Shown here one piece after another: positions 1 to 64,000 of a DNA stretch of 64,000 bases (positions are counted from its first letter, which is position 1; each line of letters begins with the position of its first letter). The translations under genes were made by a program, and so were the position numbers. The notes beneath the pieces were generated by a model. That model did not search any database, was not told the DNA's origin, and saw only the letters and a program-made list of their open reading frames with translations. Origin of the DNA: Acytostelium subglobosum LB1 (Eukaryota > Evosea > Eumycetozoa > Acytosteliales > Acytosteliaceae); assembly GCF_000787575.1 (NCBI RefSeq), contig NW_012236530.1, positions 1,246,734-1,310,733 of the forward strand, in the 5' to 3' direction.

Positions 1-3000
1 CCATGCGAAGCGGAAGTCGAATGGCTTCTGGATGAGGTCGGGGAAGTAGAACAACAGGAACACAGTGTATATCACTGTCAAGATGACCTGCAGTATGTAC
101 TTGGCAATCACTGATCGATATAGGTATATGATCCTGTCGAGTATGATCAGAGAGAATTGGATCAGAAGTATTGCGATGAATTGTCTTGGAATAACGTTCT
201 GTGCCAGGAACTGAGTGATGTCTGACGATGGGATGGCGGTGAAGTTCTGTGGGAAGATGACCAGGAACACCAGACAGAAGAAGTCTGTGAACAGAATCGG
301 GAGGTAGTAGTCGCGTCCAGTCTTCTCTGATACGTCCACCACGTTGTGGAAGTAGTTGCGTATGAAGTTGAGTACTTGTGACGAGTTGTCTTGGACTGTT
401 TGTTTGTGAAGTGCGTCTGCCGAGTCGACCATATGATCATGGGTATCAGGCGGGGACTGGGCTTCTAAGTCGCCATCGTCATTGTTGTCATCGTCGTCGT
501 CATCTGCAATGTCGACCACTTCATGGTCAACCTCTTGTTCCTCATCATCAACGTCAAGAAGTGGTTGAGTGTCAGGGATGGTCCTGGCCTGTGTGGTGGT
601 TGGTACCAATGCATCCACATTGTTGTTGTTGTTGTTTGGATCAACGTTGGAAGATGATGAGGCACCTTGGTCATGGTCATGATCCTGCATCATATGTTGA
701 TCGCCAGTGGTGTCCAATGAGGTAGTGACAATGGTGGACGATGATTGTTCAACTTGTAGGATACTCTTCTCATCAAAGATCCAAAGTCCCTTGGATCGGT
801 ATACATGGCGATGCCAGAGACAGGCGAGGAATACTGCCAAGTCCCAGAAGGCACCGGCCAAGAATGGTCCTTGGATGTCGTTGATGCCAATGAGGTAGGG
901 CGCAGAGAGGTATCGCTTCTCCAATTGATCGTTGTAGTTGATCGAGTCCCAACATGTGTCAAACGATGCGTAGTAGTAGCCATCGACGCCGCTGACCACA
1001 CAGAAGAAGCCAATGTTGAATATGTACTTGAGGAATATGATCAGACTGCTGTAGCCGATGAGGAAACCCCAGAAGGATTTGGAAGGCTTGGGGCTCTCAA
1101 AGAGGCGGCCGTACAGTAGCACCGAGTAGACGTACACCAGCGACACGACATTGGCGTAGAACACCGAGTTGGCCAGACAACACATGAATGCGATCCACTT
1201 GGACTCGTCACGGGCCATGCGACTAAGTCCACGAACAATACGCTTGAACACATCGTCACGCTTGATGCTGGGGTCACCTGCCAAAGATGGTTCAGTTGAT
1301 GATGAGGAAGAGGATGATGAGCCAGGGTCATCGCCCTTGTTCTCCGCCACCTCTTGACCCTGGTCCAGTTGACTGATTGATCGCTGCAGTGCCTCTGGTG
1401 CAAAGTATGTGCTGTTGCGTGGATAGGACACTGTGCCACTGATGATCGCGTCATGGTTCTCTGGCAGAGGATCCAACCAATCCAATATACTATTGAAGAA
1501 CGCCTTGATCTTCTCTCCAACACTCGTTGACTTAATCACCTCTTCTTGTTGTTGTTGTGGTTGTTGTTGCTGCTCATCATGTTGTTGTGAAGTTGACGAC
1601 GTTGACGTGGTTAGGGCAGTGACGATTGTGATTGGTTCTTGAGTTGGGCTTTGGTTGGGGCTGAGGCCGAGGCTTGGACTGGTACTGAGACCTGGGCTTG
1701 GAGGACGAGGTACCTCTCCATGGATGTTGGAGGTCGTGGAGAGCTGACCTGAGGGATAGGAGAGCGTGGCCGAAGACTCGGAATAGAGTGATGACTGTCT
1801 TTTTTGGAAGTTACTGTTGCTCTTGAGGTTTTGGAGTCGTTGACGACGTTGCATGATGATTGATTGAACTGAGCTGAGTTGGGAAAGACGAGTCTCACGT
1901 CGATTCTTATAAAAGTCCACGGCGATCTTCATGGCATCCAATCGATTCGACTCCAAATGCTGGGTCATCGTCTCAAAGTCGTGCGATTGGTACACCATCT
2001 TCTGGTAGGCCAGCAGCACCATGATGATCACGTCGCTGATTGTCTTGGACACGGTGTTGATGCTCGTGTAGCTGAGCACGATGAAGCCCAGCAGGTCTGC
2101 CAGACGGTTGGTCGCCACATTGTCCGTGCCAAACAGCACAAAGATGAACTGGAACAGGATCTGAAGCACCAGTACGCACCAGTTGTACACCTGCATCGCT
2201 TGCCAGAGCTGGCTCCAGCGGTCGTCGTGTCCACTGTACAGCGCGTAGATCGAGAAGAACACGTAGCCGCTCGAGATGATGTCGCATTGTGCTGTGCCCG
2301 CGATGAACATGGTGACCAGCGTCACCTGCGACGAGTATCGCACGATGATGTACCTCAACTCGGCATTCCATCGTCGCGGCTCGAGGGTGAAGTCGCTGTC
2401 GTCTACCTTGAGGAAGTTGCGAGGGTATATGAGTCGTGGGTCTGCGGGTGTGCGTATGCTGTCCTGGCGCAGGAGTAGCATGGAGAAGAAGAGCACGGAG
2501 AAGTCCAGGATGAGGATGTATACGCTGGGCGCGGTGAGCACGAGCAGGTTGTTGAGCAGGGCGTTGGAGAGGTTCCAAGGGTGGGGGTCGTTCGTGGGGA
2601 TGCCCAGGAAGAAGACGTACTGGACCAGGATAATGGGCACCATGAATGCGGTTAGGTAGAACAGTCGGTGCATCTTGTCATCGTGGATGTAGAGTCCTGT
2701 GCCAATGACTGCGAGGTATACCAATCCAACGATGTTGACGCGCCAACTCAAGGCAAAGGCCATCACAACAAACACGATCTCGACGCCATAAAGTTGATAG
2801 AAGTGCGTGAGGTACCAGTAAAGTCTGTTGCTGTTCTTCTTGACGGGCGCGGGCTTGGCCGCAAGGACATCATCATTATCATTGTCCAACATTCTCTCTT
2901 GATACTTGATGAGTGGGGATTCTTCATCATTGAGGGCGGCCTCGGCCTCAGCCTCAGCTTCAGCCTCGGACTTGGGCTTCTTGTTGGACTTGTTCCACCA

Positions 3001-6000
3001 GAATGCAAATTGTTGGATAGAGATGATGAGTATGATCGTGAGATTGAGGTTGACGGCATCCCATGTCGATTGATCTGATGTGGGCATGCCCAGCCAGCGC
3101 ATGAGCACCTCGTGGCCAATCACACCGGCGGCCTCTGGGAACAAAAAGGCCATTTGGAGCAAGACGATGGCCTGTGAGTAGATCAACAGGTAGAAGCCAA
3201 TGCGGTAGGTGCCCTTCTTGAAGGTCATCGAGATGAGCACCATCACGAGATAGATCGAGTTGAAGAAGGTGGGTGGCGAGATTGATATCAGGAACACGGC
3301 CCATAGCACCAGCTTGCAGCCGTGCACATAGGTGAAGCGGCCTATGCGGTACAACATCATCTGGAAACGCGGGTAATGTTTCATGTGATGCTCGACAGAG
3401 TAGCGCGGGTCCTTGTTGTCCAGGTGGCCATCAAAGAAGCAGTTGAGTTGGAACACGCACACCACGAGTATGGCCACATTGCCAAAGAGCACGAGGAAGT
3501 AGTCTGACGAGTACACGGTCAGGCCAATGTCGTCCAGTGTGATGTACTTGTTCGTGGGGAAGATGCGCTGCAGCCAAGTGTTGACGGGCGTGAACTGGTA
3601 GACGTAGCGCGCGACCAGGATCACGGCCTGGGTGATCACGATGATGAGCCAGAAGCGACGAATGTGCACCGTGCCGTTGGACGACAGGTAGTGCACTGTG
3701 AGACACGTGAACACCGTGGCCATGTACACCATTGAGATGAACGATATCTTGCTGAATGATGCCACCAGCACGATCACCAGGTAGCAGAATGGCAGCGCGT
3801 ACTTGTGCGTGGCGCTGTACAGCATGGCCATGATGAGCTTGACCGCCTTGGGCAGGTCGCGCTGTTGTCGCGCTAAATGGTCCTCGTCGAGGGCGCCCGA
3901 GCCAGCCTGGAAGAGGCCCGAGTGGAAGGTGACGAAGCGACTGAGGTTCCATTGTATGAGCGAGAACGTGACGATGACGACCTGCCAGATCATGCCGAAC
4001 CAGACGGCCTGGCCACGCTGCTTCTCAAAGTGCACGAGGCCGATCATCTCGGTCGTGGCGTCCTCAAGCGAGTCGGTCGGCTGGATCTGCCAGGCGTACA
4101 GCAGCACGACCACGGCCTGCGCGTACACCACGAGCAGGATCCAGAAGCGCGAGGCTAGATACTCGCTGATCACAAACAAGATGAAGAACACCATGTATCC
4201 GGCGTTGAGCAGTGTGATCGAGGTGAGGCCGCAGAAGAAGAGGCCGGCCAGCGCCAGGCGGTATGATTGCTCGATGATAGTCATGGAGAAGATGGCAAAC
4301 ACGGTGTTGGTGGTGTGTCGCACGCTCTGTATCGTGTCCTTGTGATTCTCGTAGAATGATCGCCAGAAGTTGGACCAATTGTCGGCCAGCAATGAGGTCT
4401 GTGCGCGGTAGTATGAAAAGTCCACGGATGATGGCGAAGGGGACATCCTGCCCGTGACACTACCTCCACTGCCAGGCAGTTGGAATGTGATTGTCTTCTT
4501 GGCGGGAGGGATTGGACCCTTGACCCCGCCAGTGCCAGTAGTGGGCGTGGGGTTCAACATCCTGTGCTGTCTCTGCTTCAATGTGCTTGGTCGGACAAGT
4601 GGCTCGCCCGAAACTTTGTCAGAGTCGAGTGGCACATGTTGTTGTTGTTGCTCGGATGCACTGATATCGATCAGAACAGGTTGATCAACCTCGACCTTCT
4701 TTGGGGCTGGTGGGTTGAAGTCGCTGAGCTTGAGGCCAGCAGTGATCGCGCTGTAATAACAATAAAGTCCAAAGGTGAAAGCCACGATCATCTGTGTTCC
4801 AACATACAGCCATATCCTTGTAGTTGGCCAAATGAAGAATCCAACAAGTTCCGAAGTTGATGACTATATTTGGAAATGATTGATCGTGTGAGTCATTGGA
4901 ATAGTTCCAGTGATGGTCCATAACATAACATACCTGCTCCCATGATTGCAATGGGATGTTGAAGAGGAACTGAAGGACGATGAATATGAGTAGGTAGGCA
5001 TGTGTTAGACGCGCCAGGAGTTTGAATAGTGCCAAGGGGACAACGGTCGACACCAGTCCAATGGTGAGCAGAATGATTGTGTAGATACTTGGCTGTAGGA
5101 ATAGACATAGTACCATTATCTCTGCACAACATATCGTCCAACCATATGTTGAGAACAAAAGAGATATATGAGTAAGTCTGCTTAGACCTGTTGTCGCGCT
5201 ATTGTTGGCACTTGTAATCTTGTCCCTCTTCTTTTGTTTGGACTGCTGGCTCTTGTAATGCTCGATAGTCAAGTTATATAATACTTGTTGTCTAAGTATC
5301 AAACAACTCTAAAGTTATTGATTGATTGATTGATTGAATGATCGAGTAATTGAACGAGGGTTAGTGAGTGGCGATGAGAGCGGCAAGGGAGTGCCCAAGG
5401 GTGATGATTACATACTGATATAAAGAGGAAGAGTATAGAGACGTATCCAACGATGATTGGCCATATTGAGACATCCCATTGATGGTAGTTTCGAACGCCA
5501 AACCAGTCGGATAGGTTGGCGCCATATCGTTTGTCCATTATTGGCAGCTGGAACAAATATATAAACAGTAGCTGCAATGATGATATACCAATAAGCAATG
5601 GATATAGTCTATGTTTGATTGATTGAATGGAATGTTAGTGTGTGTCGCAGCTTGAGTGGATCATGTCCATCGTGTGGCCGCATAAAAATTTATGCGGCCA
5701 CACTGGCGGAAGTTTGTTACCGCTCCAGACGCTCAACGGTGAGATGAGCTGAACTTACTTGGTCATTAGACTATGCAAAGTGATTTGTAATGAGAGACAA
5801 AGAGTTAGACCAACGACAACAATGAAGTAGCATGCATTGATGACCGAGGGATAGGAGATGGCAGACAGAACCAACATGACAAAGGCAAAGTGAGTGAGAG
5901 TGATCGATGGTGGACTGTTATAATATATTGGCTCCTTGCGTCTCTTGTGTAATGCTACATGCAATGGAGGATCTGCGTTAATGTTGAGACGAGGGTTAAC

Positions 6001-6624
6001 TAACTCAACGTCCCTCTTTGGTTAATGATGGTCGCGCGCGAGCCCTGACCCCAATCCACTGCATTGCATGTTGCTAACTTACATCTCTTGAGTGATCCAT
6101 GTTGTGGCACAATGTCGATTGAGCTGTGGTCATCATCATCACTTTGACCAAAGACCATGTGACGCGTCCAGAATGTGGCCGAGAGTGATGAGATTGTTGC
6201 CACGATGATGTCGGGCAACACATTGATGAGTCCTTGTAGGAATGATGTATACTTGAAGAATCCAAGTTGTTGAATCGTTTCGCTAGTCTCCATTGATGGC
6301 ACTGAGTTGGCCAACACAATAGTGATCACACTACCCAATGCCAATCCAGTTGTGATCCATGGTAGTATTGATGATATAATATCTTTTAAAGTGATTGATT
6401 GATAGTGAGTGAGAGTGGGTTAGTGATTGGAATGATTCCATTATTGATTGATTGATAGAATGAGTGATGAACTTACTATGTTTACGTAACAATCGATGAG
6501 GTAATAATAATAATGATAGTATGAATACTAGGAAGTATCCATAAGATATTACACTAGCTCTAATTGTACTGCCTGCGAGCAATGCAAAGGGATACAGGAC
6601 AGATACCAATATATAGGGTATCAT
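1..6624 (-). CDS. Piezo mechanosensitive cation channel (C-terminus beyond window)
   Basis: Piezo channels are very large plasma-membrane proteins that open under membrane tension. In D. discoideum the homologue is reported to steer cells to bleb-based migration under compression. Six exons read on the minus strand: 6624-6477, 6382-6083, 5972-5759, 5608-5416, 5308-4934 and 4863-1. All joins are in phase, giving 2031 codons before the window edge. The N-terminus (MIPYILVSVLYPFALLAG...) resembles the start of animal Piezo. Many hydrophobic helices follow in groups of four, as expected for the blade repeats. Low-complexity loops occur near 1.3-1.9 kb (Ser/Gln) and 0.45-0.7 kb (acidic Asp/Glu/Asn). 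The pore module and C-terminal extracellular domain, which define the family, lie outside the window. The last exon is at least 4.86 kb without an intron, while the N-terminal 1.2 kb carries five. Family call is strong; exact exon ends are inferred. Confidence 0.88.
5672..5703. repeat. 15-bp perfect inverted repeat inside Piezo intron 3
   Basis: GTGTGGCCGCATAAA (5672-5686) is followed by AA and then its exact reverse complement (5689-5703). The arms are GC-rich (GGCCGC core) within an otherwise AT-rich intron (5609-5758). It would form a strong hairpin in either strand. Function unknown. Confidence 0.9.
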
Positions 6625-6968
6625 GATTGACTGTCTTTACTCCTGCTCTGTAATGTTCTGTTCTGTAGGCCTACAACAAGTTAACTAAACATATAATAAT
6701 TGATTGATTGATTGAATGAATGAATGAATGAATGAATGAATGGTGGAACACTCCGTTGCATTGTTGAGCCCCACACACCAACAAACACACAACACACATC
6801 AATTCGTCTGATGGTCGTCAAAAATATCTTTTTTGATCATTTTGCAAAAAGTGTGGTAATCTATCTTGTCCAACCAAGACCAACACCTTTACAATAATTA
6901 TCCGACCATCAGTTGTAATGTATCATTGATTATGATTCCATTCCAGTCCTGATCAAAGTAGTCCAGGT
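6625..6968. other. Intergenic, Piezo 5' side / FNIP gene 3' side
   Basis: This 344-nt stretch holds the presumed Piezo promoter and leader and the 3' end of the upstream FNIP gene. A (TGAA)n microsatellite lies at about 6714-6743. I see no coding potential. Confidence 0.6.
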
Positions 6969-8705
6969 TTATTCTGATCGCCTGTCATAATGATCACTAA
7001 TGTAGGATTGAATATCGATCATTTGGTTTGAAAGTCCAAAGAATTCACGCATTTTGAAGAACTTGAACTTGGTACCTCGCACACATATTGCCAGGTCTGT
7101 GGCGCGGTTCAGGAATCGCATGTGATGAACGATCGTCTGTCCATCAGCGCCAGCGACATGATGGAATAGACTGAATGTCTCGACACTTGTAAATAGATTG
7201 ATCAATGTCAACATGTGATGTTTGAGTTCAGTCCATGATGTACCATCACAACATCTAACATCCAGATGTCTGAGTGATAGACTCTTTAGAGTGCCAACAC
7301 CAAGGCTACTCGCCACACTGATCAATGGTTTTTTGGAGAATGGACTGTGATCATCCTCGATGAATGCTACGCTCTCCAACGCAAGGTCTTTGCAAAGCAA
7401 ATGCATTTGATGCGCTGGATGTTGAAGACATAGTCGCGTGATACTTGATGGGAGGTCAACATCCTCGCTCGCCTGGTTGAATCGCGGGCCAAGTCGTAAC
7501 TTTGTCAAACCGACTGGAAGACGACCTTTGCACAAAGGTCGATTGAACAGTGTACCAAAGGTGAGAGAGGTCAGACCAGCGGGCAGATTAAAGATTAGTG
7601 GCTTGTCAAAGTGCATGCCAAACTTGAGTTTTGTAAGTGAGGCGGGGAGGAAGCTGCGCTCAATCGTCTGCTCAAACAGGTGGTCAAAGTGGAGATGTGT
7701 GATGGTTGATGGCAGTGTGCCCGGAGGGATGTAGTCATACTGATGGCTGTGTGACATGGTGAGAGACTGCAGCCCAAAGGGTAGTATGCTCCGTCGCTCA
7801 CTGTCCAGGACATTGGGCACATTCTCCAGTTTGACCAGGGATGGAGGTAGTGTGCCGGTGACAAGCACACGACCATTGTATGCTCTTGCGAATGATAACT
7901 TTGTGATTGATTGAGGTAGTGTCGACAAGTCAATCGTGTGTGTATATCCAACGCCCAGTTCTAGAGTTGTTAATGAGTATGGAATGGTACCAGACTCCAA
8001 TTTATGATTGAACCTTTGACCAAAGATCAGGTTGGTCAATGAGTTTGGGAGTGAGCTGTGCGTGATCAAAGAGTTGAAGCATGCTCCAAACATTAGAGTC
8101 TTTAGGCCCGATGGCAGGACACACTGTTCAGCAACAACAATCTGTTGATTGAATTCATGGCCAAAGGTGAGGCTTGTGAGTGTTGCGGGCAGATGTCCAG
8201 ACTCAATCAATTGATTGAATGAATCACCAAATGTTAGGCATTCCAATGTTGTTGGGAGTACATCACATGTCAATGAATGATTGAAGTGATGTCCTAACCT
8301 CAATGTCTTGATGTGACTCGGTAGCCTTGACAACTTATTGTTGAACACACCACATAGATACAAGCTTGTGAGTGATGTTGGGACTATTGTTGATGTTGTT
8401 TGATGTTGAGGCAAGTATGGAGTAGTCAATTGAGTTAAAGAAGGTGGCAACACAAACTGATCATGATCTTGTGCTTGATCATCGATTGTTAACATTGTCA
8501 AAGAGTCAAACCATGGTGGTATCGTTGTCGTTGTTGATCCAAAGTTCCAATGATAACCAAGTTTGATCATAACTAGCCTGTTCAAATGTTTACACGTCAG
8601 ACTTAGACAGATGAGGTCCATGTTTGCCCATGTCTCCAACTCTCTCAATATTTGATTGATCACAATCACTGGTAAACAATTATATTTGGTTGTGATCTCA
8701 TTCAT
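6969..8705 (-). CDS. FNIP-repeat protein with F-box-like N-terminus, 578 aa
   Basis: This is a single-exon gene. FNIP repeats are about 22-residue leucine-rich-like units known mostly from dictyostelids and giant viruses; their molecular role is largely unknown. About 14-15 units run through residues 80-430, with the pattern LP.(S/T)L..L.FG..FNQ.(I/L)..G visible again and again (for example the unit around LPATLTSLTFGHEFNQ). The first 50 residues, with hydrophobic VIVINQILREL followed by ICLSLTCKHLN, look like a degenerate F-box. That would make it a candidate substrate receptor of an SCF ubiquitin ligase (inference). The C-terminal 130 residues lack repeats. It lies alone, 25 kb from the other FNIP genes in this window, but on the same strand. 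The start is the first ATG after a TATA-rich leader. Confidence 0.88.
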   Translation of the reverse strand: MNEITTKYNCLPVIVINQILRELETWANMDLICLSLTCKHLNRLVMIKLGYHWNFGSTTTTIPPWFDSLTMLTIDDQAQDHDQFVLPPSLTQLTTPYLPQHQTTSTIVPTSLTSLYLCGVFNNKLSRLPSHIKTLRLGHHFNHSLTCDVLPTTLECLTFGDSFNQLIESGHLPATLTSLTFGHEFNQQIVVAEQCVLPSGLKTLMFGACFNSLITHSSLPNSLTNLIFGQRFNHKLESGTIPYSLTTLELGVGYTHTIDLSTLPQSITKLSFARAYNGRVLVTGTLPPSLVKLENVPNVLDSERRSILPFGLQSLTMSHSHQYDYIPPGTLPSTITHLHFDHLFEQTIERSFLPASLTKLKFGMHFDKPLIFNLPAGLTSLTFGTLFNRPLCKGRLPVGLTKLRLGPRFNQASEDVDLPSSITRLCLQHPAHQMHLLCKDLALESVAFIEDDHSPFSKKPLISVASSLGVGTLKSLSLRHLDVRCCDGTSWTELKHHMLTLINLFTSVETFSLFHHVAGADGQTIVHHMRFLNRATDLAICVRGTKFKFFKMREFFGLSNQMIDIQSYISDHYDRRSE

Positions 8706-9478
8706 GAATTATTATTATCTATTTGTATATTTGTTGGAACTTGCCAAATGTGATTATGAAATAAGTGAGATCAAAGTTTGACCAAACATTCAAATCTGAA
8801 TGTGAATGGGTTTATGGAATGATTCCAATCACTCACATAACCAATCAATCAATCAATCAATATACTCATGTCCTCAACAAGACATCTTCGTGCTCATTCA
8901 TTCAAGAACTTCTGGTATTGGTAGGTGGGATCATTCCAAACACTTTGATGGACTCATCAGAGGTAGTACCTCATTTCAGTCAATCTTGATTATATATAAC
9001 CATTATTTGTAATATTTTGTGAGTAGTATTAAGTTGTAATGTTGTAAGTTGGGAAACCTCCAATAAAGGTTCAAACGAAACAATCGTTTTGGATTGATTG
9101 AGTGGTCCAATTTGAGGTCCACCTTTGCTTTATTTTTAATTTAATTTATTTTTGGATGTGAGATGTGCGTTGTGTTTGTTTTTGGGGGTTCTCGTGAATC
9201 AATAAAAACACCCGAGTCCTCCCTAATGGGAGTCAGGTGACCTGACACGGCGGGCTTTTTCTTTTGGTTGGGAACCTGAGTCAAGACTACACCGACCCTT
9301 TCTGCTTTCTCGTCATTTCATTCAATCAGACAACTTTGTAATATACACGTGCAGGTGGCCACATCAACTCAACATCACATCACAATACAGTACAATATAC
9401 ATCACATTCAATCAAAGTCTGATCAAAAGAATCAATCATACACAGATATATATAAATACACATTAGATACACACAAGA
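8706..9478. other. Intergenic, divergent FNIP / SPX genes
   Basis: This 773-nt stretch has no convincing gene. It contains one copy of the recurring palindrome (TGGAATGATTCCA, 8815-8827), an AATAAA at about 9062, and a compact GC-rich set of dyads at 9211-9265 listed separately. Short frames at 8765-9012 are low-complexity and start in different frames, so they are not called. Confidence 0.6.
9211..9265 (+). ncRNA. Candidate small structured RNA with T-rich end
   Basis: Three nested complementary segments are visible. CCCG (9211-9214) pairs with CGGG (9251-9254). Inside lie CTCCC-TAAT-GGGAG (9219-9232) and GTCAGG-TGA-CCTGAC (9232-9246), which share one G. A TTTTTCTTTT run (9256-9265) follows at once and could serve as a Pol III stop. 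The block is much more GC-rich than its surroundings. It does not show the CCTTACAGCAA motif I associate with dictyostelid class I RNAs, and it is not a tRNA. Whether it is transcribed is unknown. Confidence 0.3.
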
Positions 9479-10304
9479 ATGAAGTATGGAAAGTACATTA
9501 AGAATAATATGCTCGATGAATGGGGCGTACATTATGTGGATTATAAAGAATTGAAGCGTATTCTGATGGATCTGTGTGATGAGAAGACACCGGCAACACC
9601 ATCACAGCGCACTGATAGGAATTCAACCTTCCTTCGTTCACTCTGGAAGCAATTCCAAAAGATAGACAAGTTCGTCACTGAGACCGAACGTGAGATATCA
9701 TCAAAGATACAATATCTGGAACAAGTATGATCATTCATTCAACCACTCTCATCATTCAATCAATCACTCACACACTCATTCAATCAATCAATCAAACATA
9801 TACATAGACATCAGATGCAACAGCTATAGTATTCACAATGAAGGAGTTGGACAGATTGATATCATTTGTTGAACTGAATCAAGAAGGTATTAGAAAGATA
9901 CTAAAGAAATATGATAAGAAGGCCACTACAACCATTGGCTACGAGTACTTTACAAACATGGTCAAGCCACACTTCCAATCAAAGCTCTCAATGTTGGTCC
10001 ATTACAACAAATGTCTATTGGTATGTCACTTATCATCATCCTCCGTTCAATCATTCAATCATTCAATCAATTGTCTAACCTTTGCTCACTCATACTCAAT
10101 CAATCAATCAATCACTTTCCAGAAAACATATTCATCACAGTTTGGAGATCCAGCTGATATATCAAACTCTGGCGATCAATCAGAGAGTGTATTCTCGGTA
10201 TGTCCATTCAGTCAATCAATCAATCATTCAATCATACTGACTCAATCAATCAATCACCCACCAACCCATAATTTAATAATTTCCAGCTGGCGTTTGATCA
10301 ATAA
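9479..10304 (+). CDS. SPX-domain-only protein, 183 aa
   Basis: SPX domains bind inositol pyrophosphates and report cellular phosphate status. Four exons (9479-9724, 9808-10020, 10123-10197, 10287-10304) join in phase 0. The start MKYGKYIKNNMLDEWGVHYV matches the usual SPX N-terminal helix, and the block QEGIRKILKKYDK (about residue 105) is the conserved lysine-rich segment that contacts the inositol phosphate. The reading ends five codons into the last exon (LAFDQ, then TAA), followed by a poly(A)-like ATAAAATAAA. No EXS, VTC, transporter or RING part follows, so this resembles plant stand-alone SPX regulators rather than XPR1 or VTC. Partner and role are inference. It converges with the next, minus-strand gene. 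Confidence 0.85.
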
Positions 10305-10426
10305 AATAAAGTAATTTTTTAATAATATATATATTAGGGGAGGAATGAATAGATCTTGTTTTATTTATATATTTCTACTAGATCATAAATAATAGGGGAT
10401 ATCTTTGGAATAGTTCCAAAGGGGAA
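10305..10426. other. Convergent 3' ends with palindrome
   Basis: This is the short spacer between two converging genes. CTTTGGAA-TAG-TTCCAAAG (10403-10421) is a longer-armed copy of the recurring GGAA..TTCC palindrome. Confidence 0.6.
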
Positions 10427-11890
10427 TTACTTGAAGAAGAACTTTTGTCTTTGTATCTTCTTGTAGCGTCTAAGGGCAACGATCACTAGGACAGCACATA
10501 TGATGAATACTCCACATCCAACCAATGGCCATATGATGAATGGTTTGTATAATGATGAATCAGTATGTTCAACTCCATTATTGATTTGATCAATCGAACT
10601 ATTCTCTGATGTAGATACATCAGTTGTTGCTGATTGAGTTGTAGTTGGTGTTGTAGTAGAAGAAGTAGTAGAGGTAGTACTTATATCAGTAGTAGATGTA
10701 GTGCCAGAGGTTGTCGATGTCGTGGATGTGGTTGCTTCTTCTGTGGTCGAGCTGGTAGTGGAAGTTGTGGAGGTTGTGGAGGTCGAGGTCGAGGTCGAGG
10801 TCGAAGTAGTCGACGTGGAAGTGGAAGTTGTTGAGGTGGAAGTTGAGGTAGTTGGAGGTGGTGGATTGGTATGATTGTATGTGGCAACAGTGTTGTAACC
10901 ATCAATGTTGAGACGTACAGTACATGTACCATTTGGAACGAATTCTGAAATGTTACATCTGATGAAACTTGAAGTAATATTCAATACATTACATGTCTTA
11001 TCACAAACTGATACAGAATGAGTAGTCTGATCACCAAATGTTCCATTGATCACTGTGACTCCCTCTTCATTATCTTCAACCTTTGTTATAATTGGGTATA
11101 CTATGGCCATGATTGATTAATATAATGATTGATTAAATGATATTGATGTACTTACATCTTGTGAATTGGGCCAAGGTATTGGATACTGAAGAGTTGGTGT
11201 TGGACACTTGGATGGGGTATACGCCGGTGGCCACATCGGATTGTGTGACGGTACATTGGATGTCAGTCTCATTGACAACACCATTGATTGTACATTCAAC
11301 AGGTGTATCAACAGTCATGTTTACAAACACCTTTGTCGTCAATGCCTTATTGAATTGACCCTTTATAACTGCCTTTATAGAGTTTACCATCTGAATATAT
11401 TCCACTGAGTCCAATTAATAATACCCTGGTATCTAAATAGATGGGGTCGGGGGAAGAGTTAGGGTTGGGGTTGGGACAGGGGCTGGAATGATTCCAGCCC
11501 ATCTCACAATACAACAACTAACTTACATTGGAAGTAATCGAATGATGTTGAGTTTGATACACCTTCAAAGTCAACAGTTATTGTGTGGACGGAGGCTTCG
11601 TCAAAGGGTGAGGTGTTGGAGGGAAGGGAGCAGTTTAGGGATGAGTCTGTGAGCTTGACTGTTGTACATTTGATTGGTGTTGAACCACTTGAATCAACAG
11701 TGACATTATATTCCAAAGTATCATTGAATACACCAGTTATTGTTATAAATATTAACTTATTATTATTCTCCACTAATGTTTGAGCATCAGCCTTTTCCAG
11801 TGGTATATTCGAAGGTGGCTCAGCAAGAGCACCATTTTTAATAATTGCAAGTGTTGCAATAATAAGTATGATCAATTTATAAATAGACAT
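10427..11890 (-). CDS. TIG-like cell-surface glycoprotein with Ser/Thr stalk, 428 aa
   Basis: Three exons: 11890-11527, 11404-11156 and 11100-10427, all in phase. The first 23 residues (MSIYKLIILIIATLAIIKNG) are a signal peptide. Three beta-rich segments of 75-90 residues follow, each with many N-glycosylation sites and paired cysteines, in the style of IPT/TIG domains of dictyostelid adhesion proteins; the match is weak. A stalk of about 85 residues made of Thr/Ser with scattered Pro and Glu precedes one membrane helix (FIIWPLVGCGVFIICAVLVIVAL) and a short basic tail ending KFFFK. It is therefore a type I surface protein with a rigid glycosylated stalk, plausibly adhesive or recognitive (inference). 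The intron between exons 1 and 2 carries G-runs also found in the larger TIG gene at 20-22 kb. Confidence 0.72.
11443..11482 (+). other. G-rich run with quadruplex potential in TIG-like gene intron 1
   Basis: Six runs of three to five Gs (11443-46, 11449-53, 11462-64, 11467-70, 11473-75, 11479-82) lie within 40 nt of the intron 11405-11526. They are on the plus strand, so the transcript is C-rich. A similar block is in an intron of the paralogous gene (21371-21396). Confidence 0.7.
11480..11500. repeat. 10-bp inverted repeat GGGCTGGAAT-G-ATTCCAGCCC
   Basis: Perfect arms surround one central base, within the same intron as the G-rich block. The centre is the recurring TGGAAT-G-ATTCCA palindrome. 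Confidence 0.9.
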
Positions 11891-12771
11891 TGTTAATAAT
11901 AAATATATATATATTATTTGTATGTATATTCGAACGATGTATTAATGAATGAGTGATTGAGTGATTGATTGATTGAGAGAGTATGATTGATCAATCAGAA
12001 CTATTCTTTTCCACACCACATGTAATAGTTTTAAACAATTTGAATGATTGGTCCAGTTGTTGTTGGTATGGTAAGGTGGGCATCAGTGGTGTAGTTGATG
12101 GGAGATGATGACTCTTCCCATCGTTCCATCTGTCATTCATTCAGTCAAAACCACGTCGTTTCATTGAATAGAGGGACCGCAACCACCTCCTGTCCAATTT
12201 TTATCATCACCCACAAACAACACTTGTGGTTATTATTTGTTTGCAAGTGTGTGTGTGTGTGTGAATGACATCGACAGTGATCACCTTTGAGTTGATGGAC
12301 CTAGAACGAACTATTGTTTGAAGTTCAAAACGGATATCTCTTCTGTCTCTCTCTAAGTTGGCTTATCTTTGTTCATACACAATGCTACTTGGTGAGGCTT
12401 CTGGCCTAATAGAGGTATAGATAATGTATGTTGTTGTATTCATTGGATAGAGTGTCCATGCCACCGCTGACAACAGTACCCCAGCTGTCCTCGGTCGTGA
12501 AGGGTTGCGGCAGCAGGGACGATGTCACATTGAGGTATACATTATGTTGTTATTAAGGGTCAGTCACAATCATTTGATCAGAGGTAGGTGGGAGTGTGTA
12601 GTTTTTTTTTGAATTTAATCAAATAAATTAAAAGTGAACATCAACTTTGTGATCATCAATCACACACATCACTTCAATTCATTCATTCACACAAACACTT
12701 TATATTCTTGACAACAACAAATACATAAACTTAATTAATATTATTGATATATATATAGATAGATAGATAGA
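11891..12771. other. Divergent promoter region, TIG-like gene / Rpn7
   Basis: This 881-nt stretch lies between two divergent starts. A (GT)n tract is at about 12247-12262 and AT-rich leaders flank both genes. No coding potential is seen. Confidence 0.6.
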
Positions 12772-14233
12772 ATGGAAGAAGTTACAAAGAAGCTACCTGA
12801 TATGCATGTTGCACAGCTCATGTTCCTCGCAACACAATCACCTTCGAATCAAGCTGTCAAGAAGGAGTTGATAACAGAGATAGAGAAATATAGTATGTTT
12901 AATCAATTCATTGATTGATTGAACATCGATGATGGTGTTATATATACAGTATACTTATTCAATCATTCATTCAATATTATTATCACAGAGATGCTACCAC
13001 TTTATAAGAAGTTGGCAGAGCAGCTGAAATGGCCAGAGGATCATAAGTTGGTAGAGAGTCTAAAGGCTGATAATGATGCAGAGCTTCAAGGATTGGACGA
13101 CAAGATAAAGGATGCTGTCGAGAACTTTGGTGAGTCAGAGATCAGAGAGGCAATGTTGGCAAAGTCTGATTACTTCTGTCGAATTGGTGATAAGGTATGG
13201 AGTGAGTCATTCAATCACTTCAATCAATCATATAACTCACTCAATAACAACAACATCAACAGGATAGAGCATATTCAAACTATAGACAGACTTATGAGAA
13301 GACTGTACCATTGGGCCAGAAGTTGGACTTGGTGTTCACTTTGACAAGGATGGGACTGTTCTGGATGGACAATGAGATCATCAAGAGAAACATTGACAAG
13401 GCAAAGACGTTGGTCGAGGAGGGCGGTGACTGGGACCGCAAGAACCGTTTGAAGACCTACGAGGCAATGTACTTGATGTCCATCCGTCAGTTCAAGGAGG
13501 CGTCGGATCTGTTCCTCGAGACCGTGGCCTCGTTCACATCGGTTGAGTTCATCGAGTATCCAATCTTTGTCCAATACCTCGTGCTGACCTCCATGCTACA
13601 CCTTGACCGTGTGTCCCTAAAGACCAAGGTGATCGACTCGCCCGACGTCCTCTCGGTCATCAACGACGTGCCACAACTCAAGGAACTCTTGCACTCATAC
13701 TACGATGGAGAGTATAACAAATTCTTTGTACATCTTGGTAAGTATCGACTCTTCACGCTCGTCTCTCACCTCCTCCATGCTGACCAAACCTCCGCATCAC
13801 CTTTGACCTCTCCACTCAACAGCTCACTTCTCAGACGCATCAAAGAGCGACAGATACCTCGCCGCTCACTCAAGCTACCTGACCAGAGAGATGAGAATCC
13901 TGGCCTACACTCAGTTCCTCGAGTCCTACTCTAGTGTCAAGTTGGATTCTATGGCCGATCAGTTTGGTGTATCATTCGACTTCATCGATGGGTATGTGTG
14001 ATCATTATAATGATTGATCGAATCATGTCCAACCCTAACATCATCCTTCAATCTCTAGCGAGCTGTCACGTTTCATTGCTGCTGGCAGGATCAACTGTAA
14101 GATTGATAGAGTATCTGGTGTTGTGGAGACTACAAGATCGGACATCAAAAACACAATGTACAGACATACTCTCCAACACAGTGACAACTTGTTGAACAGA
14201 GTCCAGAAGTTATCACGTGTCATCAATGTATAG
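12772..14233 (+). CDS. psmD6: 26S proteasome regulatory subunit Rpn7 / PSMD6
   Basis: Rpn7 is a PCI-domain scaffold of the proteasome lid, beside Rpn3 and Rpn11. Five exons (12772-12892, 12989-13194, 13263-13737, 13823-13991, 14059-14233) join in phase to give 381 aa, against about 389 in human. Blocks shared with human PSMD6 include [22 protein letters not shown], the segment around [13 protein letters not shown], and the end [14 protein letters not shown]. Helical TPR-like repeats occupy the N-terminal two thirds; the PCI winged helix is in the last 110 residues ([20 protein letters not shown]). Introns are 68-96 nt with CAAT-rich sense strands. The start ATG directly follows a (GATA)n leader. 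The gene is expected to be essential. Confidence 0.96.
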
Positions 14234-14642
14234 AGGGAGAGAGCATGTCCATTCAAATGCAACCGCGACAACCAAATCATTCAATCAATCAAACCAAACA
14301 ATCAAACAAAGGCATCATCAAAGGTATACTCTTGTGTTTGCCAAACAACACATGTTACATAGGATAATCAATCAATCAATATACATGACAACAACAAACA
14401 ACAGATAGTCGTGGCAATAATAAACATCATCATTATCAATAGAACATCATGATTTGGATCCTGGTTAGACTCATCACAAGTTCATGGATCAGATCCAACA
14501 ACTTTGGAAACAGACAATTAGGACAAAGAGACAAAGATATATACAAGGATGGATTGATTGATTGGTGATAGAACTCGTTCCTATATTGGTTTATTATTCA
14601 GCTAGCTTTGGAGAATATAGTATTTATGATTGGCACATATGT
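14234..14642. other. 3' flank of Rpn7 and of the midget gene
   Basis: This 409-nt convergent spacer has CAAT runs and an AATAAA at 14419. Nothing coding is supported. Confidence 0.55.
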
Positions 14643-14948
14643 TTAGAGACCGAGACCTCCCAGGAGACCATCGACCAGTCCGAGCACAGAGAACAAGACA
14701 CCGTTGACAGTGTTCTCAACTCCGACAACCAAACCACCTACAACTTGGGTCAGACCAGCATTTGTGTTAGCAGACTGCGAGGCACCCAGTGCGCCAGAAG
14801 TGGAAACAGTGCTCTTGGTGAGGGATGAGCCGGAGGCAACGTTGCCCATGGAGGAGATAGACTCTGTTTATTATGGAGTGGATGTTAGTTTGATTGATGG
14901 ATCAGTTGGATAGAATTTTTATTATTATTACTTACTCATAATGGTCAT
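14643..14948 (-). CDS. Small sigN/hssA-like dictyostelid protein, 77 aa
   Basis: Two exons. The first is only 13 nt (14948-14936, ATGACCATTATGA) and the second runs 14863-14643. Together they read MTIMKSISSMGNVASG..., a serine-rich start like that of the small SigN/HssA-type midget proteins of dictyostelids. The remainder is Ser/Thr/Gly/Val-rich and ends in a glycine-leucine hydrophobic tail (VNGVLFSVLGLVDGLLGGLGL). In D. discoideum such genes form large late-developmental families with the same tiny first exon; function unknown. No second copy is visible here. The assignment rests on gene shape and the MTI..SISSMGN start, so it is moderate. Confidence 0.62.
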
Positions 14949-15943
14949 TTTGGAATTGTTTGATTTGGTATTAGTTAGTAATAAATTATTAAGTTAATTG
15001 ATTTGATGATTTGATTATGACTGGATCCAGTAGTATTTATACTGATTGATCCATCAACAAAATGTCCACTTCCAATCAATCTACAACATATTGATTGGAT
15101 GGGTGGTGGAGTCTTCGAACGGTTAAAATCATGGGCAATCAGATGTAATAGAGATCATGATCAATCACTATAATATAACTTTAAAAGGAGTATTAAGAAT
15201 TAAAATTAACAGAATTAATGGTATCCGTCGGTCTGTTGAATTACAAACAGATTAAGAATGATATAAGGTAGGGAGGATACCATGGTAGTGGATAGGATAG
15301 AGTTGTTTAATCAGATGCAACATCATGACATCAAGAAGTGTACCTGTGTCATTATGTGTGCGTACCTCTACACAAATACACTTAAAAGGTTAAATGTCAC
15401 ACTATCTCGCGTTCGACAGTTAGGAAGTCAGCCCAATCTCCCTCGCCAAGTCAACGCGAGTAGTGATTGAGTGAGTTTGGATTGAATAAGGAGATCAATC
15501 ACTTATAAGTTGGTGTATAATAAATTGATTGATTGACTGATTGAATGGAAACTACCTACTCGTGAAACGATATGACATGGGTTTGATTGATTATGTGTGT
15601 GTGTTGGAGTGTGGATGTTGTGTGAGTGAAGATGGATAGAGGGTAAGTCTGATGAGTTGTCGACGGGTGTGTATGTGTGGTTGATCAATCACTCGCAACA
15701 ATATACACTGATCATGTTGTATTGATCAGTGATCAGATGATTTCAGTGTGTTCCAAGGTCAACTCTTTAAAGTACTGCGATTGAGCGAACTACAAGTGGC
15801 TCACAAGTTTGGAATTGGAATTGGAATGAATGATTGAATGGAAGTTGGCATTACCATCACCATCACAATCACATCATTGTGGATAAACCTAAAAGTACTA
15901 ATATTATCTATATTTTGAATAAATGATCAATCAATCAAATCAA
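14949..15943. other. Intergenic upstream of midget gene
   Basis: This 995-nt stretch has no supported gene. A nested inverted repeat at 15218-15283 is listed separately. A 62-codon frame at 15282-15470 has no family features and is not called. Confidence 0.55.
15218..15283. repeat. Nested inverted repeats (possible small RNA hairpin)
   Basis: ATGGTATCC (15218-15226) pairs with GGATACCAT (15275-15283). Between them TCTGTT (15232-15237) pairs with AACAGA (15246-15251) with an 8-nt loop. A 66-nt RNA from either strand could fold as a closing stem with an inner hairpin. No promoter or terminator signal is obvious. Confidence 0.5.
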
Positions 15944-17398
15944 TCAATCATCGCCATCCTCATATAGAGGCTGCTGCTGTTGCTGTTGATCCTTGTCTTC
16001 CTCGATTGGAGTGGTGCTGTAAGGGGAGTTTCTGCCTGCATTGTACATGTTTGCCGCTGATGGACTGTTCTTGTAGAGCAGCGTCGTCGTCTCGTCATCA
16101 GAGTCATATCGCTGAGGATCCAGGAAGAGGCGAGCGAGCGCACCTGGCTGGCTCTGATGATTGATCACGCGACCTGGCACTGTTGTCTGGGGGAATGTCA
16201 AATTGGTCTTGCTGCGCTTGGACAGTCCGCCAATCTGTGTCGAAGGTATCCTCCAGAACAATACCAGAATCAAAATATAAGGTAATATCTCCCAGAAGAA
16301 GTAACTAAGGAATACTGTAATACTCTGTTTGACAGAGTCCTATTGATTGTGATTGAGTGGTCCAAAGTTAGCGTCGTTGTTGGATGATCATCTTGGCGCA
16401 CATGAACAAGTAAGTATGTATACTTACACAATCAAGATTGATACTTGGGATGCTTCCAACTGCAGAGATAAAGTTAAAGATGCATCTAGAAGTGAAGCAT
16501 AGGAATATAATGAATGTAATTGGAATGATTGATATTGGAAGTTGTGATTGTAGTTGCTAAATAATAATGATTAATTGATCGAGTTAGTAGGCACGATCAA
16601 TCAATCAATGAGTGGAGGGCCAATGAGTTACATACAGCGCTCTTTGTAGACTTGATGATAAAGTTCAATCGCCAGCCATAGAATGCCAAGATTGATACCA
16701 AGAGAAGGAAGACAACGCCAGTCAGAATGTAAGCAGTCTGATCGTATACAGTGAGTTGAGTATCAGTCGTCTGACATGGATTTGGATTTGGATTGGTACT
16801 ATTATCATTATTCGGTTGATTCAATGAGTCCTTGTAATCGAATGCTATCCAAACTAGTTTGATTGATTGATTGAGGGTCAGTATAGTGGATGGGTTGGTC
16901 CTGGTCCTGGTCCTGGTCATGGACCTGGTATCACTTACCACACTGTAGGATAAAGAGTAGAACATTTATGCTGATGTAGGCTATGGAGAAGATGGCCTTG
17001 GTCGATGTCTCCCATGTGGATCTGTGCACGACATGTGCATAGAATAGGACCAACAGTGAGAATGTTGCAAACTGTATGTTGATCGGAATACTAAACAACA
17101 TCTCGGCCACCAATTGATTCTGATTGACACCAAATGTCAACCAGAACACAGTTCGCAATGCTCCCCAAAGGAATCCCAGCAACAGGAATCCAGATCGCCA
17201 TGAGAACTTCTTGTGTCTTTGGAATATGATTGATTAGTCTCGTCATTGTCATATTGGACCCATTCATTGTTCGATCGATCAATCAATCATTACTTACTTG
17301 TTATATATAATCCTTCCTATTTGAAAGGCAACAACTAATGTTATTGCCAAGTAGGTTAGGAACAACGATAGTGTTAGACCTGTGAACCACTGTGTCAT
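15944..17398 (-). CDS. GPR137 / THH1-TOM1-TOM3-type multipass membrane protein, 373 aa
   Basis: Five exons: 17398-17298, 17216-16939, 16853-16636, 16556-16428 and 16339-15944. About seven hydrophobic helices can be counted. The second and third, with LLLGFLWGALRTVFW and SIPINIQFATFSLLVLFYAHVV, match the signature region shared by animal GPR137 and plant TOM1/TOM3/THH1. GPR137 proteins sit on lysosomes and help Rag GTPases and mTORC1; plant TOM1 sits on the tonoplast. An endolysosomal site is therefore plausible (inference). The last 110 residues are a hydrophilic cytosolic tail containing polar Ser/Thr sites and a Gln run (DKDQQQQQQPLYEDGDD). It is not a classical GPCR despite the seven helices. 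Confidence 0.75.
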
Positions 17399-18196
17399 TC
17401 TTTATCTATCTGTCTATTATGTGTTCGTATCTGTTGTTGATGTTGTTGATGATGCTGTATGTGTAGTATAATTGAATGAATGAATGAGTTGCTATTCCAT
17501 TCGGAACACTCTATCTATCTATGATTGTCCTGTGTATACTGATGTAGGACCTGCTAATACCAATGATGATAATGATGATGATGATGATGTATTAGTACTT
17601 ATATTCATTAACGACTGATGCATATGAACATTTATAAATGTAACATTTGGTCAGGGTTGTTGTTGTCGGCGGAACATTGTGTTCGTGTGTCATTCATTCA
17701 TTGTGTCGCTAACCTCGCACCACTCGGGGGTTGTGATGATTGTGGTGTGTATGTGTATTGTGATTGATTATGATGATGACATTATAACATAACATACTTA
17801 TAAGTATCTATCTCTCTAAATATATAATGTTATGTTATACTAATACAATGAATATGAGTAAGTGACAAGCCCACACTCATGCTCCCAACCCATCAACAGT
17901 ACTCACCTCTCAACAAGACACGAAGAGTCAGTCTGGGATGGAGACCAAGACACCCACTTAGATAATTCAATTGAATAATTTTGACATTGATTTTTTGGCA
18001 TCACACACGATTCTTATCCTTTCTCGGACATCGTCTATCCTAACCCGATTGGGTAGACCCTCACTCAATCATCAACATGGTATCAAAGGTTGTTATAACA
18101 TGTAATACATACACATATACATACAGATAACAGATATTTAATGATTGATTGATTAAACAAGAATGATTGATTGAATAATTGAATGAGTGAGTTGGC
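17399..18196. other. Intergenic spacer
   Basis: This 798-nt stretch between two minus-strand genes has a (GAT)n tract at about 17563-17589 and AT-rich repeats. No gene is supported. Confidence 0.55.
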
Positions 18197-19852
18197 TTAT
18201 TGGCTGACGATGAACTCGACAAAGAGTAGACGACCATGCTCAGCCTTGACGTGGAATGTTAGTTCCTTGACATTGGTGAATGTCTCGGTCATCTCAGAGT
18301 AACCAGCAGTGTAACAGACGTCGTCAAAGAGTGTGGCATCAGGGTTGTCACCCTTGGGTGGCGATGTGAAACTCTTGAGATCGCCATGCGACTTGCATGC
18401 ACCCATCTCATGGTCAATGGCATGGAGATCGATCATTGTTGGCATCATGATGGAGGTGCGACGGCCAAACTGGATAAAGTCGACGTCGGCCTGGTACTGG
18501 CCGTAGAATCTCAAACGGACGTTCCTTGGCTGGTCGAGACGAGCGTGGCAGATGATGGGGAAAGGCGATCCCGCGCATCCAGTCAATGGCTCGATGGGCA
18601 CAGGAGTAGGCTTCACTCCAAGCAACGATCCAAGGCCAGTGGTGATTGCACCGACCACAGGCAACAGCTCAGGCTTCATCTGGAGAGCATCCACACGGCA
18701 GATGTACATGGATGGGGTCGATGGCAGCTTGACCAAAGGGACGTGGAGCAGCTCCAACAGGCCAATCCTCGAGTCGACCTTGCCCATGATGCAGCAAACA
18801 GGGTACATCAATCTGTTGCTCTTTAGTATCATGTGGGCCTTGTTCATTGATGGGTATTGGTTGGAGGCGTCATTGTTCTCTGGTCTAGCTCCCTCACCAA
18901 TCGTGGACAATACCAATGACAATGAATTGTCAAGCATCTCACGGTAGGATCTAACACCTCCTGGGAACACACCATTGGCCGTCATACCAGAGATAGTGTT
19001 CTCATCAAAGTTCAGCTGATACCAGAAGGCCTAGATTGGTCGATAAATGGAATAGTTCCAGTTTGTGATCGAGTGAAGGGCAAGACGTGTAACTTACATC
19101 AATGGTTCTGATGATAACAATGTTGACAAAGGTGGCCTCGATCAGATACTTGACAGTGTGTTGGACCAAGGATTCGTTGGCAAAGAAGTTCATGAGAAGC
19201 TTGGAGGTCTTGCGTGCCTTTTGGAACTTGGTACGACATGATTCGAGTAGGGCATCATCAAGTACTTGGTTGCCAGCAAGCTTGGTGACCAATGTTGAAA
19301 GGTCTGGCTTCAGATCAAACACGGCCTCCATCAGCTGTTGAATGGCACCGGCGCATACCTCACTCCATGGTGCATGCATCAACAACTCCTCTTCATCCTC
19401 CACACAATTTGTTTGAATGATCTTTCCAATGTTACCAGCAATCTGGTCCACTCTAGATTGCAATTGATCAATACCAACATTGTCCGAGGACACAGCCTTC
19501 TTCCACATCATTCCCAATGTTCCCTGGAACAATGGTGCGAATGTTGGGAAACAATCACTTTGTTCATTATCGTCAGTAAAGTGATATTATTGATTGATTG
19601 TTTTTTTGATGGAACATACAGATCAGCCAGAGTAATGTTGATTACATCTTCTTTATCAACCTCGGTATCGGGTTTGATTAGACCGATTGGATCCTTGATA
19701 TGATTGTCACCTTGGACAAATGCATTGAAACGTGTGAATGCGAAGGAGTCAGCTTTGATGGCAGCAACTACTTTCTTCTCCACATCCGTCAAAGATGAAG
19801 TATCGACATTCTTGCCAATAATATCAGTAATCTTAATATATGAAGTAGCCAT
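18197..19852 (-). CDS. Unrecognised conserved-looking protein, 508 aa
   Basis: Three exons (19852-19620, 19557-19098, 19030-18197) join in phase. I do not recognise a family. There is no signal peptide or membrane helix. Residues 1-230 look helical, with charged and Leu/Ile heptad-like spacing (QLQSRVDQIAGNIGKIIQ), and contain an acidic EDEEELL stretch. Residues 230-508 look beta-rich, with many Pro/Gly turns, and end in a hydrophobic strand (LLFVEFIVSQ). Codon use is that of well-expressed neighbours and there is no low-complexity tract, so it is likely a genuine soluble protein. Intron 2 holds a copy of the recurring palindrome (19048-19060). Confidence 0.7.
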
Positions 19853-20169
19853 TGATTATAAGGAATTGAATATTTGATTGATTAATTAAATATTAGTGAT
19901 TGATAAATGGATGTTAGTCAATCATGAACCATCAGTGGATGTTAATCATTCAGCTGAGAGACCAACATCAATCACATGATCATGGATGGAGTACATCCAT
20001 CCGTTTAAAGGATGTATTGTTGTGGCCAACCAATTTGTAGAATGACCAATCAATCAATCAAAAAGGGTTCATGGTCCATCACCAACTCACACACACACAC
20101 ACACACATAGTGATGATCATCCCAACAAACATGGAATAGATATATAATAATATGAAGTTTAATATGATA
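19853..20169. other. Intergenic spacer
   Basis: This 317-nt stretch has a (CA)n tract at about 20090-20106. Nothing else is seen. Confidence 0.55.
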
Positions 20170-22473
20170 TTACATGTATAGGACAACAAGAGATAGAGTG
20201 CAAATAGTTGATAGTATTACAGTGGTGGCTGAGAGTTTGTTGCCATGGCTTGGGTTGCCAGTTGTAGAGGGCGCGACGGTTGGCTTACTGTATTGGAACA
20301 CGGTGGCGGAGCCTTGTTGTTCTGAGACTGTTACATTGATGGTTTGGACTTGGTCGATTGGTAGTGGCGAGGGCAGGTCATCCTTGTTCAACGTACATGT
20401 CAATGTTTGTGAGTTGATCACTTTGACCTGAGTGCACTTGACACTGCCAATGCTCACAGCGAGGTCGGCAACGGTGGCAAAGTTTTGTCCAATGATGGTG
20501 ATTGAACCTCCATTCAAGTCGACACTAGTGGCACTAATGATCACGGGTGGACCATAACGGTAGGATACATCTTTGAAGGCTTGCGTGGCGGCCTCCATGT
20601 AGGCAATGGATAATGAGTGATTCTTGCCTGTACCCTTGGGCAGTATACACTTGATTCCAGTTGCGTCAATGCCTGGGATCGAGACACATTGAGTGATGGC
20701 AATATCACCCAGATGCACATTCTTGAACATGTCAGCCGGCGTGCCAGTGATGCTCACGGGGCCACCATCGACCGGGGCATCAGCCACAACGACATTCATC
20801 CCTTGGATCACAACATATGACACAAGTGATGTGTGATTGAAGTTGTTGGTGATGGTCAGGTTGAGCGTGGTTCCAAGTGCAGTGCCATCAGGGACAGCAA
20901 AGACCAACACCTGGCGTCCATCAAATTGTCGCTTCTTGATTGTGAGTGGCGCCAATGTTTGATTGTTGTTGATTGTTACTTTGGTTGTTGTGATGTCGCT
21001 GATGTTGCCAAGGAAGTCTCCAGCGATACCAATCAACTGACCAAACTGGAATGGCGTTGTGTCGAGTGTTGGATTATCATACAAGAAGTATACATTATGG
21101 TTACCCACAATGCCATTGATGATCAGGTCCACTGGGGCACCCTGGTCAGTCTGTATGATACCTGGAGAAGCAGGTGCGGTACATGGCAATGATCCAGGAG
21201 GTGATGGAAGTGAAGAGTTATAGTCACATGTCAACTTGCCCAATGATATAATAACAGTTATTGGTGAACCATTCCAATTTGTCTTTGACAAGTTTGGTCC
21301 ATAGATCGTGACCACGCCTCCAGTAGCACTGGACACACTAGACACTTTACTGATGATAGGGCCTAAGTATGGGTGAGGTCGGGGTTAGGGTAAGGGAAGG
21401 TATAAGGTCATCAATGAGGTGGGAGGTCTCACTTACGTATAGATATATTGTATGGGATCTCAGATGCCAGGCCATCGACTATTACAGTGAAGGACTTGAC
21501 ACCTGGCATGTTGAAGTATGTGGAGTTGAGTGGATATGTTGAATTCTGATTGTATCCAAGAGTGATGTTGTAGTGTGCAGTGAACCCAGTGATCAACATT
21601 TGATATCCATCGACCAATACAGTGACAAACGACACATTAGAGCTGAAACTACCACCATTGATCTGAATGTTGTTGTTTCCATCAATCAAGACTTGATCAA
21701 TATATGGCGCTATCAATGATGGGAGATCGAGGATGTTAATGTTCTGTGTGTTGTGACTTCGAGGTTGGACTCCAACCAACAACTTACGAGCTACGGATAA
21801 TGTGAGTGATTGATTCCTTATGACACCCTGATCGAATGGGTAACCTTTGATGGTGGCCTTGATTTTGTTGCCAGAGATGTTGGTTGGACCAAGGTGGAAT
21901 ATGTTAATGTAGGGTGTCACGCTATTGGCATCGGCTTGGAACTGAATTCCATATTGATCAAAGGTCAACCAGTTTGATTTCCCCATATAGGAGTTCAAAG
22001 TTGCGCCACTGAGAGTGATGTCACCGCCTTGTGTTGGCACCTTTGTTGCGGAATTCACGTATATAGGTGTCCACTTCAAATCTATTTGATAGTACTGACG
22101 ATTACTGGCCATATATGCTATGCGGCCATAGAGTGGCACTTCATCGGTATAAAAGAAAGTGACATTGTGGAGATAGTTCTCATAATTAACCTGTAGATCG
22201 TAACCATTTACCCCTGGAGTCCATGGATAACCTACACTGACAGTTAATAAACTAGTAGGGTCAAGGTTATTTCCATATATCACTCCAACGTTTACTCCAT
22301 ATGAGATGGATAGTATTTCAGCTACAATGATTGAATGATTGAATGATTGAATGATTGAAAGGTATGAGTGAGCATGATGAAATGTGTCCATGTGTGTGGA
22401 CTGATAACATACGTTCTTGGGCTGTTATAAAGGTACATGATAATAATAATAATAATAATATTAAAGTATACAT
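20170..22473 (-). CDS. Large IPT/TIG-domain surface protein, likely GPI-anchored, 712 aa
   Basis: Three exons: 22473-22413, 22321-21437 and 21362-20170. Exon 1 encodes a 20-residue signal peptide whose core is six leucines written as a (TTA)n run, cut near TAQE. The ectodomain is beta-rich, with repeated TIG features: PxI.....G..G..(V/I).I.G.NF at PVIISATSVDLNGGSITIIG and at GGVVTIYGPNLSKTNW, plus C..I..(T/S)L.C strands (VKCTQVKVINSQTLTCTLN). I count about six TIG-like units. The C-terminus (KLSATTVILSTICTLSLVVLYM) is a bare hydrophobic tail without basic stop-transfer residues, typical of a GPI signal. Dictyostelid TIG proteins include adhesion and allorecognition (Tgr) molecules; this one is not assignable to a named member. 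It shares a G-rich intron with the smaller TIG-like gene at 10.4-11.9 kb. Confidence 0.8.
21371..21396 (+). other. G-rich run with quadruplex potential in TIG gene intron 2
   Basis: GGG-N7-GGGG-TTA-GGG-TAA-GGG fits the canonical four-run pattern. It lies in the intron 21363-21436 and shares the string GGTCGGGG...GTTAGGG with the block at 11443-11482. Confidence 0.7.
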
Positions 22474-23136
22474 TATTGATTGATTGATTGATTGATTGTA
22501 TGTATTATTGATTGTTTGATGATGTTGAAGGATCTGTTTTGAGCGTTCTACTCCACTTCACAATGACTTAATGACTATCACATAGCGCCAACAGGGCCAA
22601 CATTAACAAAGGTGATTGATTGATTGGTCAACACACCATCATGTATTAAATTGGCCTGCCCTCCCCATCATGTTTAGAGATTCACGAAGGTCTAGGGAAT
22701 GGGTAGCTGGTAGTTGATGCATTGTACCTCCCAATGATCATAGTGGTGTTGTTGGTGTTGGGAAGTCAGACCAACCACCAGTAGGAAGACGGACCTCTTT
22801 TTAACTCATACAAGGCATCATCACATCACTACACAGGACAATGTTGTTGGAACCCACAAACAGTCACAGCAAGAGAATCTCGATTGTCCACAAACAATCA
22901 AATAATACAGGTGTGTGATAAAGGCCATCTTCGAAACAAATACACACAGTGTTGGGTTGTTGAGTGGATCGACTCTTTTCATTCTTTCAAAGATTAGCAT
23001 CGCAGTCAGGAGATAGTGCGAAAGAGACACAACAAGAGAATGGCACCAGGTCTTAATATTCATTGCAATGATCACTATCATAGTGAGTGATCAATGAGAT
23101 AAGAGCAAGTTAGTACTACTAGAAGTAGTTAGTAGT

Positions 23137-23159
23137 AGTTGTTATAACTTATAACAACT
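23137..23159. repeat. 11-bp inverted repeat AGTTGTTATAA-C-TTATAACAACT
   Basis: The arms are perfect around one central C. It is one of two palindromes within 145 nt in the gene-free interval. Confidence 0.85.
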
Positions 23160-23259
23160 TGATGATTGATGAGACATGCCATGACCAAGCCATCAAACAA
23201 AGTGAGTAGTCAGTACTACTGTTCAAACTTGTTTGATTGACACATACATTCAACTACAT

Positions 23260-23280
23260 AACACATATTGTTTATGTGTT
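23260..23280. repeat. 8-bp hairpin AACACATA-TTGTT-TATGTGTT
   Basis: The stem is perfect with a five-base loop. It lies 100 nt from the 23137-23159 palindrome. Confidence 0.8.
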
Positions 23281-24662
23281 GCAGTACTAATCAATCAACA
23301 ATCAATCATTATGTTTGTTTACCTATCTTGCTTGCTACTTCTTGCCAATGTAATAACAACACAACAGCATTGACAATAACAAAAAAATGCATTGTATGAA
23401 TGCCAGCCATTCAACAGATGTGTTGGGTATAAAGTGTAAGGTGTTGGGTCTGTGTCGATCCGACCTTTTATCATCATCCGCGGATGTTGTTGTTGCTGAT
23501 GAGAAACACTATCTCGGTCCTGGGTCAATACTGAACCAATCATGTCAGCATCAATCATCAATCACCTCCTGGGGGCAGACATGATGCTTGATGCTGACCA
23601 CTCTTTCAAGAAGATAATTATAAACTTGCAGCAGCGGCCCAGATAATCGTCAACTTCCGAGACAATCGTGTCCCAATTGCTAAATAGGCTACGCTACTTT
23701 GCAGCACCTGTTGTTTGTCACAACAACAGCGACGACAATTCAATCAAACTTTTATTTAAATATAAATTTATATATTTATTACATGTTGTTGATTGTGATT
23801 GTTGTGAATCCCGATGAGTTAGGTTGTTAGAGTTAGACCCGATGATGAGGTCCATTATTTTAAATTTAATCTAGAGAGCAAGATAGTGCGGAGAGCGGCA
23901 CGTTGTCAACACTGATCTTCATTCAGGTCGCTTAATACAATCACAATACATTGATTCGTTCAGGCCTCTGCCAAGTATCGGACGAATGACCTGATTACAT
24001 TACTGACTGACTGACAGGCCTCATTCATCTGGGTGCCACTAACAAACTACGTACATATGTGAAGACGACGACGACGACGACGATGAGGAGGAGAGTGAGG
24101 GCGAAGGAGTTGAAGACCAACAACACTTCTTCCCAAGTCTCTTTGTCACAATCCGACGAACACTTATTGCGTGTAAGTTTGTAAACTATTCATTACTCTT
24201 CTAGAGTATTGTATCTTTAATAAATATATAATATATAATATAATACATTATAATATCAACTATTAATTTATTGTTTACCATTGAATAAGGTATGTCCTCA
24301 ACTCCAAACTCATCTATCTCATTTCAATCCATTCATCTCATGTTTGTCGTCTGTGAGGGGAGGGCCAATCATCCATCCAATCAATCTGGTTAGTCCATCT
24401 AATGAAGATGGTGATGACACATATTGAATGGAGGAGCTCAATGTCTCATCTGGAGTCCAATTGTGACCATTATACAATCCAACACCTAGCTAGATGTCAT
24501 TCAATTCTTTAATATTTTATTAATTAATTATTTTATCATGTATTAGATCTTAAGATCTACAATTCCTCTTACATTAATACATTCTGATAGAGAGAACTTC
24601 AATTCAATCATTCTGATACTAATATACAAATATACTAATATTTTTATTATTATTCTTATAGA

Positions 24663-26189
24663 ATGATTGGAGATATTCATTCTTCAAACTCAAGATATAC
24701 CATGTTAATGTCCAATGATCAAGTTGTATCTGATTCATACTTCCAGAACAATATCCCAAAGGTAATGGGGTCACAACAACAAATGATAACACAGGTAATT
24801 ATAATATTAATCAATAATTTTAATTATTATTATATACTAATAATTTACAAACTATTTATAGAGGATTATAAAGTATCCAAACCATGGTACTTCATTTATA
24901 CATTATATACCTACACATCATCAGTCTCTCCCACCTCCTCAATCAGTACCATATGATCCATTTCAATCAATATCATTATCAACTACACCCATCAACAACA
25001 ACAACATTTACAACATCTTCNTTTTTTTGATGATAATGTAAGGAAGAGAAAGAATGAGAGAGTATGTTGTATATGTGAGAAGGACACCGATTTATTCATG
25101 TGTGACGGTCCTTGTCTAAGATCATTCCATCTCGCATGTTTGGGTATGGATCAATATCCACCATCTGATCTACGATGGGAGTGCAATGATTGTACCAACA
25201 AACATAGTATATGTTTCGCCTGCAAGCAACCTGGAAAGATTGGAAAGGGTCTGTCCAAGTGCAAGGTGCACCAATGTGGCAAGTTCTACCATGACTCCTG
25301 TGTGTTGGCCCTGGACCTTGTCAAACCGATCAATACCAAGTCTCCAAGATTCATCTGTCCATTACACTATTGTGCCACATGCAAGAAGTCTGGTGACAGC
25401 AAGCAATCAGTACATTGTTTCCGATGTCCCACTGCTTACCATGTGATGTGCATGCCAGACAATATTGAGTATCTGACCAAGGCCAAGGAGAATAGGAAGA
25501 CAGGTTTGATACTATGTCCCAAGCATATCAACGAGCCAGCTGCCGCTAAATCCAACGACAATCACAACCAATCACAACAAGTCAAAAGACAACGTACACA
25601 TCACAAGTCCAACTCAGCAGACACTCCCACGACATGTCATCACAATCATGGTCCAGGATCAAGTCCACCACCTACTACCACTCTTCACTTCCACAACTAT
25701 CGATCAACTTGGTCGGTGCCATCATCACCAATCCAACATCATCATCAACATCAACAATATCAACAACATTCATTCAGTTCACCAACTCCATCACCATCAT
25801 CATCACTGATGACCTTCAACAATTACAAATCATTCACCAAGCCAAAAACAACTTATGTGCCATCAATGTCTGCTTCCACCACGCCAAACATGCTCTCGCC
25901 TCGCTCCAGTCCAAGTGATGATCTCGAGGACTATGCCAACAGCCTTGCATCAATCAGTGAGGGATGCTCCAGATCTCCATCTCTGTCTGCTGCAAATGCC
26001 AACAACTTGGACAAAGACGACTGCCTTCGACCATTGATCAAACAGTTTGCCATGTTCGAGCCGATCAGACAGCAACTCCAACCTGTGACATCCAACTTCC
26101 AAGTGCCCTATACCTATCTGTCATCTCTGTCATCACCTCCACGAGGAGTCAACATGTTGCCATCGATGCCAAGTTGCAGTAACATGTGA
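24663..26189 (+). CDS. PHD-finger protein (tandem zinc fingers), frame slip at an N
   Basis: Exon 1 is 24663-24794; exon 2 starts at 24862 (phase 0). The main domain is a chain of Cys/His fingers: [17 protein letters not shown]...FH..C (PHD), then CFACKQPG...[12 protein letters not shown], then [25 protein letters not shown]. This resembles the PHD1-PHD2-PHD3 run of NSD-type histone methyltransferases. No SET domain follows; the rest (about 200 aa) is Gln/His/Ser/Pro-rich low complexity. A nuclear chromatin-reader role is inferred. One ambiguous base (25021), followed by seven Ts, sits exactly where the frame from exon 2 must change by one to enter the PHD frame. A miscounted homopolymer is the simplest cause. 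Confidence 0.75.
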
Positions 26190-26367
26190 ATAAACTTGTG
26201 TGTAATGTAGTGTAGCTCCAGTCTAGTCGAGGCGAGTCAAGTAGCATTGTTCGTTCGTTCGTTCGTTAATATATCCAACCCTCCACAATCTATTTGATCG
26301 GGGAGGAGTAGGACTTGTGAATGGTATTAATTGTATTATAATAGTGTATCGATATTTGTTGACTTGA

Positions 26368-27855
26368 CTACCAATGATCCCTGCTATGACACACCTTCTT
26401 TGATATTGGTTCGCTAAACAATTGATCGTCTGCCTTATATCCATACTTAATCTTTGTGTCTGGCAATATCGAATCACAAACAACCTTCAAAGAATCAAAC
26501 TAGAATGATTAATCAAGTTGGAAGGTTAGTCGTCAGTCATTCATCATGTGACGCCAAGTCAATGATTGATCAATGTTACCATTTGCTCGCTATATGTATC
26601 GGTGCCCTCCCACACTTTGGCGGGATGGTTGATGTGGACGATCCATGAACTAGGCAGGACGATGAACTCATAGCCTTGGACAGCCATGCCAAATGTATGT
26701 GAGTTCTTATCGAATCCATAACCCTTTAGTCGCTCGTCGAATGGTTCCACCTGCTTCGGCCTAAACACCAAGTATGGTTCATATATCCACTTGTACTTTG
26801 CTGTATAAGGCTGTGTCTCTGTATACCATCTACTATAATTTGAAGGTGCATGGCATTTAGAACAAACATTGACGTCTATTATATCATTCGTGTTTGATTG
26901 ATTGATTGATCGATTGTTAGTGAATGAGTGGCAGATGCATGCATGCCTTCCTTGACTTACTTGTTGGGAATATTTCATTCTCCAAGACCATTGATAACAA
27001 TGTGTCCTTGTCATCTGGCAACTCGAATCGTTCGAGGTCACTCGCGAATGATGGAACGACAAACGCCGTCAAATTAGTCTTTGGTACCTTGAATGTATGT
27101 TTACTATTGTGTCGGCGACAATCAATCGATTGGGAGTTAGCATGCATTCATGTCCTGTCCAGTCAAGGTCAGGTCGACCCTCTTGAACAACTTACATCAA
27201 GTTCTGATACAGGTAGATTGGTGGTACAAAGTCAGCATCCATCAACAGTACCCATTCAGTCTCTGCATGTTTGATCGATAGGTTTCTAAGTGTATTGATT
27301 GGGTATCTCGTCTGTTGAATAGAGTGTCAGTCAATCTGTCAGTCGTTGATCAACACGAGTTCAATGACTTGGGACACATACATTGTTCGCGTAGAGCAGA
27401 TGAATGTCTACAAATTGAGTTACAGCATAACTGCTACGAATGAGACTTATGATGTGATCAATGTCAGAGTCATCCTTTATGTACACTGCTGCTGATATAG
27501 GTGCACGCCACTTGTCAGCCATCCAAGACAATCGTTCCAATCTATCTATAGACACCTGTGTAACAATGCTAACTTCATATATCTCTCGCTTCATCATTTC
27601 ATTCATTCATTCATTCATTGTTAGTTAGATTGACCAGAGTTGACTCGCTGACTGACTGACTTTGTCTTATAATGTACCTACCTCTTGTCGTTCAAAGAAG
27701 AATGGTACTGTCCTGAATGTTGCATCTAGACCATACTTTGGTCTACTCTGTCTGACTGCCTCCTTGTATCTCATCACAGCATTGAACACAGTGTATGATA
27801 TCAATGAGAGCACCAGCAACATCACAATTATTATGCGTAGCTGGTTACTCCTCAT
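26368..27855 (-). CDS. GT49-family glycosyltransferase (LARGE/B4GAT1 type), 355 aa
   Basis: Six exons: 27855-27682, about 27588-27382, 27311-27196, 27103-26961, 26875-26580 and 26499-26368. Residues 7-28 form one membrane helix after a short basic start, giving a type II Golgi topology. The sequence contains PINTLRNLSIKHAETEWVLLMDADFVPP, with the metal-binding D-A-D, and later YEPYLVFRPKQVEPFDERLKGYGFDKNSH and VQGYEFIVLPSSWIVHINHP. These match the Glyco_transf_49 domain of B4GAT1 and the second domain of LARGE, which add glucuronic acid to surface glycans. The first 3' splice site has two in-frame choices (27588 or 27582). The donor substrate in this amoeba is unknown. Confidence 0.85.
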
Positions 27856-27861
27856 GATGTA

Positions 27862-27896
<35 letters not shown>

Positions 27897-28489
27897 GTAT
27901 AAGTATAAGTATAAGTAAGATATATAATAAATAATATATGTTAATAGAAACGAATGTGTAAGTGTCGTCGTCTTTAAGAAATATATTTCTTCCATTGGCC
28001 TTTTCAGAAATGGATGAAGAGAAGTTGGGACGCTTCAAGTCAACTTGCACTCCGCGACCTTTGGTTTTTGTCATTCGTACAACCCTACAACTTCCCTCAA
28101 CAACACACATTCACAAGTGTCGATCAGAACTAGATCAACTACCGATTGAATGATTGACTGACCTGTTTGAACATCTAACTAATTATACTAGTTATACTAA
28201 AGGTATATCTGCACCCAAACACAAAACACTTTGATCATTGATATACCTTGACATTGTTCTACACTTTGCCTTTGACCAATGATTACCTCTTTTCTTCAAC
28301 TTCTGTGTAATTTCCAGCATATTCAAATCAGAAAATTCACACTTTGATAAATGATCATGTTACCAGATGATGGTCTACGTGCCGACTCCAATTAATCCAC
28401 CAAGCAGTAAATCAATCAATCCATCAATCAATTATACCAATAACCAAAAATCCAAATAATAATTAATCATTCAACATTCATATACATCA
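27856..28489. other. Divergent intergenic region, GT49 / PARP genes
   Basis: This 634-nt stretch has an (AT)n tract at about 27865-27893, adjoining the GT49 start, and a perfect 16-bp palindrome AAGAAATATATTTCTT at 27976-27991. No gene is seen. Confidence 0.6.
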
Positions 28490-30613
28490 ATGGACCAATC
28501 ATCATTTTTAACAGACAAAACGTTCACTATTGTAGGCAGGACATCTATTGCCAACTATCAACTTAGTGACTTGATCAAACAGTATGGTGGAAACATATCA
28601 TACACAATCAATCCAAAGATAAATTATGTCTTGACATGTTCACTGGAATCCATTCCATCGACCAAGCTGAAACAGATCCAACAACATTCATTACCAATAT
28701 CCAATGATTCTCTAATATTGGATTGTCATCGAAATAATGGTCGACCCATTAATGATATCTCATCATACATGTTCAATCAAGGTGGTGCTGGTAGTGTTGG
28801 AAAGCAAGATGTTGTGATCAAATCATCGTCTTTGTCATTGTCCACATCAAGTGATCAAGTCAACTTGGAACTTAGGATTATACCAAATATCTATCATATT
28901 CCAGGTATCAACATCTATAACCTCAAGGACAAACAACCATCATACTCCTCGAACCATGATATCAAGTTGTCTCACTTGTTACAGGTATAATCACATATCG
29001 AAATCCTGGAAACTGGAATTGAATACTAATCACTCAATCATCAATCAAACAATATAGAACACTGAGTTATCTTACAACATCAATAAGTTCTTCTATATTG
29101 AGTTGCACCTGGATGGAAATCAATCAAAGAAGTATCGTATTTATACTCAATTTGGTGTATGTATCTAGTTTCTTGTTTGATTGAGTTGAATGTATTGATT
29201 GAATACTAATATGTTTTGAACTGGAATCATTCAATAATCAATCATTAGAGGACCGATAAGATTAGTCTGTCCCAATCAGCCGTACAATTCAGATACTTTG
29301 AAGAGTTGTCCGAAGCCATGGTATATATTATTTCCATTCAATCAATCACTCACTGGAATTACTCTTATCACTCTCTAACATATTTATTAATCAATCATTA
29401 TTAGGAAGTATATTCATCAATATATAATACCAAGACTTCTGAGGAGAATGGATATAAGGAGGTGGATATTATTTTGTCCAACTCTATTGGTTCACCAAGG
29501 AAGTTGGAGTTGTGTAAACGTGTTAATCAAGTCACAAGTCATATGGATGAGGATGTTGAAAGGAATACTCAACGAACATATGTCTCGAAAGAGGTCGCTC
29601 AACTGGTTGGCAGACTGTTCAACTTCACTACACGATCACTCAAGAGTAGTCTAAGTACTGTGAACATCACTGAGAATGGTCTGGAGACACCCTTGGGTGT
29701 ATTGTCATCACGCCAACTCGAAGAATCAATGTCAACCCTCAAGTCAATTGGTCAGAGGATAGTCACGTTGAGTACTCAGATCAATAATCAATCTGTGTCT
29801 ACCACGGACAAAACATTGTTGGACCTTTGCTCGGCTTATTACTCAAAGGTCCCCACAAGCATTGGTGTCAAGGCCAAGGACAAGGCAAATGCAGTGATCT
29901 CATCACTCAACTCATACATGGAGCAAGAGGAGTTGCATCAACTCATGCTTGATCTATCACAGGTCAGTGAGAAGAACAGTGGCCAATTGGTGTCCAGCTC
30001 GTTGGACGACATGAGGTATCAGGCACTGCACTGCCACATCGTCTACCTGCAGCCCTACACACCCGAATACAACATCGTAGAGAGATTGATCCACAACAAC
30101 TCATACAATCAAGACAATGTTCACATCAGGAATGTGTACAGGCTAATCAAGGAGGACGAAGAGAATGCATTCAACGAGACCATTGGCAATGAGCAGTTGA
30201 TGTTCCATGGAACAAAGTGTCACAGTCTGTTGGGTGTGCTTAGACGTGGACTGCAACTGCCAGACACGGTGGTCAAGAGGAACTGGGCATTCAGGACTGA
30301 TCAAGGCTTCATGGGCGCAGGCCTATACTTTGCCAAGCATATCGAGGGTTCGCTCTGGTACACCAGCGCATCATCAGAGGACAGTCGGTTTGTGATCATT
30401 GCTCGTGTGGCACTGGGCAATGAACATTCACTTCATTCCAAAGACATCAACATGACTCAGCCCCCTCAAGGCTTCAACAGTTGTCACGGTGTCCAGACGA
30501 CCTCTTCCAAGCCCACTCCATTCAAGCACGACGAGTATGTCGTCTACGATCGAACCCAACTCAAGATCAGCTACGTCGTCGAGTTCAACTTATCCAAAGC
30601 ATACAGACTCTAA
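28490..30613 (+). CDS. Poly(ADP-ribose) polymerase: BRCT-WGR-PRD-ART, 624 aa
   Basis: PARPs transfer ADP-ribose from NAD+ onto proteins at DNA breaks. Four exons (28490-28984, 29058-29156, 29249-29320, 29405-30613) join in phase 0. Residues 6-100 resemble a BRCT domain (FTIVGRTSIANYQLSDLIKQYGG). A WGR-like domain spans about residues 125-260 (FFYIELHLDGNQSKKYRIYTQFG). The helical regulatory domain spans about 270-400. The catalytic domain shows the H-Y-E triad: His in LMFHGTKCHSLLGVLRRGLQ, Tyr in GFMGAGLYFAKH and Glu in HDEYVVYDRTQL. Retaining Glu predicts true polymer formation. No zinc fingers precede the BRCT, so it is shorter than PARP1 and nearer to some dictyostelid ADPRT paralogues. 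Confidence 0.93.
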
Positions 30614-30650
30614 TCAATCAATCAANTCGATCATCAATACAATCATTACT

Positions 30651-33406
30651 TTACTCTTGCAACACCTTCTTGATACCTTCGCCAAGATCCTTGAGGAATT
30701 CGTTGAATGATTGACCTTGCCAGTTGTCCTCCTCGATCAGGTAGTCAGAGAACTGACGGCCTCCCTCCGACGAAAGGTGGCCACGCGTGTAGATGATCTC
30801 TGGGACGACCAGACGGTCCTGTTTGCTATTGGCAATGGTCTGGCGTATCAGACTGTCAGCGGGCGGTGGGAATGGATGCTGGCTGCTCACCTGGGGACTG
30901 TAGTATACAATCATCTTGTCGTAGGCGTCCATCAGGTAGATGTGCGACACGCTCACGCTGATGCTGTTCTCGGATAGCGGCAGGTACTTGTAGGCGAGGT
31001 TGTTGGGTGCGCCATAAGTGTTGAGCGTGGGGTAGATTGCGCGGTGCAGCAGACGCGGCTCAAGCGATTGGTATAGACACTGGCAGAACACCCAGTCATC
31101 CGAGCCGCGATTGATGGCCGCGATCTCATTGGTCTTGTTCAGCTGCTGCAACAGAGGACTCTTGAGCAAGGCAAAGACGTAGCGAGGCAGTGGACGCAGG
31201 TGCTGGACCTGACTAAACATGATGTCCAGCGTCTTTTGTACCGAGGACAGGATGACGACATGCTCGTTGTACTGTGTGATGATATTGGCGATCCATTCAT
31301 AGAGCAACACTCTTGCCTCGCCAATGCCCTTCTCCAACGACTCCTTGATGACCTTGTGAGTGAGCAGCGAGATGGTTGTTTCCAGATCAATAGAGTTGAA
31401 CATTTCAACTGGATTCAGTGCCACAGGTATCTGAAAGTTGTAAATATGTAGTCGTCTCTGTATCGTTCTAATGTTTGATTGTGTTCCATGTTCAGTGTCT
31501 TCATTAACTTGTTGTTCATCATTGTTGTTTGATGATTCTACTGGTGGAAGGAATGAATATGAGAATGCAACTTGAATGAATGGTACCTTGTCACTGCGTG
31601 AATGAATTAATGAATGTTAGATCATCATGTGTGTCCAGGGTGTTTCAGGACTGGACTTACCCTTCAAAGGCTGATGGGTCAGTGAACTTGAAGTCGAACG
31701 CAATCGATGTGAATGGTGAGCAAGACTCAATGTGGTACAGGTTGTCATAGTTCTTGCTGGCGATGACATTGCCAAAGCAGTTGTCCACGCTAAAGTTCTG
31801 ACTGGTCCTCACTCGCATCAGACCATGGAATCCCCATCCATTAGAGATGAGTTTGTAACTTGATTATCGTCATTGTTAGTCCAGGATCACTCATTTAATC
31901 AATCAATGGATCAGACATACATATCTTGTGGAAGTGGACACTTTGGAGAGAGGTTGGTGTATCGATAGAGGTTGCCTCCAGTTGATGTCGACAGGAACTT
32001 GATGGTGTCAAAGCCGTAGAAGTTGTTCCCAATGCAGTACATGTCAAAGTGTACACCGACCTGTGTAGCTCTTTCTGCCTGTCTCTGGAAGAAGTTGTTT
32101 GATGGCAATAAGAATGATGCCTTGAGCTGCTCATCATACAATGCTTCCACCGACGTGAAGTCATTCTCAACAACGCCATCTCCATAACTTGGGCAACCAT
32201 TGAGGAATACTCCAACCTTGACTATTAGGGATGAGTGAGTGATTGAGTTAGTGAGGAGAAGGAGAGTATGAGCATGGATGAGCGTCATTACCATTGAAGG
32301 TGATGTTGTCGAATGAGAGGTAGTCCAGGAGTCTTGAGACGAGTGGACCCAATGTCCTGACATTGCCGCCCTTCTTTGTAGTCGAGTTTGATGCGGCAGC
32401 AGCTGCGACATTGACACCATCAGTGAGTATGTTGATGGCATTAAGTATGTTTGTCTCACATTCTGCTTTCTGATTGAGTTAAGTGTTAGCTAACATCATC
32501 CAATCAATCATTCAATCGATAAATCATACATTGACGAGGAATGAGGTCAAGGGTAGGATGTCATCAAAGCTTATCTCTTGAGCCAGTGCAGAGTCGCCTC
32601 CAACTACATCGATGTACTTGAGCATTGGTACACTGTCGTTTAGGTTGAACAGTCCGATCCTGTGTGAATAGATCGCCATGCCAAAAAGACAGTTGTCTGG
32701 CAGTGCATGTACCAATGCTTCGAGGCCATTCCTGATTGTCTCCATCTGCTCCGGGTTTCCCGACTGATCAATCACAGCAACATATATTGGGTTGTTCTTA
32801 TAGTGATTGTACTCCTCTGACATCAGGTCACCGCCCGAAGCAGCAGTGGCAGCATTGATGTTGTTGACTGAATGTTGTTGGTCGTCATTCACATGAAGCA
32901 CAATGTTATTATTCATCAACTCCTCACGAAGACCATATGCCATTATAGGTGATGATGATGATGATCCATTGTTATAACCATGCTGTGATCCTCCTGGACT
33001 TGATGTTGTTGTTGTTGTTTGTCTCTTATTTACACGATCACATATATTACATCTCCAATTGCCTTCGTAATCATACTTGACGTATGAGTTGATGTATGCA
33101 AAGCACTTCTGACATCTATCCACAATCGCACTATTAGCATGACACTGTATATTATTCCTGAATGGTTGAATTACACATCCCTATCATTCAATCATTCCTT
33201 CAAGTCAGTCATGTTGTCGTTCATTCGTTCATTCAATCAATCAATCAATCAACTACCTACCCATATTGCACCGCTTGCGTCCTTAACTGATGCTGTTGAT
33301 GATGAATGAATGAGTGAATGTATGAGTGAGTAGGAGGCCTTATTACAAGTTGATGAAGGGACATACGATTGACAGGGAACTTCTGACATGATAGTTTGAC
33401 ATTCAT
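30651..33406 (-). CDS. Sec23/Sec24-family COPII-type coat protein, 768 aa
   Basis: Seven exons: 33406-33367, 33292-33261, 33144-32530, 32469-32292, 32221-31921, 31858-31661 and 31593-30651. The zinc finger CQKCFAYINSYVKYDYEGNWRCNIC is the Sec24-type finger. It is followed by a von Willebrand-like trunk (NPIYVAVIDQSGNPEQMETIRNGLEALVHALPDNCLFG), a beta-sandwich, a helical region and a C-terminal gelsolin-like fold. Sec24 selects cargo and Sec23 is the Sar1 GAP in vesicles leaving the ER. This protein starts only 34 residues before the finger. It lacks the long Pro-rich N-terminus of Sec24 and also lacks an obvious Sec23 N-terminal strand, so it is probably a divergent paralogue. The spacer between finger and trunk carries Thr/Ser/Asn-rich sequence. 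Confidence 0.82.
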
Positions 33407-33533
33407 TGTATGTCTATGTATATATATTACATGTATTTCAACTTGTTAAATGAATGATTGATGAATGAATGAAGTCAAAATAAAGTCAATGATGGGTGAT
33501 GTTCACACACTTTATCAACCAATCAACCAAAGG

Positions 33534-35264
33534 TTATGGTAACGTTATTATTAGGACATTTGTCGATGGACATGATCCAGATACAACGATAAGTTGTGTT
33601 TGGTCAATGCGTCGCATGAAGTATGGATACTTGTTTCCAGCGAAAGAGATCTTGACTCGGAATGTTTGAATGTTGGGTGCAACCAGCAAGCACCTTTCCC
33701 AATGGAACAGAGATACACTCAATCGTTTGGTTTGGATGGCCCAACCTTCAGGAGATGCCACGGAAGCTGCAATTGTGTTAAACGGATACATATCATTCGG
33801 TACGTTGAGACACATGCCTGGCCACTCTGGTACGACCGCCACAGCCTGAGGATCGGGTACGTCTGGCTCGGTGGTCGTACAAGTGAGATGTCTCAGTTTG
33901 GATGGGAGGCGCAGTTGCGGATTTTGATGCAGCCAGTCGACTTCTGGATTGAGCAGTTGCAGGTTGGTGATGGAGTCTGGAAGCATGTCATTGGTGAGCG
34001 GGTGGATGTGTCGCCGGCCCAGGATCAACGATGTGAGTGATGGGGGCAGTGCGCCCGGGATCTTCTCACTGTTGAGGTCGAGCGTCAGACTGCGCAGGGT
34101 TGTGAGTGATGCCAACGAACCAGGTGTTACCACGCCAACGAGGTCATCCGCACACCATATCCTTAGTGAGGTGAGCGATGATGGTAGGAGACTGGATGTA
34201 ATGGTACCAATGATGGCTCTGCGAATGTTTAGTGAGAGCGACTTGAGTGTTTGGGGAAGATCACCTTGTTGAAGCGGCGTGAATTGATGGCGCGCCCTCA
34301 GGTATGTTAGCGAGGTGGCGTTGGCCATCGCGCTGGCGACTGGCACTTCGAAGCAGACCAGACTGGTGAGTGATGGTGGCAGGGGAGGCATGTTTGGGTG
34401 CGGGCGATAGAAGCTGAGGCTTGTCAATGTGCTCGGCCATGACTTGAAACTATCCAATGAATGGGATGCACCGCCCTCCAACACAAGCGTCTCCAAACCA
34501 TCTGGGATGTTCAATGATTGTGAATTATTAAAGGACATCTTCAACGACTTTAGCAAGGGTATATAGGGCAGCGTCTCTTCGTACCAGTTGCTCAACTGGA
34601 GGTCGGTGAGCGCGTGGGGCAGCGTCACGCTCGCAATCTTACTAACAAATCCAAATCCAAAAGTTAGCGATGTCAGTGACTCCGGTAGCACGCCTGGCTC
34701 CACTACTTGGCCAAACATTGAGCTGAGACGCAGCTTGGTCAGTGACGCAGGCAGCGAGCCAGGAAGAAGTCGTTTGTTGAACATTGATCCATTGCGTGGG
34801 TGATCATATTTGAATGATAACAAGGTGATTGAGTCTGGTAGCGAGCCAGGTGTGATCGTTTGATTAAAGTTCGCGCCGATTGTAAGTGCGAGTAGTGATG
34901 GCGGCAGCTCACCTTTGTTGATCGGTTGATTAAAGTCGTCATGAAACTGAAGTGATGTGATTGATGATGGCAACTCGAGTTGTTTGAATGGTTTGTTGCC
35001 CATCCATATCATGCAGGGCAGGTCATGGTCATCATCAACCTCATCATCACCACATTCATCATCGTTGAGTATATGTTGATGTTGATGGTGACCTTGTGTC
35101 GACATATGTGTGATCATCTTGTTGGCAACAGATCTTAACAACTTGGATGTGAGTGCCAGACACCAGAAGTCCATCATTCTTGCTGAGCGCCAAGCATCCT
35201 CATCACGTGAATGTAATATCTGATTGAATATCGATTGAATGACTATTCCTGGTAATAACTCCAT
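33534..35264 (-). CDS. FNIP-repeat / F-box-like protein, tandem copy A, 576 aa
   Basis: This is a single exon. The N-terminus MELLPGIVIQSIFNQILHSRDED...MDFWCLALTSKLLRSVANKMI is F-box-like, followed by an acidic His/Asp linker. FNIP units (LPPSLLALTIGANFNQTITPGSLPDSIT and so on) run from residue 90 to about 440. A 90-residue C-terminal domain ends in NIQTFRVKISFAGNKYPYFMRRIDQ, which all FNIP copies in this block share. The next copy (35355-37157) is roughly 70% similar by eye and only 90 nt away, so this is a recent tandem duplication. Role as a ubiquitin-ligase receptor is inference from the F-box-like start. Confidence 0.88.
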   Translation of the reverse strand: MELLPGIVIQSIFNQILHSRDEDAWRSARMMDFWCLALTSKLLRSVANKMITHMSTQGHHQHQHILNDDECGDDEVDDDHDLPCMIWMGNKPFKQLELPSSITSLQFHDDFNQPINKGELPPSLLALTIGANFNQTITPGSLPDSITLLSFKYDHPRNGSMFNKRLLPGSLPASLTKLRLSSMFGQVVEPGVLPESLTSLTFGFGFVSKIASVTLPHALTDLQLSNWYEETLPYIPLLKSLKMSFNNSQSLNIPDGLETLVLEGGASHSLDSFKSWPSTLTSLSFYRPHPNMPPLPPSLTSLVCFEVPVASAMANATSLTYLRARHQFTPLQQGDLPQTLKSLSLNIRRAIIGTITSSLLPSSLTSLRIWCADDLVGVVTPGSLASLTTLRSLTLDLNSEKIPGALPPSLTSLILGRRHIHPLTNDMLPDSITNLQLLNPEVDWLHQNPQLRLPSKLRHLTCTTTEPDVPDPQAVAVVPEWPGMCLNVPNDMYPFNTIAASVASPEGWAIQTKRLSVSLFHWERCLLVAPNIQTFRVKISFAGNKYPYFMRRIDQTQLIVVSGSCPSTNVLIITLP

Positions 35265-35354
35265 GTTATTTATCTATTATCTCTGTGATGTAAAGCACAA
35301 CATTTGAAAAAGATCACTTTGGAACTATGCCCCTGTGTGTCTAAAGATCATCAA

Positions 35355-37157
35355 TCAATCAAACTTTATTATTTGGACATGTGATGATGGACATGATCCA
35401 GATACAACGATAATATATGTTTGGTCCATGCGTCGCATGAAGTATGGATACTTGATTCCAGCGAGAGTGACATTAATTCGGAATGTTTGAATGTTGGGTG
35501 CAACCAACAGGTACCTTTTCCAAAGGTACTGCCGTACACTAAATCGATTGGTGTAGATTGCCTGGCATACTCTTCCAGCAGATGCCATTGTCACTGTGTC
35601 AAAAGGAAGCACATCAGTCGATATGTTGAGACTCACGCCTGTGGGCCACTCTGTCACATGTGCAGACAAAGTATCGGGAACAGTCGTGGGCAAAGGCGCG
35701 TATAGTTTGGTGGTCGAACAAGTGAGATGTCTCAGTTTGGATGGGAGGCGCATGGGTGGATGTGGATACAGCCAGTCGACTTCTGGATTGAGCAGTTGAA
35801 GGTTGGTGATGGAGTCTGGGAGTATGACATTGGTGAGTGGGTGGATGTGTCTCTTGCCAAGGATCAGTGATGTGAGCGATGGGGGCAGTGCCCCCAGGAT
35901 CGGTTCCTTGTTGAGGTCGAGCACCAGGCTGCGCAGCGAAGTGAGTGGTGCCAGTGCATCGGGCTCCACCACACGAACAAGACCATCTTCACAACACAGC
36001 TTCAGTGACGTGAGCGATGATGGAAGCAAACTGCACGTGATCCTGTTGATGGCTGTGCGAATGTTTAGTGAGAGTGACGTGAGCGATTGGGGTAGGTCGC
36101 CAGGTCGCAGTAGACTTGTTTGATAGTGCGCTTTCAAGTGTGTGAGGGAAGTGGCGCCGGCTAATACTCGTGCGTCTGGCACTTCGAAGCAGACCAGACT
36201 GGTGAGTGATGGTGGCAGCGTAGGCATGTTTTGATATGGACGATATAAGATGATCTTGGTCAATGTTCTTGGCCATGGTTTGAGTAAATTGTTCAATGTA
36301 TTATAAGAGGTGCCCTCCAACATTAGTGTCACAAGCGTCTCCAGACCATCTGGGATGACCGATGAATGTGATGCGTAGGACATCTTCAAGGACTTTAGCA
36401 AGGGAACATGGGGCAACGTATGGTGATACCAGTTGCTCAGTCTAAGATCGGTGAGTGCGTGCGGCAGCGACCCATCGACCAGCTTCGTGACATATCCAAG
36501 TCCAAAAGTGAGAGATGTTAGAGACGCTGGGAGCACGCCTGGCTCCAACACTTGATCGAACGATGAGCTGAGTCGCAACTTGGTCAGTGACGCAGGCAGC
36601 GATCCAGGTAGAAGAGGTTTGTTGAACAATGATCTGGCGCGTGGGTCATCATGTTTGAATGTCAACTTGGTGATTGAGTCTGGCAGTGTGCCAGGCGTGA
36701 TCATATGATCAAAGTTCGCGCCGATTGTAAGTGCGAGTAGTGTTGGCGGGAGATCACCTTTGTTGATCGGTTGGAAAAAGTTGTGGCTAAGATGAAGTGA
36801 TGTGATCGATGTGATTGATGTGCTGTGGCGAGGGTAGGACAGCTCAAGATGTTTGAATGGCTTGTCATGCATCCAAGTCATACAGGGGAGGTCACCATTA
36901 TCATCTTCATCAAGATCATCATACTCTTCTTTATAGTCATAATGATCATTCTTATCATCAAGTATATGTTGATGTTGATGACTACCTGCTGTCGACATAT
37001 GTGTGATCATCTTGTTGGCAACAGATCTTAACAACTTGGATGTGAGTGCCAGACACCAAAAGTCCATCATTCTTGTTGTTCCCCAAGCACCCTCATCACG
37101 TGAATGTAATATCTGATTGAATATCGATTGAATCAGTATCCCTGGCAATGACTCCAT
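35355..37157 (-). CDS. FNIP-repeat / F-box-like protein, tandem copy B, 600 aa
   Basis: This is a single exon, the closest paralogue of the gene at 33534-35264. It has the same N-terminus (MESLPGILIQSIFNQILHSRDE) and C-terminus (FRINVTLAGIKYPYFMRRMDQ). The acidic linker between F-box-like part and repeats is longer here (KNDHYDYKEEYDDLDEDDNGD) and the first repeat has an insertion (YPRHSTSITSITSL). About 14 FNIP-type units are visible. An 18-bp motif TGATCACTTATTTGATCA lies 40 nt upstream of the start. Confidence 0.88.
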   Translation of the reverse strand: MESLPGILIQSIFNQILHSRDEGAWGTTRMMDFWCLALTSKLLRSVANKMITHMSTAGSHQHQHILDDKNDHYDYKEEYDDLDEDDNGDLPCMTWMHDKPFKHLELSYPRHSTSITSITSLHLSHNFFQPINKGDLPPTLLALTIGANFDHMITPGTLPDSITKLTFKHDDPRARSLFNKPLLPGSLPASLTKLRLSSSFDQVLEPGVLPASLTSLTFGLGYVTKLVDGSLPHALTDLRLSNWYHHTLPHVPLLKSLKMSYASHSSVIPDGLETLVTLMLEGTSYNTLNNLLKPWPRTLTKIILYRPYQNMPTLPPSLTSLVCFEVPDARVLAGATSLTHLKAHYQTSLLRPGDLPQSLTSLSLNIRTAINRITCSLLPSSLTSLKLCCEDGLVRVVEPDALAPLTSLRSLVLDLNKEPILGALPPSLTSLILGKRHIHPLTNVILPDSITNLQLLNPEVDWLYPHPPMRLPSKLRHLTCSTTKLYAPLPTTVPDTLSAHVTEWPTGVSLNISTDVLPFDTVTMASAGRVCQAIYTNRFSVRQYLWKRYLLVAPNIQTFRINVTLAGIKYPYFMRRMDQTYIIVVSGSCPSSHVQIIKFD

Positions 37158-37196
37158 GTTATCTGTTAACTCTATATCAACCTATAAATGATGTAA

Positions 37197-37214
37197 TGAT
37201 CACTTATTTGATCA
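37197..37214. promoter_or_regulatory. Near-palindromic TGATCACTTATTTGATCA upstream of FNIP copy B
   Basis: It differs by one base from TGATCACTTTTTTGATCA, 34 nt upstream of another FNIP gene start (45851-45868). A partial version (AGATCACTTTGG, 35311) lies 47 nt before FNIP copy A. Shared position and sequence suggest a promoter element, or recent common ancestry. Confidence 0.45.
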
Positions 37215-37256
37215 AAGTTTTGATCATTATCTTGAACTATTCCTACACTCACAAGA

Positions 37257-38894
37257 TCATTTCTTTATTGAAACAAAGCATGGACGACTGTTTGGGCATT
37301 GGCCAGATATCCATAGTGCATTGTGTTGATCAATCCGACGTAGAATGTATTGATAGAGATTGAAGTGTAAGTATACATTGACGACGAATGTTTGGATGTT
37401 CCGAGCATAGTCAAACAATGTATATAACACTTTATGATCAACCATCAATCGATTGGTGTAAAAGACATCGGGTAATGGTACACCTGGTGGATGAGCCAAG
37501 GCTATGTGCATACAGATGTCATTGTCAGATGGTATGTGCAGATCTCCAAGTGCCTCGACACTACACACCAAGGTCTTGAGTCGTGATGGCAGGCAGACAC
37601 AGTGCGTCCAACCTTTACGTGTGCTCTGAAGCTCCAGTCTTGACAAAGTGATTGGAAGAGCGTCCTGGACGAGGGGCTGGCAGAAGTCTGGCCCAAGTGT
37701 AAGGTCTGTCAGTGTCATGGGTAGCATACCGGGCTCAATCAATCTTTTGAATCCAACGCCCAACGTTAGAGTTGTAAGGAATGGTGGAAGAGGAAGAGTG
37801 GCCATTTGTCTCGATCAAAGAATTCTATGCACAGCGTTCTGAGTGATTGTGAAGTTGGCAGGTTGTTGATACTTTGGACAGTCTCCAACTGAGACGTCAG
37901 ACTGATCAATGAAGGTGCTGTTGATGTGAATGCAGTGAAGTCTGGAGAACTTGGGCAATCCAAAGATGTGAGGGTACTCCTCAAGCCATGTAGATAGGGT
38001 AAGACATGTCAATGTTGGGGGCCATGATGGAAGGTTATTGCCAATGATGAGTGTGTCGACAACGTCACACAGGGAAAGTGTCTCGACCATGGGCAATGGC
38101 TCTGAATGATAGATTGACATCTTTAACTTCTTTAATCCCGGCAAGGCTGAGGCTGTCTTCAGTGGCAGTCCGTGTTCATACAAAGGACTAAACTCGAGAT
38201 CAGTGAGTGACTGAGGGAGGGCACCATCGATGAGCTTCCTCGTATAGTCTTCGCCAAAGATAAGGGTTGTGAGCGACTGAGGAAGCACACCGATTGGCAA
38301 CTCATGATTGAACACAGAGCTTAGGCGTAGTTCGGTCAGAGACGAGGGTAGTGAGCCATGCTGTAGAGGTTTGTTGAAGTGTGATGATGGTGCAAAGTAT
38401 ATGTTGGATTTGAATATCAACCTGGTGATTGTGTCTGGCAATGAGTGCGGTTCGATCATCCCATCGAAACATATACCAAAGTGTAGAGTCTTGAGTGATG
38501 AAGGCAATGACTCCTTATTGATCGATTGTTGAACTAGATTGGACATCTGTATAGATGTGATTGATGTTGAGTTGTTGTGATGGTCATTGTTATCGTGATT
38601 CAGATTGAATGGTTTGTTCTTTTACCATAGGACACAGGGAAGTGAATCTTTATCACTACTATAGCTGATGCTACTACTACTACTGCTGCTGCTGCTGCTG
38701 ATACTATAGTGTTTGTGATGCTCAACCTTGTGTATGTTCACTACTTTGTTGGCAACTGATCTGAATGATTTTGAAGTGAGTGATAGACACCAGAAGTCCA
38801 TCAATCTTGTCGAGCTCATCCCCTCATCATCTCCACAATCATCCAATAACATATCGATTATCAACTGGACAACAATTGATGGTAATGACTCCAT
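37257..38894 (-). pseudogene. Decayed FNIP-repeat gene, copy C
   Basis: The start MESLPSIVVQLIIDMLLDD...MDFWCLSLTSKSFRSVANKVV is the same F-box-like head as copies A and B. It is followed by a Ser run and SLPCVLW, where an in-frame TAA (38624-38622) interrupts the text before KNKPFNLN, the normal continuation. FNIP units resume (MSNLVQQSINKESLPSSLKTL). Between about 37985 and 37805 the paralogous text (SLRTLCIEFFDRDKWP) lies in another frame, so the main frame hits TGA at 37817-37815. It then returns for LPMTLTDLTLGPDF and the shared end (NIQTFVVNVYLHFNLYQYILRRIDQ). One stop and two offsetting frame changes make it most likely a young pseudogene. Introns could rescue parts of it, but the splice signals are poor. 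Confidence 0.7.
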
Positions 38895-39099
38895 TTTATA
38901 TATCTGTTGTTGTTATTATTGCAAATGAATGAGTTGAGCATGTCCATAAGTGTGGCTGCTGCGGCTACAGGTACCTGGTTCAAAAATATCAATTAATATC
39001 AAAGAATGTTGACTTCATGAACATCCAAGGTAGTGTATCCTTTAGTCATAAATATACTCTTATTATATACCTCCAATGTTGATATAATAATCGATCATA

Positions 39100-40431
39100 T
39101 TGATAATGATTCTTACCCTCACTACTGCTCAAACTAGTTTGGGTAAAATCCTGATCCATGCTGAGACTGGAAGGACACTCTACTACTTCACAAAGGACAC
39201 TCCACACCAAGATTCAACATGTTATGGAAAATGTGCTGTTATCTGGCCACCCTTAATCGGAACACCATTAGCTGACCCTACCCTCTCCGGAGACGCTGAT
39301 ATATCCTTGCGAACTGACAACACCACCCAAGCCACATACAATGGAATGCCACTCTACTACTACTACCTAGATACCAAGGCTGGTGATGTCCTTGGTGAGA
39401 ATGTAGGCCAAGTGTGGTTTGTCTTCCGTGAGAACACTCTAAGCTTCAACAAGATGGACCGTAGCTTGATCACAGTCGACCAGAATGGACGTGCTATTTA
39501 CTTCAATGGTGCTCACAAACCCTACACCGCACCATCGTGCATTGATGGTAAGCTGGCGCCTCTGTCTTCCCACCTGTACTTGGATTTGCTCGCCAAGATG
39601 CCTCAGCTGGAATTAACAACATCATAGGATTCGTCCAGAGCTCTGACAAGCAGTTCCAGGTCACAATGAATGGTTACCCTCTGCACTACCACGCAGGCGA
39701 TTCGATTCCAGGCGAGTCCAAGGGTGACGACATCAACGGATTCTTCGTGTATAGCCATATGTTACTCCATACTTCTAAGGTCAAGGTGGCCGTTTTCAAC
39801 CTCTCCTCCGACCCATGTGCCGGTGCCTCCACATGCCAGTTCAGCAACAGTTGCTTCAAGAATGAGACCAAGACCGATGCCAGTGGTCAATCCACCGTCA
39901 AAGTTCTTCTGCATGATCGTCAACCATGGTCCTCCAGCTTGTCACATCTCTCTCAATTTTAACAACCTTGATAACAGTGTCATCTCCATCAATGGACTGA
40001 AGACATCCACCTCCGACCACACCCACTATGACTTCTTCCCAAACAGTGATAAGGCTGTACTCGGCACCAACGAGGGTCATCCATGGACCTACACTGTAAA
40101 GGGAGGCCCAACCAACATCTTGGTTGACTCTGCCGAGATTACCGCCTACCACTACACAAGAGACACCATCGGCCAACCATAAGCATGTCTGGACAACACT
40201 GACTGCACTCGTGTCTGGTCTGCCTTTGTTGGATTCCCACACTCTCTTAAGAGCTTCGACCTTGGCGGTATCCTCGGGACTCAGGCTTGCCAGAACGGTC
40301 GCCTTCAGCCAACTTTCAACGGACGCCCACTCTACTACTACTTCTTGGACACCACCGGAACAGCTCTGTGCAATGGAGCAGAAGGTATCTGGTTCGTAGA
40401 GAACACAAAGCCTGCCCCGCAGACATGCTAG
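39100..40431 (+). pseudogene. Decayed secreted-repeat protein gene (COG4315-like, YxFxxD motifs)
   Basis: The text carries several copies of the secreted-repeat motif Y-x-(F/W/Y)-x-x-D: LYYFTKDTPHQDSTCYGKCAVIWPPL, LYYYYLDT, AYHYTRDT, and LYYYFLDT near the end. A middle part (about 39770-40130) is rich in Cys/Asn/Thr and resembles an extracellular beta domain I cannot name. The reading passes through three frames. Frame one runs to about 39545, frame two from GASVFPPVLGFARQD to about 39905, and frame three onward, with an in-frame TAA at 40180-40182. There are no introns or CAAT runs to explain the shifts. The family is best known from bacterial lipoproteins, so old transfer is possible. The N-terminus (MIMILTLTTAQTS) is a short remnant of a signal peptide. 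Confidence 0.68.
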
Positions 40432-40526
40432 AAGATAACAATAAATAAGTCTGTCCGTTTTAATGGTGGATTGATTTGATTGAATTGTTGAATGAGTAAT
40501 GTAGTTAATTGAATGATTGAAATCCA

Positions 40527-41236
40527 TCAATTCTTTCCCAGCATTGATACCTCAGTCTCGTACTCCTTGAGCTCGGATGGAGTGAGGTTGAACAACTGGA
40601 GACTGTCAATAACTTGGCAGATCAGTGGGTCATCAAGGAGTGTAGATGGGAACTCCGGTATACTCTTGATGTTTGATCCCATGACAGCACCAACTTTAGT
40701 AGTAATGGTGGATTTGGAATTGATCGAGGCAGGATCAATGTTGGGGAGTTGGAGGTAGTTCACCTTGAAAGACTCGTCAGTATCCTTGAATGATTGTCTA
40801 TCATTGCTCTTGAATCCCAAAGATACATGGATGATTGGCCGGGAGGATAGGGTCATTAGGGAATACCTTGAAATCGCAGACACAGAGTTGATAGTAAGGA
40901 TCAAAGTCACTATTGTGGATGTGGCCTTGTTTGAGAATACCAGTTGCAACACCATAGAAAGATTGTTGATAGAACATTGGATGATTGCGAGGTCTAAGAA
41001 TCTCAACTATTATCCTTTTGCCACCTTTGGTAGTGCATTTGGCGAGGTATCTTGGAGTGTTGGGGAAGGCATCAGTTGGATTGTTGGAGTACACCAGTGT
41101 AGTAATTGGGTCCGCTGCAAGGTTGAACGAATCATTTAGACATGGCAACAGTCTGAATATGGGCATTTAAGAGAATACCCAACGCCAATGGGTTGCTATT
41201 GACATAGACGTTGGTGTTGGCAGCCTTAAAGTGTCT
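40527..41236 (-). pseudogene. Broken Rpn / PDDEXK_2-type nuclease (putative transposase) gene
   Basis: Parts recognisable: RYLAKCTTKGGKRIIVEILR, with the acidic and Gln/Arg-type catalytic strand of PD-(D/E)XK nucleases; HPMFYQQSFYGVATGILKQGHIHNSDFDPYYQLCVCDFKVF; and a downstream stretch ending in YLQLPNID. This order is that of the Rpn family (recombination-promoting nuclease / PD-(D/E)XK transposase), common in bacteria. The copy is spread over more than one frame with about two breaks, and has no clear start. Treated as a fossil; limits are approximate. Confidence 0.6.
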
Positions 41237-41485
41237 AGAATGATGTAGATAAATATATTTAATACTCTTGGAGAACTTTATAATTATAGCTTTATAGTTT
41301 TATAGTGAATGAGTGAATGAGATAGTAGTGATTGAGTGATTGATTGAATGGATGGAATATATGAATGAACGATTGAGTGAGAGTGATTGAGTGATTATCC
41401 AAATTAGGAGAAGGCACCATATATGGATATCATTACTTGTTTAGGCATGGTGAGACCTTGATCACTCACCAACCCACCCACTCAC

Positions 41486-43699
41486 TCACACGAGCAACCA
41501 ATGATGATGATCACTGTGATGAGACAACTGGCAACCATCACAATGTTGCTGTGACATTGAGGAGCAACCAGTGTGTTTCTGAAGAAGATGTTTGTTGATG
41601 GCCATCGTCTGACCATGCACTTCGCATCCATTGTGTGGACATTTGATCAGGTTGAACATACTCTCATTCCAGACTCCAACTTGACTAGGCTTGGTTGTTG
41701 TAGTCGTCGTCGGTCGAATGGTAACGTTCCTCTTGGGACTACCACCGGGTACCGCCATCCCACTGATGATCTTGCGCTGCCATACAAACAATCGTCTTTT
41801 ACCTCCATTATCGATGTCCTCTTCGTCGTCATTGTCATTGTCATGACCATTGTCGATGTGGAAGTTGCGCTCAACACATGCCTTGCAATGATGTGGATCC
41901 GAACAGAAGTGCCTTTGATACATGTGCATATGTTTGGCGCCATCAGTTTTGAAGAAGTAGATGCACTCTGAATGATCACACCTGAGGTATCCATCAGCCA
42001 AGAATCTTTCGATTGATTGAGTGTCGTCGTGTGTGGCATAGTGCTTCTGAGTGCGGTATTCTCGAGTGTTTGGACATGCTCCATATGTGGCGTTGCACGC
42101 ATGCTTCTTCTTGCAATGAAGATACATGCCCGCCGAGGTGATGTAGCTCTTGGTGCAGTCACCATCATCATGCAGACATTTGTACTGGCCCGTCTCTTGC
42201 TCGTTGTCATTGGGGCCTGTTGCCGAGCGTCTTGGGCGATGCTGGATGCGATCAATACATCCTTGACAACTCACTGGATCCGGACATTGATGTTCCTTTG
42301 CCAGGTGATGAATCCTGGATTTGCGAGTAGCCATGAAGTTGCCACACGATGTGTGTGGACATTGAAGAAAACCCCTTGCCGTCAACATTGATATTGATTC
42401 AGTGTCATCAGGATCGGCAAAGAAAGCAGTCTTTTGATGGGTCTGATAGTTTGGACATGCTGCGTATCTCCAAGTGCATTTGTGTTCTGATCGGCAGTGA
42501 CCGCGCAATACTCTATACGACCTTTGAGAGGATGAACATGCCTCGTGTTGACACTTGAACCTGGACAAGGGATCGTCACCAATGGTCGGAGCCCATAGTC
42601 GTCGGAACACGCATCCTGGACAATTCTGATGGTCGGTACATTGGTGTTCCTTTCGGTTGTGCTGCATCATTATGTATCTCGCATTGAACAATTTGTCGCA
42701 GTTGGAGTGTAGACACTTGATCTTGTCATTTGATTCTGGTACCTGGTTGGTCGATAATGTCGTAGAGATGGGGGACACATCTTCATCATCTAGATCGACT
42801 TCCTCCTCATCTTCATCATCTTCATCCTCTTCTTCATACTGATCCTCGTCTTCGACAGTGGATCGCTTGCGCTTTGTTGGTGGCCACAATGATAATAGCC
42901 TCGATCTATCACCCGGGTGACAGAATTTGGCGTGATTATTGAATGTCTTCCTTTTCTTGAGGTAGGTGATGCATTCTGAATGTGGACACTTGGTGTAACC
43001 TTTGGCCACCAACATCTTGATCGACTCGGTGTCATCGTCTTCAGCGGTGAAGCTCTTTGATCGGTAGCGTTGTTCATTGAGACAGCTTGCGTACGATCGA
43101 CATTGATGTGCTGTCTTGCAATGTTGATGTAAAAGACCAAACAACTCGTACTCTTTAGAGCAGCCATCGTGCAGACAGACCAGAGATTTGATGGTAGGGA
43201 TGGTATTGGGGAGTGTTTGCCTTGTCATCAAAATGTCACTGCGCAAACAACCTGGACAGCTGTGACGGTCTGGACATTGATGGTCTCCACCCTTCCGAAG
43301 TATGTGTTGGCGCACCAAATCCATCGAGGGGTAGAAGCTGAAGCAAGTGTTGTGCAAACACTTGATCAGACCATCGGCAAGCATCATCTCGATTGAATCC
43401 TTGTCGTTGGCATCAGCGAATATCATCTTTGTGCGATAGCTTCTGTAGTTGGCGCATGTTGCATAAGTCTTTGAGCAGCCATGATCAGTTGAGCAATGAT
43501 TGCTCATGTTGCCATAGTCCGAGAAGGACCTTGTGCAGCCCAAATGAAGACAGTCTTTCATCGTTATCGGCTTCGTCATTGTAGATCGCACTAGTGCTGC
43601 ATTGTTTGTTGTAGTCGTTGTTGTTGATGTTGTCGATGTTGTCGATGTTGTCGATGTTGTCGATGTTGTAGATGTTGTTGTAGTTGTGTTGCTCGACAT
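41486..43699 (-). CDS. Large Cys/His-repeat (zinc-finger-like) protein, 737 aa
   Basis: A single exon starts with a (Thr/Ser/Asn)n head and then about six repeat blocks. A full block reads KC(L/P)H..C.K.Y......H.....H.C...Y..C.N...YR.K..(F/Y)A..DD..SI..ML...G...C.H..C..F......H....H.C.D...C.GC. It pairs a C..C-H..H.C-type finger with a second one about 60 residues on, joined by the constant DDTESI.ML linker. Blocks start near residues 48, 168, 328 (half), 375, 505 and 680 (half). An acidic stretch (residues about 285-305) separates blocks 2 and 3. The spacing is not classical C2H2, and I do not recognise the family; zinc-dependent nucleic-acid or protein binding is inferred. A basic KRKR segment before the acid run may be a nuclear signal. 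Confidence 0.78.
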   Translation of the reverse strand: MSSNTTTTTSTTSTTSTTSTTSTTSTTTTTTNNAALVRSTMTKPITMKDCLHLGCTRSFSDYGNMSNHCSTDHGCSKTYATCANYRSYRTKMIFADANDKDSIEMMLADGLIKCLHNTCFSFYPSMDLVRQHILRKGGDHQCPDRHSCPGCLRSDILMTRQTLPNTIPTIKSLVCLHDGCSKEYELFGLLHQHCKTAHQCRSYASCLNEQRYRSKSFTAEDDDTESIKMLVAKGYTKCPHSECITYLKKRKTFNNHAKFCHPGDRSRLLSLWPPTKRKRSTVEDEDQYEEEDEDDEDEEEVDLDDEDVSPISTTLSTNQVPESNDKIKCLHSNCDKLFNARYIMMQHNRKEHQCTDHQNCPGCVFRRLWAPTIGDDPLSRFKCQHEACSSSQRSYRVLRGHCRSEHKCTWRYAACPNYQTHQKTAFFADPDDTESISMLTARGFLQCPHTSCGNFMATRKSRIHHLAKEHQCPDPVSCQGCIDRIQHRPRRSATGPNDNEQETGQYKCLHDDGDCTKSYITSAGMYLHCKKKHACNATYGACPNTREYRTQKHYATHDDTQSIERFLADGYLRCDHSECIYFFKTDGAKHMHMYQRHFCSDPHHCKACVERNFHIDNGHDNDNDDEEDIDNGGKRRLFVWQRKIISGMAVPGGSPKRNVTIRPTTTTTTKPSQVGVWNESMFNLIKCPHNGCEVHGQTMAINKHLLQKHTGCSSMSQQHCDGCQLSHHSDHHHWLLV

Positions 43700-44201
43700 G
43701 TCTGTATTTTGCTAATGTGATCATTTCATACAATGATACTAATGTAATAACAGTTACTATTTATTTCACTGATTGATCGATTGAATGAAAGAAGATCAAA
43801 CAATCAAACTTGTTTTTGATCAACATTTCATTTCGAACTACATTTTAACTATTTATATGTAATAATATCTTTAATTATTAAATATTAACCATCCCATCCT
43901 CCTCGATCTTTGGTCACTTTTGTTTGTTATTCCAAGCCAACTAGTGATCAATAATCGAGCTCGCGTTGTTGGTCTAGGTGTCGGTCATTCCAAGCCAACC
44001 CAAAGTAGGAATCAATTGCCAAAGTACAGGTCCCACCAACCTTCTTATTCCTTGCATCAATCAATCTATCGATGAACCAATCAATCAATCATTTAATTAA
44101 TTAATTAATCAATCATCCATCAAATTAATTATCAAAATAATAACTAATCAGCATGAATAAATAACCTTCTATTGCCAAAGTATAATATGGTGATCCTCTG
44201 A
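43700..44201. other. Intergenic upstream of Cys/His-repeat gene
   Basis: This 502-nt AT-rich stretch has TTAATTAATTAA near 44095 and GATCAAAC/TTTGATCA elements at 43793-43825. No gene is seen. Confidence 0.55.
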
Positions 44202-45817
44202 TTAATAATATATTTGAATGATGCGAGGCTTGGATGATGGACATGCTGCAGATATCCAGAGTGAGTGACGACGGTCAATGCGTCTTAAGAAGTAGGTATA
44301 GTATCGCTTGCAGAGAAGGACGTTGACTTTGAATGTGTGGACAACGTGACAGCTGTTTCGAACCAGATCTTGATGGCTTCATTATTGATGGTCAATTGGT
44401 TGGTGAATATGACGTCGCCCAAACGTCCACTTGGCACGGCAGAGACGTGGAGACACACGTCACTGCCTGGCGGCAGACGTCTTGCACATCCGACCTGTGA
44501 TTGAGAGCGACACATTAAATGCTTGATGTTGGGTGGCAGATACACATCATTCCATTCCTTGTCCACTTCTGCGTACTTGTCGTCATACAGGTCCAGACGT
44601 GTCAATGAGTCTGGCAACACGCCCTTGGGCAATGGATGGTTGAATGACTCGCCAAGTAACAGATATGTGAGTGATTGGGGCAATGTGCCTTCGACGATTG
44701 GCCGATTGTACTCTGTCTTTGGGCCGAGCATTAGTGTGAGCAATGATGGAGGGAGCACTCCTGGTGGAATAGGGCGATCGAATCCATAGCCAATTCTTAG
44801 CTCGGTGAGAGTGGGAGGAAGTGTATCAGAGACAATGTTCCAAGGGAGGGTGAGCCGGTCGATGCAGAGGTACTTGAGTGAGCGAGGCAACTCGCGAGGG
44901 GGGTTATAAAGCCTCTCGATCGTGAGACTTGTCAATGATATGTCTGCGGAAAAGTCCCTTAAGATGAAGCTATTGAGTTTGGTAAGTGAACCAGGGAGTG
45001 GGTGGACGGGACAGTGGTCAATGGCTGTGAGCTCGGTAAGAGCAGGTGGCCAAGATGATCCACCACCTTCATGAGACGGGGGTGGACGCACACTGAATGC
45101 CGTCCTCAATATCTTGAGTTTGGGTAGTTGAGTGATGGCAAATGATGGCCTGCTGAATATTCCCAGCTCAGTGAGCGAGGCGAGCACATGATCGGGCAGG
45201 GCCTTATTGAAGCCCCTTCCAAGATAGAGAGTGACCAGAGATGCAGGCAACACACCTGGTAGTGTCAAATCTTGATTGAATGCGGTGCCCATGCGAAGGT
45301 CCGTCAGCGAGGCGGGCAACGAACCGCACTCAAATGGTTGATTGAAATTTGAAACTAGTTGTATAGGCCATGATAACATTGTGATTGAGTCTGGCAACGA
45401 GCCAGGCCTGATCGGTTGATTGAACATGTGGCCCATTTTTAAGATCTGTAGTGATGGTGGCAGGGTGCCCGGTTCAATTGGTTGATCGAACGTACCATCA
45501 AGGTGAAGTGATGTTATTGTTGTTGTTGAGATGCTTTTGAAATGCTCCTTGTACTTGAATACAGAGTTGGAAGTCCATAACAAACATGGTTTGCTCATAG
45601 TTGTCGTTGTCATTCCGTAACAATCATATTGCTCTTCATCACTTAGTATGCTGCTGGCATGATGATGTGGACGTATCAACTTCCGTGCGGTTGACATGAA
45701 TGACTTGGAGGTGAGTTCCAGACACATAAAGTCCATCAGTCCAGTACCATTCTGTTGATCGTCATTCAACAAATGATTGAATATATCTTTAACTATTATA
45801 TTTGGTAGTGTTTCCAT
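44202..45817 (-). CDS. FNIP-repeat / F-box-like protein with C-terminal frame slip
   Basis: The F-box-like start METLPNIIVKDIFNHLLND...LMDFMCLELTSKSFMSTARKLI is followed by about 13 FNIP units (LPPSLQILKMGHMFNQPIRPGSLPDSIT and so on). The annotated frame ends at 44285 after STHSKSTSFSASDTIPTS. The family C-terminus (HTFKVNVLLCKRYYTYFLRRIDRRHSLWIS) is present but in another frame, from about 44340 down to a TAA at 44204-44202. A one-base indel near 44340, real or a sequence error, therefore truncates the protein to 510 aa. The rest is intact and the promoter-side TGATCA motif is present. Either a very young loss or an assembly slip. Confidence 0.75.
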
Positions 45818-45850
45818 GAATATCTCTTATCTCTATGATCCAAACAAGAA

Positions 45851-45868
45851 TGATCACTTTTTTGATCA
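45851..45868. promoter_or_regulatory. TGATCACTTTTTTGATCA upstream of FNIP gene
   Basis: It lies 34 nt before the start of the 44202-45817 gene and 27 nt beyond the end of the next FNIP gene. It matches the motif at 37197-37214 with one difference. Confidence 0.45.
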
Positions 45869-45894
45869 AATGATCAAGTGACCAATTGATTAGT

Positions 45895-47370
45895 TTATTT
45901 GTTTACAATGAAGTACGGACGATCATATGTGGACGTGTGACATAATAAGGTATTCTGATCAATCCTTCGTAATATTGTGATATCTCTTGATTGATTGATA
46001 AAGTATACTGATACATTGGGTATGCGTATTGTCAATTCCTTAAGGTATTGATACCAGGGAGTGAATGTACCCCATCGCCCAACACTATGAGCAATGTTCA
46101 ATTCCAATCGATCAATACGTGTCAAACACTGTGGAGTGCGCTCTCCCAGCCATACAGTCTCCACTCGCACCAACTCCATCCTGTGGTCAGAGTTAGAGTT
46201 GAACGCCTCCAGACATTTGAGATAGTGTATGTAGGGACTTGTCAGACGACGAATGTTGGCTGGAAGACTTAACTCATCGATGGGAGTATGTCCAGGGTGC
46301 ACCAGCGATGTCAGTGAGTTGGGCAGTACACCCCGAGGTATCTTCCTAGAGTACTCGGATGGAATGATCAGTGATGTGAGAGACGCTGGAAGATGGCCGG
46401 GCATCAATGTTTGGTTGAAGTATTCGCCCAGTTCAAGTTCGAGAAGGGTGTCGGGCAAGCATCTAACAGAGAGCGGTTGATTGTATTTGGTCCCCAGTTC
46501 GAGGGACTCGAGGGTAGGCGGCAGACAGCCAGGGTATAGCGCCTTGTTGTACTCACTACATAGTTTCAATCTTTTAAGATTGCGAGGTAGGTAATCAAGA
46601 TCACCATCAGGTATTGGTTTGATCAGTTGACTCTGTGGATTCAATGGGAAGTAATGATTATCATGGAAGTGTCCACCTTCCTTCAACACTTGGAGTGTCT
46701 CGGGTATAGTAGCTCTGAGATACTGTCGACGGAAGTTGAAGCCAAACATGATATGTGTCAAGCCAGTTGGAAGCACGTCGGGCATTATAGGCTCGACGAA
46801 TGAGTTTCCTAGAATCAATCGTTTGAGTGACATTGGTAGTACACCTGGTATCAGAGCACGATTGAATGATCGACCCAACCTGAGACGTTCCAATCCAGAT
46901 GGCAGTGCATTGACTGGGATCGTCCAATTGAATTCATAACCAAGTTTCAGAGTGATCAATGATGATGGAAGTACATCAAGTCCAATAACTTGATTAAATA
47001 GATTGCCAAATTGAAGAGAAGTTAATGATTGAGGTAGTATACCAGGCAGTAACACCTTGTTGAACCTATCACCCAATGTAACTGATGTTATACGACTTGA
47101 CAATGACTTTAAGAAACTGATTACAAGGTTATCATCTGGTATATTTAGTAGTATATGTGTTGTTGAGTTGCTATTGGCCTTGTCATTGTCATACTTTTGC
47201 TTGTTCATTGATGATGACAAGCTCAACTTGTTGTACACTGCTCTGAATGATCTAGATGTCATTGATAGACATAACACATCCAGACACATTGATTGATAGT
47301 CATTATTATCTTCAATCAAATGATTGAATATAGGCTTTATAACAATATAAGGTAATGTACATATGTACAT
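45895..47370 (-). CDS. FNIP-repeat / F-box-like protein, 491 aa
   Basis: An in-frame ATG exists at 47436, but the start at 47370 is preferred. MYICTLPYIVIKPIFNHLIEDN then aligns with the heads of the other copies, and the 22 extra residues look like leader sequence. The LDVLCLSMTSRSFRAVYNKL segment completes the F-box-like head. About 12 FNIP units follow, very regular (LPSSLITLKLGYEFNWTIPVNALPSG). The end, LKELTIRIPN...ITILRRIDQNTLL, is the family C-terminus. More diverged than copies A-C, so an older duplicate. Confidence 0.85.
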   Translation of the reverse strand: MYICTLPYIVIKPIFNHLIEDNNDYQSMCLDVLCLSMTSRSFRAVYNKLSLSSSMNKQKYDNDKANSNSTTHILLNIPDDNLVISFLKSLSSRITSVTLGDRFNKVLLPGILPQSLTSLQFGNLFNQVIGLDVLPSSLITLKLGYEFNWTIPVNALPSGLERLRLGRSFNRALIPGVLPMSLKRLILGNSFVEPIMPDVLPTGLTHIMFGFNFRRQYLRATIPETLQVLKEGGHFHDNHYFPLNPQSQLIKPIPDGDLDYLPRNLKRLKLCSEYNKALYPGCLPPTLESLELGTKYNQPLSVRCLPDTLLELELGEYFNQTLMPGHLPASLTSLIIPSEYSRKIPRGVLPNSLTSLVHPGHTPIDELSLPANIRRLTSPYIHYLKCLEAFNSNSDHRMELVRVETVWLGERTPQCLTRIDRLELNIAHSVGRWGTFTPWYQYLKELTIRIPNVSVYFINQSRDITILRRIDQNTLLCHTSTYDRPYFIVNK

Positions 47371-47700
47371 TATGTGTATTATTTGTATGAATGAATGAAG
47401 TATGAATGACCCATAAACCATTGTTGGATTCTCCAAAACATAAGATGCCCCTTGATCATTGACCGGTACTCATTCATTCATTCATACAACTATACAAAGA
47501 CATTCATACACATACATAAACATACAACAATAGTGAACTGACCGAATGACCGATTGAAATGACCAAGTATCTCTGCCAACATGAGTCTGGCAAACTTAGA
47601 CACGCCAATTTAAATGCCACTTCTCTACTTTATCATTGCAAAGCGAAACATGGAAGTGGATGCACAACATATTGAACAAGAGTGATTCCATGATCCACTA
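47371..47700. other. Intergenic spacer
   Basis: This 330-nt stretch has TTCA/TACA repeats. Nothing coding is supported apart from an unlikely N-terminal extension of the FNIP gene. Confidence 0.5.
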
Positions 47701-48198
47701 TTATTGTTGATGGAGAAGACTCGCTTGTGGTTGCTTTCCATTGAATATTGAGATCTCTTGGGTAAAGGATCCACCAGGATGGATGAGGATCCAGACAGCA
47801 AGATCGCGAACAGGAGGGTCGAAAGGTCGATGATGAACCCATGGATAGTCCCTTAACAATATCTCCATTATTGTAGGTCTGAGGGCAGGATCGAATACCC
47901 AGACTTCGTCTTGATTGTAAGTGATCCTACTAATGCAGCAAATCTCGAGGACTCGATGGAGGCAAGTAAGAACCTCCTCGTCAGTTGTCCGGACTGGGAA
48001 AGCATTGAGGTCGTATCGTGAATATATGCCATCTGGGTTAGTCCTGATAAGTGCCACAATCTTTACAGACTCTAGTGATGACTTGATCCTCTCTACTATT
48101 ATGTCGGACGGCATTGGGTAGTTGAGTTTGGCAATACGTTCCTTTACTTGACCAATTTTCCAACTTGAAATTGATTGAAGAAAAGACAGAAATTGCAT
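47701..48198 (-). CDS. Unrecognised small protein, 165 aa
   Basis: The frame from the first ATG (48198) reads MQFLSFLQSISSWKIGQVKERIAKLNYPMPSD and is ungapped to TAA at 47701. The middle (IVALIRTNPDGIYSRYDLNAFPV and LHRVLEICCISRI) has a helix-turn pattern like a winged helix, but I do not recognise a family. The frame stays open upstream to about 48270 without an ATG, so an exon or the true start may be missing. Codon use is ordinary. It could also be a remnant of a longer gene. Confidence 0.45.
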   Translation of the reverse strand: MQFLSFLQSISSWKIGQVKERIAKLNYPMPSDIIVERIKSSLESVKIVALIRTNPDGIYSRYDLNAFPVRTTDEEVLTCLHRVLEICCISRITYNQDEVWVFDPALRPTIMEILLRDYPWVHHRPFDPPVRDLAVWILIHPGGSFTQEISIFNGKQPQASLLHQQ

Positions 48199-48483
48199 TG
48201 TGTCGTCCAATCCCCAGGCATACTCTTGTTGCTTGTTGGAGAAACAGTCATTATAGATATTAAAAATGTTTTAGATTGTTGAGAATTAACAATAATAATA
48301 GAGAAATGCTTTATGATTGATTTAAATTAGTTTAGTTATATTTGGACATAATATGTGGAGACTAAATATTAATTAATACATGTTGAACTTCAGTATTGAT
48401 CACTTTTGGTCATCGGAATTGAAACAACAAAGTTGGTTCCACTTTGAGCGTGGTCATTCGATCATACTATCAATCAAACAAAG

Positions 48484-49626
48484 ATGGAAGAACATTCAAA
48501 ACAACTCCCAATACTTCCACATCATGTTCAAGATTATATACTTCGTCTGTTGATTAGAGATCAGGGTATTGATAATATAGAGGAATGGTTACAGTGTGAT
48601 CTAGTATGTTGGCGCTTCTTTGGAGTGGTTTCATTGTTGTTCGATCATGCTTACCTGGTTACAATGCCCGAGAACGATCTGATGCGTGACAAGTGCCTAA
48701 ACTGGTGTGAGCATGTGTCGCGGCCTCATTGTGTCCTGAAGAACATCCGCACCATGTCCATCGCCCTGGAGTCCAGGGCGATGGACTACTTTTCAAGGCC
48801 AAGCAGATTCAAACAGTGTTGGACATACTACTCAAATGTACGTCTTGATCCGATCGCACACTGTCTAGACAGTTGTTCATTAGAACACTACCATAACAAA
48901 CAGAGAGTGTTCGATGAGACCCTGTCATCACTCGAGACGCTGAACCTCTTCATCAATGATGGTGAGGCCGATAACTCATTCGATAATATAACTTGCAAGA
49001 TACTTGGACAGTGCACAAAGCTTCGAGAGTTCTGCGTGGTAGTGGCGACGTCGTCCTATCCCCTCAACTACGTGTTTGACAATCTCTTGGCTTACAACGA
49101 TGGCTTCATCCCTATCCTTGCGCCAACTATTCGATTCATACTAAAGGACGACCTCCCCAACGTTTTGCTGCGATCCGCTACAAGTAGACTGATCATGCGA
49201 CACCAGGCTACATTGAAGACACTCTACTTTAATGATATATCCATATCAATCTCTACAGGTGACGATCATTCGAATGCATTGACATTGAGAACCAACAAGA
49301 TGGTTGGTCCACATTCAATCAACATGACTCAAGATGACCTTCTGACTCCAGATTCCACTAAAATGAGATCATTATTCAATCACTCCAATAATGACGATGA
49401 TGATGATGATGACTATTATGATTATTATGATAGTGATAATAGTGATCAGAGTATAGATAGCGATTATGAGCTTGACGAGCTTGGAAAGTCATTCCATCCA
49501 GTGATCAAGTATACCAAACCAATACTTGAGGTCAATTTGCCAACTAAATTGAGCTGGCTAGATCAGCACCTAAAGGAGAGAAAGAGGTTCTTCAAGTCCA
49601 AAAGAAGACTATATATATTTGAGTAA
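48484..49626 (+). CDS. F-box-like dictyostelid protein, 380 aa
   Basis: This is a single exon. The start LPILPHHVQDYILRLLIRD...WLQCDLVCWRFFGVVS matches the degenerate F-box pattern (LP..V...IL..L, then a hydrophobic block with C..W) common in dictyostelid genes. There are no FNIP repeats. Weak LRR-like segments (LSSLETLNLFINDGEADNS and LREFCVVVA) occur in the middle. A long acidic run (NNDDDDDDDYYDYYDSDNSDQ) precedes a basic C-terminus (LKERKRFFKSKRRLYIFE). The family is not otherwise recognised. A TGATCACTTTTGG upstream resembles the FNIP promoter motif. Confidence 0.7.
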   Translation: MEEHSKQLPILPHHVQDYILRLLIRDQGIDNIEEWLQCDLVCWRFFGVVSLLFDHAYLVTMPENDLMRDKCLNWCEHVSRPHCVLKNIRTMSIALESRAMDYFSRPSRFKQCWTYYSNVRLDPIAHCLDSCSLEHYHNKQRVFDETLSSLETLNLFINDGEADNSFDNITCKILGQCTKLREFCVVVATSSYPLNYVFDNLLAYNDGFIPILAPTIRFILKDDLPNVLLRSATSRLIMRHQATLKTLYFNDISISISTGDDHSNALTLRTNKMVGPHSINMTQDDLLTPDSTKMRSLFNHSNNDDDDDDDYYDYYDSDNSDQSIDSDYELDELGKSFHPVIKYTKPILEVNLPTKLSWLDQHLKERKRFFKSKRRLYIFE

Positions 49627-49795
49627 TAAATACACTGATTGACCATCATTGTATCTTCTCGAACTTGATGTATTCAAAACAATTAATTTATGGGTTTGGC
49701 TCTTTTGGTTGATTGGCGATCACAACTCATTAAGTTCTATCTTTGAAGTTAATCAATCTAAGATAGAGATAAATATAGATATATAGATATATAGA

Positions 49796-50376
49796 ATGGC
49801 AACGACAACTGATCAATCACATATATCTGCAGTTGGAGCAATCACTCAACAGATGCTCCCTTTAGAGTTGATCGACAAGTGCATTGGACAGAGGATTTGG
49901 ATCTGCATGAAGAATGACAAGGAGTTCGTTGGTACACTGCTGGGCTTCGATACATACGTCAGTATGTTATTTTCATCATCCTAGTCATCATCATCATCAT
50001 AGTCATCATCGTACATACTAACCATCAATCATTCATTCAATCAATCATCAACTAGATATATTCCTGAAAGATGTGATTGAATAGTAAGTATCTTCAGTCA
50101 GTCAGTCAGGCAAGCAAGTGATGTGCACAATCTAACATGTTGCTCACAACTCTATATATATAGCGACTTTACACCAGAGGGCATCAAGACTATCAATCTG
50201 GACACAATACTACTTAATGGAAACCATGTTTGTTTGGTAAGTAGTCGCGTGACTCATCCTCAGAGAAGACAGCATCATCCAACGAATAGCAATACTCATA
50301 CCTCCTTATACCATCACAACATCAACAACAGTTGATACCAGGTGGCGAAGGACCTTTGGCAAAGCCAGCAAAGTAG
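49796..50376 (+). CDS. lsm5: U6 snRNA-associated Sm-like protein LSm5, 103 aa
   Basis: LSm5 is one of seven Sm-fold proteins forming the LSm2-8 ring on U6 snRNA and the LSm1-7 ring in mRNA decay. Four small exons (49796-49961, 50056-50083, 50164-50236, 50332-50376) join in phase. Sm1 is [34 protein letters not shown] and Sm2 is [22 protein letters not shown]. The second exon is only 28 nt. The G-G-E-G-P end is typical of LSm5. Confidence 0.93.
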
Positions 50377-50479
50377 TTGGTTAGATGTAATAAACAGTTA
50401 GCGAGTGAGCGAACGAGCGAACGATATTATCGAACTTGTAACACACAATCGGAGGCAGTTAGTTAGTTGGATCGATCAA

Positions 50480-52995
50480 TCAACAATCTTTAATGACATA
50501 GATACAGTATCTCTTCATTCTCTGACCGTTGGACCACAGTTTGTTGAAGTAGGAGTATCCATAGTCCTCCTCCAGTGGACAGATGTAGTCCTCTTTGACG
50601 GGCTTATAGATGCGAGCCAACTTCTTTGACTGGCGAAGCACCAGGACGATCGAGTCGGCATAGGGCTTGTCATCAGTGACGATGGTCAGCGTGCCATCCT
50701 TCTTGAGCGACCGGTTGATCTCCACCAAAAAGTCGTGATCGATCAGACGCTTGGCGCCAGGCCACACGGGCGGGTTGGGATAGTTGATGTACACCTCGTC
50801 CAGCGTGCCGGTGGGCACGTTGCTCTTGAGCACCTCGTGCGCATCACCCGCCATCAGGTAGAGGTTGTCGATGGACTCGAGTATCATCTTGGACCAGATC
50901 TGGAAGACACGATCGTAACGTATCTCCACAGAGAGCCAGTCTGATTCAGAGTCTTCTGCCGCGCGCTTTGTGATCCAATGTCCGTGGCCGGAACATATCT
51001 CCATCTTTACCGGGCGTGGGTTGGCCTGGTCCCTCGAGTCGCGCAACAACATATCCATGAATGATGAGTTCTTCTCCATCTGGCCATCATTGGCCTTATA
51101 CAAGTTGCTGAATGTCACTGGCGAGAAGAATATCTTCTTGGACCATTCCATCGGTTGGCACTTGACCTTGACTGTTTGTGGTGCCGGTGTATGTTGCCAT
51201 GTTAGGATGTGACTCGTAGGAATCATTCCAATCACTCAATCAATCAATCATACCTTGTTGTTTGGATAGACGTTGGAGACATGCTCGAACACGCTCAGAC
51301 TCTTCGTTAATCTCTTGTCGATTGATACGCTCAAAGAGTGATGCGGACACTTTGTTGGACTCGGATTTCTTGCCCTTGTTCTTGTGTGATTGTGACGCCA
51401 CGCCAATGGATCGAGGCGCTCTCGATAGGATGTCATCGATAATGCCCAACGCCTTGACGGCGCTCTTGAGATCGCCCGCCAGCAGAGCAGCCAGTGAGAG
51501 ACGAGAGAACACGATGGGCGAGATCTCTGTCTCCATCGCCTCGTACTTATCGCCCAGTAATTGCCAGCAATCAGTGATCATCAGATGTTGCGCGTATATC
51601 TTGATCAGGTACTCGATGGTAGAGCTGTCGTCCAACTTCTGCTTCTTCATGTCGGTGTAGAGTCGCTGGGCAATGTCCACGTCGCCACTTCTAATACATC
51701 CACGCAGCACAGAGTTGTAGGAACGTGCATTTGGTGGGATGCCCACCTGCTTCATTGTGTCGACCATCGCTTCGGCGGCAGGCATATCAGTCTCGCACAA
51801 TGCCTTGATGAATGTCGTGTAGATGACCTCGTTGGCGCCCTTCTCACTGTTGATGGCGTCGTCAAACACCTCCTTTGCCATGCCCCATTCTTGGCATCTA
51901 ACACAAGAGTTGAGCAATACTCCAAATGCAATATGATCAGGTCTTGCTCCAATCCTCTTCAAGTAATTATAACTATTCCTAATCTGTTGGAAGTCCTTCT
52001 TCTCGGAGAACTATAAGGTGTGGGCGTGTCGTGGCTGTCAGTGCTCGTGGCCTCTCAATCAATCAATCAATCAATCCAAGTGATACTTACGAATACCAAC
52101 TGTTGTGTAATCTTGTTGACGACCTTCTTGTTGTTCCTGACACTTGGTGGAGCAACTACCTTCTTCTTGGCAGCGTCGCCATTGACTTCTTGCTCTTCAT
52201 CCTCGCCTTCAACATCAACATCATCATCATCACCATTTGTCTCTTCATTCTTCTTTTCCACAGCCACAATCTTATTGTCACCATTAACTTTATCGCTCTT
52301 CTTCTTCTTTGTTACAACCTTGTCACCTTCACTTGTTCCATTTCCATCCTCTCTCGCTCGTTTGTAATCTTGTTGTGTCGTCGCTGTAGTGGTAGTCGTT
52401 GTAGTTGTAGATGGTGTTGTCGTCGCTGGTGTGGTCGCAGTTGCAGTCGCAGACTTCTTTTGTCGCTCTTCAGAAGTAGCTGTCTTTGTTGTATTCGTGG
52501 TGGTGGTCGAGCCCGAGGCCGAGGACGACTTTGCCTTTGTGGCAAAAGATGTCTGAGTGGGTGTTGTAGTAGTCGCCACAGTTGACGACTTTGTCTGAGT
52601 TGGTAACGCCACCTTCTTTGGTGGTTGAGGCTTTATATCATATATCTCAACCTGTAACTTATTCTCTCCAATCACCTTGCCATGTAACGCTGTCTTGAAC
52701 TAAGTTTGGTTCATTGAGTGAGTGATTGATTGAGTGAGTAAGTGATTGAACTAATGAGTTGTTGAGTGAGATTGAGTCCAATACATACATTAGGCATCTG
52801 TGTAATATCATTGACAGAGATCAATGCTATTGTAGTGTCTGGTGAAGGTAGCTCTATGGTTGGAGGCACGATCAATGGCATTGTAATCGTAACCAATGGT
52901 GAGTTATGACATAATGTCTTTAATCTATCGATGACCTCATTCCTCTGTGCAGTCTTTGGTATATTCTTAACCAATAATCTCTTTGTATTATTCAT
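50480..52995 (-). CDS. RRM - PPR - TrmB-like methyltransferase fusion, 754 aa
   Basis: Four exons: 52995-52789, 52699-52091, 52010-51254 and 51171-50480, joining in phase. Residues 1-90 form an RRM-like fold (KRLLVKNIPKTAQRNEVIDRL, then TTIALISVND and HGKVIGENKLQVEIYD). Residues 100-270 are a Thr/Lys/acidic linker. Residues 270-440 form PPR units (GVLLNSCVRCQEWGMAKEVFDDAI, NSVLRGCIRSGDVDIAQRLYTDM). Residues 525-754 form a Rossmann methyltransferase with MEICSGHGHWI and VEIRYDRVFQIWSKM, as in TrmB tRNA (guanine-N7) methyltransferases. The usual DPWPKKRH motif is replaced by YPNPPVWPGAKR, so activity or substrate may differ. Each RNA-binding part could guide the enzyme; organellar location is possible, although no clear targeting peptide is seen. 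The 3' splice site of intron 3 was chosen for phase and size (82 nt). Confidence 0.8.
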
Positions 52996-53252
52996 TACTA
53001 TTACTATTATTAATTATTATTATTTGTTAACAAAGACAAAGACGAATGAATCTCAAATTTTAAGAAGTTCGATCATAACCCCAAATCATTCTTCAAACTC
53101 TCTCATTCACTTTCACTTTCATTCTTGATGAAGCAAATAATACAGATTATCTGTACACAAATTAAATAATTTAATCATTCATTTACATTGAGTGCGCACC
53201 AATAGTACATATAGTCATACATATAAATAACAAATAATCAATCAATCATATA

Positions 53253-54632
53253 ATGTTTGGTGTACCATCGTTTGGTTCAACATTTGGAGGTGGCTCATCA
53301 GTGTTTGGTGGAGGAGTTGGTGCTACGACACAAAGTTCAGCATTTGGATCAACAAGTTCAGCACCTGCATTTGGTACTCCTACAGCATTTGGTCAACAGC
53401 AACAACAACAACAGCAACAATCTAATCCAGCTGGTAGTGTGTTTGGCTCGAGCTCACCTGCTACCTCTGGAGGCAGTGTGTTTGGATCGTCTTCAGCTCC
53501 AGCATTTGGTGGTGGCGGTGCATTTGGTTCAACATCAGCGTTTGGCACACCAAGTACATCAAACCCAACGGGCAGCGCATTTGGCTCGTCAACACCAGCA
53601 TCAGCCTTTGGCGCGACATCAGCCTTTGGTGCAGTAAGCACATCGAACCCAACAGGCAGTGCGTTTGGAGGCTTTGGATCGACACCAGCATTTGGATCGA
53701 CTACATCAGCGTTTGGCACACCAAGCACATCAAACCCAACAGGTAGCGCATTTGGCTCGTCGACCCCAACATCAGCCTTTGGCTCAACCAGCGCGTTTGG
53801 CTCGACAACACCTTCGACTGGCGCGTTTGGTGCGTCCAACCCAACAGGCAGTGCATTTGGCTCAACAGCACCCTCAGCCTTTGGTGCGACCTCTGCATTT
53901 GGTGCGTCTAACCCAACGGGCAGCGCATTTGGCTCGACTGCAACACCATCTGCCTTTGGCCAAACAACGACTACACCCTCAGGCTTTGGCGCGGCCTCTG
54001 CCTTTGGACAAACAACAACTACACCCTCGGGCTTTGGCTCGACCTCAGCATTTGGCACACCATCAAACCCAGCCAGTGCATTTGGATCAACGTCATCAGT
54101 GTTTGGATCAAACACAAACACAACATCCTCACCCTTTGGACAACCAACATCCACGCCATCAACAGGCGGTGGCTTTGGCGGTGGCTTTGGATCAAACCCC
54201 ATCACATCAACACCAACAGGCACATCATCAGTGTTTGGATCGACCTCATCCAACCCAACAAGCGCAACATCAGTATTTGGATCGAATCCAATCAACATAC
54301 CAGCATCACAAACATCAGCATTTGGCTCAAACACAGCAGCAGCACAACCATCAGCATTTGGCGGCGGTGGCTTCGGCACGCCAACAACTACCAGCAGTCC
54401 TTTTGGACAGACTACACCAGTCACAGCACAACAATCAAACTCCAGTGTATTTGGTGTAACCAGTCTAGAGTCGCCATCAACACCATTCAAAGCATCGACC
54501 ATCACCAGCACACCAACCACGCCCACATCACTAGCCCCCGAGTCCTTCCCATCGCCCTCCAGTCTAGACGTATGGACTGCCGTTGCATTTGAGATTGGAT
54601 CAATTCCAGAGTTCCCTCCAGTTGCCGCCTAA
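53253..54632 (+). CDS. FG-repeat nucleoporin, possibly Nup42/NLP1-like, 459 aa
   Basis: This is a single exon. The protein is nearly all (S/T/A)AFG and FGS repeats, about 50 FG dipeptides, with one Gln tract (residues 50-57). Such FG domains fill the nuclear pore and bind transport receptors. The final 40 residues lack FG; they read SSLDVWTAVAFEIGSIPEFPPVAA. The F.(I/L)G.IP..PP ending resembles the Gle1-binding C-terminus of Nup42/NLP1, which works in mRNA export. No zinc finger is present at the N-terminus, unlike animal NLP1. Long open frames on the other strand and in the +2 frame are repeat shadows. Confidence 0.85.
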   Translation: MFGVPSFGSTFGGGSSVFGGGVGATTQSSAFGSTSSAPAFGTPTAFGQQQQQQQQQSNPAGSVFGSSSPATSGGSVFGSSSAPAFGGGGAFGSTSAFGTPSTSNPTGSAFGSSTPASAFGATSAFGAVSTSNPTGSAFGGFGSTPAFGSTTSAFGTPSTSNPTGSAFGSSTPTSAFGSTSAFGSTTPSTGAFGASNPTGSAFGSTAPSAFGATSAFGASNPTGSAFGSTATPSAFGQTTTTPSGFGAASAFGQTTTTPSGFGSTSAFGTPSNPASAFGSTSSVFGSNTNTTSSPFGQPTSTPSTGGGFGGGFGSNPITSTPTGTSSVFGSTSSNPTSATSVFGSNPINIPASQTSAFGSNTAAAQPSAFGGGGFGTPTTTSSPFGQTTPVTAQQSNSSVFGVTSLESPSTPFKASTITSTPTTPTSLAPESFPSPSSLDVWTAVAFEIGSIPEFPPVAA

Positions 54633-55399
54633 GTCCAAGCAAGTGATAATCAGAATCATGAACGTTACCGAAAACTTACTTGTTTTTTGCACGAGCAAAA
54701 ATGTGATTGAGCGAGTGTGGATCACAACAAAAAGGATCATCACAAACACGAACGACATTCTTTATGTCAAACATACAGATTAATGTAAGTTATATTTATC
54801 TCTATATCTATGTCAATCAATCAATCAAACAACAACCAAGTTAGTTAGACATTATTATGATGATCAACAATATCAATTCCTTTAACATGAACGTTCTATG
54901 ATTATAAAACATTCAGACTTTTCTGACGTCTAAACTCAACAACAAATACAACATCAACAACCTATCTATCTATTCAATATCCAATACATCAACAACAACC
55001 AATCAAGTTACTAACTAACTCCTCAATACCACTCAAACAGATATTTAAAACAAACAAACAATCATTCGATTCCTTAATGTACATATATATAATAATAAAT
55101 GAACATTGTTATAACAAATAATCTCTAAGTTGTCTGACTCATTCATTCATTGAAGACCTTCGAGGTTGTTGTATTTGTTTGAATTTGATGAAAAAATGAG
55201 GAATTGTGTGAACTTGAATGAATTCAATCAATTCATTGATTGAATTCATTCATTCTTTCAACAAACAAACATACACATACAAATAATACTTATACCTTGT
55301 ATATACTATCTCACATACACATCAACTTGGGTCAATGAACGAGAGCAAAGCACAATAAGACATATACTCTTAACTCTCTATCTCTTTTACACTCTCTCC
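54633..55399. other. Intergenic, FG nucleoporin 3' side / BRAP2 promoter
   Basis: This 767-nt AT- and CAA-rich stretch has GAATTCA / TGAATTC inverted segments at about 55211-55256. No gene is seen. Confidence 0.55.
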
Positions 55400-57335
55400 A
55401 TGTACAGTTTGATTATTAAAGTGTCAAAGCAATATACTATACCCTCTGATTCAAAGGTCGATATGAAGCCATCTGCAATATCTTCAACAACAACATCATC
55501 ATCATCATCATCGTCTACAGTGAACATACCTATACCTCTTGTGGCCACTGTCATTTCAACATCACCTACGTCACCAAACAAAGTTACATCGACCAGTGGT
55601 TCAGGCTCACCTCTCTCCCTATCATTATCAACATTGGCAGCCAGTGGAGATGGTGGAAGTAGTAGTGGTATAAGTGGTCCATCATCATCATCATCATCGT
55701 CGTCATCATTATCAAAGAAACAACAACAATTACTTGTACCATCATCAATCATTCGAGAAGACACAAACAACAACAACAATAACAATGATCAAGATAATAA
55801 CAATAACAACAATGCCAGTGGAAGTGGAAGTGGCAGTGGCAGTGGCAGTGGAAGTGGAAGTGGAAATAGACCAAGGATCAAACTGTCTGGTGGCAGTCCA
55901 GGCACAATACAACAAGCAAACAGTTGCATACCATTCTTCTTTGGCAACCCTCGTATCGAAGTGACCGAAGGTGTCATCCACCTCTTTGTCAACTCTGAAT
56001 TATCCAAGCTACAACAGAACACTTCATTTTGTAACCTACCCGTAAGTAGTCTACCCTTCTCCCGCTATCCCACTGGGACTATCCCAATCAATCACTCAAT
56101 CACTCACTTACTCATTCAATCAATCAATCACACATGAATAGACCACACGAAGTAACATTATATGTATAGAATCAATACCATCTTATGTATCTATACCTGA
56201 CTTGATACATTACTTTAACAATGGAATCGAGTCGATATCGGATATGAAGGTGATTCGGGACGCTTCACCCAATCGATATATGGTGTTGTTGCGCTTCCAC
56301 GATCAGCCGCACGCCGACGAGTTCTATCAATTGTACAATGGCAAGCAGTTCAACTCGTTCGAGCCAGAGACTTGTATATTGATGTTTGTGGCCAAGGTCG
56401 AGTACTGCTCGCCGTCCAACCAGCTGCTGCTACCGGCACCTGGTGGCACGATCGAGCTGCCGACATGCCCCGTGTGCCTCGAGCGCCTGGACTCGTCGAC
56501 CACGGGCATCGTCACGGTGCTCTGCCATCACACATTTCACTGCGACTGTCTGGCCAAGTGGCGCGGCGACAACACCTGTCCGGTGTGCCGCTACGTGCAG
56601 ATCCCCGAAGTCGAGGCGAACAATGTGTGCGCCGAGTGCAACTCGACCGAGTCGCTCTGGATCTGCATCATCTGTGGCAACGTCGGATGCTCGCGATACG
56701 TCAACTCTCACGCCAACCATCATTACGAGCAGACGATGCATACATACGCACTAGAGCTAGAGACACAGCGTGTATGGGACTATGCCGGCGATGGCTATGT
56801 CCACCGACTTATCCAGAACCGTGCCGATGGCAAGGTGCTTGAGCTACCCAACCCACACGCCAGCTCGGACGCACGCACCGGCTCGCATCTCAAGGAGGAG
56901 AAGATCGAGTCGATCGCCATGGAGTACAACTTTTTGTTGACCAGCCAGCTGGAGCAGCAGCGCGCATACTTTGAGCAGCAGCTGGCAAGGATCGAGAAGG
57001 AAGCCATCCACAGCACGAGCGTAATGAAGGAGGAGATGGATAGGATCAACAACAGGTGGCAGAGCAAGTGTCAGCGACTGAAACAAAAGATGGACGAGAT
57101 GGACAAGGAGACCAAGTTCCTGCGACAGATCAACGATGCCATGCGTGAGAAGCAGGACAAGTTCAAAGAGATGGAAGGGGACAAGGAACAAAAGATCATC
57201 GAACTATCCGAAGAGCTACGAGACATGCGATTCTTTATCGGTGCACAAAAGACCATTGGAGAGAATAGTGAGATGAAGGATGCTTCACTCTTTGTTCCAG
57301 CGCCAATCAAGAAGAAGAACAATAAAAAGAAGTGA
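55400..57335 (+). CDS. BRAP2 (BRCA1-associated protein 2 / IMP) E3 ligase, 611 aa
   Basis: BRAP2 is a RING ligase that restrains Ras-ERK signalling and nuclear import. Two exons: 55400-56041 and 56142-57335. The first 150 residues are a Ser/Thr/Asn/Gly-rich head with a (SG)n run. The BRAP2 RRM-like domain is at about residues 170-330 (TRSNIICIESIPSYVSIPDLIHYF then PNRYMVLLRFHDQPHADEFY). The RING-H2 is CPVCLERLDSSTTGIVTVLCHHTFHCDCLAKWRGDNTCPVC. The UBP zinc finger follows (CAECNSTESLWICIICGNVGC...H). A coiled coil covers the last 150 residues and a basic tail (KKKNNKKK) ends the protein. Domain order is exactly that of animal BRAP. Confidence 0.94.
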
Positions 57336-57493
57336 TCGTCGTCCTTGTCATTGATTGGCTTGGTCAGTCCCATAAATTAAAACAAAGTTGAGTGATCACA
57401 CCCACACCTTGTTCATGATCAAAGAGATACTTATTCGACTCATGAGTCGATATAGTTATACATATACAACAGGACACGACAGGATACTATACA

Positions 57494-57796
57494 ATGGAGA
57501 ATAAGGACAATCATTTACTTAATCTAAAGGTTATGAGACTTAGTAAACCTCATATACCAACTAATAATGCAGTATTATGTGAGAGAGATGATATAATGAA
57601 TGATATATTACTGCCTTCATCTGTACAGTTAGGTAATAATGATACGAATGGTGGAGGTATCGAAGCATTGGGTATATCATCAATGCTACTACTTCAATCT
57701 GGTATCATCTACCTCGGAGAGATCTTCACCAGCTACATCACACTCAACAATCATTCTACTCAAGACGTCAATAATGTCTTTATCAAAGTATGTTTG

Positions 57797-57835
<39 letters not shown>

Positions 57836-59309
57836 GACGTCTAACTAACTACTACTATGACAGGTTGAGCTACAGACCACTACACAGAGGATACCTTTGC
57901 TAGACTCTGAACAGAATCCAATCAAGAAGTTTGGCCCAGGCTTCAACAGCGACTTTGTTGTACAGCGTGAGGTCAAGGAGTCTGGTCCCAACATGTAGGT
58001 CATCAAAGTGTTATCATTCAGTCGTGCTCCTTACTCATACATACACTCACTCTCTAGTCTATGCTGCGCTGTCAACTATACTACACTGGAGGGCGAGGTA
58101 CGCAAGTTTAAGAAGTTCTTCAAGTTCCAGGTCATGAATCCACTGATCATCAAGACAAAGATACAGAACCTACCAGTAAGTTGTGTTACAAATCACTAGA
58201 TGATCGATCACTAACAACAAACGTACATAGAATTTACTATTTCTGGAAGCATGCTTGGAGAATGCAACACAAGGCTCATTGTTCATTGAGTCAATAGCGT
58301 TTGAACCGACAGAGTTGTTCACTGTAACACCAATCAATGATAATACAGTCAGTGGTATGACGATCCCTGGCAGCACATCATCCAATCCAACTTCACCGAC
58401 TGTAGCCTCAGCGGCATCCAATCCAATCAAAAGCAGCTTAGAGTATGTGTAATTGACTGACTATGACATGTCCATGACTAACCAATCACAATCCATCCAG
58501 TCCATCAATGATATTGGCAGAGTTGAGAGCTGCTTCCAATGTTGTATTTTTAAAGGAGGGCACTAGCAGACACTACCTGTTCAAGATAGCGCCAAAGGAC
58601 CCAAATGACTTTGACACAAAGGTAAGATGGCGTTGGAGACAGGCCAAAGATCAAAGGACCGCACTAACAACCTCATTTCAAACTGCAGAACTCACCATCG
58701 TTGGGCAAGTTGGACATCACTTGGAGATCATATCTTGGAGAGATTGGAAGACTGAAGACAGCGTTCATTCAACGCAAGGTCAACTTGGAGGATGTAGAGT
58801 GCATACTCACAAAGATACCAAAGGTGGAGTTGGAGAAACCATTCGTTGTGACATCGAGGATAATCAACAAGACCAACAGAATACTTCATCCACTGTTTGT
58901 GCTGGTCAGGAACAAGATGGAGGGCATCCTCATCAATGGCCATCTGCCAAGGATTGGCGCACTGCAGCCAAACAGCTCATTGGACATTGACATTGAGATG
59001 TTCCCATTGAAGCCTGGCATGCAACAAATTGCTGGCTTGGCCATCAAACTACTGGAGACATCACAGTCGGATAGCTCATCATCGCTGAACAACCTCACAT
59101 CATCTTCGTCATCACTCGCATCGTCTGTGGGCGGCGTCGGTGGTGTCGCGGCTGGTGCGCCACCCGCCGCACCCAAGAACTACTATGAGCTTGGCGTGTT
59201 GGCTGATGTCTTTGTCGAGAACAACAATGCATCATCGTCAACAACACAACCATTCTTCCAAGAGGTGTCCAAGGGCAATCGCAACTCCATCTTCCCCAAG
59301 ACTAAATAA
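57494..59309 (+). CDS. TRAPP complex subunit 13 (TRAPPC13), 498 aa
   Basis: TRAPPC13 belongs to the TRAPPIII-type tethering complex that activates Rab1/Rab GTPases in secretion and autophagy. Six exons: 57494-57787, 57864-57994, 58058-58175, 58231-58442, 58501-58621 and 58689-59309. Conserved text includes [58 protein letters not shown] and [20 protein letters not shown] Ser/Gly/Ala-rich insert near the C-terminus (about residues 440-465) is amoeba-specific low complexity. Intron 1 is a pure (GATT)n run, opposite in orientation to most introns here. It converges on the DPD gene. Confidence 0.93.
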
Positions 59310-59330
59310 ACTTCCACCAACCAAGTCCAC

Positions 59331-59346
59331 GCCTTTCGCGAAAGGC
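59331..59346. terminator. Perfect 16-bp palindrome GCCTTTCGCGAAAGGC between converging genes
   Basis: It lies 22 nt after the TRAPPC13 stop. The RNA could form a 6-bp stem with a CGCG loop. CpG-rich in an AT-rich context. Termination or 3'-end role is inference. Confidence 0.5.
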
Positions 59347-59466
59347 ACTAGGTACTTGATCATGTAGCAATGTAAATGATATAATATTGTTTTATTTGTT
59401 GAAAGGTTGGTTATATGTCTGTCTTCCTATCTATCTCTTGGCTGTACCTCTTCCTCGCTCATTCTC

Positions 59467-62421
59467 TTAAGCTGGTACCAATCCACGCTGGGGAATATAA
59501 GGGATCTTCCTGGGTACCATGGTAATACAGTCGATAATAGGACATACAGAGAGACACAAGTTACATCCAGTGCAGTTGTCGGTGACATTGGGGATATGTG
59601 TCTTGGCATCGAACTTAATGGCAGTGTATCCACTGTCGTTACATGTCCTGTTGAGGTTTGAGTGATTGATATGTTAGTGAATGATGATGGACTTGGATTG
59701 TGTCATCTGATACATACATGTAGCACTTGCCACAGTTGATACACAGGTCTTCATCGATAAGGGCCACGACTTGTTCCTTGTTGTTAAGGTCATTGTAGAC
59801 ACCGATTCTTGGGATGGCTCTGTTGACTTGGTCATGCACTGATGGCACAGGCTTGGTCTGTGGTGCAGCCTCGGGGACAACGGGCTTGGCCTGCAGGTCC
59901 AGAGTCTGATTCTCAGCGAACTCTTGTTGGTTTCTCTCCTTCTGGTAGTTACCAAAGCGTGGCAGGTTGTTATACTTCTTGCGCGAGGCCCATGAGGTGA
60001 GTGACAGGGGTGGCGATTGGCCGTCCCACTGGAGCAGATCCTCTCTCGATTGCATGTACAGGTAGGTCTTGAGACCAGTGATGTAGTCTTGGACGACGGT
60101 GAAGTCCTGATTCTGGACGGCTGAACAGATCTGGATTACACCAGCACCACAGTGAAGGAACTGGATACAGGTGTCAGCAGAGTCAGCACCACCTGTGGCC
60201 ATGATTGGGAAGTCGGGAAGCGCACGACGGATCGAACTGACAGCACGAAGGGCCATTGGACGGGTGGCGTTACCACTGACACCTCCGTAGGTGGTCCTCT
60301 TCTCGGAACCGATGGCGGGCCAGGCGTTGGAATCACCCTTCAAGCTCATCAGGCCAGAGACTGTGTTGATGGCGGTGACACCAGAGGCACCACCAGTGTG
60401 GGCGGCCATGGCAATCTCCTTGACCTCAGTGACGTTTGGTGTCAACTTGGCAAAGAATGGGATCTTGATTGCCTCGCGCACCCACTTACAGATGTGCAGC
60501 ACCAGGTCTGGGTTCTGGCCACAGGCAAGACCCATACCACGCTCACCCATACCGTGTGGACAGGAGAGGTTGAGCTCGAGGGCGTCGGCACCGCTGGCCT
60601 CGGCCATCTTGGCCAACTCTTGCCAGTCATCCTTGTTGAATCCACACATGATCGATGCGATCACTATCTTGCTGGGGAAGTCGCGCTTCAGCTCTGTGAC
60701 GGCCTTGCACCAGTAGTGGCAAGTCTTCTCACTGATAAGCTCGATGTTGAGGAAGGCGCCTTGGCCAGGGCCAAAGTGATGACCGCTGGTTGTACCACGA
60801 ACAATACGTGGAGACACATTGGTGACGAGATCCTTGTCCAATGAGAAGGTCTTTGTGACGGCGAAGCCCCAGCCTTGCTCGAATGAACGACGGATCATCG
60901 AGGCGGACGTGCAGGGTGTGGCGGAGGCCAGACCGAACGGGTTCTCAAACTTGAGGCCACAAAAGTCGATGCTAATGTCAACCAAGTCGATTGGTGTGAA
61001 GAAGTTTGGAAGCTGGGGAGAGTCTGGGATGGGGATACCATGAAGCGACTGTAGGTACTTGTGGATGTTCCATGATGCAGTCTTTCCATCGTTGACAGCC
61101 TCGACTGTGGTACCGTTGCCAATGAGATCACCACCACAGAACAACCATTCCTGGTTGGTGGCCTGCATGGTCATTTGGTCGACGTCAGCCAAACCGTGTC
61201 TGGTAAACTTCAATGGCTTGCATGATTCTGCTACCTCACCAATCTGACTACCAAAGGCAGAGATGATGTAGTCACACTTGACACGGAAGAACTGGTCCTC
61301 ATCGACGGCGTACTGGCCATCCTCGCCCTTCTCTGTCTTGTAGAACTCGAGTGCGACGATCTTTCCCTCGCGACGAATCACCTGTTTGGGCAACACAAAT
61401 GGAAGGAACTCGCAACGCTCATCCTTGGCAATATCAACCTCTTCGGGAACGGCACGCATGTCGCTGAAACCACGACGGAAGCAGACTGTGACACGGGAGG
61501 CACCACAACGGAAGGCCGAGGTGGCACAATCAAAGGCGGTATCTCCAGCACCCAGCACGACAACACGGCCGCGCAGCTCTGGCAGCTTGCTCGAGCATCC
61601 ACACATGCCTGGCTTTGATCCCTTGGACACCAGTGGCAGGTAGTCCTTGGATGTGTAGAAGCCCTCAGCAACAGTGAGGCCTTGGAAGACCTTGTCAATC
61701 TTGGCCTCGGGCATACCAATACCAAGGTACACGGCTTCGTAGCCCTGAGCCTTGAGTGACTCTACAGTGAAGCCATTGTCGCCCAGCTTCTTGCCATAGA
61801 CCACCTTGACGCCCAGGTCCTTCATGAGCTTGACCTCAAACTCGACGACGTCGAATGGCAGACGGTACTGGGGGATCTCAGCAGAGCTCAGACCGCCAAC
61901 ATACTCCTCCTTCTCAAAGATTGTGACGTCGGTGTAGCCCAGACGCGCAAGGAAGGTGCCACAAGAGATGGATGTGGGGCCACATCCAATTAGGGCGATC
62001 TTGGCACGGTAGCTCTCTGGCAGCTGGTCCAGTGGTGTAAGCGATGGGTCGCGGATCTGGGGGATGTTCATCTTCTTGAAGACGTCTGTGGCGTACTGTT
62101 GCAGGCCACCGATCTTGATGGCGCCCTCCTCGGTCGAGGCCAGGTTGCAGCCACCCTCACATAGGTTGGACACGGGACACACCATACCACAGGTCAGACC
62201 AACGGGGTTGTCTGAGAAGATAGCCTTGGCAGCGCCGTAATAGTTCTTTGTGGCGATTGAAGAGATGAATGACTTTACATCAAGTTGTGTTGGGCAAGAC
62301 TTTTGGCAAGGTGCATCAGCGCACTTCAAACATCTCTGTGCCTCAAACAATGCACCTCTCTCTGTCAAAGTAGTTGGCTTCACATCGCTAAAGTCATTCT
62401 TTAGTTCACATGCCTTTTAGT

Positions 62422-62454
<33 letters not shown>

Positions 62455-62666
62455 AGAGTTAGTGAAGTAAACAAATTGATTGATCATGAGATACTTACAG
62501 TCTTGCAACGCTCATTCTTCTTCCAATGCTCTTTGTCTTTCTTGCTGACTACTGTTGGCTTGAATGTGGCAAACTTGTTGACGGTGGGATGAAGGTTAAG
62601 AATGCCTTCGATATCATTGACAGCTGAAACATCGCCGCCAGGGTAATGATGTCCACTTTCCATCAT
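59467..62666 (-). CDS. pyd1: Dihydropyrimidine dehydrogenase (NADP+), 1014 aa
   Basis: This enzyme reduces uracil and thymine with NADPH, the first step of pyrimidine breakdown. Three exons: 62666-62499, 62413-59718 and 59647-59467, in phase; human DPD is 1025 aa. N-terminal Fe-S cysteines lie in [19 protein letters not shown] and [26 protein letters not shown]-binding parts follow ([34 protein letters not shown]). The FMN barrel holds [12 protein letters not shown] and the active-site Cys in [10 protein letters not shown]. The last exon completes two [4Fe-4S] motifs ([14 protein letters not shown] and [13 protein letters not shown]). All catalytic residues I can check are present. The exon 2/3 junction splits the Met codon of CYMTCN. 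Confidence 0.97.
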
Positions 62667-63686
62667 GTTATTATTTTTATCTTGTAGTTTGATTGATTAA
62701 TTGAATGAATGAATATAAGTATAAATAATATATATATTGTTATAAGTAAGAATGAATGAATCTGCAGTTTGTTGAATGAGCTTGAGTCAGTCAGTCGATG
62801 GATGAAGATGGGTAGTGTGATGAGCACAAGGTGTGCTTGTTTGCCTTACTTACTTAACACAATTGTGTGGAAGAGTGAGGGTTGTGTGTGGATTGGTAAG
62901 GTTTGGTGTTACAGTGAAAGGTCACCACCTCTAAATAATGCTCAAGATAAGATTGATCACCAGCTCATTCAATTTGGTCACAAATTATATTTGCAAAAAT
63001 GGTGAAGTGTTTAGTTGCATTGTTTTGTGGGGTTCAGACCTTAGATATTTTGGGATTTGAAGTTCTGAAATTACCTCTCTTTATAATCTATTCATCCCAT
63101 TCGTTCGTCCTCGTCCAATCATCAGTTCAACAATATTATGTTAATCATCATCATCTATTCAATCTAACAAGCTATCATCCTATCACTCTTTTTGTATTTG
63201 TTCGAACCCATTCTGTGTTTTAAAAACATATGACCAAGTGTAAATAATAGTTGTTGATATATATATATATTTATTTATATTGATCAATATATATATATAT
63301 ATAAATTATTTGTGTAAATGTAGACTTGTCTAGACTGCATTCTGTATCCAGAGTCGACTTCATCTTGTTCGAATAAGTTATCGACATGTGCAGGAAAACA
63401 AAATGCATTGGTGGGTTTACGTCAACATTGTTTTTGGGGTTATGCAAAGATTGACTTGGCTTGCTTGGTATCCTATCCCAAACAAACAAAGTCTTGGCAG
63501 GAATGAATGATTGACTTACTCACGCACCACAAGTACTAGTATCCCAAAACATCATACTACTCTACGACTCTCACTACTACTACTACTACTACTACTTGTA
63601 CACTAATATCACTCAATCACTCAATCAATCATTCAATCAAACATATCAATCATATCAATCATATCAATCAATCAAACAAACATATA
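62667..63686. other. Divergent intergenic region with AT palindrome
   Basis: This 1020-nt stretch separates the DPD start and the next gene. An (AT)n-rich block at 63257-63302 is centred on TATATTGATCAATATA (63276-63291), a perfect palindrome. Short frames at 62769-63223 overlap in different frames and are not supported. Confidence 0.55.
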
Positions 63687-64000
63687 ATGAACGGAGGCAA
63701 TGAATATGCTCCGTTCAATAGGGATCATAGACAGAGTGTATCGTACTCAACAGAACAAGGTCAACAGGCAGTACAACAGAATGTTCTGAGAGAGGTGTAT
63801 AAACAATTCGAGTTGTTGCTGTTGAAGAAGAAGGCAGGTGACCAAAAGGTCACGCTGCGTCAGGGTCTGCTCGTGTCAATACCTCAGGTGGAGAAGGTGT
63901 CCTCGATGAACAGCGTGCAGGTGACACATCAGCTCGAGGTCATGTCCAATGTGCTGGTCAAGATCTCGTCCGAGAGTCTGCACGCCGTGTGCGAGGTGCT
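63687..64000 (+). CDS. Unrecognised protein, N-terminus only
   Basis: The frame from ATG 63687 is open to the window end (104 codons). It reads MNGGNEYAPFNRDHRQSVSY, then a helical stretch LREVYKQFELLLLKKKAGDQKVTLRQGLLVSIPQVEKVSS. Amphipathic helices and no signal peptide suggest a soluble, perhaps complex-forming protein. Third positions are strongly G/C, like well-expressed neighbours. The family is not identifiable from this fragment. Confidence 0.7.
   Translation, partial: MNGGNEYAPFNRDHRQSVSYSTEQGQQAVQQNVLREVYKQFELLLLKKKAGDQKVTLRQGLLVSIPQVEKVSSMNSVQVTHQLEVMSNVLVKISSESLHAVCEV

Follow-up and report, generated by a model that had tools for sequence, protein, structure and literature searches.

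A PPR protein of Acytostelium subglobosum with a TrmB-like methyltransferase domain and an altered catalytic-side motif

On the minus strand of a 64,000-nt stretch of the Acytostelium subglobosum LB1 genome (hereafter the window), open frames between positions 52995 and 50480 encode PPR repeats followed by a domain resembling the bacterial tRNA methyltransferase TrmB. The locus raises the question of whether these frames form a single gene and, if so, whether its product can be taken for an m7G46 tRNA methyltransferase.

The gene can be drawn as four exons. Exon 1 (52789-52995) encodes residues 1-69, comprising the start and most of an N-terminal head, and exon 2 (52091-52699) encodes residues 70-272, in which the end of the head is followed by a linker. 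Exon 3 (51254-52010; residues 273-524 plus one base) carries the PPR repeats and then a Lys/Ser-rich connecting stretch, and exon 4 (50480-51171) provides residues 525-754 and the stop, that is, the TrmB-like methyltransferase domain. The three introns, of 89 nt (52700-52788), 80 nt (52011-52090) and 82 nt (51172-51253), all begin with GT and end with AG, and the third separates the PPR exon from the methyltransferase exon. Joined together, the exons of 207, 609, 757 and 692 nt yield 2265 nt in frame, corresponding to 754 amino acids and a stop. No intron has a length that is a multiple of three, and retention of intron 1, 2 or 3 singly would truncate the protein by a stop at residue 95, 280 or 529, respectively. 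The junctions proposed in a sequence-only reading of this DNA (52789/52699, 52091/52010 and 51254/51171) proved exact and preserve the frame, and its claim of a single gene fusing PPR repeats to a TrmB-like domain is supported by the in-frame exons and by the high significance with which both domains are detected. The four exons make a convincing gene model for one 754-residue protein, the removal of the introns being predicted from the sequence.

The fusion itself is not new, because such proteins were described in 2013. PtcE of Dictyostelium discoideum was reported as a PPR protein of 746 amino acids that ends in a tRNA m7G46 methyltransferase domain, and homologues were named in D. purpureum, P. 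pallidum and D. fasciculatum (PMC3753752). Manna and Barth (2013) named the PPR-TGM subfamily, with 22 listed members, four of them in slime moulds and the others in entamoebae, algae, diatoms and further groups; they held that the methyltransferase stems from Chlamydiae, reported a single gene of this kind in each slime mould, and assigned the proteins as m7G46 tRNA methyltransferases on the basis of in-silico analysis (PMC4029402). The notion that TrmB normally stands alone therefore overlooks this subfamily. The subfamily also appears in a review of the RNA-binding proteins of dinoflagellates published in 2026 (PMC12787238). Our literature search on PtcE in Dictyostelium returned only the two 2013 papers and no further work on this protein. 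As in PtcE, PPR repeats precede a C-terminal methyltransferase domain here, at a length of 754 against 746 residues, whereas five PPR motifs were counted in PtcE with TPRpred (PMC3753752) against three NCBIfam stretches here. In the main text of the PtcE paper the term 'RRM' is absent, and in that of the PPR-TGM paper so are 'catalytic', 'active site', 'aspart' and 'RRM'. To judge from domain order and length, the A. subglobosum gene probably encodes another PPR-TGM protein.

The identity of the methyltransferase domain is well defined at the level of the fold. Pfam Methyltransf_4 matches residues 577-714 with an E-value of 5.8e-26, placing a C-terminal TrmB-like domain in the same predicted protein as the repeats, as in PPR-TGM members. 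Among solved structures, the closest sequence match of the exon 4 product is E. coli TrmB (E 6.3e-9), yeast Trm8 reaching only 0.24, which marks the domain as bacterial in type. An AlphaFold model built on a 45-row alignment has a mean pLDDT of 74.7, with a Rossmann core largely above 90 (92-95 for each ten-residue block of domain residues 51-130); confidence is low in residues 1-40, in the altered loop at 131-140 (pLDDT 62) and in the C-terminal part at 181-229 (50-68). Foldseek ranks SAM-bound E. coli TrmB first for this predicted fold, and its top 27 rows consist entirely of TrmB, METTL1 and Trm8 structures. The SAM-dependent, TrmB-like fold suggested earlier is thus borne out, and the MEICSGHGHWI and YPNPPVWPGAKR motifs noted in the same reading are both present in the protein. 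Eukaryotic Trm8/METTL1 shares the fold and is more distant in sequence than bacterial TrmB; it carries no PPR repeats and works with a partner, Trm82/WDR4. Relatives of the domain were found in 25 plasmid and 6 phage matches, all below 60% identity; among the 20 plasmid matches listed and the 6 from phages, those that carry an annotation are labelled TrmB or tRNA (guanine-N7) methyltransferase. No viral relative was confirmed in the viral contigs scanned.

The NCBIfam model for TrmB (TIGR00091) scores 73.4 bits against an equivalog cut-off of 112.65, 39 bits short. The domain shares with the bacterial enzymes (TIGR00091; E. coli, B. subtilis) the fold, the SAM-binding motif bar one Gly, a Thr-Asp pair and one tRNA-side Arg, but differs from them by an Asn in place of the catalytic Asp, a shortened RHxKR part of the loop, an Asn at the equivalent of E. 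coli E220 and the PPR fusion. Motif I, EICSGHG (residues 57-63 in the numbering of the domain, P0001; 50981-51001, minus strand), keeps E57, G61 and G63 and has Cys for the first Gly. Downstream lies the altered motif NYPNPPVWPGAKR (129-141; 50747-50785, minus strand), in which an Asn, encoded at 50776-50774, stands where TrmB has the catalytic Asp of its PDP motif. The earlier observation that the catalytic-side motif DPWPKKRH is replaced is therefore correct. Finally, SYFN (206-209; 50543-50554, minus strand) is the counterpart of the TrmB TxxE motif in two of three alignments, with Asn for Glu.

How unusual these residues are was estimated from 130 distinct bacterial homologues. At the column of E. 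coli D144, 127 have Asp, two have Asn and one has Glu; at that of E220, Glu is found in 126, Gln in three and Leu in one, against Asn (N209) here. Arg at the R155 column (129 of 130) is retained as R141, as is the residue at the D180 column, shared by 129 homologues. Lys replaces R154, as in 21 of the 130, and Ser replaces T217, as in 14, while the near-invariant His corresponding to H151 is missing. Thus, among the E. coli residues H151, R154, R155, D180, T217 and E220, at which alanine strongly lowers activity, R155 and D180 are kept; the Thr-Asp pair (T165-D166) is also kept. A smaller set of 44 sequences, hand-chosen for spread, has 16 columns with a constancy of 90% or more, of which the A. 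subglobosum protein keeps 11 and changes 5. One change, Cys for the initial Gly of motif I, affects the SAM motif, whereas the other four (D to N, K to G, the missing His and E to N) fall on the catalytic side. The set of 44 includes an identical pair (L118/L038), and the count remains 11 kept and 5 changed without the duplicate.

The larger sample was drawn from 138 loci, from which three weak Methyltransf_4 matches (L084-L086) were removed; the remaining 135 loci encode 130 distinct proteins, of which L001-L080 supply 80 and L087-L138 the other 50. L001-L080 are the 80 loci retained out of 277 confirmed and are mostly from Gammaproteobacteria; no chlamydial titles occur among them. For the other 50, genomes were scanned from two phyla, that of a Verrucomicrobia genome (G001, L040) and that of a Staphylococcus genome (G003, L038); one scan gave a match in 128 of 145 genomes and the other in 22 of 149, and the best 30 and all 22 of these, respectively, were taken as loci. 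The prevalence of Asp is not built into the sample, since the 80 loci were selected by patterns outside the catalytic motif. The single Glu at this site belongs to a protein (L138) without the TrmB loop, which is probably no TrmB. In one locus of the phylum of G003 (L117), an open frame of 718 amino acids encodes a TrmB domain and, after it, what by eye is a threonine synthase-like stretch. The E-to-N change is less certain than the D-to-N change, because an earlier alignment of the 80 loci pairs SYFN differently (Arg in 72 and His in 76 of the 80 stand opposite it) and because the model is weak in this region. Nor does the model place the Asn, which lies in the poorly modelled altered loop.

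Published mutants give these substitutions their weight. For E. coli TrmB, replacing R26, D144, H151, R154, R155, D180, T217 or E220 by alanine was reported to lower activity below 10%; D144A is more than 150-fold slower and binds tRNA 2.5-fold more tightly than the wild type, yet still attains the wild-type end level at high enzyme concentration (PMC10130221). For the Aquifex aeolicus enzyme, a review states that all activity is lost when Asp133 is changed to Ala or Asn (PMC6320965). Two bacterial homologues from the phylum of G003 (L132 and L134) have CNPWP in place of (P/S/C)DPWP, the rest of the loop being canonical and the Glu kept. As the Asn occurs there in an otherwise canonical loop, Asn alone may be tolerated. 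Given the D-to-N and E-to-N changes, the missing His and a score below the TrmB cut-off, m7G46 activity should not be assumed for the A. subglobosum protein. The sequence-only reading raised the possibility of a target other than tRNA m7G; this is a fair suggestion, backed by residue counts and published mutants, and falls short of proof.

In the protein that we propose, docking on RNA would fall to the PPR part. Pfam detects PPR_2, PPR and PPR_long, the best PPR_2 stretch covering residues 332-378 (51693-51833, minus strand) at an E-value of 2e-15, and NCBIfam finds three PPR stretches (TIGR00756), within the range of about three to seven motifs of PPR-TGM proteins. The curated cut-off of PF17177, which describes the PPR region of PRORP, is also passed, and matches to PRORP1 chains include 6lvr (E 6.8e-6), titled as a PPR domain in complex with tRNA. 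The top matches among solved chains are single-strand binders, both designed PPR proteins and natural ones from plants, which score well above PRORP1, so that single-strand binding is as possible as docking on tRNA. Folding of the PPR exon without an alignment gave a mean pLDDT of 58.7 and only 7 Foldseek rows at an E-value of 0.001, and the model was accordingly given little weight. Three detected repeats would be too few to specify a unique site unaided, which weakens the proposal that the enzyme is self-guided.

Upstream of the repeats, the head had been read as RRM-like. We looked for an RRM in four ways and did not adopt this identity. No Pfam RRM match was obtained for the whole protein at E-values up to 1, nor for residues 1-97 alone at up to 10, a search in which the filters of the program remove most matches weaker than about 0.1. 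Among solved structures, again at E-values up to 10, the head matched two chains, neither of them an RRM. An unfiltered search with a profile built from 30 bacterial RRMs gave the head 0.9 bits, a score equalled or exceeded by 7 of 500 shuffled heads. By eye, the head has an RNP2-like start and no RNP1. The resemblance is thus marginal; a degenerate RRM is possible, since the profile match has two weak pieces that align, in the expected order, with the first and the last strand of an RRM. The acidic, Thr-rich linker reported after the head does exist, as a Thr-rich, basic and acidic low-complexity stretch in exon 2. It includes a basic cluster, KRAR...KKKK (residues 182-203; 52298-52363, minus strand), which resembles a nuclear signal and may act as one. 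The first 30 residues contain seven basic and two acidic residues, and residues 1-40 were examined for the amphipathicity of a mitochondrial presequence; their hydrophobic moment does not stand out from that of shuffles, of which 510 of 2000 reach its value at 100 degrees and 1951 of 2000 at 160. Given the excess of basic residues, a presequence, and with it the organellar location put forward in the sequence-only reading, is possible. For the slime-mould PPR-TGM proteins, Mitoprot values of 53, 69, 71 and 15% were reported (PMC4029402).

The reading that best accommodates these data, to which we assign a probability of roughly 60%, is that of a PtcE-type dictyostelid PPR-TGM protein that remains a methyltransferase. 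A short PPR superhelix would dock on structured RNA, most likely tRNA, in the manner of the PRORP PPR domain, and would present it to a bacterial-type TrmB-fold domain binding S-adenosylmethionine, where methyl transfer would still occur, probably to guanine, through a modified active site. Guanine is favored because the Thr-Asp pair proposed to hold it in TrmB (PMC10130221) is kept. The changed residues may imply a chemistry or a position different from those of TrmB. In this scheme we infer the splicing as drawn, the tRNA substrate, its docking by the PPR repeats and the persistence of methyl transfer.

The main rival is a pseudoenzyme, in which the TrmB-fold domain would bind SAM or tRNA without methylating and serve as an RNA chaperone or in RNA processing or transport. 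We regard this as unlikely, although the loss of the catalytic Asp, the near-invariant His and the Glu, together with the K-to-G change, speaks for it, as does the reported inactivity of the A. aeolicus Asp mutants (PMC6320965), and the D144A enzyme, slow yet tight in tRNA binding, suggests that this fold can bind without catalysing (PMC10130221). Against it, E57, G61, G63, T165-D166 and R141 are retained, as expected under continued selection on an enzyme, and the canonical loops of L132 and L134 indicate that the same Asn need not be fatal by itself. An ordinary tRNA methyltransferase that forms m7G46, the activity assigned to PtcE in the literature, and in which the motif changes would amount to harmless drift, appears similarly improbable: the TrmB-matching fold and SAM site, the kept Thr-Asp pair and Arg, and the Asn of L132 and L134 all agree with it, but 5 of the 16 near-invariant TrmB columns are changed and the score lies below the equivalog cut-off. 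Finally, one could imagine two neighbouring genes, one for a PPR protein that closes with exon 3 and one for a TrmB-like protein whose start codon is an ATG within intron 3, as the open frame entering exon 4 has an ATG as its fourth codon within that intron and homology here does not span the exon 3/4 junction, which falls between the domains, but a gap of only 82 nt with GT and AG ends and a preserved frame, and published slime-mould orthologues that are single proteins with both domains (PMC3753752; PMC4029402), make this very improbable.

Ten neighbouring open frames were also searched with Pfam, and 8 were matched. Five encode FNIP-repeat proteins (6969-8705, 33534-35264, 35355-37157, 44285-45817 and 45895-47436, all on the minus strand), a group expanded in Dictyostelium. 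The others are the first part of an LSM-domain gene (49799-49984, plus strand), a dihydropyrimidine dehydrogenase-like frame with Fer4_20 and DHO_dh matches (59639-62383, minus strand) and an FG-repeat nucleoporin-like frame (53253-54632, plus strand). The last is divergent from the PPR-TGM gene, its start lying 258 bases from the ATG of the latter. No tRNA genes were found in the window.

The remaining interest of this locus resides in the chemistry of a changed active site and not in the architecture. The preferred protein, a PPR-TGM member that still transfers methyl groups, would be an unusual non-plant PPR protein equipped with its own RNA-modifying domain. Since its active site departs from that of m7G46-forming TrmB, the published function is worth testing, and slime moulds, with one reported PPR-TGM gene each, offer a simple test of the m7G46 role. 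We tentatively suggest, at somewhat less than even odds, that slime-mould PPR-TGM proteins are not m7G46 enzymes: the PPR repeats would pick the target, and a TrmB domain of the Asn/NPP type would either have been retargeted to a different base or site or provide SAM-dependent RNA binding without methylation. Should the change in the active site prove common to the PPR-TGM family, the published m7G46 assignment would become doubtful.
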